Source: Arabidopsis thaliana (Eukaryota > Streptophyta > Magnoliopsida > Brassicales > Brassicaceae). Taken from it: a stretch of 64,000 bases of DNA. Each line of letters starts with the position of its first letter. Positions within the stretch are counted from its first letter, which is position 1. This document shows positions 1 to 64,000 of this stretch, piece after piece. The stretch is from the NCBI RefSeq assembly GCF_000001735.4, contig NC_003076.8, positions 14,821,835 to 14,885,834 of the forward strand, read 5' to 3'. Made by a program: the position numbers and the translations under genes. Below the pieces are notes generated by a model. It saw only the letters and a list, made by a program, of their open reading frames with translations, searched no databases and was not told the origin of the DNA.

Positions 1-246
1 CTATTCAAATTGCGATAGTGGTTTAATTATAGAGAGCTTCGAAAACAAAAAAAATATCCAAAACAGCATATCAACATCTAGCCGTGTACATCACCTCAAG
101 TGTTATTCACAATGTTGTACACTATTATCGGATAACGTATCAAGATCATATCTCTTGAAGCGTCTAAACTGCATATGTACTGCTTGAACATAACTAAAAT
201 TACCACCATATTTATAGTTATACTATCTTTGAAATGACTACCTCTC
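1..246. other. Intergenic DNA, no gene seen
   Basis: AT-rich sequence with no convincing coding exon or RNA gene. It ends where the T-tract of a minus-strand retroposon begins. Confidence 0.5.
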
Positions 247-616
247 TTTTTTTTTGTCACAAGAGTGTTGATTTTATTATATCCAACAACAAGCCAAGAT
301 CAACAACATTCAAACAAAGCCAAATTACAACTAAACAAAATCCAAAACTTTTTAAAATGAAAAGTCCAACTAGAAACCCAACAAGAGAAAACCACAACAG
401 GAAGAAAAAAGAGGTCTTGCATTGGAGGAAAGATCACGTGTCACGAGCAGATCCTTTGATGAAGACACGTGGAAGGAGGAAGATCTGGGTAATCGTCGGT
501 CGTCGTTGAAGATGTTTGTCGACTCCAATGAAACCCAAAACCACTGGAATATGTATGATGATCGCAAGTCAAATCGTCGATCCATCAAGGTTCACAATAA
601 ACTAATGGTAGCAATT
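247..616 (-). mobile_element. Non-LTR retroposon fossil, 3' part
   Basis: Read on the minus strand, this ends in an A-tract (T-run at 247-255) after a GT-rich tail of the kind seen at 3' ends of Arabidopsis LINEs and Sadhu-type retroposons. The body is interrupted by the copia element inserted at 617-4007 and seems to resume at 4008. No reverse transcriptase frame is present in this part, so it is a truncated LINE or a non-autonomous retroposon. I did not find convincing flanking target duplications. The family assignment is tentative. Confidence 0.45.
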
Positions 617-621
617 GTCAA

Positions 622-809
622 TATTGGGAGATCTCCATATATCTTAGCTATAAAATAGGAAAATATCTTTGTGGAGATTAGGAAATTGTATAGCTTCCTC
701 TCCACGTGTAGTTAACCTAAATATTCTCTTGTAAATATATCAAGGTGTAATCGTATGAAATCAATAAGAGAAAACGTTCATCTAAACCTAGCCGCTTCTA
801 GTTTCTACA
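622..809 (+). repeat. 5' LTR of the copia element
   Basis: It starts TATTGGGAGATC and ends TTTCTACA, and is nearly identical to 3816-4002. It contains a TATA-like stretch (TATAAAATAG near 650). It is followed directly by the TGGTATCAGAGC primer-binding site. Confidence 0.9.
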
Positions 810-879
810 TGGTATCAGAGCCTTGCCTTTGATCCAACGTTTTCTTCTCTTGTTCGTTTGTTGTTTTTTATCTCTCCTT

Positions 880-1870
880 ACAAATCAATATGTTCTTTGG
901 ACTTCATATAAGCCCATTCATCGAAGCCCATCTCTAATACTCCCCTTCAAGATGGACAGTGGAGATCTCGAACACTCATCTTGCCAAGTAAATATTGCAA
1001 CTGATTTCGCCCAAGAGCCTTGGTAAGAAAATCGGCTAATTGCTCTGTCGTACGAACGTGTCGAGTAGACACAATTCCGTCTTTTATCCCATCTCGAACG
1101 AAATGACAATCTTTCTCAATGTGTTTCGTACGCTCGTGAAATACCGGATTAGCTGCAATGTGTAGTGCAGCTTTATTATCACAATGAAGACTTATTGATT
1201 CTGGATGAGGAACTTGAAAAATGAGAAGCAACTCCTTGAGCCATAAGAGTTCTTGATAAGTATAAGCCATAGCTCTGTATTCAGCTTCAGCGGAAGAGAG
1301 TGATACCCGTTCTTGCTTCTTTGTTTTCCAACATATAGGGGATTTGCCGAGTAAGACAACATAACCAGACAGTGAACGACGCGTTTTTGGACATGTTTGA
1401 AAATCTGAATCACAATAGGCATCTAGATGAAGATCATCATCGTTGCTTAGTAATAAGCCTTGTCCGCAAGTCCCTTTAAGATATCGTACTAGGCGAACTG
1501 CTACATCCCAATGACGTGTACGTGGTTGTCTGAGAAATTGCGCTAGAAGATGAACTAGATAGCAAAGGTCTGGTCGGGTGATAGAAAGATAAATCAACCG
1601 GCCAACTAACCTGCGGTATTTGGTTGGTTCATGATAGAATTCACCGTCTTCTTTGGCTAGAGTATGATTCTGTTCAATAGGAGTGTCAACGGGTTTAGCT
1701 CCAAGAAGTCTGCATTCAGAGATGATATCCAAAGTATATTTGCGTTGCGAAATATAAATCCCCTGCTTTCCTCTAGAGACTTCGATCCCAAGAAAGAATT
1801 TTAGAGGACCTAAATCTTTCATGTGAAAGCATTCACTCATATATGCCTTAAACTCTGCAGTTAGCTTGAT
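880..1870 (-). pseudogene. Antisense copia fragment (RNase H region) nested in the element
   Basis: The minus-strand frame 947-1840 encodes the end of a copia polyprotein: the tail of reverse transcriptase with the motif HMKDLG, the linker, and RNase H with the AYCDSDF, SSAEAEYR and ERTKHIE signatures. Its protein differs clearly from the plus-strand copia protein at 1940-3808, so it comes from another copia family. Downstream on the minus strand, a purine tract and what looks like an LTR start occur near 935. It is a fossil fragment that arrived by nested insertion or ectopic recombination. Confidence 0.85.
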
Positions 1871-1939
1871 GTAAGGGGGAGTGATTCCCCAGAAGAATCT
1901 AGTGTCACTGAAAACCCGGTTTCTCTTCCACCACCGGAT

Positions 1940-3808
1940 GTGTCACATGAAAAGGATATACCGGTTTCAACGGTTGAGGCTACACAAACGCAGAATCCGA
2001 CCGTGTTGTTGGAAAATTCTCATGATCCAGAAGAAGAAAGTGATGAATTGGGTAAAGGAAAACGTCAAAAATTTACCTCCGTTCGTCTAAAAGGTTATGA
2101 GACTTATAATGCTCGCTGCACTGAAGAACCCCATCACGTCTCACCCGTCTTTGATCCAGTTTCCTCTTATGCGGTCCAAGGTACCACTTCTTATCCTCTT
2201 ACAAGTTACATCTCTGATGATATGTTTTCCCCACAGCATAAAGCTTTCTTAGCAGCTCTTATTGATGGTGCTGAACCACCATCATATAAACAAGCTATGC
2301 TTGATCCTCGATGGACAAATGCTATGGGAACAAAAGTTGGTGCTCTTGAAGAGAATGGTACATGGAGTATTGTTGATTTACCTCCTGGAAAAGAAGCGAT
2401 TAACAATAAGTGGGTGTACAAAATCAAGCTTAATGCCGATGGCTCTCTTGAACGGTATAAAGCTCAATTAGTCGCATGTGGCAATCGTCAAGTTGAAGGT
2501 GAGGACTATAATGAAACGTTTGCTCATGTGGTTATGATGAAGACGGTCCGTAGTTTGTTACGTATTGTGGCAGCCGAGAAATGGGAAGTTCACCAAATGG
2601 ATGTTCACAATGCCTTTCTCCATGGTGATTTAGAAGAAGAAGTATACATGAAATTACCGGTTGGTTTTCGTCATTCAGATCCGAAGAAGGTTTGTCGTCT
2701 CCATAAGTCTCTATATGGGCTTAAACAAGCCCCGCGGTGTTGGTTCTCTAAGCTCTCTTCGGCGTTGCTAAAGTTTGGATTTGTTCAATCTTATTCAGAC
2801 TACTCTTTATTTATTCTCTCACGGGCTGGTGTGGAGCTTCGGGTTCTTATTTATGTTGATGACTTGTTGATTTGTGGTAATCATCCACGTATGCTTCAGA
2901 GTTTTAAAGAGTACTTGGAAAAATGTTTTCACATGAAAGACTTGGGTAAAGCAAAGTACTTTCTTGTCATTGAGATTGCCCGAAATTCAGAAGGTATATA
3001 TCTTTCTCAAAGAAAATATTCTCTTAATCTTGTTACTGAAGCTGGACTTCTTGGTTGTAAGCCCGCTGCAACTCCGATGGAACAAAATCACAAGTTGGAG
3101 ATGAATGAGAGTGAGTTTCTTCCTCGACCTGAAGAATATAGGAGGTTGGTTGGTCGTCTCATCTATCTTCTTACCACTCGGCCGGAGCTGTGTTATTCTG
3201 TCCATATCTTGTCAACGTTTATGCAAAAACCACGTGTTGATCATTGGGAGGCGGCGCTCCGTGTAGTGCGTTATTTGAAAGGGTCTCCGGGTCGTGGTGT
3301 GCTACTAAGTTCGAATTCAGATCTTACTTTTACTGCATATTGCGATTCAGATTTTTCGACATGTTCCACGACACGTCGTTCTTTGAGTGGATATGTCATG
3401 TTTTTGGGTGGTTCTCCAATTTCTTGGAAGACAAAGAAGCAAGATGTTGTATCTCATTCTTCGGCTGAAGCGGAATATCGTTCAATGCGTAATGCGTTGA
3501 ATGAAGTTCGTTGTTTAAAACAGTTATTAGAAGACTTGGGATATCCACAACATCAACCGATCAAGTTATATTGTGATAGTCAAGCTGCGATACACATCTC
3601 CTCTAATTCGGTTTTCCATGAGCGAACTAAGCACATTGAAAGAGATTGTCATGCCGTTCGCGATGCTATTCAAGCTGGGATACTTACGATGGTTCACGTC
3701 AATACACATGATCAAATAGCTGACTTGCTTACTAAAGCTTTGGGTCGTATTCCGTTTGAAGGTTTGTCATCCAAGTTGGGCATTTGTGATCTTCATGCTC
3801 CAACTTGA
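1940..3808 (+). pseudogene. Copia reverse transcriptase/RNase H region
   Basis: This long plus-strand stretch encodes copia reverse transcriptase (NNKWVYKIK start, QMDVHNAFLHG, the YVDDLL catalytic box) and RNase H (AYCDSDF, SSAEAEYRSM, ERTKHIERDCH). It stops just before the purine tract and the 3' LTR. It is part of the fossil element. The upstream copia domains are not recognisable here, so it is listed as a relic rather than a gene. Confidence 0.85.
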
Positions 3809-3815
3809 GGGGGAG

Positions 3816-4002
3816 TATTGGGAGATCTCCATATATCTTAGCTATAAAATAGGAAAATATCTTTGTGGAGATTAGGAAATTATATAGCTTCCTCTCCACG
3901 TGTAGTTAACCTAAATATTCTCTTGTATATATATCAAGGTGTAATCGTATGAAATCAATAAGAGAAAACGTTCATCTAACCTAGCCGCTTCTAGTTTCTA
4001 CA
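3816..4002 (+). repeat. 3' LTR of the copia element
   Basis: Near-identical partner of 622-809. It follows the polypurine tract GAGGGGGAG at 3807-3815 and is followed by target duplication GTCAA. Confidence 0.9.
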
Positions 4003-4007
4003 GTCAA

Positions 4008-4336
4008 TTTCAGAGCTCTAGAGATAATCTTCATCTTCATTGAACTTTAACCTCAAAAATTTTCCTAAATAAATTGAAAGCAGTTTTCAACCTCAGGCTT
4101 CATTAGAAAACAAGCCAAAAGTCGGAGATAGAGGCACGCCAAAAACAGAGCTAGGCAAAGCTACTGAAGAAGCTGGCAATGCCGGAAGAGAGCCGGCCAA
4201 TGCCACTACGGAAGCTAATCGATGCCGAAAGAGAAGGCGTCGCTAAAGAAATAGAGCGATGTCGGAAAAGTGAGGATTTCTCTCTCTCAAAAGTTGAGAG
4301 CGAGAATATTTTTTCCAACCAATAAGCACAAAACAA
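4008..4336 (-). mobile_element. Non-LTR retroposon fossil, 5' part
   Basis: Appears to continue the minus-strand retroposon of 247-616 across the copia insertion site. It has a CT-rich leader-like composition and a short open frame without recognisable domains. The outer boundary near 4336 is approximate. Confidence 0.35.
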
Positions 4337-4473
4337 AGTTCGCCTAGAGGAAAATAACCCTAAAAGTCGAACCGAATGATTTCACCTAATTTTGAATTTT
4401 CGGGTAAGTCCGGTTCAAATTCAATTTCGGAAATAAAATTATTAACCGGATACACTTACAAATTCGGATCCTA

Positions 4474-4482
4474 CAAATTCTT
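4474..4482. repeat. 9-bp target site duplication of the MULE, left
   Basis: CAAATTCTT, repeated exactly at 12427-12435. A 9-bp duplication is characteristic of Mutator-superfamily insertion. Confidence 0.85.
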
Positions 4483-5196
4483 GAACTTTTATCACTTATG
4501 CCACTTTTTTGAAAAAACTGATCTGGACTGCCATCAGTTAATCTGAATGCTACCGAAAATGTGATATACCAGTTGTACCCTTAATGAGTTGATTAAAAAA
4601 ATGAAAAAGAAATTCAAAAGCTAAATAAAGAAAATCGAGATCCTCAGTTCTCTCTCCTTCGTCGTCGTGTTCTTCTTCTTTCGCCGACGTTCATCTTCTT
4701 CGTCGGCCACCATCGATTCTGGCCGCCGCCGACTTGAAATCCGTCGTAAAAGGCAACGAATTAGGTCAGTTTCTTCTCATATTTCCTTTGACATTGGTGC
4801 ATTGTGATTTTAGATTGGGATTTTGAATTATATATAATTCCCAAATTCAATTTGATAGTTTGATGATTGGTTTGCAAAGTAAAGAGTAATCGATTAGAGG
4901 TTGCCGAAACGTTATTTGAGGTGATGAGCAAAGAAATGTAGGTTGAATGTGAGTTGAATTTGAATTCCGAGATTTCATATTAAAGATTTGGGGGTTTGTG
5001 TTTGCAAAGTTTAGATTAACCAATTAGTTTAACGAATAGGTATGTATTAACATTGGAAATCAATTGAAAGGTAACGAATTAGGTTCAGTAGAATCGAGTG
5101 CGACGAGAGATTGATTTCAACGTATGATAAGAGTACATGTGGTATAACTATTAAAATGTTTGATTGGAGTTGAACTGGTTGTATTTTGAGGAGCGA

Positions 5197-7564
5197 TGAA
5201 GAAGAAGATCCACACTAAGGTACATTTTGATTTGGAGGATACTATTTTGAAGTGAATGAGTGGATTGGTAAAAATTCACTATATGCTATATCGTTTAAGA
5301 CGAGTAGTTTGGAGAAGATAACATATTCGATGTTAGTTGACAAGATCATGAAGAAGGTTGCCATTGATGAAGCTTTTGTGAAGTTGAAACTGAGTTACAA
5401 TCTGTCTAAAGTTAGGAGAGAGACATATATTGTAGATGATGAGGATGTCTTCATATTTTTAACAGAATCTGATGAAGAGAGTCGGATTTTGCATGTGGAG
5501 GAATTAAATGGTATAGGAGTTGAGAGGAGAGAGGAAATTTCTGTACCGGAGCGTCGAAGTTCAGTTGGTGTAAATGTAAGAGAGGATGATGTTTTAAATG
5601 AAGTATGTGAGATGGTGCATGAGGGATATGATAATGATGTGAATGATTGTGAGAATGTAGTAGGTACGGAGATCGTGGCTGTCGAAAGGCCGATGGAAAG
5701 GCCGGTGAATTCTGTTGAGGAAGAAGATGAGGATGATAGGATTGATTATGATGATATTCACGATATTCCACGAAGTGTAGAAGTTACTCCGCAGGTTATA
5801 GAATGGGATGATGGTACGGGTATTGAAATTGGTCAAGAATTTTGTTCAAGGGAGGCTGTGTGGGAATTGGTTAACAGAGCTGCAAAGCAAGAAGTTTTTG
5901 GAGTCTATACTATTAAGTCAGACCCGTTGAGACTTATGCTACGATGCCGCCAAGCTTCTAAAGGGTGTACTTGGTATCTAAGAGTTGCGAGAACTAAGAA
6001 ATCTCATTTTTGGAGTGTTAGAGTGCATAGAAAGATGCATACATGCTCTCGGAGTGTTGAGACTACAAGCAACAGTATACAGCGAGGCACACCAAGATTA
6101 ATAGCATCGGTTTTGCATTGTGACTATCCCAGAAATTTAAAGACCCCAACTCCAAAAAACATTATGTCGATTGTAAGAGGAAGACTTGGGGTGCATTGTT
6201 CATACTCCACTGCCTTAAGAGGCAAAATGCTACATGTTAGTGATGTGCGAGGGACTCCGGAAAGAAGCTACACGATGTTATTTTCTTATCTTCATATGTT
6301 AGAGAAGGTAAATCCAGGGACAGTAACTTATGTGGAGTTGGAAGGAGAGAAAAAGTTCAAGTACTTCTTCATTGCATTAGGCGCTTGCATTGAAGGTTTT
6401 AGGGCAATGCGGAAAGTGATAGTTGTGGATGCAACTCATCTTAAAACTGTGTATGGTGGGATGTTGGTTATTGCAACAGCACAAGATTCTAATCATCATC
6501 ATTATCCACTTGCGTTTGGAATCATTGATAGCGAGAAGGATGTAAGTTGGATTTGGTTCTTAGAAAAGCTGAAAACTGTATATTCGGATGTTCCCTGATT
6601 GGTCTTTATTAGTGATAGGCATCAAAGCATAAAGAAGGCTGTCAAGACGGTGTACCCGAATGCGCTTCATGCAGCTTGTATATGGCATTTGTGTCAAAAC
6701 ATGAGAGATCATGTGAAAATTGACAAGGATGGAGCTGCTGACAAGTTCAGGGATTGTGCTCATGCATATACTGAGAGTGAGTTCGAGAAAGAGTTTGGTC
6801 ATTTTACAAGTTTATGGCCTAAAGCTGCTGACTTTCTTGTGAAAGTAGGGTTTGAAAAATGGTCGAGGTGCCATTTTAAAGGAGACAAGTATAACATTGA
6901 CACTAGTAATTCTGCGGAGTCCATTAATGGTGTGTTTAAAAAAGCGAGAAAATATCACTTGTTACCAATGATTGATGTGATGATTTCTAAGTTTTCTGAA
7001 TGGTTCAACGAGCATAGGCAAGATTCAGGTTCTTGTCCAATCACAGCACAAGTTGTGCCTACTGTGGAGAACATATTGCACATTAGATGTCCAGTTGCAG
7101 CCAAATTAACTGTGTTTGAGCTTAACAGTTACAACCAAGAATACAACGTGATTGATCTCAACTCGGTAAGTTTTCTGGTGGATTTGAAAATGAAAAGTTG
7201 TTCATGCAAATGTTTTGATATAGACAAGATCCCGTGTGTCCATGCTATGGCCGTAGCAAGGCACCTCGCCCGCAAGGAAGGGAGAAATGTGAATATAACC
7301 ATCTACGGACTCTGCTCTGTGTATTACTTGATAGAGAGTTGGGCATTGGCCTATTACCAGACGTTGTATGTAGTCCCACATGAGTCGGTTTGGGTTCTTC
7401 CTACCCATATTAAAGAGTTAGTTGCCTTTCCGCCGGAATACACACCAAAAGGACCAGGACGAAATCAAGAGAAGCGGTTTCCATCAGCTGGTGAAGCGCG
7501 AAAGAGGAGAAAATCGCAACATGGAATAAACTTGGAGGCTTGGCTGCAGCCTGAGGAAGATTAA
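5197..7564 (+). pseudogene. MURA-type MULE transposase, interrupted
   Basis: This DDE transposase of the Mutator superfamily would cut and join the ends of its own element in the nucleus. The main frame runs 5252-7564 and is broken by one in-frame TGA at 6596-6598. The first plausible ATG, at 5197, is in another frame, which suggests a single-base loss near 5231-5235. The order is an N-terminal plant MuDR-type region, an acidic linker, a zinc-binding MuDR region, then the transposase core with Asp in VVDATH (codon 6428), Asp in VFISDRH (codon 6614) and Glu in NSAESING (codon 6917). A SWIM zinc finger follows (CSCKCF...CVHAMA, about 7199-7252), and the tail is basic. Apart from two lesions it is well preserved. 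Stop readthrough or splicing around the TGA cannot be excluded. Confidence 0.88.
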
Positions 7565-8433
7565 GTCTGATGCAGAAAGGGTTCAACCGGAACAACCTGG
7601 CCAACTCCAGAAAGGGTTCAACCAATACAACTAAGTTCATTTGTATTTGTATTATATTATTTGTAAGTGTGATGTACTATGTTTTATGTTTTCGTATTTG
7701 TATTGAATTCTTTGCAAGTTTATTGAATTATTGCAAGTTTAATGTATTTTTTTAAGTTCAACTAAGACAACTGATATATGTATCTGTATTTTAAGGTTAA
7801 CAAAATGATAAAATAATTCTCAATATTTTCAGCTATTATCAACATCTAAACATTGAATAAATCCAAAATATGATATTACAACATTGTTATTACTAAACTT
7901 GATCATAAACTGGTTTCCTAATAAATCACCTATGTATAACAAAGAACATATAGTTCATGATTGTCCAATGTACATACGTTATGTATGAAAACAGATATTT
8001 ACTAAATATGATTCAATCAACACTTATTAAAATCCATTAATATGTTAAAACTTATGGGACCAACTAAAAAAATGAGTTGGTTTTTCAGATTCAACTTCAA
8101 AAACACAAAATTTAGAATAGTTCAACTGTTTGTGATTTCGGCCAACTGTACATATATATACAACTATGTGTATTCTGAATATTCTAATAAATAAGTTTTT
8201 TAAAAAATAGACCCCACGACTTGCGTTCACACTACGATTATTGCGTTCACACTACAAAGTTTCTACCTATTTATTCTCGTTCATCTCTCTTTCTCTCTCT
8301 CTCTCTTCTATTTCTCTCTCGTTCTTTCTCTCTCTCGTTCTTCTCTCTTCTCTTCCTTCCCAACATCGGCGACGACAACTGAAATTAGGGTTCCAATTAT
8401 CCGCCGCCGCCGACGACAACAACAACAACCAAG

Positions 8434-8618
8434 GTATGATATAGGGTTTCTAAAGGGTTTCTAGCCACCGTAATTAGTAGATCTAGGGTTTTTTACGGGT
8501 TTCTAGCCGCCGTAATTAGTAGATCTAGGGTTTCTTACGGGTTTCTAGCCGCCGTAATTAGTAGATCTAGGGTTTATAGCGTTCATGATTCATATCTCTT
8601 TCTTTCTCTATTCTGTAG
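8434..8618 (+). promoter_or_regulatory. 5' UTR intron with three 42-bp repeats
   Basis: The donor AAG/GTATGA at 8434 and an acceptor TGTAG directly before the ATG at 8619 define a leader intron of the GRF-like gene. At 8455-8580 it holds three head-to-tail copies of a 42-bp unit, each with AGGGTTT (telo-box-like) and GTAATTAGTAGATC. A repeat-bearing leader intron could affect expression. That role is inferred. Confidence 0.7.
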
Positions 8619-9126
8619 ATGCCCTATAGTTACTCTCAACCATCCACGTCCGAAGCTAGTTGGAATAGTGGAGAGGCGAATGCCGATGCAAATTGGGGGG
8701 TTCCAGAAAAATGTTTTTGTGGTAAGCCTGTAAAACTTGAAGTGTGCAAAACTGGTTACAGGCAAGGCGACAGAGTCTACAAATGCTCAATGCTTAAAGT
8801 AAGTTATTGTGTTTTCATTTCATTGGAACAACAAAGTACAAGTGAATTATATTTATGAAGTCTTCTCTCTTTCGCAGGCTGAAGAGTACGAGTCCCGAAA
8901 CCACCTTATTCAGTGGTGGGATCAGGCGGTAACTGAGGAGCTTGAGATGGTAAATCACAAACTTGATTCCGCACTAAGACATGGACAACTAGCATGCAAT
9001 CATGCTTTGGAGTCCATCCGGGAAACTGTTCATCTCATGCAAGGCGAAATTGAAACCCTTAAAGAAAGGTTACTCGCCAAAGAAGTCGAGATTGATAGGC
9101 TTAGGGCATTACTTTCTACATGGTGA
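8619..9126 (+). CDS. GRF-like zinc-finger/coiled-coil protein of the MULE
   Basis: Two coding exons, 8619-8798 and 8878-9126 (142 codons plus stop), are joined in phase by a 79-bp GT-AG intron. The N-terminal half carries CFCGKP followed by spaced cysteines (VCKTG, VYKC) and then HLIQWWDQA, matching the C-x-C and W-W-D pattern of GRF zinc fingers. The usual fourth Cys is not apparent. The C-terminal 75 residues are heptad-rich and should form a coiled coil. Proteins of this layout are frequent in plant MULEs and in host genes close to them. It lies just downstream of the transposase on the same strand and inside the same element. The frame is intact. GRF fingers bind nucleic acid in other proteins, but its job here is unknown. 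Confidence 0.75.
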
Positions 9127-9235
9127 TTATGATGTGTTTTATGTTATTGAGGATGGTGTATGGCATTTGAACCTAATTATGTTATGTTTCTGGATTTTAT
9201 GTAATATTTGAACCTAATTAGACATGTATTTACCT

Positions 9236-9427
9236 ATTTTAAGTTATGTGTATTGACCGGCCAACTGGGACAACTTAGCTACTCTTGTATTTTAAGTTAT
9301 GTGTATTGACCGGCCAACTGGGACAACTTAGCCACTCTTGTATTTTAAGCTATGTGTATTGACCGGCCAACTGGGACAACTTAGCCACTCTTGTATTATT
9401 GACCGGCCAACCGGGACAACTTAGCCA
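9236..9427. repeat. Noncoding tandem array with core GACCGGCCAAC
   Basis: Four copies of GACCGGCCAAC(T/C)GGGACA lie at 9255, 9308, 9361 and 9401 (spacings 53, 53, 40), each followed by ACTTAGC. The array fills the gap between the convergent GRF-like and DUF1985-type genes. The shorter core GGCCAACT also occurs elsewhere in noncoding parts of the element, near 7599 and 8140. Such arrays in VANDAL elements are targets of their VanC proteins. That role here is inferred. Confidence 0.8.
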
Positions 9428-9597
9428 AACGTTTTGATTTTAATAAAATCCTAAAACACATAAACCATTTCAGAAAATAAGTTTGTCCTTTACACATAAA
9501 CTACGCATAACATTTCCAAATACACAAAAAAAGTCCTATTTCTCCAAACACCTACGAGTCCACACACACACATAAGCAAGAAAGAAAAGTCAAAGTC

Positions 9598-12021
9598 CTA
9601 ATTCTTCTGTCTCTTCCTCGTTTGCTTCCCCTCAGCTGTAAACTCTTCCCCCTTATACTTGGAAGGTTTCCTTCCACGTTTTTTCCCAGATTCCAGAGTA
9701 GGACCAACATGCTTTCTCTTCTTCTTCGATATCTGCTTCTTCTTCTTCTTCTTCTTATCCTCTTCATCGGACTCATCGCTGCCATCACCTACAAAAATAT
9801 GTAACCAAACATGTAAGAACTATTGTGAAAGCATCACTACACAAAAGTTCAACAAAAACTCACTTAGAGACTCAATAGTTGGAGGTGCTGGGTCACGGCT
9901 TCCACTGTGAATAACCAAGGCCTTGCTCTGAGTATCCCTTGGCTGATAAGACGGTGGCACAAAATCAGCAGCTGAACCAGGACGCATATCTTCATAACGG
10001 GCTTTTTCTGCCTCTTTCTCAAGCTAATCTGCCACATATTCCTCTATTCCTTGTACTCTCACACAAATCCGCTTGATTTCGCTATCCATCACAGCAAGCT
10101 TGTCCGTGAGCTTGTCAAATCCTCTCTCCATAGCTTCCTTGAACGAGAGAATCGATGTCCCAGGGATTTCAGGTTCAGGTACAGCTGGAACATCATCAAC
10201 AGTTTCAATACGTCTACCATCAATGTCTGCTTGGTAGAGACTACGCCAAAAAATCTTCTTTTTCTCTACGATAAGCCTCTCTCTCCAGCTATCAACAATT
10301 GGATCGATATATCCAATACCATCATCAACATGCTTCTCTACAACGCGTGACAACATTTTTCTCTCATCCATATCAGGTTCCAAGATGCTTGAAATATCCT
10401 GTCAAGTAAACATATATTTCAAACACCACAAAGATTATAAACATAGATTTCAAGAGAACAAAGCTAACCATTATATCTCCAAGTGCTTCATTTATTTCTT
10501 CCAAAGTAAATCCCTTCATGCAACTTTCACTGAACTTGTGCTTGCACATTCTTGGACGTTCCTTGTCTGCAGGTACAGCTTCTCTAAATCTCTTCCCAAG
10601 CTGCAGAATGCACTCAAATGCCAGAATCTAGACATAAAAGTAAATGCAAGTTCACAATAACAAAATTTAGCCACTCATATAATTTACTCGACTACTTACC
10701 TCAAGTAGAGTAATAAATCCATAAAAAGCAGTCTGTGCCTTGGGTTTCACCACACCTTTCATGTTCTTCATTACTCTCCGCACCCCTTCCATACACTGCT
10801 CAAAGGAAAAACGTCCCCACGGGAATGTCTCACAAGCTCTGATATTATCCACAATCCTAAGCAGCAACTCCTCTATCTTCGAATCCCCTTTAGAATCAGC
10901 TTTCATAACCTTAGCTAAGAATAACAGAATTGCCAACTTCAACCTAGCAGTAGACTTCTCACTCTTAAACTCTTCCAGCTTCTCTTCCACGTCTTTAATC
11001 TTGATGTCCTCAGTCCTTTTAAACAACTTCTCAACAAACTTCAAACTGCCTAAAGTCTTATAGTTTTTTGGGTACTCACGGCAGTTCAAACCGGTCAACA
11101 ATGCATGCTCTTTAATTAAGTACCTTATAGGTACTCCATTGACAACAAACCAACACTCTCTCGCCAATTCTGTCTTAGCCGTGCGAACCATAAGCATCCA
11201 CATGCCTTGAATCATGTGATTTGGCTCCTTAGGCATGTGGAATATGTGCTTAAATTGGTCATGATTCTTAAACCACTTCAGTTCTGCATCCAAAGTCTCT
11301 ATAAATTCCACTGTTTGTACCAACTGACACCTCGTTCCTATCTTACACACCTTCGTGTAGGTAGTTGGATCAAAGTACATAACTTCTGGCGGCAATGGTT
11401 GATTATCATCATCATCATCATCATCATCCTGCATATTCTGCGGTAGGTTATCGTCATCACCATCCTGCATATTCTGCGGCAGGTTATCATCATCACCATC
11501 ATCCTGCATATTCAATTCAAAATACTTTCAATTCCACATTAACTACCTAGTTGTACTACTTGTTCCTGAATGACCATTCACAAATTTACGACCTAGTTGT
11601 ACTACTTGTTTTATCTGAAGCACCATTCACAAATCCAATCATTTACCAATGCATAATATCCTAAAACGAGCCTAATCCAAAAAATAACGGTCTTCTCTCA
11701 TACCTTATTTGCTCCATCATCATGTTGAACAACTGCATTCGTTGCCTCCTCTTCTTCTGCACAAGAATCGGCATTTGGGTCTGAAAGATCGTCAATTGAA
11801 TCCCATGCGACGGCGTTTGAATTACCCAAATCGGCGGCGTCACAATCGCCGGTTGTAGGCTGAATTTCTCCGGCTTCCTCTTCTGTTGTTAGAAGCTCTA
11901 CGCCTTCTTCATCTCTTTGGGGAATCTCGGCGGCGGTCTCTTCGACTGATGGAGGAATTTCGCCGGTCACTTCAACCCTAGTTGATTCATATTCTCCAGA
12001 TGAGTCTTTTACTCTATCCAT
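9598..12021 (-). pseudogene. DUF1985-type MULE accessory gene, one premature stop
   Basis: Five coding exons on the minus strand (11704-12021, 10700-11503, 10469-10627, 9864-10398, 9598-9788) join in phase to about 668 codons with good GT-AG sites. Exon 1 is acidic. Exon 2 starts with Asp-rich repeats encoded by a GAT run, then a DUF1985-like domain (FIETLDAELKWF, WFVVNGVPIRYLIKEHALLTGL, RFSFEQCMEGV). Exons 3-4 hold FTLEEINEALGDI and a predicted coiled coil. The last exon is Lys/Arg-rich and nuclear-localisation-like. One TAG at 10024-10026 interrupts an otherwise open gene. DUF1985 is typical of plant MULE-encoded proteins, some fused to ULP1 proteases, but no protease is present here. By position and layout it could correspond to a VANDAL VanB/VanC-type accessory gene. 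This is analogy, not shown. Confidence 0.75.
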
Positions 12022-12426
12022 TGGAAAATAAATTTGCGGATATGAAAGAGACAAAGACGAACGAAAACGGAGAAGAAAGAAGAAGAGAAGAGATTGATTT
12101 TTCCGGTGAAATTGGTGTCGTCGGAGACGAGAGAAGACGACGACGGAGAGAAGAGGAAGAAGTCGAGAAGTTGAAAAGGGGAAGAACATTTTTTACTTAG
12201 GTTTTTTCTGTAGTTTCTAGGGTAAATAATATAACTGGGGCGAATATTTACATTTTTTATTGGTGCCTAAATCTAACAAATTAAGTTTTCTTGTAGTTTT
12301 CGTGGTTTCGCAAGAGTTTTTCGTCCTTTCCTCATTTTTCGATTTTAATAAAAATCAATAATATTATTCCAAGAATGGCACGAGTGATTATTTCTTCTCA
12401 AATAGTGGCATAAGAGGTGAGCCTTC

Positions 12427-12435
12427 CAAATTCTT
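12427..12435. repeat. 9-bp target site duplication of the MULE, right
   Basis: CAAATTCTT, an exact copy of 4474-4482. It lies 67 bp upstream of the ATG of the first DUF577-type gene. Confidence 0.85.
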
Positions 12436-12502
12436 CAACCCTTAAACCCATTCATTTTCTCCAGAAGATTCTGAGACGAAGAGGCAAAATTTTCTCGGGA
12501 AA

Positions 12503-14380
12503 ATGGCAATGGAAGAATCCGATTCCGGTGAAACAGCAACGGCAAAAATTTCGTCTCTTACGTTGAAATCTAGGGCTATACTTGCGACTCCAAGCAACGA
12601 AGAAATAGCGATTATCGTCGAACAAGTCTATACACCTCAAGAATCCGACGAACACAAATCAGCGCGAGCTCTGTTCGATTTCTGCGTCTCTACTTTCCCA
12701 AATTGCTTAACCCTAAAGCTTCTCACGGTGTATCGATTTTCTTCCGACGACGATTTCCGATTACGATCGATCTGTCTTCTAACTGAAACTCTAAAAGCTC
12801 AGCGATTCGAACTCTCTCTTGTCACTCTCCATGAAATCAAACCACTTCTGATTTCTTGCTTGACAATGCAAAACCCTAAATATTGTGACTCAAAGATTGT
12901 GAGAATCATTGTTTCTTTAGTAGCTGATAAAGTTGGTGTCTGGGAAGAGATGAGTGATTGTATACTCTCACTTGTTGTCAATGATCCGATTAGGGCTTTT
13001 GAGGTCTTTATCCAATTGCCATCATCACTCTACGGAGAATTCATTTACCGGTTTCTGCAGAATTTTCTTGATGAAGTTTACAAGATTTTGCTTCGTCCTG
13101 TGGAATATGAAGTTGAAGTTTGGATCTTGGCTTTGAAATCTGCTGTTAAAATGGGGATTTTGCTTATGGATTCAGAAATGAGATTTGATTTGACAAGAGA
13201 CATTCTTCACATTGTTTGGAAATGTTCTCTTGATGTTGTGTGGAATGATATGGAAGAAGAGTTTCTGCTAAATGGACTTGATTCTCTTGAGATTTTCTTG
13301 GTGGAAGACGCGAACAAGTTTAAGTGGAATAGTGATCAATGCAGGTTTGTGGCAGAGTTTGCGTTTAAGATTTCAGATATCGGAAAAGAGGCCAAGGAAG
13401 TTGCTTGGAAGATCTATCGAATGGTTACAAAGCTGGATAAGTATGTGCACAATCCAGCTTTCGAATTTAGCCCTTTTCGCAATGAGAATAAATATCTTGG
13501 AGTAGATGATGTTTGTGACTTAGAAGACATTTTGGATGCTTTATCTCCAGTGGAAATCATGAGAAAGGTTTCAGTAGGTCAAGTTCCTAATAGGTTGAGA
13601 GAGATAGCTATCACGAGACTTTATGAGTTATTTTGTGATCACACTGCTGGGAAAGGGGATATAAGTATTTCAGAGATTAGAGAAATCCAGCCGTTGCTCA
13701 TCTCTTGCCTTGCAGAGATAGGAATTCCTGAGAGCACGTTTAAGATTCTCTGTCAGGTGGTGTTCCATGTTTTACATGAGTTGTCTAGCTACCAAGAGGA
13801 CAACTGGTTTGGTCTATGGGACTACATTGCAACAGAAAGCAAAACAGAGTTCATGAAGACAGTTTATATCTTCCAGTGCTTAACAATGCGGCTCGATGAT
13901 AAAGAGTTTGTGATTCATGCGATTAATAATCTTCTTCCAGAGATTCACAGACACCTAAACCCACCAAGAGACTTGTTGGTAGATGAAAATTGCTGGGTCT
14001 TGGCGTTTACGGGTGCGTTCTGTGCAGCAATTCACTTGATAGAGATCTCAAGTCATGCTCAATACTTGAAGGAGATTGCATATAAGATGATAGATTCAGT
14101 GAGGGAGCTTGTGGGAAGAGGAATGGAAGTTGAGCTTGTGAGGAGAGCTTTCATAAATATGGAAAGCATTGTGGAGAAACAATATGACTGTTACACTACT
14201 AGTGACTACAGATTCGTTAAGGGTTTGGTTTGGAAGCTCTATGCAATCAAAGACATCAGCGTGGAAACTCAGTGTGTGTTGTGGAGAATCAACGTGATTC
14301 TGGAAAAAGTGCAGGAGGTAAAAGAGCTCCCAAAGAGTGACCTTGATTGGCTGAACCAACCCGAGACTTTAGGCAATTGA
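12503..14380 (+). CDS. DUF577-family protein, copy A (625 aa)
   Basis: Intact single-exon gene of a family I recognise as the Arabidopsis DUF577 group. Its function is unknown. The protein is helix-rich, without signal peptide or membrane segment, and looks like ARM/HEAT-type repeat protein. Family landmarks are LKLLTVYRFSS, LHEIKPLLISCLTMQ, KAFEVFIQLP-like FEVFIQLP, then a second half with EIREIQPLLISCL, TVYIFQCLTM and CWVLAFTGAFCAAIHLIE. The ATG sits in the leader TTTTCTCGGGAAAATGG shared with copy B, which supports this start. It is the most divergent copy. Its upstream DNA has been replaced by the MULE ending 76 bp before the ATG, so its promoter may now lie partly in the transposon. Confidence 0.85.
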   Translation: MAMEESDSGETATAKISSLTLKSRAILATPSNEEIAIIVEQVYTPQESDEHKSARALFDFCVSTFPNCLTLKLLTVYRFSSDDDFRLRSICLLTETLKAQRFELSLVTLHEIKPLLISCLTMQNPKYCDSKIVRIIVSLVADKVGVWEEMSDCILSLVVNDPIRAFEVFIQLPSSLYGEFIYRFLQNFLDEVYKILLRPVEYEVEVWILALKSAVKMGILLMDSEMRFDLTRDILHIVWKCSLDVVWNDMEEEFLLNGLDSLEIFLVEDANKFKWNSDQCRFVAEFAFKISDIGKEAKEVAWKIYRMVTKLDKYVHNPAFEFSPFRNENKYLGVDDVCDLEDILDALSPVEIMRKVSVGQVPNRLREIAITRLYELFCDHTAGKGDISISEIREIQPLLISCLAEIGIPESTFKILCQVVFHVLHELSSYQEDNWFGLWDYIATESKTEFMKTVYIFQCLTMRLDDKEFVIHAINNLLPEIHRHLNPPRDLLVDENCWVLAFTGAFCAAIHLIEISSHAQYLKEIAYKMIDSVRELVGRGMEVELVRRAFINMESIVEKQYDCYTTSDYRFVKGLVWKLYAIKDISVETQCVLWRINVILEKVQEVKELPKSDLDWLNQPETLGN

Positions 14381-14796
14381 GTTTTTTTTTTTTTTTCTTC
14401 ATAGTTTGGTTTGTGTAGGAGAAGAAAAGAAACCTATGTTCCTAACTCTCATATCTACTGCTTTCTTGTCTACTGTTTTTTGTAAATAGCCCTTACGTGA
14501 TGAACAAAATAATGATCGCAAACGTTCGGTTCAGAAGTTTGGAAATTTGTTTGGGAGTAAAAAAAACTTAAGAAGCGAAGTTATATCAGATTTGGTTATT
14601 CTCAAATTAACACATTGATATGGGTTGATTTACGCTCGGTTCAGATTAAAATCATACCGAGTTATTTCAGCTAAATTCCGGTTAATTCCGGTTTATTGCC
14701 AGTTTCGTAATAATAAAACTCTTATAACCAGCTCCGGTTTAAACCCATCTTCTAGAAAAAGATTCTCAGACACAGAGCTCAAATTTTCTCGGGAAA
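14381..14796 (+). promoter_or_regulatory. Intergenic region and probable promoter of copy B
   Basis: Holds a T-tract after copy A and, at 14675-14696, ATTCCGGTTAATTCCGGTTT. This motif recurs upstream of copies C and G. The leader CTCGGGAAAATGG precedes the ATG of copy B. Confidence 0.45.
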
Positions 14797-16674
14797 ATGG
14801 CAGAATCCGATCCCGAAGGAATCGCAATGGCGGAATCTTTGAATCTTCAGTTGAAAGGGAGAGAGATTCTTGTGAGTGAAAGCCATGAAGAACTAGCGAT
14901 GATCGTCGATAATCTCTTTAAGCGTGAAGACTCCGAAGAATATAAAACATCGCGAGCTCTGTACAAGTACTGCGTCTCTTATAACCCAGGTTGCTTAGCC
15001 GTAAAGCTTCTTAAACTCTATCAATATTCTTCTAATGCCGTTCTCAGATTACGATCAATCTATCAACTCTCCGAAACTCTCACAGATTTGAGAAATCGCA
15101 ACTTCAAACTATCTCTCGACTCTCTCTATGAAATTAAAGGGGTTTTGATTTCATGCTTGACAATGGAAGAACCCAAAGAATCTGAAATCAAGATCCTTAG
15201 AAAAATCGTGTCTTGTGTAGCTTACAATGTTGTGGAGTTGCATAAAGGCAAATGGGACGAGCTTGGTGATTGTATCTTAACGCTAGTGAATAGCAAAGAA
15301 CCTGTCAAGGCCTTTCACGTCTTTATCGATTTGCCACCAGTCTACAAGAGTTTCATAGACAAGTTTAAGCACAAAATCTTAGATGAAGCTAGTAATGTCT
15401 TTCTTGATCCTTATAGAGTTGAAGATTGGAGCTTGGCTTTACAAGTTTTTGTTAAAATGTGGATTCAGCTTGTGGATACAAAGATGATGTTGGTGTTAAT
15501 AAAGGCGTTAATGGAGATTCGGATTACATCTGTTGTGAATTCAGTGAAGAAGCTAGTGGAGAAGGAAAGAGAAGAGTTTTTGGTAAGAGGGCTTGAAGAT
15601 TTCGAGAGATTCTTCTCGCGAGAGATGAATCTGTATAAGTATAGTAAGGATCAATGCCATTTTGTGTTGGATTTAATGGTCAAGATCGAAGGAGTCGGGA
15701 CACATTTGACCAAGGAGGTTGTGGGGAAGATCAAAATGCTGGTTACAGAACCGGAGAAACCACAGGATGATGATCTTAAGTATAGTAGAGAAGAGTTTGA
15801 CCGTGGCTGGTATGATCATTTGAAGAGTTTATCTTCACTGGAAGTGTTAAAGATCTTTGCTTCCTCTGATCTTGAAGATAGGTCCAGAGAGATGGCAATC
15901 AGACGACTCAATGTCTTACTATCTGATAACACTTCAGAAAAGGTGGAAATAGGCATTGAAGAGATGAGAGAACTGCAACCATTGCTTATCACTTGCTTAA
16001 AGGAAGAAGGAGTCTCTTTCAGTATGTTCAAAGTCCTAGCTGAGGTGGTGAACCATGTTGCATATGAGATGTTGATCTGCCAAGAGGAGACATGGTACGA
16101 TCTACGCGATTATATAGCATCGAGTACAACAGAGTTTCAGAGAGCGGTTTATATCTTCCAATGCTTAACAATGGATTTTGATGATGAAAAGTTTTTGTAT
16201 CCTGTGATGGATAGCCTTTACCAAGAGATAATCACAAGGCTAGACCCACCAAGAGAGGTGTTGGTAGACAACAGTTGCTGGGTTTTTGCGTTTACGGGTG
16301 GCTTCTGTGCAGCAGTTCGCTTGATAGAGGACCCAGGTTACGGTGACGACGTTAGTGAGATTGCATATAAGATGATAAATTCTGTGAAAGAGCTTGTGGA
16401 AAGAGGAATGGAAGTTGGGCTTGTGAGGAGAGCTTTCAGAGATGTTGAAATCATTGTGAAGGACCAATTGGAATGGTACAGTACAAGCGAATACAAACTC
16501 GTTAAGGGTTTGCTTTGGAGACTCTATGCAATCAAAGGCATGAGATGGGAAAGTAAGTTTGTGTTGTGGAGAATCAACGTGATTATCGATAGAGGAGTGA
16601 AAGAAGAGGAGAAAGAGCTGCCACAGAACGAGTCTGATTGGCTGAACCGTACTGCTGATGAGAAGATTAAATAG
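14797..16674 (+). CDS. DUF577-family protein, copy B (625 aa)
   Basis: Intact single-exon member of the cluster, function unknown. Two homologous halves are visible. Residues about 100-180 (SLYEIKGVLISCL, IVSCVAYNVVELHKGKW, KAFHVFIDLP) resemble residues about 380-460 (EMRELQPLLITCL, VVNHVAYEMLICQEETW, RAVYIFQCLTM), an old internal duplication. The conserved C-terminal block reads VDNSCWVFAFTGGFCAAVRL, then MEVGLVRRAF, LVKGLLWRLYAIKGM and LWRINVI, closing with ESDWLN. The first ATG aligns with copy A. A second in-frame ATG ten codons on matches the start of copy D. Copies C and D are its closest relatives. Confidence 0.88.
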   Translation: MAESDPEGIAMAESLNLQLKGREILVSESHEELAMIVDNLFKREDSEEYKTSRALYKYCVSYNPGCLAVKLLKLYQYSSNAVLRLRSIYQLSETLTDLRNRNFKLSLDSLYEIKGVLISCLTMEEPKESEIKILRKIVSCVAYNVVELHKGKWDELGDCILTLVNSKEPVKAFHVFIDLPPVYKSFIDKFKHKILDEASNVFLDPYRVEDWSLALQVFVKMWIQLVDTKMMLVLIKALMEIRITSVVNSVKKLVEKEREEFLVRGLEDFERFFSREMNLYKYSKDQCHFVLDLMVKIEGVGTHLTKEVVGKIKMLVTEPEKPQDDDLKYSREEFDRGWYDHLKSLSSLEVLKIFASSDLEDRSREMAIRRLNVLLSDNTSEKVEIGIEEMRELQPLLITCLKEEGVSFSMFKVLAEVVNHVAYEMLICQEETWYDLRDYIASSTTEFQRAVYIFQCLTMDFDDEKFLYPVMDSLYQEIITRLDPPREVLVDNSCWVFAFTGGFCAAVRLIEDPGYGDDVSEIAYKMINSVKELVERGMEVGLVRRAFRDVEIIVKDQLEWYSTSEYKLVKGLLWRLYAIKGMRWESKFVLWRINVIIDRGVKEEEKELPQNESDWLNRTADEKIK

Positions 16675-17212
16675 AAAACCAGTTCTTTTGGTGTATAGTC
16701 TGAAATTGTGTAGAGTCTATTTTTAGGTGTATAGTTTGCATTGGAGAAGAAAATAGTAAATAACTAAGAGTGAAAGAAAAATGTACTTAGTTCTTAAAAC
16801 ACTTCAATAACAGCTTCCCATTTTTCTCTTCAATACACACTTTTTATCTTGAGAGTTCACTGAAAGAAACTCTTAGCTACAACATCTAAATTCAGAACAT
16901 CAACATCAGGACAAGCTCAGCTTTGGCCTCTATCAGAAGAGATATGTTTTCTGAAGTCTTCTTCATTAAGCTTTAAGTTAGGACTCTGTTCTTCTATTAT
17001 CTTAATCCGTTTGTGCTATTCTTAAAATGAGAGATTTGGTTGAATATTTTCACGAAACGATATACAAAATATACAAAATATTTTCACTTGATACAAGAAA
17101 ACATTATGCGTTATGCAATACTTAGAAAATAAACATCTATAACAACATATTAAAGTTCTTACAAGAAGATGAAAAAACAGTTTCACACACTCTCTTGACA
17201 TGATCTTTGTTA
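16675..17212. other. Intergenic DNA, no gene seen
   Basis: 3' flanks of copy B and of the convergent MADS-box pseudogene. AT-rich, with no further coding potential that I can support. Confidence 0.5.
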
Positions 17213-18060
17213 TCAGAGATACATCGAGTTGTCGATAAGAAGGTTGTTGTTGGTAATATCACTCGTGAACAGGTTCTGATCATAACCACAAAGAACATTC
17301 GGCATCAACCCATAGTTGTTATTCACCGATTCTTGGAGAGCAGAGTAATCTTGTGTGTTTGAGACAAAAGAATGTTGGAAGTTGTTGTTGTTCATAAACA
17401 TGTTCTGATCATAACCACAAAGCTCTTGCTTCATCAAACCAGATTCTTGTAGTAACTCTGAGAAATCCTGATTGAAGTTTTATGCAGTCACTGGGATCTG
17501 AGACATAGTATTGTCTCCATGGTTGTACAAAAACAGCGTGAACTGGCTAGGGTTCAAAGATTGGTTCAGAGAATATATTGATGCTAAACTCTGATGATCC
17601 AGTTTTGTCTCCTTATGTTTCTGCGACTCAACAAAACGAATCCTTTCTTGGACTTTAGAGACATGAGGTTCTAAGGACTGAATCAGTTGAGAAATTTGGT
17701 CATTAAAGTAATGATCAGCGATTGGAGACTTTAAAACATTCACGTTCTTCAAACAAGTCTTCAAGTCATCATTGTCCGTTATCATTGCTTTCTTCTCCAA
17801 ATTCGTCTTGTCCTTCTTCTTGTTCAGGAAGTCATAAAGAGTAACACTTTTCTTCCTTCTCAAGGCTTCGTTTAATTGACTATACCTGAGAGCAATGTCT
17901 TCCACTTTCTCTCGCTCCTTAGGCCATGTCTTGAGTTCTCCGTCCGGTCCGTAATAGATGACGCAGGCTTCGATATCACAGAGTATGCAAAGCTCTGAGC
18001 CTCTGAAGCTTTCTTGAAGATGGTCTCAAGTCTATTGCTCAAACTTGTAGAAGCGAGTGA
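17213..18060 (-). pseudogene. AGL105: Type I MADS-box relic (AGL105-like)
   Basis: The minus strand encodes the second half of a type I MADS domain (LETIFKKASE, then LCILCDIEACVIYYGPDGEL) and a typical tail (WPKEREKVEDIALRYSQLNEALRR, HHQSL-like Gln/Asn-rich repeats, GYDQN repeated twice). Three defects are seen. The basic N-terminal part of the MADS domain and a start codon are missing. An 8-bp near-repeat (GCTCAGAG after CTTCAGAG) shifts frame inside the domain near 18000. An in-frame TAA lies at 17480-17482, after which the frame continues to 17213. Full MADS domains bind CArG DNA as dimers, and this one should not. The symbol rests on my recollection that AGL105 lies in this gene cluster. 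Splicing around the lesions is possible but not evident. Confidence 0.75.
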
Positions 18061-18308
18061 ATTTGAGAGTTAGGTTTAGGAAACCCTTAAGACATATCAT
18101 ATATATTTATAGACTTTGGATTTGGGCTTGTTGGGCCAACTTATACTATGGGCTAGTCCCAAATAAAAACAATGTTCGGATATTTTTGGAGTTAATTAAA
18201 TTTCGGTTAATTCCGGTTTATAGTTTGTTAAACCCTTAAACCCATCTTCTCCAGAACAAAACCGAAAAGAAATCTTCTCGGAAAAAATCCGAATCCTGAG
18301 AAATCGCA

Positions 18309-20152
18309 ATGGAGGAATCTTCTTCGAATCTTCCGTCGAAAGCGAGAGAGATTCTTGTGAATCCAACCAACGAAGAAATAGCGATGACTTTGAATCAACT
18401 TTTCATGCGTCAAGACTCTCAACAATATCAAAGATCGCGTATTTTGTACAATATCTGGGTCTCTCATAACCCATCTTCCTTAACCCTCAAGCTTCTTATG
18501 GTCTACCAATCTTCTTCTTCCAATAGCGTTCTCAGATTCAGATCAATCTATCAACTCTCCCAAACCCTAACCGATGTCAAGTTCAAACCCTCTCTCGACT
18601 CTCTCTTTGAAATCAAAGGGGTTTTGATTCCATGCTTGACAATGAAAGATACCAAAGAATCTGACTTCAAGATCCTTAGAAAAATCGTGTCTTGGGTAGC
18701 TTACAATGTTGTAGTGTTGCATAAAAGCAAATTTCACGAGCTTAGCGATTGTATAATCTTGCTCGCAGAAAGAGAACCTGTCAAGGCTTTTCATGTCTTC
18801 ATCGATTTGCCACCAGTTTACAATGAGTTTATTGATAAGTTGTTGGAGACGATTTTACAGAGAGCTGAGAGTGTCTTGCTTAGTCCAGTTAGAGCTGAAG
18901 ATTGGAGCTTGGCATTTCAAACTTTTGTTAAAATGTGGATTCAGCTTGTGTATACAAAGATGGAAGCCAAGAAAGTGATGGAGTTAATGGTGGCTCGGCT
19001 TTCGACTGTTGTGAAATCAGTAATTGAGCTGGTGAATAAGGAAGAGGAAGAGTTTTTGGTACAAGGGCTTGAAGATTTTGAGAGGTTCTTCTCACGAGAG
19101 ATGAGTCTGTATCATTACACTAACGATCAATGCCATTTTGTGTTGGCTTCTATGATTGAGATGGAAGGAGTAGTTAGAGGAACTGAGGCCAAGGAGATTG
19201 TGAGGAAGATCAAAATGTTGGTTACAGAACCGGAGATCAAACCACAGGATGGTTTTAAGTATCGTAGAGAAGAGTTTGATCGTGGCTGGTATGATTGTTT
19301 GAAGAGTTTATCTTCGTTGGAAGTGTTAAAGATCTTTGCTTTTACTCAACTTGAAGATAGGTCCAGAGAGATTGCAATCAGACGAGTCAACGTCTTACTA
19401 TCTGATCACTTTTCAAAGAAGGCACGAATTGGTATTTCAGAGTTCAGAAAACTCAAGCCATTGCTCATCTCTTGCCTTAAGGAAGGAGGAATCTCTGACA
19501 GTATGTTCAAAGTCCTAGGTAGGTGGTGAACCATGTTGCGAATGAAACGTTTGTCTTTCAATATGAGACATGGGATGATCTTCGTGACTATTTGGCATCA
19601 CAAAGCGAAACAGAGTTTCAGAGAGCAGTTTATGTTTTCCAGTGCTTAACAATGCCACTTATTGATGACGATTTTTTGAATCCTGTGATGGAGAATCTTC
19701 TCCCAGTGATAAGCACAAGGCTAGAGCCACCAACAGTGTTGTTGGTAGATAACAGTTGCTGGGTCTTGGCGTTTACGGGTGCCTTTTGTGCGGTTATTCA
19801 CTTGATAGATGACCCAGATTATGCTGAATCCCTTAAGGAGATTGCATATAAGATGATAGATTCAGTGAGGAAGCTTGTGGAAAGAGAAATGGAAGTTGGG
19901 CTTGTGAGGAGAGCTTTCAGAGATGTGGAAACTATAGTGAAGAAACAACTGGAATGGTACGGGAAGTTAGAATACAAATTGGTTAAGGGACTGCTTTGGA
20001 GACTCTATGCAATCAAAGGCATGAAATGGGAAAGTAAGTTTGTGTTGTGGAGAATCAATGTGATTGTTGAGAGAGGAGTGCATAAAATAATGCTTAAAGA
20101 GCTGCCAAAAGATGATGAGTTTGATTGGCTGAACATACATGATGATGATGGC

Positions 20153-20201
<49 letters not shown>

Positions 20202-20236
20202 GTGATGGTGATGGTGATGGTGATGATGAAGAGTAA
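18309..20236 (+). pseudogene. DUF577-family, copy C, one frameshift, poly-Asp tail
   Basis: A full-length family member split by one missing G between 19520 and 19521 (CTAGGTAGGTGG where copy D has CTAGGTGAGGTGG). The first frame, 18309-19529, ends soon after. The second, 19523-20236, carries the conserved C-terminal half, CWVLAFTGAFCAVIHL through LLWRLYAIKGM. The C-terminus after FDWLN is a long Asp/Gly run encoded by a GAT/GGT microsatellite (about 20138-20230), absent from copies A, B, G and H. It could be a recent pseudogene or a strain-specific allele. An assembly error is a trivial alternative. The promoter carries TTTCGGTTAATTCCGGTTTA at 18201-18220. Confidence 0.82.
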
Positions 20237-20595
20237 AATTGTATAGTTTTAGTTGAGGAGGTTGAATAGAAGTGTCTGAAATTCTGCAGAGTCTTGTTTT
20301 TTTTGTGTGTGTATAGTCTGAAATTGTGCCTTTTAAGTGAACATCAATGGGCCTTTTTACAAACTAAAACAATTTTTCCTCATACAAAAACCCTAAAAGA
20401 GTCTTCAAAGAATCTCTCATAAAAAAAAATTGTTTGGTAAAATCATATAATTAAAATTGTTAATAGTAAAACTATCGTATTGTAGTACGTCTTTAAAAAT
20501 ATATTAAACTCAAACATATAGTTAAATGTGGTTTATATTCAGTTTAATAAAATAAACGCAAAGCTTCTCCAGAACTTTGTCAGACGGAAAATGCA
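20237..20595. other. Intergenic DNA between copies C and D
   Basis: AT-rich spacer. The leader CTTCTCCAGAA just before copy D resembles the leaders of copies A and C. Nothing else is supported. Confidence 0.45.
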
Positions 20596-22474
20596 ATGGA
20601 GGAATCTATGAATATTCAGTTGAAAGGGAGAGAGATTCTTGTGAGTGAAAGCCATGAAGAACTAGCGATGATCGTGGATCATCTCTTTAAGAGTGATGAA
20701 GACTCGGAAGAATATAAAACATCGCAAGCTCTGTACAATTACTGCGTCTCTTTTAACCCAGGTTGCTTAGCCGTAAAGCTTCTTAAACTCTATCAATCTT
20801 CTTCTGATGGCGTTCTCAGATTCAGATCAATCTATCAACTCTCCGAAACTCTCACCGGTTTGAGAAACCGCAAACTCTCTCTCGACTGTCTCTACGAAAT
20901 CAAAACCCTTTTGATTGCGTGCTTGACAATGCAAGAAACCAAAGAATGTGACATCAAGATCCTTAGAAGGATCGTGTCTTGTGTAGCTTACAATGTTATG
21001 GACTTGCATAAATACAAATGGGACGAGCTCGGTGATTGTATCTTATCGCTAGTGAATAGCAATGACCCTGTCAAGGGTTTTCATGTCTTCATTGATTTGC
21101 CACAAGTCTACGAGGAATTCATCCAGAAGTTTATGAAGATTATGTTTAAGAAAGCTACGGATGTTTTGGTTAATCCTGAGGAAAGTGGAGTTGAAGATTG
21201 GAGCTTGGCTTTACAAATTGTTGTTAAATTAGGGATTCAGTTTTTCGATACAAGAATGAAACGAAACGTGATCAAGAAGTTAATGAGCTTTCAGCTTTTG
21301 AATATTTTGGAATCAGCAAAGAAGCTAGTGGACATGGGAAATGAAACGTTTTTGGTACGAGTGCTTCGAGATTTCGAAAGGTTCGTGTCAAGAGACATGA
21401 ATCTGTATAAATACAGTGAACTACATTGCTATTTTGTGTCGAAGTTCGTGAGCAAGATCGGAAAAGTCAGAGGAGTTGGAACACAAACCAAGGAGCTTGT
21501 GACGAAGATCAACATGTTGTTTACAAAACAATATCATGGAAAAGAATCTTTGCGTGGCTGGTATGACCATTTGAAGAGTTTATCATTACTTGAAGTTTTG
21601 AAAATCTTCGCGTCAACTGATCTTGAAGATAGGGCCAGAGATATGGCTATCAGACAACTCAACGTCTTACTCTCTGATCACACTTCAAAGAGAGTGGAAA
21701 TAGAAATTGCAGAGATGAGACAACTCCAGCCATTGCTCATGTCCTGCTTAAAGGAACAAGGAGTTTCCTACAGTATGTTCAAAGTCCTAGGTGAGGTGGT
21801 GAACCATGTTGCTTATGAGATGTTGGTCTGCCAAGAGAAGAGATGGGATGATCTTCGTGACTATGTTGCATCGCAAAGCGAAACAGAGTTTCAGAGAGCT
21901 GTTTATGTCTTCCAGTGCTTAACAATGCAACTTATCGATGACGGTTTTTTGGATCCCGTGATGGAGAATCTTCTCCCAGAGATAACCACAAGGCTACACT
22001 AAATCCGTTAAGGAGATTGCACATAAGATGATAGATTCTATAAGAGAGCTTGTGGAAAGAGAAATGGAAGTTGGGATTGTGAGGAGAGCTTTCAGAGATG
22101 TTGAAACTATTGTGAAGAAACAACTGGAATGGTACAGTACGAGCCAATACAGATTTGTTAAGGGTTTGCTTTGGAGACTCTATGCAATCAAAGGAATGAA
22201 ATGGGGAAGTAAGATGGTGTTGTGGAGAATCAATTTCATTGTTGAGAGAGGAGTGAAAGAAGAGGAGAAACAGCTACCAGAGACTGAGTTTGATTGGCTC
22301 AACCTACATGATGATGATGGTGATGATGGTGATGATGATGATGGTGATGATGATGATGATGATGGTGATGATGATGGTGATGATGATGATGATGATGGTG
22401 ATGATGGTGATGATGATGATGATGATGATGGTGATGATGGTGATGATGATGATGATGATGATGATGGAGGTTGA
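20596..22474 (+). pseudogene. DUF577-family, copy D, deletion and poly-Asp tail
   Basis: Close paralogue of copy B. The first frame, 20596-22002 (468 aa), covers the N-terminal two thirds and stops after ITTRLH. Compared with copy C, about 100 bp that would encode the CWVLAFTGAFC block are missing at about 21995-22005, shifting frame. The remainder (SVKEIAHKMIDS onward) is open at about 22005-22474. After FDWLNLH the tail is a 50-residue Asp/Gly run from a GAT/GGT microsatellite, longer than in copy C. A truncated protein without the C-terminal block may still be made. It is tail-to-tail with the DnaJ gene. Confidence 0.82.
22300..22471. repeat. GAT/GGT trinucleotide microsatellite
   Basis: An imperfect (GAT)n run with interspersed GGT encodes Asp/Gly in copy D. 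A similar, shorter run lies at about 20138-20230 in copy C. Other frames read as Met/Val or Ser/Pro runs and are not genes. Confidence 0.9.
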
Positions 22475-22676
22475 ATAGAAGTGTATAGTTTGCAGTGAAG
22501 AAGAAAAATGTAAAGAAAGATATAGATAGAGTTACACACTACATTGATAATCAACTTGAATGATGTTACAAGACACACTCCTACACATTGATAAACATAA
22601 TCCTAAAGAAACACTGGAAGGTATAAAAGCAGGACAATGCAAATGAAACTTCTAAATGTCATATAAGTCTTACTTC

Positions 22677-23540
22677 TTAGCTCACATATGTCCTCGCCTT
22701 CTTAATAATCTTCTCTGCAGGAGCAACCGTTTCTTGTGACTCAAATCCTCTTTTCAACTTTTGATTTGCTGCACTTCCACAATTAGACCTTGCCTTTGTT
22801 GATGAACAATTCCAAGTAAAAGTAACAGATGGCGAGGAAGAAGCGTTTTTGGTGCTTTTGATTGGTACTTTATCCTGGACACTCCATTGTTGCTGTTGAT
22901 GAGAAGACTTTTTGGTGCTTTTGTTTGGTTCTTTTGTAGTTATCTCGGTAGCAATGAAAATCTGACGACAATTTGGACAAAGTATAGCCTTGTTAAGATT
23001 CCAATGCCTCAGAAATTCACCTTTTGTCTTACAGCTTCTACACATTGTCCAAAACGTTCTGCTTTTCCTCTGTTTTGATGAATCTGCAGCTTTAGGTTTA
23101 CTAGACTTTCCTTGTTTCGACTTCTTCCTTCTTTGATCATAAGAACTTCTCTGAAGCTTATCAGACAACAAACACCAAGCTTCTGACACCAACTTAAACG
23201 CTCCTTCAGCGCCATAACACTTGTTCTTGTCTGGATGAAGTAAAAGAGCCAACTGCTTGTAATGTTTCTTTACTGTTTCATCATCAGATAAAGGATCTAC
23301 ACCTAAAACTCCATACCAATCAGATTCTCCTACGTTTGATCCAGAGATGTATACATCGATCATCGTCTTCCAACGAGCATCAAGACTTGGAAACAAATTA
23401 AAAGCGTTGTTAATGAAATTCTTCGCACCAACGTAATCTTTCTCCGAAAGTTTCCTCTCTACAATCTTCGTTGCTTCTTCCATCGTAAATTCCATGTCGG
23501 TTGGGAGAGGTTTATTCTCTACGGTAACAAAAGAGTCCAT
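22677..23540 (-). CDS. DnaJ (HSP40) J-domain protein with zinc-binding motif (287 aa)
   Basis: Single-exon gene. Residues 15-70 hold a helical N-terminal region typical of plant type C J-proteins (EEATKIVERKL, GAKNFINNAFNLFP). Residues 74-137 are the J-domain with the intact HPD motif at 102-104, needed to stimulate Hsp70 ATPase. A Lys/Ser-rich linker follows, then FWTMCRSC...LCPNC (Cys 167, 170, 188, 191), a zinc-ribbon-like block common to this plant subfamily. The tail is basic and ends KKARTYVS. The large DUF3444 domain of longer relatives is absent. It is probably a soluble nuclear or cytosolic co-chaperone. The leader and promoter region (23584-23720) contains an approximately 80-bp imperfect duplication with CCCCGTGAAA. 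Confidence 0.88.
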   Translation of the reverse strand: MDSFVTVENKPLPTDMEFTMEEATKIVERKLSEKDYVGAKNFINNAFNLFPSLDARWKTMIDVYISGSNVGESDWYGVLGVDPLSDDETVKKHYKQLALLLHPDKNKCYGAEGAFKLVSEAWCLLSDKLQRSSYDQRRKKSKQGKSSKPKAADSSKQRKSRTFWTMCRSCKTKGEFLRHWNLNKAILCPNCRQIFIATEITTKEPNKSTKKSSHQQQQWSVQDKVPIKSTKNASSSPSVTFTWNCSSTKARSNCGSAANQKLKRGFESQETVAPAEKIIKKARTYVS

Positions 23541-23984
23541 TGGATTGTTCAGAGGATAACGCAGAAATCAGGAAAAAAGAGAGCAGATTTGTAGCGACTA
23601 AGAGGATATTAACAAACCCCGTGAAAGAGAAAACTTTGTAGCGACTATTCAGAAAACGAAAACAGATTTGCAGCAACTCTGTGTAAAGAACGAACCCCGT
23701 GAAAAAGAAACTTCGCAAACTCTCTCAAGTCAAGCCAATAGTGAAAATCTCTGATTTTGGTGGAGACCCACTGCAACCCTAATTCATAGAATGGAAAAGT
23801 ATTAGGTCGGTGATGATGATATTTTTTTTTGTTGTCGTCTAATTTTATAACAGTGCAAGCCCAATAAATAAACCCGAAAGCCCAAATAGCCGAAGAGAGC
23901 AAACCCCAAACTGAAGAAAGATTTCAATTTGATTTCTTTTTTTATATAATGGAAACAACTATTAAAATTGAGTTTGTAAGATAA
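23541..23984 (-). promoter_or_regulatory. DnaJ gene leader and promoter region
   Basis: Two diverged copies of an approximately 80-bp unit (starting about 23584 and 23665) share AGATTTG(T/C)AGC(G/A)ACT and AACCCCGTGAAA. Further upstream is AT-rich DNA up to the Helitron-derived block. No other gene is seen. Confidence 0.4.
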
Positions 23985-25234
23985 TACTAGATATTAATCC
24001 GTTCTGTACCGCGAGTCTATATTTTACTAAAAAAAATTGATTTTTTTTTATTAAGATGATTTATAAAAATATGCTATTATTTTGTTTAATTTAAATGTAT
24101 GGTATACCGTGAGACGATATTTTAAACATTGTTAATTTCATTCGTACAATCATGTATTAATATCGACATATATCCGTCAATTTTAGGATTTCAACCGTAG
24201 TATAAATTCAAATGTTTAAAATTCTTATAAAAAAATCAAAATGTATTTCTTAAAAAAGAAACTTAAGTTGTATTTTTCTGTTAATATTGTTTGTTTGTTT
24301 GTAAAATTTTATATTTATATTTAGATTGTTAATTCTAAAATTTCATTTATATTAAAACGTCTCATATTATTATCGATCCAAATCTGTTAATTCTAAAATT
24401 TCATCTGTAGTATAAATATTTAAACTTAAATCTGTTAATTCTAAAATTTCATCTGTAGTATAAATATTTAAACTTTCTATAAAATAATTGAGATGCGTTT
24501 TAAAAAAAATAAAAAAATAAATTATATTTGTTTTGTTAATATTATTTATTTTGTTTAGTATTTAAGATTGTATAATTACATTTTGATCATATACAGAAAA
24601 TAATATGTCCATTTTATGTGTACAATCTGAGAATTAGGGATTGAAGATTGCTTAAAAAATTATATTAACAAAACAAAAAATTTATTTGTTTTATGTGTAA
24701 AACTTTTGTCCATTTTATAATTATTTTGGTATTTAGTAGTTTTTAAAAACAAAAATCTATATATACATTTTTGTAGGAGGTTTTTGAAGATAATGTTGAA
24801 GATTTGAGCCATAATTCAACAATTAATTCAAATGGGTGGGTTTTACCCGGTTTAACTCTGTTCGGATCCTGGATAACATGTTTAATTCTGTTCTGATCTT
24901 GGATAACATTAATTTTTGGAAAAGTTACCTAAAAACTAATAATTAAAAACGAAAATTAATGATTTAATTACCAAATTTAATATAAACAATATCTATAAAC
25001 TAACCATATTTCTTATTTACCTTAACTAATTTCCTAAAATATTTCTACCTAATTAAAACATAAATATATAATTCTTCTTTCATTTTTATTTGATCTTATA
25101 CTTTATTTATTTTGAATTTATATAAAATATATATAGTTAATAAAATATTATATTTTTTCTGAATATGATGTAATTCAAATTTTTTTAAACGGACATATAT
25201 TATTCAACCTATGAAGAAATAATATATGTACAAT

Positions 25235-25290
25235 GTCCCACATCGCTTAGAAAAATAGGACAATGGTTCAGACCCATATTATAAAAGGAC
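25235..25290 (+). promoter_or_regulatory. snRNA-type promoter module 1 (USE plus TATA)
   Basis: GTCCCACATCG at 25235-25245 matches the plant U-snRNA upstream sequence element RTCCCACATCG exactly. TATAAAAGG starts at 25280, 34 bp downstream, the spacing known for RNA polymerase II snRNA genes. The sequence downstream is not a known U-snRNA. Confidence 0.6.
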
Positions 25291-25798
25291 CAAAATGATT
25301 CTGATTACGAATGAGCAGGAAGCTTGATTTATCAGGCGTCCAAAATTAAAATAGTTATCCGATTTTACTCGGATTTTTTTATTTTAAAGAATTGAAACTT
25401 TAAAATGTTTCAAGAAATTATAAATATTATAACTTTATCAAAAGTTAAATATTATAATTTTAAAAACTTTTTATAAAGTTTATCTTTAAAAAATGCTTTA
25501 AATATTTATAATTTTAAAACTTATAAAGTTTAAAAAATTATAAATTGAATTTTACAAGAAATTTAAACATTATAAATGTATAAAAAATATATTAATACGA
25601 GACGATATATTACAGGAAAAATCTTAAATATAACAATCAAAATTCAATGATGAATTTTGGGTCGATATTGTATTTTTTTAAGTTTCAGATTTTATAATAT
25701 TGAAATTTATAAGAAAATGACAAAATTATGTTTAATTTCAAGGGACTGGGTTATATGGTAGGACGGGTTTGGGTGGATAATAACTACGATTTTAGAAT

Positions 25799-25855
25799 GT
25801 CCCACATCGCTTAAAAAAATGGACAATGGTCAAGAGCCATACTATAAAAAGGACC
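25799..25855 (+). promoter_or_regulatory. snRNA-type promoter module 2 (USE plus TATA)
   Basis: A second copy: GTCCCACATCG at 25799-25809 and TATAAAA at 25843, 33 bp apart. About 120 bp around it align with module 1, so the pair arose by duplication inside the Helitron-derived block. Confidence 0.6.
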
Positions 25856-26395
25856 AAAATAATTTTGATTACAAATGAGCATGAAACTTAATTTATGAGG
25901 TGTCCAAAATTAAAATGGTTTGTTTACTAGGGTTATTTTTATTTTAAAAAATTGAAGCTTTAAAAAGTTTAAAAAATTATAAATTAAATTTTACAAGAAA
26001 TTTAAACAATATAAAACATATTAATACGGGACGATATACTGCGAGAGAAATCTTAGATATAACACTCAAAATTCATTGATGAAGTTTGGGTCAATATTAA
26101 TCTTTTTTGAAGTTTCTAATTTTATAAATATTTGAAATTTATAATAAAATGATAAATTTGTGTTTAATTTCACGGGACGGGGTTATATGGTGTGACGGGT
26201 TTGAGTGGATAATAACATGGGATAGTATGCTATGGAAAAACATATAATAACAATCATAATATAATTATATAATCTTAAACACTAAACAAAATTAACAATA
26301 TTAAAAAAAAATATACTTAAAACTTTAATTTTTTTAAAACACATTTTGATTCTTTTATAAGAAATTTAAACATTATAAATATTTAAACTTTATAG

Positions 26396-26760
26396 TACGG
26401 GTGAAATTTTAGAATTGACTGTTTGGGTTGATAAAAATTTACGATAGAACTAGGAGTTAAATCCTAGAATGACAATCAAAATATAATTATACAATTAAAT
26501 ACTACCACGAGTGAAATCCTAGAATTGACGAGTTTTTGAATCGATATTAATATGGGATGGTGTACTACGGGTGATATTTTAGAATTGACTGGTTTGGGTT
26601 GATAATAATTTGCGATAGAATTAGGAGTAAAATCCTATAATGACAATTAAAATATAATTATACAATTAAATACTAGCACGGGTGAAATCCTAGAATTGAC
26701 GGCCTTGATTCGATATTAATATGGGATGGTGTACTACGGGTGAAATCCGAGAAACAACAA
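26396..26760. repeat. Tandem repeat of about 170 bp, two copies and part of a third
   Basis: Units start at 26401, 26571 and about 26740. Each begins GTGA(A/T)AT and contains AGAATTGAC, GTTGATAA and TATGGGATGGTGTACTACGG. They lie just upstream of the Helitron 3' hairpin. Confidence 0.8.
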
Positions 26761-27413
26761 TCAAAATACAATTACACAATATTAAACATTTAACAAAATA
26801 AACAAATACAACTTAAAACTTTAAAATTTGAGTTATAAAATTTCTTCTCGCGGTGAATTATACATTTAAATCAAACAATAGCATAAATTTATAAAATCAT
26901 CCTAAAAATATTCAATGATTTTTTATTTAATAAAAATATAGGCCCGCGGTATACCGCGGGTTAATATCTAGTTAAGTTGTATTTGTTTTGTTAATATTAT
27001 TTGTTTTGTTTAGTATTTAAGATTTTAAAATAATATGTTCAGAGTAGTAGAAAAATCTGAGATTTAGGGATTGAAGATTGATTTGGGAATTTTTTCCGAT
27101 TAGGGGATTTATTAAGTTTAAAACGTGGTCTTTTTGGTCAATTAAAGAAAGCTGATAACGGTGGATAACGTCGGTTAATAGGTCTGTTAAACGATTTAAC
27201 GACATGTCTAATTGGACCTGGTCAACGGAAAGATAATGTTTTAAATATTGGTCAACGATAAGTTGATGTTTTAAATAGCCTATTATGAAGTTGACATATT
27301 AAATGACCATTTTTTGAAAGTTGGGGTATTAAACGATATTTTTCTCGATATATAACCAACAGAAGAATCGACGAGTTTTCATTGAGTAAACTCAACCTAA
27401 AAGCTAAGTAAAA

Positions 27414-27905
27414 TCAACAAGCATTGATCAACTCCATTTGTACAGAATTAGAGACTTCTTTATAACTAAGTTTCATGTTCAAAAGAGAGTAAGGCAAGAG
27501 GGAAAGAAGACTTACATCATATTTAAGTGGAATATCCTTTATTGAAGCTTGGGAAGTGGATGCCGTAATATTCACTCCGGTTCTTTTATAGGAACCAAAA
27601 AGCTGAACCATCTTCTTTCAGATATGAGCCAAGTTTGATTTGATGGTTTATGGATCAAGAATATTATAACAATATTCTAGAAATGCGAATTTCCGTCTCG
27701 GATCAAGTACTACAATAATTGCAAGAATGTCGCTAAATCTTCCTAATACTTATCATATATCTCGGTCATATCCTCTACCATTTTACGAATAATCCTATCA
27801 CTAAAAGCGTCATGATCTCTTAGCCAGTATTTAGTCGCCTACACTTGCATAAAATATGTTTGTTATTGGATAAACGAACTAGAAATAAGTTTTGTAATTT
27901 CAGCA
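27414..27905 (-). pseudogene. hAT (Ac-like) transposase fragment
   Basis: Minus-strand reading gives YWLRDHDAFSDR, then YDKYWEDLA-like and VVLDPRRKFAFLEYCYN, the hAT transposase core with its FDKYW and LDPR(x)K motifs. It continues into KKMVQLFGSYKRTGVN. Stops and frame changes interrupt it (near 27740 and 27650), and the catalytic N-terminal part is missing. A decayed DNA transposon that probably belongs with the terminus near 28803. Confidence 0.6.
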
Positions 27906-28410
27906 AACGGTTTCAAGAAGTCACATATAAACAGTGTCTAATGAACTCACCTAATCACCTGCCACAAATATTTTTAAATCCTTTCAGATTCCATTCTACC
28001 AATATATGAAATTATGAATTAAACAATATCTGCTAAATTAAAAGTCACCTGAATAATGGCACAATAGATCATATGGCACAATAAATGAACCATTGTCACC
28101 TAAACTCTTAAAACTTCCCAGTTTATGTAGTCTGCAGTTAAACCAAACTATACCAAAACAACATTGATCAAAAGATAAAAATCAAAGCAAGAATTTACCA
28201 AAACAAATATGAAATTCTCAATTTAATCTTCTAATGCCTCCAAAATATTAAAAAAGAAAATCGAACTAAATTTGAACTTCAAAGTGTAGATTTTCAATTA
28301 CCGTACTTACATAGAAAATGACAAATCAAACAAGACTCAAGTTGAACAAATCCACGTTATGATTACAAAACAAAATATAAGTTGTATATAAGCTGGACCT
28401 TGATTAAGGG

Positions 28411-28598
28411 CGAGAGTTGGCTGAAAAAGAGTCTATGCATAGTGTTTATGTGTTTTGTATCAGGTGCTTTAAATGTGGTAGTGTTATGTGTTTTGTATCA
28501 GGTGCGAGAGTTGGCTGAAAAAGAGTCTATGCATAGTGTTTATACTAAATTAAAGTATCATTTAATACTTTGTTATTTAAATTTGCTTTTGGATTTGA
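28411..28598. repeat. 94-bp tandem duplication
   Basis: CGAGAGTTGGCTGAAAAAGA occurs at 28411 and again at 28505, and TGTGTTTTGTATCAGGTGC occurs at about 28449 and 28486. This gives a near-perfect local duplication inside the hAT-like block. Confidence 0.75.
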
Positions 28599-28624
28599 TA
28601 ATTTGATTGAAATATGAAGCAAAT

Positions 28625-28803
28625 ACTATTATGTTAAAATTTGGTTCTGCCCATTGGACAGCCCATTTGGACATGAGCATTAATGGGCATGGGCGTTAAT
28701 GGACATGGGCCTTAGTGGACATGAACACTATTTGTCCAATATCGAAATGGACATTATTGGACTGGGCTAATGGACATGGACAGCCCGCTTTGACAGCTCT
28801 AAT
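28625..28803 (-). mobile_element. hAT-like terminal region
   Basis: On the minus strand it begins TAGAGCTGTCAAAGCGGGCT, a typical plant hAT terminus, followed by many GTCCATTA and GCCCAT subterminal repeats. The flank ATTAAGGC resembles ATTAAGGGC at 28403-28411 and could be a decayed target duplication. No intact partner end was identified. Confidence 0.5.
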
Positions 28804-29895
28804 TAAGGCCAGTAGAATGCTTTATATTATCAGAGTTGTGCATTCAGATTGAACTAATTAACACGAGGAATTTGGGATAAATCGGACATAGCACTTCTGT
28901 TTTAAGTTCCTTTTAACTGTCTTAACGTCTCACTTAGAAGATTCAAGATCTCTATCAAAGATCTATAGATCTTGAACCTCACTATATACAAGTACAACAT
29001 GTCAACATAGATAGTAAAGATAAGTCAAATATTCTCCTCCGTACATGTGGTAAATTAAAGCTAAGGAATTCCAATCTCAATATATATATGTGTGTGATAA
29101 AATTATCTTAAATAGTTTACTTCTTAATTACATGAGTTGTACAGTTTATTAGACCAATATAGCTATATGAATTTCTTTCAAGGTCTCTCAAAACTCTTTT
29201 TTTTTTTTTGTCCAATCCCGTACGCTAAATCTGTTATCCTCATAGGTTCTGTTCCAAGAGTTAAAAGATTTTTTTTCATGTAATTTTCAGTAGACAGCTC
29301 AAGTCAATATTTCTAGAAAATATGCTATCTGGTGCGTTGAAACATATTTGGCAGTCCTTTGGACGGAAAATATATACCTTTTAATACATCGATTACACAA
29401 GTCATTGTAAAGTTTAGTTTAAAGAAAGTTTCTTCAAAGACTTTGATGCTTTACTTTCATCTTGGCTTTTTTAAAAATGTAGGTGATCATACCCTTTTCG
29501 TGAGATGTTCACATGATGTGAGTTAGCAACAATGTTATGTATGTCATTCCATATTATCATTTACATCAACATTGACAAAGATATATTGATCTTCTCAAAG
29601 TTTTCATTCAACAGTCTTTCATATTATAAAACTTAGAATAATTTCTATGTTATGAAATAGTCACCCTATTCCATATACACATTCCTCCAATTTTCATCCT
29701 CTACAGCTTGAGTGTAGGTTACAGGCTCTGGCTCAATTTTGTAATTGAAAGCAACGGTCAGGCAGAGTTAACACATAAACGAAATCCCGCATCTTAAGAG
29801 AGTAAACACATATGCTTTAAGAATCAATATGAAAACAGAATAGTCAAAGAGAGCACACTCTTTTACCAGAGTTGATTGCATTGGTAGTTTCACTT
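28804..29895. other. Intergenic DNA, no gene seen
   Basis: AT-rich DNA including a T11-12 tract near 29198. No exon or RNA gene is supported. Confidence 0.45.
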
Positions 29896-30645
29896 TCACA
29901 TGTTGGACAGTGGTGGTGGCGGCGGAATGGGACAATACCCATTAGCCGCCGTTGGAAGCGGCGGTGGAAGTACAGCTGCTCCAACGGCGGACTGAGGCTT
30001 GTTGGCTTTAAAACACACATGCAAAGTAAATATCTTGGAGTCAGGATCCCAATGAGAGAAAAACTTGGTTGATTTATCAATCTCAGTGCTTGGAACTTTG
30101 AAAGATATGGTTTCATATGGTTCAGCTGCAATTAAAAGGTATTGATATTTCTTGTCACAAGGTTGAACATTCTGTTCATAAGATGACATGGAACGATGTC
30201 TCGGCTTTATGTTGTCCTCAATCTCAGGATATTCAATCTGGAACATAATAGATCTTTGCTTCAGCTCAGGATCGTATTGCTTTGTAACCCTATACCCTGG
30301 TCTACCGATTTTAACTGTTTTGCGAACTGAGACTTTGCGCTTATGTGGCTGCAGCGGTTGCGGCTGAGCTGAAGCATTCTTAGCCTCCAAGGCAGCTCTC
30401 TTTGCCAAGTTTGTCTGATGCTTCTTACCTTGAGTATGTACCAAGTAGTTTCCTTCGTTGTTATGCAACGTTGCACATAGTCTACACTCATAGCTTCCAT
30501 AGTGATTTTGTTTGAAATAAGGATCTTTTGCAATGTTTATGGTGTCAAGAGCAAGACGACGGAGACGATCACGGCGATCTATGGCCTCGTTCTAGCCGGT
30601 GGCGGCGCCTCCGCTACCAGGATTCGACCCCCACGCTCTATCCAT
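29896..30645 (-). pseudogene. Retrocopy of splicing factor SF3A2 (SAP62/PRP11), one stop
   Basis: An intron-free copy of SF3A subunit 2, a U2 snRNP protein. From ATG at 30643-30645 it reads MDRAWGSNPGSGGAATG, then an in-frame TAG at 30592-30594 (a CAG glutamine codon in the normal gene), then continues in the same frame without further lesion. It contains the C2H2-type finger (GSYECRLC...HTQGKKHQTNLAKRAA), KIGRPGYRVTKQYDPEL, IEYPEIEDNIKPRH, FFSHWDPDSK and a short Pro-rich tail. The tail is much shorter than in SF3A2. Translation from a later ATG would lose most of the finger. No clear poly-A tail or target duplication was found, so retrotransposition is inferred from absence of introns and dispersed location. 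Confidence 0.8.
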
Positions 30646-30966
30646 AGCTTATAATATCGGTAGACTCAGCTAGAGATTAGCAGAGTAATTAGGAAACCAG
30701 CTTTTCCATGTATTCTCATCAAAATGAAAATGATCACTTGTTGAGATAGATATATAGTCCATAGTTCCGTTTATAGAAAAGCCAAATCAACTAAGTTCAT
30801 CGGGTTCCTTTTGATGTCTTGTTTAACGTGTGAAACCAAACCCACCATTATTATTATAAACAGAGATGCCTCATTGGCACCCATAAGAAAAAGGCATAAA
30901 CTTCTTCTACGGTTCTGTTTACTAAAGAGTTCCAAAATAAACTGCACATATTTAACAATATGATCA

Positions 30967-33900
30967 TTAGCGCGGTGCGATGGAGGGAATGACTCCGCTG
31001 ACGAGTTGGTTAGCTGTGAATTCAGAGAAGGTAGTATAACTGCTTCTTGGAGAAGCAACAGCGAAGCCTGACATTCCTGAAGCAGATGATTGGACTGAAG
31101 GGCTTGAATATGGCTTCTCTTCCTTTGGAATCAGCCCATAGATATTCTCCAGCTCCCTCACTATTTCCAGCATCCACGGACGCGCTTCTGGGTTGTCCTG
31201 ACAACATCTGATGGCTAGTTCCATGAATCTCTTGACGCATTCCTCAGAGTACTGCCCCATGCTCCTGTCTATCACTGACATCATCATCCCAGCATCGCAT
31301 GCTTCATTCACCTCCCGCACGATGTTTCTTCCGTGCGAGATTGGGCGCATTCCTGTGAGAATTTCGAGAAAGACAATGCCGAGGCTGTATACGTCACTCT
31401 TTTCTGTTAGCCTGTGGCTCAAGTAATACTCTGGATCCACATATCCCTGTACCATACGTTTCGGGAATTAGTCACCTTCCCTAAGGGATTTAAAACAGAG
31501 GAATGTTAAAGCAACATACAGGAGTGCCTTTGACGATGGTAGTTACGTGATCCCTTTGCACTCCTCCACCATCTAGTGCTATGAGCTTTGAGATCCCAAA
31601 GTCTGCAACTTTAGGGTTCATCTTGCTGTCTAGAAGAATGTTGCTTGGTTTGATGTCTCGATGGATGATTGGTGGATCAGCTTCTGTGTGCAGATACAGA
31701 ATCCCTCTCGCAGACCCGAGCGCTATTCTCAGTCTCAGCGCCAAACTCAGTGGTTGTCTAAACCTCGCTGCAGTTTCACATTCATCTATCTCAATCCTCC
31801 CACAACACTTTTATATATACAAGACAAGGTAGGAACTTACCAGAGAGTGCGTCCTGAAGAGAACCGTTGGGCATGTACTCATATACCAACATCTGAAATC
31901 AGGCATAACAAATCAACTCAAGACTATCTTGAAATTTACAATGTTAATAAGTGACTCACCTGTTCTCCTTTCTGATCACAGTAGCCAAGCAAAGAAACAA
32001 GGTTACGGTGATGTAGCCGGGAAAGCAACTCGATCTCGGTGAAGAACTCTTTTTGGCCCTGCAGAGACCCTTGCTCTGCACGTTTGACAGCTACAACCAG
32101 ACCACCTGGTAAATGGCCTTTGTAGACCTTCCCATAGCCACCTCTACCAATCTGAGAGAGATCACTGAAACTGCTTGTTGCTGAATCAAGTTCCGTGAAA
32201 TTGTAACCCTTCACGCTCTCCATGTTCATTGGAGGTTTTGGAACTAGGCCAAGGAGAAACATGGGAGATTAGCATTAGATATACGTTTAAGGAAAACAGA
32301 GAAATTGACTAAGTTTCCACTTACGTGGGTGTTCTTGTTCCATGTCGACTTCCCTAGTTTTTCTCTTTCGTTTGCTTCTCTTGATGAAGAAGACCAATGC
32401 TAGAGAGGACAATACAAGGAAGAAAGCAATGGCTCCTATAATGATTCCAACCGAGACGCCTATGCTCATCCCCGACTTTTTCGGGAATATGATAGTAACT
32501 TCATATACAGGAGTAACATAAATAAATACTCTTTTGATGCACAAAGATGAGTAGAAGATATGTGTATTACCGTCTTTGTAAGCACCAGTGTTGATACTAA
32601 TAATCTCATAAGGGCCAAGAGAATCATCAGTATTCAGAGTGAAAGTTGCAAAGAAGTCCACAATACGTTGAACCTCTGTGCTGTTGAATTTACTGTTTAA
32701 TTCACTGTACTCAGGGAAAATCTTCATGTTCATGAATAGCCTTGGACCCGACTGCCATGCAAATGTATCAATAGATATCTGATACGGGTTTATCCCGAGA
32801 TTTTTCGGGGATGCTACATCGAGCATGTAGGAGACTTTGTAAGGTCGAAAGTCCGAGAAACTTGGACTCCTAAGCCGAAGATCAATGCCAAGTGGTGCAG
32901 CGCAGAAACATGCAACTGGAGACCCAATCACGTAGTCATAGTTTTCGCTTACGGGGCACGACTGACGTTTGCAGTCTCCCGTCGAGATGGTTTCCGAAGA
33001 AGTTGCGGGAGATTCCACTTCTAACGTTGAGATACCACAGAGATCAGCTAACTTTCCCGCATTAACATTTGCACAAACCGGGTTTCCGTAAAGCCTGCTC
33101 ATCAAAACAGAGTTCTCTCATTTCTCTATCCAACATTCCAAATTATTAATCTTTTGTTCTTTTTCAAAACATAATCTTACTTGACTGTGACATTGGAGGG
33201 AGGGTTTAGAAGAACACTTGACACATTTGAAAACATGTTGTTCCTCAAGTCCCTGCAAGTTGTTACAACCAAAAATCAATCAACAATTACTAAGTTTTCT
33301 CTAGTGTTTTGTAGATATGACGTGTCTTACAAGATAAGTTTTTCCTCTGCCTTCAAGATCCTATTTTCCCATATCACAGGAATCTCCCCACTCAAGTTGT
33401 TGTTCTGCACTTGCCTGAAAATTTAAGACAAAACTTATGTCTTTTTGTTTTCTTTCTCTAAAAAAAAGAAGAGCAAAAGAGAGTCTAATTACAGTCTCTG
33501 TAACCGTGGAAGGCCTGAAAAATTAGAAGGAATGGATCCGCTGAGCAAATTGTTGTACAAGTTTCTGCATACAATAAACAAATGCAGACATGTTTGTCAA
33601 CAAAAATGTAACGACATATCAATTGTATTCCATTTCTTGGCCATGGCACTTACATAGTTGTGATGTTTGCAGAGAACTTGTTCTTGGGAATTTCTCCTGT
33701 GAGTTTGTTGGAGGAAATATCTCTGAAGCATGAAGAGTAAAAAAGCCTTAGAGACTAATGTAACATGGATTGTTAAGTTTTTTTTCTTGTTAAAGTGACT
33801 CACAAGTAATAGAGAACCAGTGATTTGCTCAAATCAGGAATTGGTCCTTCTAGGTTGCAGTTTCTGAGACTCCTGTTAATGCGTGAGACACAAAATCAGT

Positions 33901-35264
33901 ACGGCACAGGGAAAACATAAGATTTTACTATGTTCAGTTTCTTACAATTTGACGAGATTTGGTATCGATCCGTAAGAAGATGGGATCTCTGTGCCATCAA
34001 AGTTGCTACCGTCCAATTGTCTGTAAATTATGAAGCAAACTAATTTGAATGTGGAAGAAAGTTAGTCGTCTTCGATAAGAAGTTGAAGACACTTACAGAA
34101 TTCTCAAGCTTGGCATCTGAGCGAGCTCCGGTGGAAGATTACCAGTTAGCTTGTTATTGTCCATCAAGCTTCACAAGTTGAGCCTTGATGATCAGATTTG
34201 AATAAGATAAACAGATTTAAAGGTAACCAAGAAACTTACAAGTGCAGAACATTGGTTAAGGTAGAGTACTCGGGCGGAATCTGACCCGTGATTGAGTTAT
34301 TGTTCATGTGACTAGCAAAGAAAGTAAAAGTTATGTCAGAGGGGTTTGAAAGGAAGAGAGAAGATAAGTAGGAGAGAAGGAGATCTCACAAATGCTTCAG
34401 TTTTTTCAAATTTGCCAAGGACGTTGGAAGTTTTCCGCTAATTTCATTGTAATCTATCTGAAGGATTAAGAGATTGGAAAGAGAACCGAGTTCTTGAGGC
34501 AAAGATCCTGTCAGTTGATTTCCACTTAATAGCCTGACAAAAGATAACATGAATCTGTTAAGTTATGCATCCATGAAGAGGAAATATTGATGAAACAATG
34601 ATCAAGACTACTTACAAGAAGATGAGATGAGTTAAGTTTCCTAGTTCTGGTGGAATCTGACCGGTGAGATCGTTCCACATGAAGTTCCTGTGATCAGAAA
34701 ATATAAAAAGGAGAGACGTTGATATCTATAGTTTGATTTCAAAAAACCAGAGCATGCACAGACCAAAACACAGAACATACAATATGGTAAGATTTGATAG
34801 TAAGCCGAGTTCAGGTGCCAGTTGTCCAGTGAGGTTCATGTTTAGCAACCGCCTGCACCATTTCATCAAACCATATGACATCCTTAAGGTTTGCTTTTGA
34901 GTAACAATAGAAGAAAGTTTTAAAGTCCGAACATACAATTCTTTAACATGAAGAAAGCCATCAGAAGGATCAGGGATGCAGATGACACCGGTCCAGTTAG
35001 AGGCGCATGGATCCGTCTTTTTCCAGTCTTGAAGATGATTCAGAGGGTCCTTTAGTTTGCGGTGAACATACTGCAGAGCACTAACTGCAACAACAAAACA
35101 CCCTCATTAGCATCACTTATCACTGTTCACATATAGATGGTGCTCAGAGAAATCTAAAGGACCGTACCATCAGTGGGATGAGTAATCTCTTGGGCATCCA
35201 GCAAAGACAAGCAACAAGAAGACACAACCAGAATGATTCCAACTACACCCATCATCTCTTTCAT
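30967..35264 (-). CDS. LRR receptor-like kinase, subfamily VIII-1 type (959 aa)
   Basis: Nineteen coding exons sum to 2880 nt: 35168-35264, 34937-35084, 34781-34852, 34616-34687, 34390-34533, 34240-34311, 34097-34168, 33946-34020, 33804-33872, 33654-33722, 33493-33564, 33331-33414, 33181-33252, 32571-33094, 32325-32498, 31960-32243, 31841-31892, 31520-31767, 30967-31446. The start [11 protein letters not shown] leads a signal peptide (to about residue 24) and an N-cap with [10 protein letters not shown]. Leucine-rich repeats follow, mostly one per 72-nt exon, then a membrane-proximal domain. A transmembrane helix lies at about 560-583. The kinase has GRGGYG 638-643, Lys659, HRD 753-755 and DFG 773-775, so it should be catalytically active at the plasma membrane. 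Its ligand is unknown. The 72-bp intron 32499-32570 keeps the frame open if retained. It matches my memory of At5g37450. Confidence 0.93.
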
Positions 35265-36540
35265 CTTGGTTTCTGCTTTGGTTTCAATAAAGATCACTAT
35301 TTATCTAGCCTAGAGATGACCTTGGAATGCTGAGAAAAAGTCTGTAAATTGCATCTTTGAAGAATGAGCACTCTATATATGAAGTTGAAGCAACAATTAC
35401 TTTTAAAAAACTCATAATGTAACTATCAATAACCCCTAGTTGGTGGTTTTGTTGCCATATTTAAATGAGCGTGGACGCGGTTAAAAGGCAACTAACGGTT
35501 TGTTCAACTCTCTTCCTCCATTGGATTGGAGGAATAAAATCAGAATAGCTGACTTCTTCTGTGTTACTTTTTCTCTTCTTATGAAAAATTCAAAACTTAC
35601 ATTTTTCTTCTTTAATTTGTCTTTAAAGATAAGAGTTTTTTACTAATGAGGAGAATTTATATAGAAATGAACCATCTTGACTTATTCAGAGAAAATCAGG
35701 AAAAACTCGGAACCATCTTGACTTGTTCAGAAATATAGTATGTAGTGACAGGTTTTTGTATGATATAATTACTTTGTGGAATTGGAAGTTGCACATCAAA
35801 TTATGAGCATTGAAGAGAAGCTTTAATAAGAACACCTCAAATAGATATTTGAGTTGACAAAGGGTGTTTTATGTAAGTTTTAAAAACATTAGTGATGTAT
35901 TACTGATTAAGAATCAAAGGTATTAAAAAATGTATCCGTTGACTCTTTCATTTTGCCATTACTTTGCTGCTAGTGGATAAATTTTTCATTTCTCAAATCA
36001 CCATGTCATATGTTTGTAAGCATTACTGTATAATAATCAAGAAACCAGTAGTAGGGGGACGTCCATACTTGTTCAATTTATCTCTTTAGTCCATAGAAGT
36101 TACCTCTTTATAGCCATAATCTGCCTAAAAGTTGTCACCAGGAAAAGGAGCTGTCTCCCAGATTGACGGTGTGGCGCGTTATCCTATGTTATGTCAACAT
36201 CAATAATAGCTAGGATTATGTAGTTGGTAGTTTCAGGCATAATATAGAATTGGGAAAATTAACTAATCAATTACCTGCAAAGTGTAGTCCTTTCGCGAAC
36301 AAGATGTTTTAGATACTTTCTTTGCATACCTTGTGAACAATCTTGAGAGGAGAAACCTTGTGTACAGATTAGAGACTAGAAGCATAATAACTGCAGAACA
36401 GTCTTGAGAAAACTGAATACACATTGCCAAAACTCAAGATAACATGTGTACTTTACTTGTTTCTTTACAATTTTCTTCCCCAAGGAAAACTATACATCAA
36501 AAACTAGTTTCTGCAGAATTTCATATTGTATACATCCCTA
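35265..36540. other. Receptor kinase promoter and intergenic DNA
   Basis: The stretch 35265-35500 is the likely promoter and leader of the minus-strand kinase. No further gene is supported across the rest, which is AT-rich with scattered T- and A-tracts. Confidence 0.45.
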
Positions 36541-36573
36541 AGGTCAGCCAATCAAACTCATTCTCTGGGAGCA
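36486..36573 (-). pseudogene. Relic of a DUF577-family 3' end
   Basis: On the minus strand about 33 bp reads LPENEFDWLT, matching the terminal codons of copy G (ELPENEFDWLN). The adjoining 3' UTR-like sequence (AAACTATACATCAAAAACTA) repeats the downstream flank of copies G and H. It is a remnant of another cluster member or of an unequal exchange. Confidence 0.55.
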
Positions 36574-36659
36574 CGTTAAGATTTTCTACTCTAATGCAAA
36601 CTATAAACCAAAACCTAAATTCTGCACAATTTTCAGACTGTACACCAAAAACTAGTTCT

Positions 36660-38528
36660 CTATTCAACCTCCTCATCAGTAAGGTTCAGCCAATCAAACT
36701 CATTCTCTGGCAGCTCTTTAACCATTTCATCAACTCTTCTCTCGACAATCACATTGATTCTCCACAACACAATCTTACTTTCCCATTTCATACCTTTGAT
36801 TGCATAGAGTCTCCAAAGCAGACCCTTAACCAATTTGTACTCGCTCGTATCATACCATCGAAGTTGTTTCTTCACAATGCTTCCCACATCTCTGAAAGCT
36901 CTTCTCACAAGCCCAACTTCCATTCCTCTTTCCACAAGCTTTCTCACTGACTCTATCATCTTATGTGCAATCTCCTTAACGGATTCAGCGTGACTCGAGA
37001 CCTCTATCAAGTGAATTGCGGCACAGAAGGCACCAGTAAACGCCAAAACCCAGCAACTGTTATCTACCATCAACTCTGTTGGTGGGTTTAACCTTCTGCT
37101 TATCTCCGGGAGAAGAATTTCAATCACAGGAATCAAAAACTCCTCATTTTCAAGCGGCATTGTTAAGCACTGGAAGATATAAACCGCTCTCTGGAACTCT
37201 ATTTTACTCGATGTTATATAGTTGCGTAAAGCATACCATGTGACATCTTGGTGTTTGAAGATCTCAAACGCAACGTGACTCACCACCTCACCTAGGACTT
37301 TGAACATGCTGTCTGTGATTCCTTCTTGCCGAAGGCAAGAGATAAGCAATGGCTGGAGTTGTCTCATCACTGAAAAGTCTATTTCCACTCTCTTTGAAGT
37401 GTGATCAGAGAGTAAGACGTTGAGTTGTCTGATAGCCATCTCTCTGGTCTCATCTTCAAGATCAGTTGACGCAAAGATTTTCAAAACTTCAAGTGATGAT
37501 AAAGTCTTCAAATGATCAAGCCAGGCACGATCAAACTCTTCTCCATGATCTTGATTTCCCGGTGTTTGAACCAACGGATTGATCTTCAAAGAACTATGTT
37601 TTCCTGCTCGATTTCCCGGTGTTTGAACCAACCAATTGATCTTCTTTATAATCTCCTTGCTCTGTGTTCCAAAACTTTTGATCCTAAACATGAAAGCCAT
37701 CACAAAATGACATTGTTCCTTATTGTAATTACACAGATATTTGTCTTCTGACAAGAACCTCTCAAGATGTTCAAGCCCTTGTACCAAAAACTGTTCATTC
37801 CCCTTCTCCACTAACTCCTTCACTGATTTCGCAAGAATAGAAAGAAGATTCTCTACCATTTTCACATATCTCATATCTTTATACGAAATCTGAATCCCCA
37901 ATTTAACAACAGTTTCTAAAGCTAAGCTCCAATCTTCAACTTCACTTTTCACAGGATTAAGCAAAACCTTCTCAGCTTTCTCAACAATTACCTTCATAAA
38001 CTTGTTGATGAAACTCTTATACACTGATGGCAAATCGATGAAGACATGAAAAGCCTTGACAGGTTCGTTTTCCGCTAGCCAGAGGATACAATCACTGAGC
38101 TCATGCCATCCACCATTATCGCAAATCACAACATTGTAGGTTATTAAAGAAACGACTCTTCCTAGGAACTTCATGTCAGACTCTTTGGTTTCTTGCATCG
38201 TTAAACATTCAATCACAAGGGGTTTGATTTCATGGAGAGCGACGCGAGAGAGTTTGATGTTGCAATTTCTGAAAACGGCGAGGGTTTCAGAGAGGAGATA
38301 AAGCGAATGAAATCTGATGACGTCATTGGAAGAGTGTCGATATAGTTTGAGGAACATTAGGGTTAAGCAATTTGGGAAATTATTAGCGCAGAAATTGAAA
38401 AGATCTTCCGCCGTTTGAAATTCGTTAGTTTCTTGAGGCAGTGAGAGTTGTTTGACGAGAATCTCTGCTCCTTCGTGGCTTGGAGTCGCAAGAAGGTCTC
38501 TTGCTTTACGATTCAAAGATTCTTCCAT
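36660..38528 (-). CDS. DUF577-family protein, copy G (622 aa)
   Basis: Intact single-exon minus-strand member of the cluster. The start MEESLNRKARDLLATPSHEG aligns with the MEES starts of copies C, D and H. It has the two-half structure (ALHEIKPLVIECLTMQ and VMRQLQPLLISCL) and the conserved CWVLAFTGAFCAAIHLIE, MEVGLVRRAF and LLWRLYAIKGMKW blocks, ending FDWLNLTDEEVE without a poly-Asp tail. A local duplication near 37550-37640 repeats NPLVQTPGNR/NQ with its flanks (about 60 bp), a small length polymorphism relative to other copies. The upstream region on the minus strand contains TTACGGTTATTTCCGGTTAT (38641-38660), the same promoter motif as copies B and C. Function unknown. Confidence 0.9.
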   Translation of the reverse strand: MEESLNRKARDLLATPSHEGAEILVKQLSLPQETNEFQTAEDLFNFCANNFPNCLTLMFLKLYRHSSNDVIRFHSLYLLSETLAVFRNCNIKLSRVALHEIKPLVIECLTMQETKESDMKFLGRVVSLITYNVVICDNGGWHELSDCILWLAENEPVKAFHVFIDLPSVYKSFINKFMKVIVEKAEKVLLNPVKSEVEDWSLALETVVKLGIQISYKDMRYVKMVENLLSILAKSVKELVEKGNEQFLVQGLEHLERFLSEDKYLCNYNKEQCHFVMAFMFRIKSFGTQSKEIIKKINWLVQTPGNRAGKHSSLKINPLVQTPGNQDHGEEFDRAWLDHLKTLSSLEVLKIFASTDLEDETREMAIRQLNVLLSDHTSKRVEIDFSVMRQLQPLLISCLRQEGITDSMFKVLGEVVSHVAFEIFKHQDVTWYALRNYITSSKIEFQRAVYIFQCLTMPLENEEFLIPVIEILLPEISRRLNPPTELMVDNSCWVLAFTGAFCAAIHLIEVSSHAESVKEIAHKMIESVRKLVERGMEVGLVRRAFRDVGSIVKKQLRWYDTSEYKLVKGLLWRLYAIKGMKWESKIVLWRINVIVERRVDEMVKELPENEFDWLNLTDEEVE

Positions 38529-39192
38529 TTTCCCGAGAAAAGTTTGGATTCTCGTCTTAGAATCTTCTGGGTTTAAGAGAGGTTTGAAGAAGAAATCTGT
38601 AGCGAGGAAGAGAGAGTTTGCGTTTGTTATTACGGAACTGAATAACCGGAAATAACCGTAAATTAGCTAAAACCATTCCCGAAATATATCAAAATTGAAC
38701 CGGACGAAAATAAATCCCACCAAATTGAGATTTAAAACTTTCATTTAACGTTACATTTGATCATCCCTTGCGATGGCTTACCACATCATTGCACCTAGTG
38801 TTTGTGATTTGGAGATCTTGTCCATTTATCTATTCATACATGTCTGCTCTTGCCTTTTCTGCATCGTGATTTATTGAAGGTAATAAGGTCAATACGGGGG
38901 ATTTCCATAACCTCCTTAGTATCCAACAAGCCACGATACGATTATCGTTCATTCGTTCCCATGAGATATGTATATATAGTAAATTGTGAGCATCGTGTTT
39001 AATTTCTGTTTTTTCCAAGGTTTGTAGACAGTACAAAAGCAACTGGTTCATAACTATCATCGAGTTTTTCTCGTCTTCCTAACCTCTCTGAAAACATAGC
39101 TGCCTATGCAAGAATAGCATGACAAATCAACTTCTCATTGTACCACTCCTAGAATGAAAACCAGTTCACTGTGTTATTTGTAACCCAACCTA
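38529..39192. other. Copy G promoter and intergenic DNA
   Basis: Leader and promoter of copy G (CCGGTTATT motif at 38641-38671), then DNA without supported genes. Confidence 0.45.
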
Positions 39193-39492
39193 CTAGCCCT
39201 TTTTTCTGAACACTACTCCTGACCATAGCAATGCAGATATTATAATAGCCGCAAAGAAAGGAACTGCAGTTGGAAAGCATCCCATATTGGGACGATCTCT
39301 GCCTCCCCATTGAGCATTACCATAAAGTGTTGGATCCTAAACCAAGTAGTACAGTTCCATCTGTATTACTGTATATAGTAATTCGCACAGAAAAAAAAAT
39401 AAAGACTTTGAAAAAGTAAGTACTCACTCACATGTACGTGTCATGGCACTGGAGTTAACAAATCACAGTGAATTTACATCTCTCATCTTCAT
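39193..39492 (-). CDS. Possible small two-exon gene, membrane microprotein (52 aa)
   Basis: A 48-codon open exon (39193-39336) follows a good acceptor (TTGGTTTAG/GATCC). It encodes DPTLYGNAQWGGRDRPNMGC, then a hydrophobic helix PFFAAIIISALLWSGVVF and a basic end RKKG. One possible first exon is 39478-39492 (MKMRD, donor GAT/GTAAAT), giving a 52-residue single-pass membrane protein. The upstream exon is the weak point. The piece could instead be the orphan last exon of a larger or duplicated gene. I do not recognise the family. Confidence 0.4.
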
Positions 39493-39668
39493 AAGGATGT
39501 AAAGGATATCTGCATGCCTTGTAAGAAACTTCTATTCTAACAATTGTGGGTTTATGATTAGTGGTAGTCTAAACAAAATCAGAAGGACCTAAGCCCCTAC
39601 CAAAGAACCAAGACCAATAATTGTTTTTCTATACAACGTTAATACTTTATACAACTGCAAACTATGTA

Positions 39669-41564
39669 TCAAAAACCATAGTCTGCAAGCAGATTTTCAG
39701 ACTGTTCAAATCCCTCAGCCTCAGGTAGGTTCAGCCAATCAAACTTATCCTTTGGGAGGTCTTTAACCTTCTCATTCACTCCTCTCTCCACAATCACATT
39801 GATTCTCCACAACACGATCTTACTTTCCCATTTCATGCCTTTGATTGCATGGAGTTCCCATAGCAGACCCTTAACGAATTTGTACTCGATCGTTTCGTAC
39901 CATTCCATTTGTTTCTTGACAATGTCTTCAAGATCTCTGAAAGCTCTCCTCACAAGCCCAACTTCCATTCCTCTTTCCACAAGCTCTCTCACAGAATCTA
40001 TCATCTTCTTTGCAATCTCCTTCACGGATTCAGCTTGGCTTGGGATTTCTATCAAGTGTATGGTCGCACAGAATGCACCAGTAAACGCCAAAACCCAGCA
40101 ACTGTTATCTACCAACAAGTCTCTTGGTGGGTTTAGCCTTATACTTATCTCTGGGAGAAGATTCTCCATCACATGAATCACAAACTCGTCATCTCCAAGC
40201 GGCGTTGTTAAGCACTGGAAGATATAAACCGCTCTCTGAAACTTTGTTTTGCTTTGTGATGCAATATAATCGCGTAGACCATCCCATGCGACATCTTGGT
40301 GTTTGGACATCTCATACACAACGTGGTTCACCACCTTACCAAGGACTTTGAACATACTGTCAGAGATTCTTTCTTGCTTAAGGCAAGAGATGAGCAATGC
40401 CTGGAGTTCTCTCATCTCTGACAATTTTATTTCCACTTTCTTTGAAGTGTGATCAGAGAGTACAACTTCAAGCCGTCTGATTGCTATCTCTCTGGACCTA
40501 TCTTCAACAACATTTGACACAAAGATTTTCAAGATATCAACTGATGACAAAGTCTTCAAATGGTCACACAAGCCACGAACATATTCTGCTCCATCATCTT
40601 TCGTTTCCTGAGGTTTCACGACAGGTTTGCTCACAGCTTTGTCCTGTGTTTTAACCAACCGAGTGATCTTCCTTACAATCTCCTTGCTCTCTATTACGAA
40701 ATCTTTGATCTTGAACATGAAAGTCATCACAAAATGACGTTGTACCTTAGTGTAATTATATAGATTCTTATCTCGCAACACGAACTTCTCGAGATGTTTA
40801 AGCCCTTGTACCAAAAACTGTTCCATTCCCTTTTGCACTAGCATCTTCACTGAGTTCACAAGAATGTTCAGAAGAATCCTTATCAAATCAACTCTCATCT
40901 CTGTATCCAAAGTCTGAATCCCCATTTTCACAACAGTTTCTAAAGCCAAGCTCCAATCGTCAACTCTATCTTTCTCAGGATTAAACAAAACCTTCTCAGC
41001 TTTCTCAACAATTACCTTCATAAACTTGTCGATAAAACTCTGATACAATGATGGCAAATCGATAAAGACATGAAAAGCCTTGACAGGTTCGTTTTCCGCT
41101 AGCCAAAGGATACAATCACTGAGCTCGTACCATCCACCATTATCGCAAATCACAACATTGTAGGTTATTAAAGAAACGATTCTTCCTAGGAACTTCATGT
41201 CAGATTCTTTGGTTTCTTGCATCGTTAAACATTCAATCACAAGGGGTTTGATTTCATGGAGAGCGACGCGAGAGAGTTCCCAGTTACGATTTCTGAAAAC
41301 GACGAGGGTTTCGGAGAGGAGATAAAGCGAATAGAATCTGATGACGCCATTGGAAGAATGTCGATATAGTTTGAGAAACATTAGGGTTAAGCAATTTGGG
41401 AAGTTATCAGCGCAGAAACAGAAAAGAGCAAACGCAGTTTCATATTCTTTGGGGTCTTGACGCATTGAGAGTTGTTCGACGATTTTCTCGAGTCCTTTGT
41501 GGCTTGGAGTCGCAAGAACCTCTCTCGCTTTCAACATGAGATTCGAAGATTCCTCCATTATCAT
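39669..41564 (-). CDS. DUF577-family protein, copy H (631 aa)
   Basis: Intact minus-strand member, close to copy G over its first half (nearly identical EIKPLVIECLTMQETKESDMKF region) and more divergent later. I choose ATG 41564 (MIMEESSNLMLKAREVLATP) because it follows the TTTTCTCGAGAAAATG leader seen at copies A and B. The frame is open upstream to 41660 and would add 32 residues, probably 5' UTR. It carries the two internal repeats, CWVLAFTGAFCATIHLIE, MEVGLVRRAF and LLWELHAIKGMKW. The C-terminus extends past FDWLNLPEAEG by 15 residues (FEQSENLLADYGF). Function unknown. Confidence 0.88.
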   Translation of the reverse strand: MIMEESSNLMLKAREVLATPSHKGLEKIVEQLSMRQDPKEYETAFALFCFCADNFPNCLTLMFLKLYRHSSNGVIRFYSLYLLSETLVVFRNRNWELSRVALHEIKPLVIECLTMQETKESDMKFLGRIVSLITYNVVICDNGGWYELSDCILWLAENEPVKAFHVFIDLPSLYQSFIDKFMKVIVEKAEKVLFNPEKDRVDDWSLALETVVKMGIQTLDTEMRVDLIRILLNILVNSVKMLVQKGMEQFLVQGLKHLEKFVLRDKNLYNYTKVQRHFVMTFMFKIKDFVIESKEIVRKITRLVKTQDKAVSKPVVKPQETKDDGAEYVRGLCDHLKTLSSVDILKIFVSNVVEDRSREIAIRRLEVVLSDHTSKKVEIKLSEMRELQALLISCLKQERISDSMFKVLGKVVNHVVYEMSKHQDVAWDGLRDYIASQSKTKFQRAVYIFQCLTTPLGDDEFVIHVMENLLPEISIRLNPPRDLLVDNSCWVLAFTGAFCATIHLIEIPSQAESVKEIAKKMIDSVRELVERGMEVGLVRRAFRDLEDIVKKQMEWYETIEYKFVKGLLWELHAIKGMKWESKIVLWRINVIVERGVNEKVKDLPKDKFDWLNLPEAEGFEQSENLLADYGF

Positions 41565-43010
41565 TTTCTCGAGAAAATTTTTGTTCTTCGTCTCCAGAAA
41601 TTCTGGGAATTTGGGTTTAAGGGTTAAAGATTTGTAACGAAAGGGTATATAAACCGACATTTAAGTGAAATCGCCCGGTTTGATATAACGGGGGGTTTAA
41701 AAAATCCGACCCGTTTAACATTGGCCAGTGGGTCCTTTAGTGATGTTGGGTTTCAAACCGGTGGGCCTAATCAATTTTATATTTATTTTGAGCTGTTTAG
41801 TAAAACAATATAATCAATTCAATGATCGATGTTGTAGCATAAATAATCTCTAAACGTTTAAGAACATAAACATGAAAAACCTAATTAACCATTATTAATT
41901 ATCATTGCCGGGGTGTGCAAGCACGAGTCCCATTTTTTTAGACATTTTTTTCTTTTGTATTTTAAGACCCTAAAAATTTAAAGAAGTGTATATAATTTTT
42001 AAAATATTAAATATTTAGGCTGTAATTTCAAAACAATTTCAAAATAGCACAGATCATATGGTCCAATAAATTTTGACCGAGCCTGGTTATATTCATCCAA
42101 AACATATTTTTGTTCATATAATAACAAAACATGGATATTTCGTTTTGATGTCAATGAACATAGATCAAAAGTTACAAAATAATAGTAACATAAGAACACA
42201 CTAGACGATCATACATGTCAAAATTCCGATCACAACATCAAGATATTTTTAAACCGCCGCAGAAGACTCATGTGATTAAAGATTGAAGAAGATATATTCA
42301 TTACTACATTTGCATATAAATACTCTATAGTTCTGAATTATTGTTTATGCTTTGTTGTTGTTAATGATGTACATGTTATTTGGATTGAGAATCGTATACA
42401 TAGCGATGTCTTAAGTAATTCTCAAGTGTAAGAGAAACAAAATATCAAAAGTTTATTAATAAAGATTCATACTTTCATTTTTAACAAATGATGCGTTGTG
42501 GCTGAGATGGAAGACGACGTGCGACAGGTCAAATTGGGAGAAATAATAAGAAAATCTAATGATTACACAAAATTACTAATTACTTTATTATTGAAAAAGA
42601 TGGGCTGATTTGGGGCAGTTTCCATAACTGTTGTTGGTGATATCACATATTACGTATAATAAATCGAACTTTGTTAAGCAGAAAATCAATTTCATGCATG
42701 TGACTTAAGGTATTTGTACAGTTTGTTTACATGAGAGTTTATAACTGAAACTTAAATCAGAACTTACATTTTGTGTTCAAAATTAATCAACTACATAAAG
42801 GATAAGGAAGAAAACACTAACAAGAATAAGATTAGCATAGCAACGATAGATTGGATTCGTGAGCATTAAAAGTCAACAATGATCTAATCACATAAGATAT
42901 AGATTGCCACATCACTATAACAATGTTGAAACAGTTGAAATTTTATGTCGTAGCAACGGCCAAAACTGTAATGGATACAATAAAATATATTCGGCAAGAG
43001 GACTCTAATA
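41565..43010. other. Copy H promoter and long intergenic region
   Basis: CCGGTTTGAT occurs near 41675, likely part of the copy H promoter. The remainder is AT-rich without a supported gene, up to the tRNA-derived hairpin. Confidence 0.45.
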
Positions 43011-43064
43011 GTGCGGTGAGCGTGGATCTGAAGGTCGCGTGTTCGATCCACGCTCACCGCACCA
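43011..43064 (+). pseudogene. tRNA-Phe(GAA) 3'-half relic forming a perfect hairpin
   Basis: Sequence 43025-43064 matches the plant tRNA-Phe 3' part from the anticodon stem through variable loop and T-arm (GCGTGTTCGATCCACGC) to the acceptor end, and it includes CCA, which nuclear tRNA genes do not encode. The D-arm and anticodon are missing. In their place, 43011-43028 (GTGCGGTGAGCGTGGATC) is the exact reverse complement of 43045-43062, giving an 18-bp stem with a 16-nt loop. It cannot be a functional tRNA. A cDNA of a mature tRNA that folded back is a plausible origin. Confidence 0.75.
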
Positions 43065-43089
43065 TTTGATAACAATACAAACTATGAAT

Positions 43090-43975
43090 GGTGATTTTGA
43101 AAATTGCCCTATTTTTGAGTTTTTGTTTGAAAAATACATTCTACCCTATTTTCAATTAAAAATATAATTTTAAATATGTTAAATGACAATTTTTGTCCAG
43201 ATTTGAAATAAAAGAAATCTTTTTGATAAACTAAAATTAAATACGAATTTGTTTTTAAAAAAAAAGAATAAAGTTAATTTAAAATCTTAATTATTATTTT
43301 TAACTATTTTAAGATAAAGCAGATTATATATTTTAAATATTAAAATCTAGCATGATATTATCAAAAAAATATTCTAAAGTTTATCACTTCATATTTCTCA
43401 CAGTATATAAAGAAATCAATCTAACTCCAAACACATAATTTTTTAACTCTACATTATTACCCAAGTTTTCTCTAACTGTAATGTAAACTACTTTAGCTTT
43501 GTTTGTAAATATTTGTAATTTCAATAATCAAAACATGATAATGAAATTCTGCATGGTGTAACATATATATGCATGGTGTAATTTATACGTATATATACGA
43601 CTAACTTTTCTCTTTTAAAAAATATTGTTTTTGTTTGTCTTGTAACAATATTTTTCATTAAAAAGATATTCAAGATAAATTATATGTAAAATTGTTAGGT
43701 AGTTAATATTAAATAGTTGACGAAAAAAATAGTTACATCAAATATTTTTAAATTAAAATATATTATTTTGATCGACAAAAAATATAATAAAAAGCTGATT
43801 TTGTTTTAAATATAAATGTTTTAAAATTATTAGTAAATTTTAGTAAGGATATATTTGTAATTTTATATTCCTTTCTTATTTTAGAAAATAGTTTTTAAAG
43901 AGAAAAAATGGGTAGGTTATTTTTCAAACAAAAACTTTTCTAACTTTTCTAACTTTTCTAAATTTTCAAACAATA
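43090..43975. mobile_element. Short non-autonomous MULE-like element
   Basis: About 885 bp between direct repeats (A)ACTATGAAT at 43081-43089 and 43976-43984, a 9-10-bp target duplication. The ends are imperfect inverted repeats of about 60 bp: TTTTTGTTTGAAAAATA then CTACCC on the left (43112-43147) and their reverse complement on the right (43909-43940). The right end also has three copies of ACTTTTCTA. No coding capacity. It lies 25 bp from the tRNA relic. Confidence 0.65.
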
Positions 43976-43984
43976 ACTATGAAT

Positions 43985-44493
43985 CTCTCTATTTCTTATC
44001 TGTATCGATAGTTTGTTACAACTGAGAACCAATTTAGGGCATCACTAGATTCATCAATTCTCTCCCATGACACATGCATCACTTTACGCCAAAGACTTGA
44101 TCAAGCTACTCCCCGAAGATTCTCCAGTTCATTTGATTCTCTACGTATTGATTACTCTTCACACTACATGTTTAGGTCTTCTTCGAGTGTATATCTCTTG
44201 TAATGTGTTAGATTTGCTGGTTCATTATCGAAAACTTATCTTACTAATGTGGCTTCAAATTCTAAGTGAATCATAGGCCGTGCTCTTAGTACTCGTTCAA
44301 TTCATATAATAGGAAATAGTGTGCCCACAACAAATCTTATTACACAAATTTTTAAATCAAACCGAGCAAAGAAAACAGAAGAAAAACACTTTTGCAATTC
44401 AGTATACAAAACAAAAAACCGCCGACGATTTAAACCTCTTCTCAGTTACAATCCTATAGGAGGTAAAATGCAATCTCCAAAATTGCCATTTTC
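43985..44493. other. Intergenic DNA downstream of eIF3j
   Basis: Contains the likely eIF3j 3' UTR from about 44300. A short plus-strand frame near 44067 has no recognisable features. Confidence 0.4.
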
Positions 44494-46880
44494 TCACATG
44501 AAATCATCATCGTCCATGGCATCATAAGGACCCGAAACAAGATCATCATCAGGCTTATCAACATGAAGTTGTTTCTTCTTACCTAGTAAACACAGTGAAA
44601 CGAAAGAAAGAAAGAAAAAAACATTTTAATCTGATCATTTTGGAAACAGAGACATGCTTGCTTAGCTTAAAAACATATAATTCACAAGTCTTATCAAATC
44701 CAAAGAATAAAACAAAATTCAAAGACTGATTGTGTGTACCTGACTTCTTTTTGCCAGCAGCAGCTTCTTTCTCCGCCTTCAATTTTTCATTTGCTATAGC
44801 TGTAATGGACGAAGCAACGTCTTTAACATCTGCTGCTTTCATATTAGCCACAGAAAGTCTCATCACTGCTTTGAGTAGCCCGATATAGTGAAAGCTTTTC
44901 TGCGAAATAGTAGACATAGTTAAAATGCAGACGAATTGGTCTTAATATGATATTTGGTCATATAGAAATAAGTGACAGTTAGCTAAGACAAGAAAGTAAC
45001 AGGAAATGAAAATAGCATACCTCAAATGGTACAAGTCTCTGAGATATCAACTCAGCATAATCCAAGAAATCGCTTTCAGACTTCGGAATTAACATATCGA
45101 CGCTTTTCTCTTCAGTCTTTACTCCAAAGAGTTCAGCAGTTGATTGGTAATCAGCTTCCTCTACAAGCCTAAGATAAGAAGAATATTAAAAATTAGCACA
45201 ATGGCCTTCCTCAGTGACATGCTTCTTACACTACTAGAAAACATTTTTCATCCCATTCAACCAAACCAATGCAGAACCAACAGTAGAAGCATATGTAAGT
45301 GAACTATTATTACACTCTACCTCTGCATGCGAAGTTTCTCAGCAATAGGATCTAGAGGTTCTTCCCTTGATGTTCCTTTCGGAGCTTCAACAGTTTTAAC
45401 CTTCTTTTCAACAGCTTTTACTGCTGGTTTCTTTGGAGCCTTCTCAGAAGCAGGCTTTACTATAGGTGGCTACAGGAGAAACAAAGATTGTTAGCCGCAA
45501 TCTCAAAAACAAATAACAAACAAAACCCAATGACTAAAAGTATATAATGAAAGAAAAATATACCGGAGCAGATACATCTTCCTCCTCCCACGAGTCCTTG
45601 ATATCATTCTCATCCACATCCTCATCATCCCAGTTACTTTTCAGTTCAACTTTTGAGGGAAGTGGTTGAAAGTCCTCGGCCTCTGAAATCAGAAAGGAAA
45701 ACCTAAAAGTGAGAATTCTAATATATTTCCCATATGAAAACTTCAATAAAACAACAATAAAGCCTATCATCTTAGAGAACATAGTAAAATATATATAGCT
45801 GTATACAGCCTGTACTACTTTTTACATATTCAAAGAGATTAATGCAACACCTAGAGAACAAGAAAGTATTGTGTATTGAACAATTCTTAATGTAAGTCTT
45901 ACCCCAATCATCCATATGTGTCGCCGATTATCTAGAAGAAGTACAAGCTGCTATCTGAATCCAACTGAAAACCTGCACAAGGCACAAGCAGCCACATAAC
46001 ATCAGAAAGAACAAAGATCAGAACAAAGATCAGAACAAAGGCTCTCACTGGTGATGCTTAAATGTAAATCATACATTAGTTAGTTATATATCCTGGAGGT
46101 AAAATGCAACAAAACTCCTATGAAAAATCGAATATGATATTTTCAATATAGTGATATTCATGATTTTAAGTAGTTAGTCATCTGGTCTGACCAAGCAACA
46201 AAAACGTGTGTAACAACTCACAGTAAACTTGCAAATACCAGGAATTCATAACAGCCCAAGACAATGATACAATTACTCTTAGGATCAAGGCTTCACAGCT
46301 TAAGAACATAAAACAATCTACTATAGAAAGACTTTCTGATCCTACTAGTACTTCACATGCAAATAGAACTACTAAAATAAGAGCATAGAGCCTGATTACA
46401 AGTTAATTCTCAAGCAAGCCAGCAAACACAAGTTTGTTCGTTCCAAAACTTAGGTTATGAACACCGAGTTTGCGACCTGATTCATGAAAGGATTCAGCTT
46501 TTAAACATCATCAATCATACAAAAGAATATAGCAAAACAGAGTTTGATTGATCATTAGTGTAATCTAAACCCAATTAGTGACAAATTACACAACTTTTAA
46601 GGAGGAACCTACAACCCAATTACCAATAAAAACCCATCAAGCACCACAAATCCTAAATCTAACCTTACACAAAATCAGTACTGATAAATATTGGCATGCC
46701 CAGCTCGGATTCAATTCGATGAATTCAACAGTCAAGTGAAATTGAAGCGAATGGAGACGGAAGAAACAGTACCTGAGAAAGGCTGAATCCTGAAGGTAGG
46801 TTTCAGCCGGAGAATAGAAATCGCCACCACAAAAAACGAAAAAGATGTAGCTTTCCGATGTGAAGCAGACGAAACGACAA
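44494..46880 (-). CDS. eIF3j: Translation initiation factor eIF3 subunit j (225 aa)
   Basis: Six coding exons (45903-45915, 45564-45682, 45321-45469, 45021-45168, 44740-44899, 44494-44582) total 678 nt. The start MDDWEAEDFQPLP is followed by the acidic N-terminal stretch (SNWDDEDVDEND, SWEEEDV), a Lys/Pro-rich linker, the helical eIF3j core (LRMQRLVEEADYQ, AELFGV, YAELISQRL, HYIGLLKAVMRLS) and the acidic C-terminus ending DDDDFM. eIF3j is the loosely bound eIF3 subunit that contacts the 40S mRNA channel and decoding site. The first coding exon is only 13 nt. A 5' UTR intron of 800 bp (45973-46772) separates it from a noncoding exon at about 46773-46880, a layout common in highly expressed plant genes. 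Divergent duplicates of this gene exist in Arabidopsis. Confidence 0.92.
45973..46772 (-). promoter_or_regulatory. Leader intron of eIF3j
   Basis: Donor CAG/GTACTG at 46773/46772 and acceptor TTGTGCAG at 45973 flank 800 bp of AT-rich DNA in the 5' UTR. Such introns often enhance expression in plants. That effect is inferred here. Confidence 0.7.
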
Positions 46881-47609
46881 CGAAGATGGATTTTAGGTTT
46901 TTCTCTTCTCTTTCTATAATATTCGCATTTAAGTGGAATTATTTATATTTTTTAAAAATACTTATTTCCCTTCTTCTTTTTTTGATCACCTAATTTGAAT
47001 TGGCTTAAACTTTTTAAAATTACCTATATTTAGGTATTTTATTTTCTCTTTTGTTTTGTCAGTGTTATATTCTTAACAAAATAAATAAAAGAACAATTGT
47101 TAAAAAAAAAACATAAAAGAACAATTGTTTAAATATAATTCATAACTAAGATTAATAAACATTTTGGACCAAAATAAAAAAAAATAATAAGAATTTATTT
47201 TTAACGAAATTAAAAATTTAGATTAATTAAGAAAAATAATTTTAAAATGATATAAATTTTTAACTATCATCAGATGTATTTCATAAATATTATTAGTAAA
47301 ACGATTTTCATAAGACTTCCAATTTTGATATAATACAAAGACTTGAACAAAAACAAAAAAACCTAAAAAGCTAAACCACAAAAAAAAAATTGAAAACTTA
47401 GTTTTTATTAGAAGGAAAATATCACTCGATAACATTTTTTTTACCCCCTATATTATCAGTTTAGTCAATTATAGATTGTAGCGAGATATTATTGCACACG
47501 GTAGGAGAAGATTTTATGTTGATATTGTTTTGGGAGTTGTATTTTTTTTTATGTTTTTTTTTCTTCCCCACCTAACGATCAGTCATATTTTTCGATCCTA
47601 TATGAAGAA
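46881..47609. other. AT-rich intergenic DNA
   Basis: Extremely AT-rich with long A and T tracts. No gene is supported. Confidence 0.5.
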
Positions 47610-48500
47610 GAAAGGTTATCGCGATACTAATGTTATCAGAACGTGTTCCTAGTTTTGATTCTTGTTGTAAAACACAAATGGACAACATGTGGCATCGTCG
47701 TTATCGCGATACTAATGTTATCAGAACGTGTTCCTAGTTTTGATTCTTGTTCTAAAACACAAATAGACAACATGTGGCATTGTCGTTATTATTTTAATTA
47801 TCTGCTAGTTGTTATATCGACTAACATTATTACCATTTAAACTCGTAGTCTATTGTTTGTAAAAAGAAATTAAAAAGTTAACTAAAATGATATAGTCTTT
47901 AGCGGCCAAAACGAGATTATCCTGATACTGATGTTAGCGGTTAGAAGCTTATCGCGATACGGGTTGTTATCAGGAAGTGTTTATTAGTTTTGATTCTTTT
48001 TGTAAAACACAAGGAGACAACCTGTGGCATCGTCGTTATTATTTTTCTTATCTGATAGAAGTTAAATCGACTAACATTGTTACCATTTAAACTCGTAGGC
48101 TATTGTTTGAGGATTATTTTTAAAAGGCTACAAACAAATATGCTCGTGTTTAGCGAATAAGAGGTTTTCATGATTCTGTTATTATTAGAACGTGTTACTA
48201 GCTTTGATTCTTGTTGTAAAACACAAAGGGACAACATGTGGCATCGTAGTTATTATCTTAATTATCTGCTAGTAGTTATATCGACTAACATTGTTACCAT
48301 TTAAACTCGTAGTCTATTGATTGTGGACTTTCTTTATAAAGTTAACGGAAATATCATTATGTTTAGCAGATACGAGATTATCGCGATACTATTTGTTATC
48401 AGAACGTTGCTTATAGTCAGCGAGACCACATAGGTTCTATTTAAACTCGCAGTTTATTGTTTGAGGATTATTTCTAAAAGCCAACGGAAACTAGTATCGT
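47610..48500. repeat. Degenerate tandem array (period about 215-250 bp, plus an 85-bp sub-repeat)
   Basis: Units begin with TTATCGCGATAC or a variant at 47616, 47701, 47949, about 48165 and 48378. They share TGTTATCAGAACGTGTT, TTTTGATTCTTGTTGTAAAA, ACACAAAGGGACAACATGTG and ACCATTTAAACTCGTAG. The first two units are near-identical over 85 bp, a recent secondary duplication. No protein is encoded and I do not recognise the family. Confidence 0.85.
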
Positions 48501-49001
48501 ATATATTCGACATACCTACAACCCTATACATATCAATAATGATTTACAATATCTTTATGTTTTTAATGCCAGTGGGAGATATCTTCTAAGATATCTTTAG
48601 CATGTTGAAACTATGCTATAAACTATATTTTGGTTTTATAGGAGCTTTTTTGTCAGAAATTATGTTGGGGAAGACAGAGGATTAATAACTCAGTTTTCAT
48701 ACATAGATACTTAATATTCTGATCATCTGAGCATAGATATTAATATAGCCCTTATTAGAATACTCTTTTCAATCTCAATGTCATAGACACTTTTAATAAA
48801 TCAACAAAATTTATTTGAATTCTATATAGAATAGCTTATATTGCATTACAATGAATCAATGATATTTTCTTTATTTTCAACCTTTTGTATATGATGGTCA
48901 TCGAATATATCAAACTTATATAAGAAAATTTAAATTGATATTAATTTTTATTATTATTAATTTTAAATCTTATGATAGGTGATGATACAAATATGAATAT
49001 A

Positions 49002-49319
49002 TCATTCTAGTACAGAACCATTTGTCTTCAAACAACAACACATGCCTTTATGTGGGCCTGAACGAACGCACAAGAATGGATCCTCCCCACTTTTGCATAC
49101 GTTGATGCAGTCGTCACTAGTTACACAATGGCCTTCGAAATTACATACAATTGCTGAAAAAAAATATTTTTTTTTAAAAAGGTATGAAATATCTCATTTT
49201 TCTAACATTTTTTGTTTTGATATGAAGAAATAGAGGAAGAAAATATAACCAGTTGATTGAGGGAAAACGAGACAGATAAATAATAGCAGAGAGGCAAGGT
49301 AAATTTTTTGTGCAGACAT
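49002..49319 (-). CDS. Defensin-like secreted peptide 1 (73 aa)
   Basis: Two exons on the minus strand (49250-49319 and 49002-49153) with a phase-1 intron directly after the signal peptide, the standard DEFL gene plan. Exon 1 encodes MSAQKIYLASLLLFICLVFP, a secretion signal. The mature peptide has eight cysteines in the order C-x5-C-x5-C-x3-C-x8-C-x9-C-C-C, expected to form four disulfides. These cysteine-rich peptides act outside the cell in defence or cell-cell and pollen signalling. Which applies here cannot be told. The frame is intact and ends VLE. The closest relative is the gene at 53352-53693. Confidence 0.88.
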
Positions 49320-49720
49320 TACTGTAATTGTAGCTATTTTCGGTAAATTTAAGTTCAGTTTTTCTTTCTTGGTTTTAGAGCAAATGGTTACTTCCCTTTA
49401 TAAAATCTAATCATATATATATATGTTTCTTGAAAAAACAAATTATATATACTATTTGAGATTGTAAGAAGTCAATATATGATATTTTATTATATAAAAT
49501 ATAATTTTCAAATTAAGTAACTCATAAAATTGTGTTATGTGTCAATTATATCGATCAATTGTTGACATGTGTCAGAAAACATTTAACTTTTTTTCTTAAA
49601 GAAATAGAAAAACTAATAAAGAAAACATAATCTACATATATTAACTTATATGTCCATTTCATTTTCTTAACCAAAAAGAAAATTAACAAATTTATTTTTA
49701 CATGTGTTATTGATCAATTA
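49320..49720. other. Upstream flank of defensin-like gene 1
   Basis: Contains CCCTTTATAAAAT (about 49394-49406), a plausible TATA box for the minus-strand peptide gene in reverse context, then AT-rich DNA. No other gene. Confidence 0.35.
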
Positions 49721-49985
49721 AATTTAGCATGTATTAATATTTTTATAAAATTATTTATTATGGATAATAATACTAATTAAAAAGGTCACTAAAGTTTAAA
49801 ATAATAATATAATTTATTTAACATTAATTTTAATGGGATAACATTGTATTTAGCATGTATTACTTTTGTTTTAAAAATTATTTAGTATGGATAATAATAA
49901 TAATTAAAAAAGGCCATTGAAGTTTAAAATAACAATATAATTTATTTAATTATTAAATTGGATAAAATTGTACTTATCATTGTAA
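49721..49985. repeat. Tandem duplication of about 125 bp
   Basis: Two diverged copies starting near 49726 and 49851 share TTTAGCATGTATTA, TATGGATAATAATA and AGTTTAAAATAA(T/C)AATATAA. Noncoding. Confidence 0.7.
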
Positions 49986-50324
49986 TATAGTGTTTTTATT
50001 CATTTGTTAAATCAAAACATAAAAAAAAATTGAAAATAGAAAAATTGCTATGAATGCCCTTTTAACACTACCTCTTTTCAATTATACCATTTCATGTTGG
50101 CAATTTTTATTTATACCCGTTTTTAATTTTTAATGACTATTTTATCCCTATTTAGAAAATGTTTTAGGTTAACTAAATGAAATATTCATTTTTCCTGCCT
50201 AAAATATTCCCAAAAGAATTTTCCACCAAAATGTTTCCGCCAACAAAATTTTTGAGCCAAAAAATTTCCAGCCAAATTTTTTTTCTTCAAAAACATCTTT
50301 CTTGTGAAAAAAAAATGGCGGAAA

Positions 50325-50480
50325 GTAGATTTTTAAAGAATTTACAAGGGTTTTAAAAGATTTTTAAAGAATTTACAAGGGTTTAAAACCCTTTAAAAAA
50401 TCTTGTAAATCTTTTTAAAACCTTTTGTAATGGTTCACAAGAGTTTTAAAATGGTTCAAAAATTATTAAAGGGTTTACAA
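50325..50480. repeat. AT-rich hairpin of GTTTTAAA/TTTACAAGG motifs
   Basis: Direct repeats of TTTTAAAGAATTTACAAGGG are followed by imperfect inverted copies centred near GGTTTAAAACC at 50380-50391. The piece can fold on itself and looks like an end or middle of a decayed element. Flanking DNA to 51115 shows no gene. Confidence 0.5.
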
Positions 50481-51115
50481 GGGTTTTCCCCAATTCCATT
50501 ATCCAGTTCATTGTTTTTGGTCGAGGAGGGGGAGAGAAACCATTCGCTATTCCTTTTCCTTTGAGATGGTACGGGATTCGCTTATCCATGGTGTTGAAAA
50601 AGGTTCCAATGTTAGAGGTAACAGGGAGATTATGATGTATTTGGTTTAGGGTTATTCTCTTAGTAGTGAACGGTTTCAGAGGTTTAACAAGGTAACAGGA
50701 AACACTTTAGCAGGTTTACAAAGCTTAACAAAGAGTAGAGAAAGCCATACCAGTGGTTAGATTTCTTGGAGTTGCACTGTGTTGTCTCACTAGGGTGGTG
50801 GAGGCCGGAAGATAAGCAGAAGTGTTGCCGGAGGAGCTCAAAAAACCATTGGATCTTTTCATTTGTAGCTAAAGACCAACGGGTATTGCTACTTTCAGTA
50901 ACAAGAAGTGGTTGAGATTTGGTTTTTTGAAAGTTCCATTCTATGTTTAGCTATCATGGGGACTCGGGCCTGGGAGAGAAAAAAAACCTTTTTCGACCAG
51001 TATTTTTGTTTCCCTTTATATACTTCTTTGTTCAAAATGGAATTGGGAAAAACCAATGGTTAAAATGGAGCTTATGGTTACGATTTTTGAACCATTTTTG
51101 ACCAATAACACATGT

Positions 51116-51154
51116 AAAAACTAATGTTTCAATCAAGTTCATTGTTTTGTCCAA
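51116..51154. repeat. 39-bp inverted repeat, left arm
   Basis: AAAAACTAATGTTTCAATCA and the next 19 bp are an exact reverse complement of 53246-53284. The arms are about 2.1 kb apart and enclose a Helitron remnant and a fold-back element. Confidence 0.85.
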
Positions 51155-51620
51155 TTATGAATTGGGGAAAACCATTATTTTCTCTTTTTGTTTTCAAATG
51201 TTAATCAATCGCCGATTTCATTATAGCTAGGATTTAACATAAAAATGGAATTGATTCCTATTGTTACCTACAATATGAAATGATATTAATCATGTGAATT
51301 ATGGAATTGATTCCTCGACTAACCAACTGTCGGGAAAAGATAAATGTCAAGCACGCTATGCGATAACCGGGAAGTTAATTACAACCCAATGTCCCTCACC
51401 CGAGTACAGGAGGAGGTAGTGAACAAGTATGGGGTCATATGACATCCATGGAATTTTGTTTTTAGTTTACTTTTTGTTACAAAATTTATATTGACCCTTC
51501 TTGAATATAGATATTGACCCCTATAAATGTTTTTATTCAAAAACAAGTGTGGTCTAATAATTATTTTGAACCCTTCAAATTTGCAACGTTATAAAATTCA
51601 TCACAAATAAGTTTTAAATA

Positions 51621-52222
51621 TATCTACATATACATTTTTGCAGCTATTTTATGAAATAAATCTTGTAGTTTGAACTTATTTACAATGATTGCCATTGAGT
51701 TTTAATTATTGATTTTTTTTAGCAATAAATTGATTAACAAACGAAAAATATTCCAAATATATTTCAATCCCAAATATAACGCAGATTTCTCCAAAATTTG
51801 AACTAGATTTTGGCAACTATTTAAAACAAAAAGTGTTTGACAAACTAAAATACAATTGCAATCCTTTAAAATGAGCTAAACGCACCTAAATACATTGCTT
51901 ATCGATTCACTAAATCTTATTTCTCCAAAATTTGAAGTAGATTTCGGCAACTATTTATAAGAAAAATTTGTTTGACAAACTAAAATACAATTGCAATCCC
52001 GTAAAATATTTATTTTAATTATATATTTAAATTAGCGGTGTACTGCGGGTTTTTTTCGGGACGGGTTTGGCGAGACGGGTTTGGAAATACTTTACTTAAT
52101 AACAATTGTAAAATATGAAATAAAAATATTTTATAGATACATATAATTTACATACTTTTATATATATTAATTTTAAAAAATAAATTGTCTTCGCGGTATA
52201 CCGCAGGTTAAAATATAGTATT
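51621..52222. mobile_element. Helitron 3'-end remnant, copy 1
   Basis: About 600 bp aligned in the same orientation with 58381-58984. It ends with the hairpin GCGGTATACCGC followed by AGGTTAAAATATAGT, a decayed Helitron CTAGT terminus. A second hairpin-like GCGGTGTACTGCGGG occurs at about 52035. Noncoding. Confidence 0.7.
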
Positions 52223-52591
52223 ACTAATAATTTTCTAGTAAGTTTAAGATGTTAACATTATTGTTGAGCCTGTTTAACAAAATATTAATTTATTTTGTTG
52301 CTAAAATAATTATGAGTTTTACTCGTGAAACCATTTAAGTTTAACTATTCCATCCATTGAAATGTTTGAATACTTTTTGAACCATCGTAGTATGTCAGAG
52401 CGTAGCTCCAACACTTGTCTTATTAGCATTTGGGGTGGGTAAAAACGACTTGTTAAGTGTGTTTTTTCGTTTTACAAGTTGAGAATCAATCAATAACATA
52501 GTCGAGAATCAATAACATGACGAGGGTAAAAACTCTTTTTCTATATTAGGATAATATAGTCGAGAATCAATAACATGTCTTTATCCGAAAA

Positions 52592-52975
52592 ATACTCATT
52601 TTATTTTCCAACTATTTGCAATTAGTATAATTATTTTCCAACTATGGTATGTGCAAATTTAATCCTTAATTTATCATTGACTTAACAATTTTACTCCAAA
52701 ATTTGGTGAACGTTTATTAGAGAAACGTTAAACGACTCGATTAAATCCTAATAAACTAAAAAAATATTCACTTTTTCTGAATTTGAGGGAAAACTTGAGG
52801 ATTTCTGAATTTATTAGGTTTTACTCAAGTCATTTAACGTTTCTCTATTAGTTAGTAAACATTGACCAAAATTTTGGTCAAAATTATTAGGTCAACGTCA
52901 AAGAATTAAATTTGCACAAAGAATATTTGAGGAATAATTGTGTTAATTGTTAATAGTTGGGAAATAAAATGAGTA
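52592..52975. mobile_element. Fold-back element (MITE-like), 384 bp
   Basis: It begins ATACTCATTTTATTTTCCAA and ends with the imperfect reverse complement (GGGAAATAAAATGAGTAT). The arms extend about 170-190 bp each, through AGAGAAACGTTAAA/TTTAACGTTTCTCT. The flanks share TGTCTTTATC(C/T)GA(A/G)AATAC on both sides, a possible long target duplication. The transcript would be a long hairpin, a potential small-RNA source. Confidence 0.7.
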
Positions 52976-53245
52976 TATACCCTGTCTTTATCTGAGAATA
53001 CTATGAAATTTTAGAATTTGAATAAAATATCAAATTTTTGTAATGTTTTACACTTTCAATAAATGCATGATTTGTAGTATTATTTTCTATATTTAAAGAA
53101 GAAATTTTCTATGAGACACGCTTTTACCAATGTATTATAAATCCGTTTCATGCAAAATAATTAAATTTGTATTTTTTGCTAAATATAAACTTTTGATTGA
53201 CTCTCGACTATGCTACTTCTAAATATGTTTTAAAAAAAATCATAC

Positions 53246-53284
53246 TTGGACAAAACAATGAACTTGATTGAAACATTAGTTTTT
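53246..53284. repeat. 39-bp inverted repeat, right arm
   Basis: Exact reverse complement of 51116-51154. It lies just downstream (3' side) of defensin-like gene 2. Confidence 0.85.
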
Positions 53285-53351
53285 ATTATTTTAAATCGTA
53301 TTACAATATGATGATACAAATATATGGTTGTAACATTATAGAAAAGAAAAA

Positions 53352-53693
53352 CTATATTACTTCGCTTGATAATGGAGCCCCTTCATAATGTAAACAACAA
53401 CATTTGCCTCCCTTTGAAGAATAAGGAACACACAGTTGAAAGCTTGGATCTAGCCCATGGCCTCTGCATATGCGTTTGCACTGGTCATCAGTTCTACAAG
53501 AGCCTTTGAAATTACAGCCACTTGCTGAAGAAAAAAAAGAAAAAATAAATAAATAAGATGAATTAACTCATACATCTTACATTTTTTTGTATGAAAAAAT
53601 AATTCAAAAAATGAGCATATTACCAGTTGATTGAGAGAAAAGAAGGCAGATTATTAATAGCAGAGAAACAAGCTGGTATTTTTGTCCTGACAT
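53352..53693 (-). CDS. Defensin-like secreted peptide 2 (80 aa)
   Basis: Two exons on the minus strand (53624-53693 and 53352-53524) with the same phase-1 intron position as gene 1. The signal peptide MSGQKYQLVSLLLIICLLFS is followed by a mature peptide with eight cysteines: C-x5-C-x5-C-x3-C-x11-C-x9-C-C-C. It differs from gene 1 by three extra residues in the fourth loop and a longer C-terminus (APLSSEVI). Both genes clearly stem from one duplication, and the flanking exon-1 leader is also similar. Expected to be secreted and disulfide-rich. Target unknown. Confidence 0.88.
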
Positions 53694-54429
53694 TATTGTA
53701 TTTGTAGTTTTTGTTTTGTGAAGACAATTCTTAGTTTTTTCTTGGTTTAAGAGCAAATGATTATCAGCCTTTATATAATCATTTTCTATTCAAAATTTCC
53801 TTATATATATACCATTTCAAATTTCAAAAAACTAAGACAAATATCTTATTCAAAGTCGTGTATCAATTATTGAACATTCCTATACGGCTTATGTCAAATT
53901 TTAAATTTATTACATGCCACTTATGAGAAGGTCAGAAGAACAATAAAGTACCAATGGGAGACAAAAAGAAAAAGGAAAAAAATATTGACTGTTGACTATA
54001 GAAAAGCATGGCTCCATTCATGTGTGACATTTCTATCTTTATGATCTATATTTAGCCTCCATTTTTATTGTGACAATATTTACAAAGTATGTCCATTGCA
54101 AACACTTTTAAATACGATGAACTTAATTTGGCGGATAACTTGAAATATGTTTTCTTCTTGTTGTTAAAAATTGAAAGACAACTTAGTAATATTAAAACGG
54201 ATAACTTGGCGAGAAACTAAAATACATTTTTTTTAATATTTAATTAGTCGACAAGAAAATATCAAAGCGGATAATTTGGTAAGAAATGTTTATGTCCAAC
54301 TGTTATATCTTTTATAAGTAAAAAATGTTCCATTGACATGGTATACAAAGTTGGAAGTCTAGATTACAAAATGTAGTGGATCAATCAACCATAGAGCCAA
54401 AATATATTGGACTAACTAAAACAAATCAA
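53694..54429. other. Upstream flank of defensin-like gene 2
   Basis: CCTTTATATAATC (about 53769-53781) is a likely TATA region for the minus-strand gene, and similar DNA lies upstream of gene 1. The rest is AT-rich without a supported gene. Confidence 0.4.
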
Positions 54430-55200
54430 AGAAGCAATTTAGGTAATGAAAATCGTTAAAGGAACCTCGTTTGATCAGAAGAGTGTAATTGTTTGGTGTA
54501 ATTCTCAGAGTGCTCTATGCTTGTCCAAGAATGCAGTACATTATGAAAACACTAAGCATATTGATGTGAGGTAACATGTCATCAGAGAAGTGATTAAGCT
54601 TTTGAAGAATCCAAGTTCTAGGAATTCGGCTGATATCATGGCTAGAGTGATTCTAACAAGTTTAGTGATGCATTGAATTTGTTGAATATAATTGAGATCA
54701 AATAATCGAGGTTGGAATGAGGGTTAACGGTCTTTACCAAAACAAATGAGGGTGAATTCACTATGAAGGTTTCAAGTATCAAGGTGGAGTTTTGTTAAAA
54801 TTTAATTTGAGGTGTTTGGTCTGGTGAACTAATTTAAACAAAATTGGAGGTGAAATAAATTGTTCTTGAGCTTAAGAGAGACTTTGAGTCAGAAAGAAGG
54901 TTTGACTTCAAAAGAAAATGGTAAACATACGAAGGAGAAGGTTTCCTATTAATATTGGTATTTATGTAATTTCACGGGCTCTGCAGTTTGTTCAGTCTTG
55001 TAATCGACTAACTGTGAACATCATTAATGGATTTATAGAAGGCCGAGAGGTAGGAACATTTTAATTCAAGGCTTTTTAGTTCACCAACGAAAAAACTTGA
55101 ATTTGTCAAATTTGAATATTGAAAATATGAAAAATCTAATATTATTCTTATCCAGTTTTGTTGTTTAATGATCTCAATCTTTTCATTGATCATTCAAGCT
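54430..55200 (+). mobile_element. Copia fossil: RNase H tail and part of the 3' LTR
   Basis: Plus-strand copia RNase H motifs are seen (WCNSQSALCLSKNAV, YENTKHIDVR, VIKLLKNPSSRNSADIM), followed by a purine-rich tract and a probable LTR start near 54797. Heavily decayed and truncated, with several breaks, so much older than the copia element at 617-4007. The LTR extent is approximate. Confidence 0.65.
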
Positions 55201-58200
55201 TAATTTCAAATACTCAAAGCCCATAGATGTCGAGACTCCTCCGGACACAGAGTCGGCAAGAGTCAAGATTCCTTCGAAACAAAGTTGAGGAGTTGAAATA
55301 CAATGTTCGGAAGTCGGAACCAAAAGCCGACGGAACAAAGATATTTTCCCAAACTCGCATGTCTATGAGTTAAAAAAAAGACATTTGTCTTGGCCTCCTC
55401 AATATTAAACAAATTTTGGCCTCCAAATTTTAAATAATTATTTAGTATATTATTAAAATTATTATTTTTAGTGTTATGTATCTTAAGTTTGAAATTTTGT
55501 TCAATATATTAAGATTTATTATTATTTCTAATAATTTACAATATAAAGTTTTTGAATTTTAGTATTTTCATAGATAAAAAGTGAAAACTAAGAAAATATA
55601 ATATGTACGGAAAAAATATATATATAATATGCAAATTGTATAAAATTATAGATTTATAGTTAAGTGTACTTCATAGTGTTAACTATCTCTAGTTAATTAT
55701 TAAAAATATTTTTAGTTTTAGTTATAACTAGTTGAGTACTGACATACAATATCCGTACGCCTCCTCAAAATATTGTTCAACATTTTGCTTAAAATTCAAG
55801 ATAGCTCGAATAAAGTATTGGTCGGACGTAATAAAACGTTTTCCAAATTTTCGTTGTTTAGTTAATAATATGGCTCTTCGATTGCCAGACCTGACAAAGG
55901 ATACCCAACCCCCAGTTAGTTAAGATATCTCACCTCCAATTAGTTAATGATATATATATATGAGAACCCATCAAATTACTATATGGTTGTATTATAGTGA
56001 GCATTGTTGATATCTTACGAAACTATACTCGATAATGGAGAAATTAGAGACATTAATTAAGCTTAGATTCTAAGCACCATACCATCTGTATTATATGAAA
56101 ACAATTATCATGATATATATATAATATTATATTATATTGTAAAGAATAAAGATAAGATCATGCTAGCATAATACAGAATAAAGATAATGCTAAAAGCCCA
56201 AACCATATCAAACACTCAGTATAATACTATACATCAATCTCACACACGTCTTTCATGGATGTTACGTGGTCAATTTATCACTAAACCCTAATCATGCATG
56301 TTGGTGTTTTGCCATGCCCATGACACAAGGACAAAAGACTTGAGATTTAAGGATTGCATGAGTTAGGTTCCTTTTTCCAATCACGGACCTAACTTAACAG
56401 TATGACATTCCCCTTAACCTTTATGCATTATTCTTACATTTCTTTGACAAAAAAGTCTTGCGCTTAGAATTAAGAAATTAACAATATGATATAATAAGAC
56501 AGAATTATAAACAGTTTTATCTATCACTTTCTCCGAAATTGATGACTCACCAAGAAACATTTCAAGATTGGGGTTTGTTAAGCTAACAACCTATTGGTTC
56601 AATTTCTTGAAACTTTTGTTTGGAAAAAGAGGGTCACGAGTCCCTTACTCGTGACTCCAAAGTGTACAATGCTATATCTACCCGTAGATGTATTATCTCG
56701 TTCCTTATTCTTTAGTGTGTGGTAATCTCATTCAATTAGGAAAAATAGCTTTTACCAAAAAAAAAAAAAAAAAAAGGAAAAAAATAGCATTCACTTATTT
56801 GCTTCTTTTTTTTTTTTTAATGAAAATTAACTATGATTGTATTAAATGTTAAAATCCTGTAAACTGATTTAAAAATTCTCAACGTAAACACAAACTTGAA
56901 GAAAAAGGTCGAAAAGACGTCGTATCCAGGTTAAGATATTGTAGTCCCGATTGTTTTAGACGCAATTTTTTAACCCTTGAATGACGTTTACAAACAAATA
57001 GTTTTACAGTTAATCTGTGTAGATTAAATACAAATCCAAAAGTGAAGGATTTCTTCCATTTTCATCTTGGATCTTTGTCAGTTTTCAGATTTAAGTCATT
57101 CAAAAGTTTGCGCTTGATTAAAAAAATAAAAATAAAAATATTTGCACTCAACTGCTTGTATATATTCACATTTCGTGGTGACATTTCACAGAAAATCAAA
57201 GGGATGCAAGTGTAACGCAAAATAAATGGTCTAAATGGAAATGACTGAACATCGGAATACGTCGAAATAACTGAAAATTAGATGATTAAGTCGTCTATAT
57301 ATATATAGATAGATAATTATATATATATGATATATCCAGTTGTTTAATGGAATAGCTAGTGGATTCACACATATATTAAAAAGTAATATTACGTTATATG
57401 AATAATAGTTTGGGTGGTAATATATAGAGATATTCTTCCTTGGGTTTTCTGAACTATTAAAAATGTAAATGATTAACTAAAAAAACTTTAAAACAAGATT
57501 ATTATAAATTTAGTTTTTTAAATTAACATGGTTAAAAAATAACAAAAAATTATATGTAGCTTCATTTGTAATAGGATTAGCGGATATTGATATTTTTAAA
57601 AACTAATATCTAAAATTATTGATAGTTAGGAATTGGTCTTACAAAGTTTGAACGTAATCTAAAATTATCTAAAAGCTATTAACATTACTAAAATTATCCA
57701 TAAGTTCGTATACCATGTTTTTAAAAATGATCCGTAAACCATGTTCGTTCACGTAGTGATTCATATATCTGAATTACCTTTTTACGTCCTAAATGCCAAA
57801 AATATGTGGATATTAAATTGAAATGAGTAATGAAATAATGTAACGACAAGTTAAATGATTCTCCCATCTAGAAAAGTTAATTAAGGGGAACAATACAAAG
57901 CCTCTTTGACATCGAGAAGTTAGCGCGCGATTAACAACATATGATTAAATAGTTCAAAATACAACTCCCAAATGTGAGATGGACGCTATATACGAAAATT
58001 ACGGACGTGCATGAGTGGGAGGTTTAATCAGAAAGTTTGTTGCATGAGAGCTCCACCAATTTGTTTTTTTGTCGGACAATATCATCAATCTGAAATCGGG
58101 AAATATGTGTTTATCTATGCGGGGAATATACATTTCATTCTTTGAAAGTATGTTTCTAACTCTTTTGGATTGAAATGTATATTGGGAATACTTATTCAAT

Positions 58201-58259
58201 CAAATGTGACAAATACTCCTGGCTACTACGAATATTGGTTACTATATCTTTATATATAG
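55201..58259. other. Gene-poor AT-rich region
   Basis: About 3 kb with no gene I can support. A short plus-strand frame at 55732-55923 has no recognisable domain. A20-like and T13-like tracts lie at about 56758 and 56805. Probably decayed transposon DNA. Confidence 0.45.
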
Positions 58260-58260
58260 C

Positions 58261-58380
58261 TTTTTTTTTTTTTTTTGAATACCAGAAGGTTCTGGGCCGA
58301 AGCCCGTAATCCCTCCAAACCCGAAATCACAACATGTAATATTAATTTTGTCCCAAACATCATATATATAGCTATTAACT
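58261..58380 (-). mobile_element. Short retroposon 3' tail
   Basis: A T16 run at 58261-58276 is followed by GAATACCAGAAGGTTCTGGG and CCGAAGCCCGTAATCCCTCC. On the minus strand this reads as a short body ending in a poly-A tail, typical of a truncated LINE or SINE 3' end. It abuts the Helitron remnant at 58381. Confidence 0.45.
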
Positions 58381-58984
58381 AATCTATATATACATTTTTG
58401 CAGCCATTTTGTGAAATAAATCCTGGAGTTGGAACTTATTTACAATGGCTGCCACTGACTTTTAATTATTGGTTTTTTCAGCAATAAATTGATTAACAAA
58501 CGAAAAACATTCCAAATATATTCCAATCCCATATATCACGCAGATTTTTCCAAAATTTGAACTCGATTTCGGCAACTATTTAAAACAAAAAATGTTTGAC
58601 AACCCAAAAGACAATTGCAATCCCTTAAAATGAGCAAAACGCAACTAAATATATTTCTTATCAATTCACTAAATCTTATTTCTCCAAAATTTGAACTAGA
58701 TTTCGACAACTATTTAAAACAAAATTTTGTTTGACAAACTAAAACACAATTGCAATCCCGTAAAATATTTATTTTAATTATAAATTTAAATTAGCGGGGT
58801 ACCGCAGTTTTTTTAACAGGACGGGTTTGGTGGAACGGGTTTGGAAGGACGTTACTTAATAACAATTGTAAACTATAAAATAAAAATATTTTATAGATAG
58901 ATATAATTTGCAAAATTTTATATATACTAATTTAGAAAAATAAATTGTCTTCGCGGTGTACCGCGGGTTAAAATCTAATATTAG
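58381..58984. mobile_element. Helitron 3'-end remnant, copy 2
   Basis: Directly repeated relative to 51621-52222. It ends with hairpin CGCGGTGTACCGCG and GGTTAAAATCTAAT, a mutated CTAGT terminus. Noncoding. Confidence 0.7.
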
Positions 58985-59539
58985 TTTACTTTTGTTTCTA
59001 CCATAACATCTACACGATTTATTAAGATTTGTCATCTCTTATAAGTCGAGTTTAAGAAAATTATTCACACGATTCAAGTTCTCGATTTGACTACGATAAA
59101 AAAAATGACACATCTATTGATTTTGTAATGTTTTCTTCAGTTTATCATGCTTTGGTTTCACTAATGTGAATTACTCTATTTTCCAGTTCTATATATAATT
59201 AATTAATGAAGTTTTCAATAACGTTGCATCATCATATTGTTTTTAGAATCTTGGTACATTAGTAACATATATTATTCTTTATTTTTTCATTTATAATATT
59301 GTAACTCAGTAAGATTTACGTTTACATGCAATCAAAATAGAACACACATAGCTACTTATGTTTGACTTCACATTACTTACCAAAATAGTATACCGATAGA
59401 TAATTGTCATTTATTCATTTATATTAACAAAGAAATCTATGAAGAAAAACCTAATTAAAGCTTGTTGCTGATGTAGCAACAGACGCCACTTAAGACAGTT
59501 ACTAATGTCCAAACTTGTATATGTGTGTTTGCTTCGTCC

Positions 59540-59560
59540 TTCACTCTATAAATTCACTTC
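59540..59560 (+). promoter_or_regulatory. Probable TATA box of the TPX2-family gene
   Basis: ACTCTATAAATTCAC lies about 180 bp upstream of the chosen ATG, followed by a CT-rich leader (TTCTTCTCTACTTTCACTC), typical of plant core promoters. Confidence 0.5.
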
Positions 59561-59725
59561 ATTTCTTCTCTACTTTCACTCATCAAGTAATATTTTTATT
59601 TCACTTACTTTTAATTTAGAGTTCATAATAAGTTGTGACAAACAAAAATCGTAAAGGAGTTTGGCTTTTGGTTGAGTTTTTGTTTTTAACAACTACTTAT
59701 TATTATATATCTCTTTGGCCTAAAC

Positions 59726-61965
59726 ATGTGTACTGGAAAATCATCATACACAAAATCCTCTCCCAAGGTTATTCAATAATTGGTTACTTTTTCTTTATCT
59801 ACTTCAATAAGTGGTTACTTTCGTTGTTACTTTTGTGCACGTATATTTGTATACACACATTTCACGTAAATATTTTCACACGTTTATGTATAATTGGGCA
59901 CGTTTGTAATAATATATACATGAAACTAAAACAAATTAAAGAGGCTTACATATTGACAAAGTGTTTTGTTTCGTGTCTTCAAAGTTTGGGAAAACAAGTC
60001 CTACTTCTTCTGTACTCTCCCTGGGTTCCAATGGTAAAGGAATGGTGAGGATACGATTCCATTTTTAATTTCTTTTCTTACATTATTTTTCTCCTATTGA
60101 GGCATTTTTCACATTAATCCAACGATCACATTTTCATCAAAAACTTTTTTTTTTACTGTAGTCTAAGTTTGGCTATATAACGTCATTTGCCAAAATTTTA
60201 TCCTAATGTCCATCACATTAAAAAAAAACTCAAACTATGTAACGTCATTTGCCAATTCCAGCATTATATAGTTACCATTTGATATATATCCTAATGTCCC
60301 AACAATTTCTACAGTTTTCACAATGCCAGAAGTGTAAGTATGTGTTTTTATAAAAACATTGTTGTGTAATTCAAGAAATGGTAAATCAAAGTACTCGTGA
60401 ACTTCTCAGTAAAAGTTTGTAAATAATGAGTAAGAAAAAGTATGGTGTTTCGTAGTTTGTACATAAATACTACAGTATGTTAGTATAGTTATCGTAGCAT
60501 AATTGAATCCCTACTTAATCTAATTGTAGACCAAAGTGGAACCACTCAAAGAAAGAGCCCATGACAAAACCAAGGCAGCCACGACTAAGGTACCCAAATA
60601 GAGATTCTATATATGAACAATTTTGTAATTCTTTCTAATAAATAGAATCACAACTATCCACAATATCTTTAGCCCGTAAAAGAGAAACAAAATGCATATG
60701 TTACATGAATATATTTTACCCAAGAAAATATAAAAGTTACAACTTACAAATACTCTCATCTATGTCGTCCTCGTTTTATTAAGGTTTAGCTATGCTTGCA
60801 TGCATTAAACACAGATTTTCTCAAATTAATTGCTTGGAAAAAATTCTACAAAATTTTCTTAGACGTATACTTCATTTATTAATTTTTACTATTAATTTTG
60901 TTTTTTTTTTTTGTTTTTTTACTATCAAAAATAAAAATATTAACCTCACAATATTACTTCTACCGTTGACTTTTTTTGTTTTACTAATCAGAATATTACA
61001 AAGGCACCAGCAAAAGAGAACAAAAAACCTCTCGAGTTCAAGCTTCATTCTGGCGAGAGAGCAGTGAAACGTGCAATGTTCAACTATTCGGTTTACACAT
61101 ACTTCCTCAATATCTCTTATTTAATCATCATATTTTTTTCAACTTCCATGGAGCTCATTCATCATCTTGGCAGGTTGCAACTAATTATTACATCCAGAAA
61201 CTTCAGAAAAAACAAGAAGAGAGGTTGCAAAAGGTAAATTACAAAAGAAAAAAAATGGTTTACTATTATTTGGCTTGAAAACAACCTTAAACAATTTAAA
61301 CCGACACACACCGTACTCTGATTGGTCTTGGACTCTTGGTCTCTCTTTGGCTGTAAATTTACGACGACTAAACATAACTAGAACCTCTCTATTTATATGA
61401 ATCATGCTTGTCTAAAATCGAACATTTCACTTTCATGACACCAAGACCACAAGTAGATATAGAACGGAAACTACTCTAACTAAAACAGTGAGAAATTTTG
61501 GAATTTGGTATCCCTTGGTTTGAGAAGAATACTCGAAGTTAAGCCGCGTTATTAAATCGAACCATATGTAACAGATGATAGAAGAGGAAGAGATTCGCAT
61601 GTTGAGGAAGGAAATGGTTCCAAAAGCTCAATTGATGCCTTTCTTCGACAGACCTTTTCTCCCACAAAGGTCAGTTTATAGTTTACAAAAATCTAGTTTC
61701 AAGCTATCTATAGTTTATTCTATAATCAAAGAGATAAATTTAGATAGTATATTAACAAATTGTATAATAGAAACTTTCTGAAATAATATGATATTGTTAT
61801 GTAACTAATTTATTTTATGTTGAAATAAATATTTGGGTGTATAGATCGAGCAGACCATTGACGATGCCAAAAGAACCAAGCTTTGGAAACGTAAACAGCA
61901 CTTGTTGGACTTGTGTTTTCAACAACCAACACTATCTTTACCATATTAACCATGCTCATGCTTAA
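59726..61965 (+). CDS. TPX2-family microtubule-associated protein (178 aa)
   Basis: Seven exons (59726-59767, 59985-60044, 60530-60589, 60992-61090, 61174-61233, 61575-61669, 61845-61965) total 537 nt in phase. The N-terminus MCTGKSSYTKSSPK and FGKTSPTSSVLSLGSNGKGM is Ser-rich. The centre KKPLEFKLHSGERAVKRAMF starts the TPX2 C-terminal-type domain, which continues as a coiled coil (YIQKLQKKQEERLQKMIEEEEIRMLRKEMVPKAQLMPFF). It then has the family end FLPQRSSRPLTMPKEPSF. The last 30 residues (TCWTCVFNNQHYLYHINHAHA) are unusual. TPX2-type domains bind microtubules. The protein is much shorter than WVD2/WDL proteins and lacks an Aurora-binding region. Exons 1-2 are chosen by frame and splice logic and are less certain than exons 3-7. 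Confidence 0.82.
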
Positions 61966-62642
61966 ATCTCGAGTAACTAGCTCACATAGAGGCTTTTTTC
62001 TAATTTTCGTTTCAAATCTTTTTTTCAGTTTACTTTTATTTTTGTTCTTGGCAGCTTTTGTCTTTTTCTCTTCCCCTCTTCTTTTTTTTCAGTATAATAT
62101 TCTGTAATTTTTTTCGTAGATTAAATAAACGAGTAAATGCTGATTTGAAGTACTATTGGGTCTGATTTGAAGTAGACAATATACTCTGCCATTCTCCATT
62201 TCTACATCTAAGCCTGGGCAAATAAACCGAACCGAATGTACCAAACCAAAACCGAAACAAAAGAACCAAAAATTGAAAACTAACCAAATAGATACTAAAT
62301 TCTATAACCGAAACCGAATGGATATAAACCGAAATATTTTGGATAACCAAAAATATCCGAAATATAAATATATTTTTGAAAATATTAGTTATTTTTACAC
62401 TGAATAATTAAAAATACTCGAGAATATATATAAACTTAGTAAAAATACTCGACAAAAACGAGTGCCGGAAAGGAGCAGAGATAGGAGGAAACACATAACC
62501 AGGGTTGAAAGCCAAATTCAGAGAGAAAAGATTCCAGAGCTGTTACATCCCCAAATCAATGAGTGATAGATAGAGGAAAACAAAAAAAAAGGTTTTTGGA
62601 GTTACATCTCCAAATGTCTGTGTTTGAACAATGTCATATTGT
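61966..62642. other. Intergenic DNA with hAT-like AACCGA repeats
   Basis: At 62211-62350 AAGCCTGGGCAAATAAACCG is followed by repeated ACCGAA and ACCAAA motifs, as in the ends of a common Arabidopsis hAT family. No partner end or transposase. The rest is AT-rich. Confidence 0.45.
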
Positions 62643-64000
62643 TTACACGAAAGAGTTGTTAAAGAGCAATATTAATCTAGGAAGGTTCTCAAGAGCCACT
62701 GTGAAGAGGCCACCAAGAATAAACATCAAAACAAATGCAAAAAATATCCTCCCAATGTATTTCAGACTTTGCTCTCCGATTTCTGGTGTTGAATCATTTG
62801 CAAAACCCTGCAAAGCAAACCACAAAACACTTCAGCATTTTCCCACAATCCGATAAACTACAGGGAAATCACATAACAAACGCCAAGTGATATGAAACCA
62901 ACACCATAATCTCAAGCAAGAAGAAGTTTACAGTTATTTTACAGTCTACCAAGTCAACTGTTTCAACATTCTTCTGTTCCTTATCGAGCTCATTCTCTAT
63001 ATTCTAACAGACGTATGGTTCTAGTTTTTCTACACTCCTACTTAGGCTTTGACAATGAAAAGTATTCTAAGTATAAGTTAGATACTAAACTGTAATCATG
63101 CTAGCATCAACTATTCAGATATTTATAACACAATATCACACTATGAAGCTACTAACAAACTCAAGATACTTACCGTCGAAAATACAGAAGAAAACCGCTG
63201 TTGTCGATTGTTTTTCTCCGTTCCTGCATCAAAGAGAAAAGATTGGCATTAGAGTACATGAACCAAAGGTAAAGAGCTACATAATGCAGTTTGACAAGAA
63301 TTAAATTACCAGGTAGATCAGCATCAACAACTGTCTTCAACTTCCAACCAAGTCCATAATTCAGAAGACTAGCATTATCACCAAAACTAATAGGCTCTTC
63401 ACCTTCCTTTGCTGCTTCGATGTAAATCACTCGAGGTTTCAACGAACCAAGTTTCCTGTTGATCACAGAGACAGCAAACTCCGCCTTTGTCCCTGTTGTG
63501 AATCGGTAGTCTTTACCAGAAACTTCACAAAAAACCTCCAGAAACTAGTATACCACAATCAACAATGTTTTAGTTAACCAAAAACAACACTAGTATAAAC
63601 AAAAATCAACGAGAGTTTAGACCAAAAAAAAAAAAAAAAATCAACGAGTTAAGGAAACCTACAGGTGATGTATCGTCCACCATTACTTTATTTGATCAGC
63701 CAGATGCATATAAGTTACTGCCAAAAGAAGCAAAGAACATAACAAATCAATATACTCAAAAACAAATCTTTGACAGAACACATTTGTCTTCAGAAATTGA
63801 CTTGAGTTTAGATCTAAGCCTGAGTTATGTCCGAACTAGATCATGATAAGATTTATCACTAACCAATTCATATCAAATTCTAAAATCGATTTTAAGCAAC
63901 AAAATGAAGTCAAATCTAATCTATGTGAAATAGCAAAGCAAGAATACGAAGGATCAATCGGGAAATTTTTACCAGGACTTGATTCTTTCCAGAAGAAAAT
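62643..64000 (-). CDS. Conserved single-pass membrane protein, 3' part (runs off window)
   Basis: Minus-strand gene whose 5' part lies beyond 64000. Exons seen: 63973-64000 (partial), 63663-63685 (a 23-nt microexon), 63310-63544, 63174-63223 and 62643-62807. They join in phase to FFWKESSPVMVDDTSPFLEV, then a beta-rich domain (KDYRFTTGTKAEFAVSVINR, GWKLKTVVDADLPG). A linker leads to a hydrophobic helix (IGRIFFAFVLMFILGGLFTV) and a short tail ending NNSFV. This suggests an ER or secretory-pathway type I membrane protein with its N-terminal domain in the lumen. I recall a plant-conserved protein of unknown function here (At5g37480). No enzymatic motif is seen. Confidence 0.8.

Follow-up and report, generated by a model that had tools for sequence, protein, structure and literature searches.

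The 53-bp tandem array at positions 9235-9427 of the window (the whole stretch of 64,000 nucleotides of Arabidopsis thaliana chromosome 5 that we analysed) is probably the target, or docking, site of a VANC6-type anti-silencing protein within a VANDAL6-clade MULE. Each repeat carries a published recognition word, so that the array most likely belongs to a known class of docking sites. Our own analysis contributes the array, the motif in every one of its units in the window, the conservation of the unit and the recurrence in the unlike array of a diverged VANDAL group. An anti-silencing motif had been proposed here from the sequence, and a noncoding array beside a DUF1985 gene does fit a VANC target. 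However, by the text of Hosaka et al. (2017; PMC5735166), the word is GGACAACT/AGTTGTCC and not the GACCGGCCAAC/GGCCAACT of the original prediction. GGACAACT lies a few bases beyond GACCGGCCAAC/GGCCAACT in the same 53-bp unit.

The tandem array and its host element

The array (no strand assigned; chromosome 5 positions 14,831,069-14,831,261) consists of three full 53-bp units, which a fourth follows at a spacing of 40 bp. Tandem Repeats Finder (TRF) reports 3.1 copies of period 53 with 98% matches over 9235-9397. Four copies of the 11-mer GACCGGCCAAC start at 9255, 9308, 9361 and 9401, as had been described, but the regular spacing claimed for them extends to only three of the four. These are the only exact GACCGGCCAAC sites in the window. 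Allowing up to two mismatches the excess is less striking, with 8 matches against a mean of 3.25 and 3 of 100 shuffles reaching 8. The shorter core GGCCAACT occurs at seven sites where 0.85 are expected, a number reached in none of 100 shuffles. Three of these are in the array, whose fourth copy has GGCCAACC instead; two, at 7599 and 8140, lie elsewhere in the element, where the core had been said to recur, and two more (1600 and 18134) are outside it. Every array unit in the window contains GGACAACT, the reverse complement of AGTTGTCC, so that motif counting places the CC-type VANC6 motif AGTTGTCC on the minus strand at 9268-9275, 9321-9328, 9374-9381 and 9414-9421.

The array sits inside a MULE that occupies 4483-12426 on the plus strand; the VANDAL6-clade name is our own assignment. 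Homology to 10 other loci starts at about 4480 and stops at about 12430, and the 9-bp target-site duplication CAAATTCTT flanks the element at 4474-4482 and 12427-12435 (no strand assigned). Among the 10 other loci, the copy at C3:10.81 Mb is truncated and that at C5:12.47 Mb interrupted. A duplication of at least 9 bases is present in seven of the nine other copies with a span, the remaining two being without a clear end. A 9-bp target-site duplication is a defining feature of VANDAL elements. Together with the MULE transposase (VANA) and a protein with both DUF1985 and DUF287, it bears out the VANDAL-type MULE that had been predicted. A copy at C4:5.943-5.952 Mb is about 93-97% identical over long pieces. 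The family may thus be VANDAL6 and, going by gene order, AT4G09370 (VANC6) may be the copy near C4:5.944 Mb.

Three genes were recognised in the element. The VANA-like transposase frame (Plant_all_beta, MULE and SWIM domains) runs from 5234 to 7564 on the plus strand and has an in-frame stop at 6596-6598. A two-exon VANB-like gene follows on the same strand at 8619-9126, its model drawn by eye from the open reading frames. Its first exon contains cysteines and its tail is coiled-coil-like; no Pfam family scored above the cut-off, and both exons are present in all 10 other loci. The VANC-like gene lies on the minus strand at 9601-12010, with about five exons in a model also drawn by eye, one small exon having search matches that represent DNA homology only. 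It encodes DUF1985 (10667-11515, E value 4.2e-26) and DUF287 (10024-10401, 1.8e-25) and has an in-frame stop at 10024-10026. The VANB-like and VANC-like genes are convergent and flank the array, in agreement with the original prediction, which had also placed a DUF1985-type protein beside it.

Both stops are sense codons in all nine alignable other copies (the tenth, truncated, is outside this alignment), and several other copies have stops of their own elsewhere. With its transposase and VANC-like frames both interrupted, the window copy is probably passive. Since the neighbouring VANC-like frame has a stop, the partner of the array probably acts in trans.

The surroundings of the array and of the element hold further features. 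Just upstream of the VANB-like gene, at 8438-8575, AGGGTTT words stand in a tandem repeat of 42 bp (3.3 copies). About 76 bp beyond the right end of the MULE is the ATG of a DUF577 gene (12503-14380), which has a second one (14797-16674) as its neighbour. Remains of a Copia-type retrotransposon (RVT_2) are found at 1-4020, with long open reading frames on both strands and, by eye, similar stretches near 626 and 3818.

The original prediction also offered a transposase recognition site, a reading that the position of the array does not favour: the element extends for about 4.75 kb on the 5' side of the array and for 3.0 kb on its 3' side, and no exact GACCGGCCAAC stands elsewhere in the window. 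Short tandem sites bound by the transposase are known in other DNA transposons, and a VANA-binding array needed for transposition would resemble them. Yet the array is between convergent genes and not subterminal, and the loci differ in their number of units, from 3 to 6. We consider such a function extremely unlikely, and rejected it because the array is central in the element.

Published VANC words in the element

The text of Hosaka et al. (2017; PMC5735166) describes two target motifs of VANC6, AGTTGTCC (CC-type) and AGTTGTAC (AC-type), as tandem repeats in the noncoding DNA of VANDAL6 and its relatives. The same text names DUF1985 and DUF287 as the VANC domains, and reports that VANC6 binds a motif-dense region in vitro, that its target families are hypomethylated, and that the AT9TSD1 repeat is also a target. 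For VANC21 and VANDAL21 it gives the word YAGTATTAY.

The window element contains AGTTGTCC five times, four in the array and one at 8983 inside VANB-like coding DNA, and AGTTGTAC three times, all on the plus strand. One AGTTGTAC is in the 5' terminal noncoding region (4571-4578). The other two start at 11549 and 11595 in the first VANC-like intron (11549-11602), and this pair is present in nine of the 11 loci. Over the 10 copies counted, each has 4-7 AGTTGTCC, 1-4 AGTTGTAC and 3-5 AGTTGGCC, against a background per 10 kb of 0.29, 0.21 and 0.29, respectively. This background comprises 139,545 bases, namely flanks and the rest of the window (56,016 bases), and derives from eight elements. Among the 10 that have a span, the two with no clear end were omitted, as was the truncated C3:10.81 Mb copy, which has no span. 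Within each copy AGTTGTCC is on a single strand (10 of 10). Thus, as expected of a VANC6 target, AGTTGTCC and AGTTGTAC are dense in noncoding DNA and stand in tandem repeats of one orientation. A VANC21-type target was rejected, YAGTATTAY being absent from all 10 copies of the family. A diverged copy, L031, presumably Hiun from its position, has 16 YAGTATTAY and none of the VANC6 words, which indicates that counting separates the two specificities.

Compared with the VANC6 target arrays of VANDAL6, 7, 8 and 17, the window array shares AGTTGTCC and AGTTGTAC in noncoding repeats and an element with a VANC (DUF1985, DUF287) gene; no difference was found in the text of PMC5735166. According to the same text, VANDAL21/Hiun with VANC21 is also similar in having noncoding tandem arrays, a DUF1985 protein and words in one orientation per array, but its word, YAGTATTAY, does not occur in the window family. 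GACCGGCCAAC/GGCCAACT are not among the VANC motifs published in that text. Among the papers that we searched for these arrays, only the text of PMC5735166 has AGTTGTCC together with VANDAL.

Conservation inside the unit

Diversity was calculated over 36 near-full units from 11 loci; the other 15 of the 51 units, each differing at more than 12 of 53 positions, were left out. Mean diversity is 0.009 in GGACAACTTAGC and 0.019 in ACCGGCCAA, compared with 0.120 in the CTG hinge between them and 0.103 in the rest of the unit, i.e. about 11-fold and 5-fold lower than the rest. We tried four block lengths, and the least diverse blocks were ACAACTTA at 8 bases (permutation p 0.042), which merely overlaps the published word, GGACAACTTAGC at 12 (p 0.015), TGTATTGACCGGCCAA at 16 (p 0.006) and CCGGCCAACTGGGACAACTTAGC at 23 (p 0.017). 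These values, from 0.006 to 0.042, are optimistic because the units are related within and between loci. Of 50 units, 43 have an intact GGACAACT, 41 an intact ACCGGCCAA, 36 an intact GACCGGCCAAC and 31 an intact GGCCAACT. Both the GGACAACTTAGC and ACCGGCCAA blocks stand out; the 8-base GGCCAACT core, which extends into the variable hinge, does not. Since all words rise together within the array, conservation cannot fully isolate one of them. CpG retention was considered as a sign of constraint, and 49 of 50 units have kept the CpG of ACCGGCC. In an alignment of nine of the 11 elements, retention of majority CpGs differs little between noncoding DNA (0.902, 77 sites), coding DNA (0.947, 131 sites) and the array (0.956, 5 sites).

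Could the array be a neutral minisatellite that expanded by slippage and simply moved with the transposon? The arrays do differ in copy number and appear homogenised, and the 11 loci all represent copies of a single family. Against this explanation, two blocks are much less diverse than the rest of the unit, and one of them holds an independently published motif; we regard neutrality as unlikely. One finding speaks against the VANC6-target explanation: in four loci one unit has lost AGTTGTCC but retains GGCCAACT (three loci) or GGCTAACT (one). The arrays at C1:8.458, C2:10.088, C4:5.946 and C4:14.283 Mb are split in two, with a few hundred bases between the parts, and in each of them the opening unit of the second part is without AGTTGTCC and retains ACCGGCC-like sequence.

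Read on the minus strand, the unit shows AGTTGTCCC and then AGTTGGCCG, two similar words 9 bp apart. A bipartite site, to which a VANC dimer or VANC and a second factor would bind, is therefore possible. It would be a refinement of the VANC6-target explanation, and both can hold. Two conserved blocks around a variable hinge are what such a site would leave, and the array of the diverged group also has AGTTGTCCC followed by AGTT at 9 bp. However, several AGTTGTCC sites in the diverged copy L030 have no second word, the array units are homogenised, and we found no VANC motif of this form in the published text covered by our search. We therefore hold the bipartite reading as a tentative one. A rather doubtful extension of it is that the window family alone added the second word, TTGGCCGGT, 9 bp on from AGTTGTCC, thereby narrowing the set of VANDAL copies that its VANC activates. 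If true, VANC specificity would be evolving by the doubling of a word and not by its replacement.

Genome-wide recurrence and other VANDAL groups

Words were counted in 119.66 Mb (7 contigs), with each word written backwards as a control. The enrichment of the core in related copies, for which the original prediction had called for a genome-wide count, was borne out. Exact GACCGGCCAAC has 47 sites (control 6), of which 36 are in 11 loci with the same array and 11 are scattered singles, so that GACCGGCCAAC clusters in one family only. By eye, and among scored candidates only, no transposase or DUF1985 match lies within 50 kb of any scattered site, which is no proof of absence. AGTTGTCCCNGTT has 50 exact sites (control 6). 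By eye, 36 of them were assigned to the 11 loci of the window family, nine to five loci of a diverged VANDAL group and five elsewhere; one of the five diverged loci was judged from transposase pieces and from AGTTGTAC pairs a few kb away.

The transposase of this diverged group (the L030 group) is 48-50% identical to that of the window family, or 46-56% in the pieces at the fifth locus. Its array, AGAGTTGTCCCAGTTATCTCT, has period 21 and lies just inside a VANC intron. It shares AGTTGTCCCAGTT with the window array but is otherwise unlike it in unit, period and position in the element, and is without AGTTGGCC. L030 contains eight AGTTGTCC and no AGTTGGCC. The L029 group is closer by transposase (56-65%); each published word occurs there once, and its arrays are different, of the GTTCAAATGGTTCA type. 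For each of the two groups one copy was examined in full, and the other copies as search matches. VANDAL anti-silencing in eudicots was reportedly studied by Sasaki et al. in 2022.

The L029 arrays lie at 2870-3135, 4823-5009 and 7156-7346, as if the target word had been replaced. CC-type array words are on the VANC sense strand and AC-type words on the opposite one, both in the window (9235-9427 and 11549-11602) and in L030 (3386-3446 and 4699-4865); in L030, additional AGTTGTCC occur on the other strand.

Pairs of words were also searched for. All 14 AGTTGGCC pairs at 20-50 bp in the genome are in the arrays of the window family (control 1). Pairs of AGTTGTCC at 13-43 bp number 19 against 14 for the backwards control, and VANDAL elements hold 14 of the 19; since a gap of 13-43 bp does not include the 53-bp period, the search is not comparable to that for AGTTGGCC. 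The 8-mer alone therefore fails to mark these elements, whereas the longer shared word does. AGTTGTAC pairs number 30 (control 17), and 17 of the 30 are in VANDAL elements. Outside the listed VANDAL matches, paired AGTTGTAC is also found in a dispersed repeat at C2:14554556, C3:18309607, C4:10960205 and C5:3945754, with related copies at C4:6114525 and C5:18414549. We presume that this repeat may be AT9TSD1.

These counts bear on whether a family-specific VANC recognises GACCGGCCAAC itself as its core, the adjacent AGTTGTCC being incidental. Its concentration in the 11 arrays would suit that role, and ACCGGCCAA and the other block are conserved to a similar degree. Nevertheless, the VANC6 motif in the text of PMC5735166 is the neighbouring word, AGTTGGCC is absent from L030 despite its eight AGTTGTCC, AGTTGGCC pairs are confined to the arrays of the window family, and just 36 of 50 units retain the T that ends GGCCAACT. 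We find this very unlikely and, on word counts, pair search, unit diversity and counts of intact units, rejected GACCGGCCAAC as the sole core.

A probable docking site for VANC

If the array is a VANC6-type target, a VANC protein from a working relative would bind each unit through its one AGTTGTCC, and other parts of the element through AGTTGTAC. The bound protein would remove local CG methylation, and non-CG methylation would also be removed, by spread. This loss may counter silencing of the whole element by RdDM. According to PMC10398659, which also names public bisulfite data for VANC6 lines (DRA006000), RdDM and VANC share their noncoding target regions. From the words and stops described above, we infer that VANC6 or a close paralogue binds the window copy, which would now be solely a passive target.

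Our findings tie the array to the known arms race that sets plant transposons against DNA methylation, and correct the word that should be tested. A 13-mer is common to two VANDAL groups with unlike arrays, while the arrays differ in the group with the closer transposase, each group being represented by one copy. These VANDAL elements therefore offer a concrete set for asking how the target specificity of VANC proteins is kept or changed.
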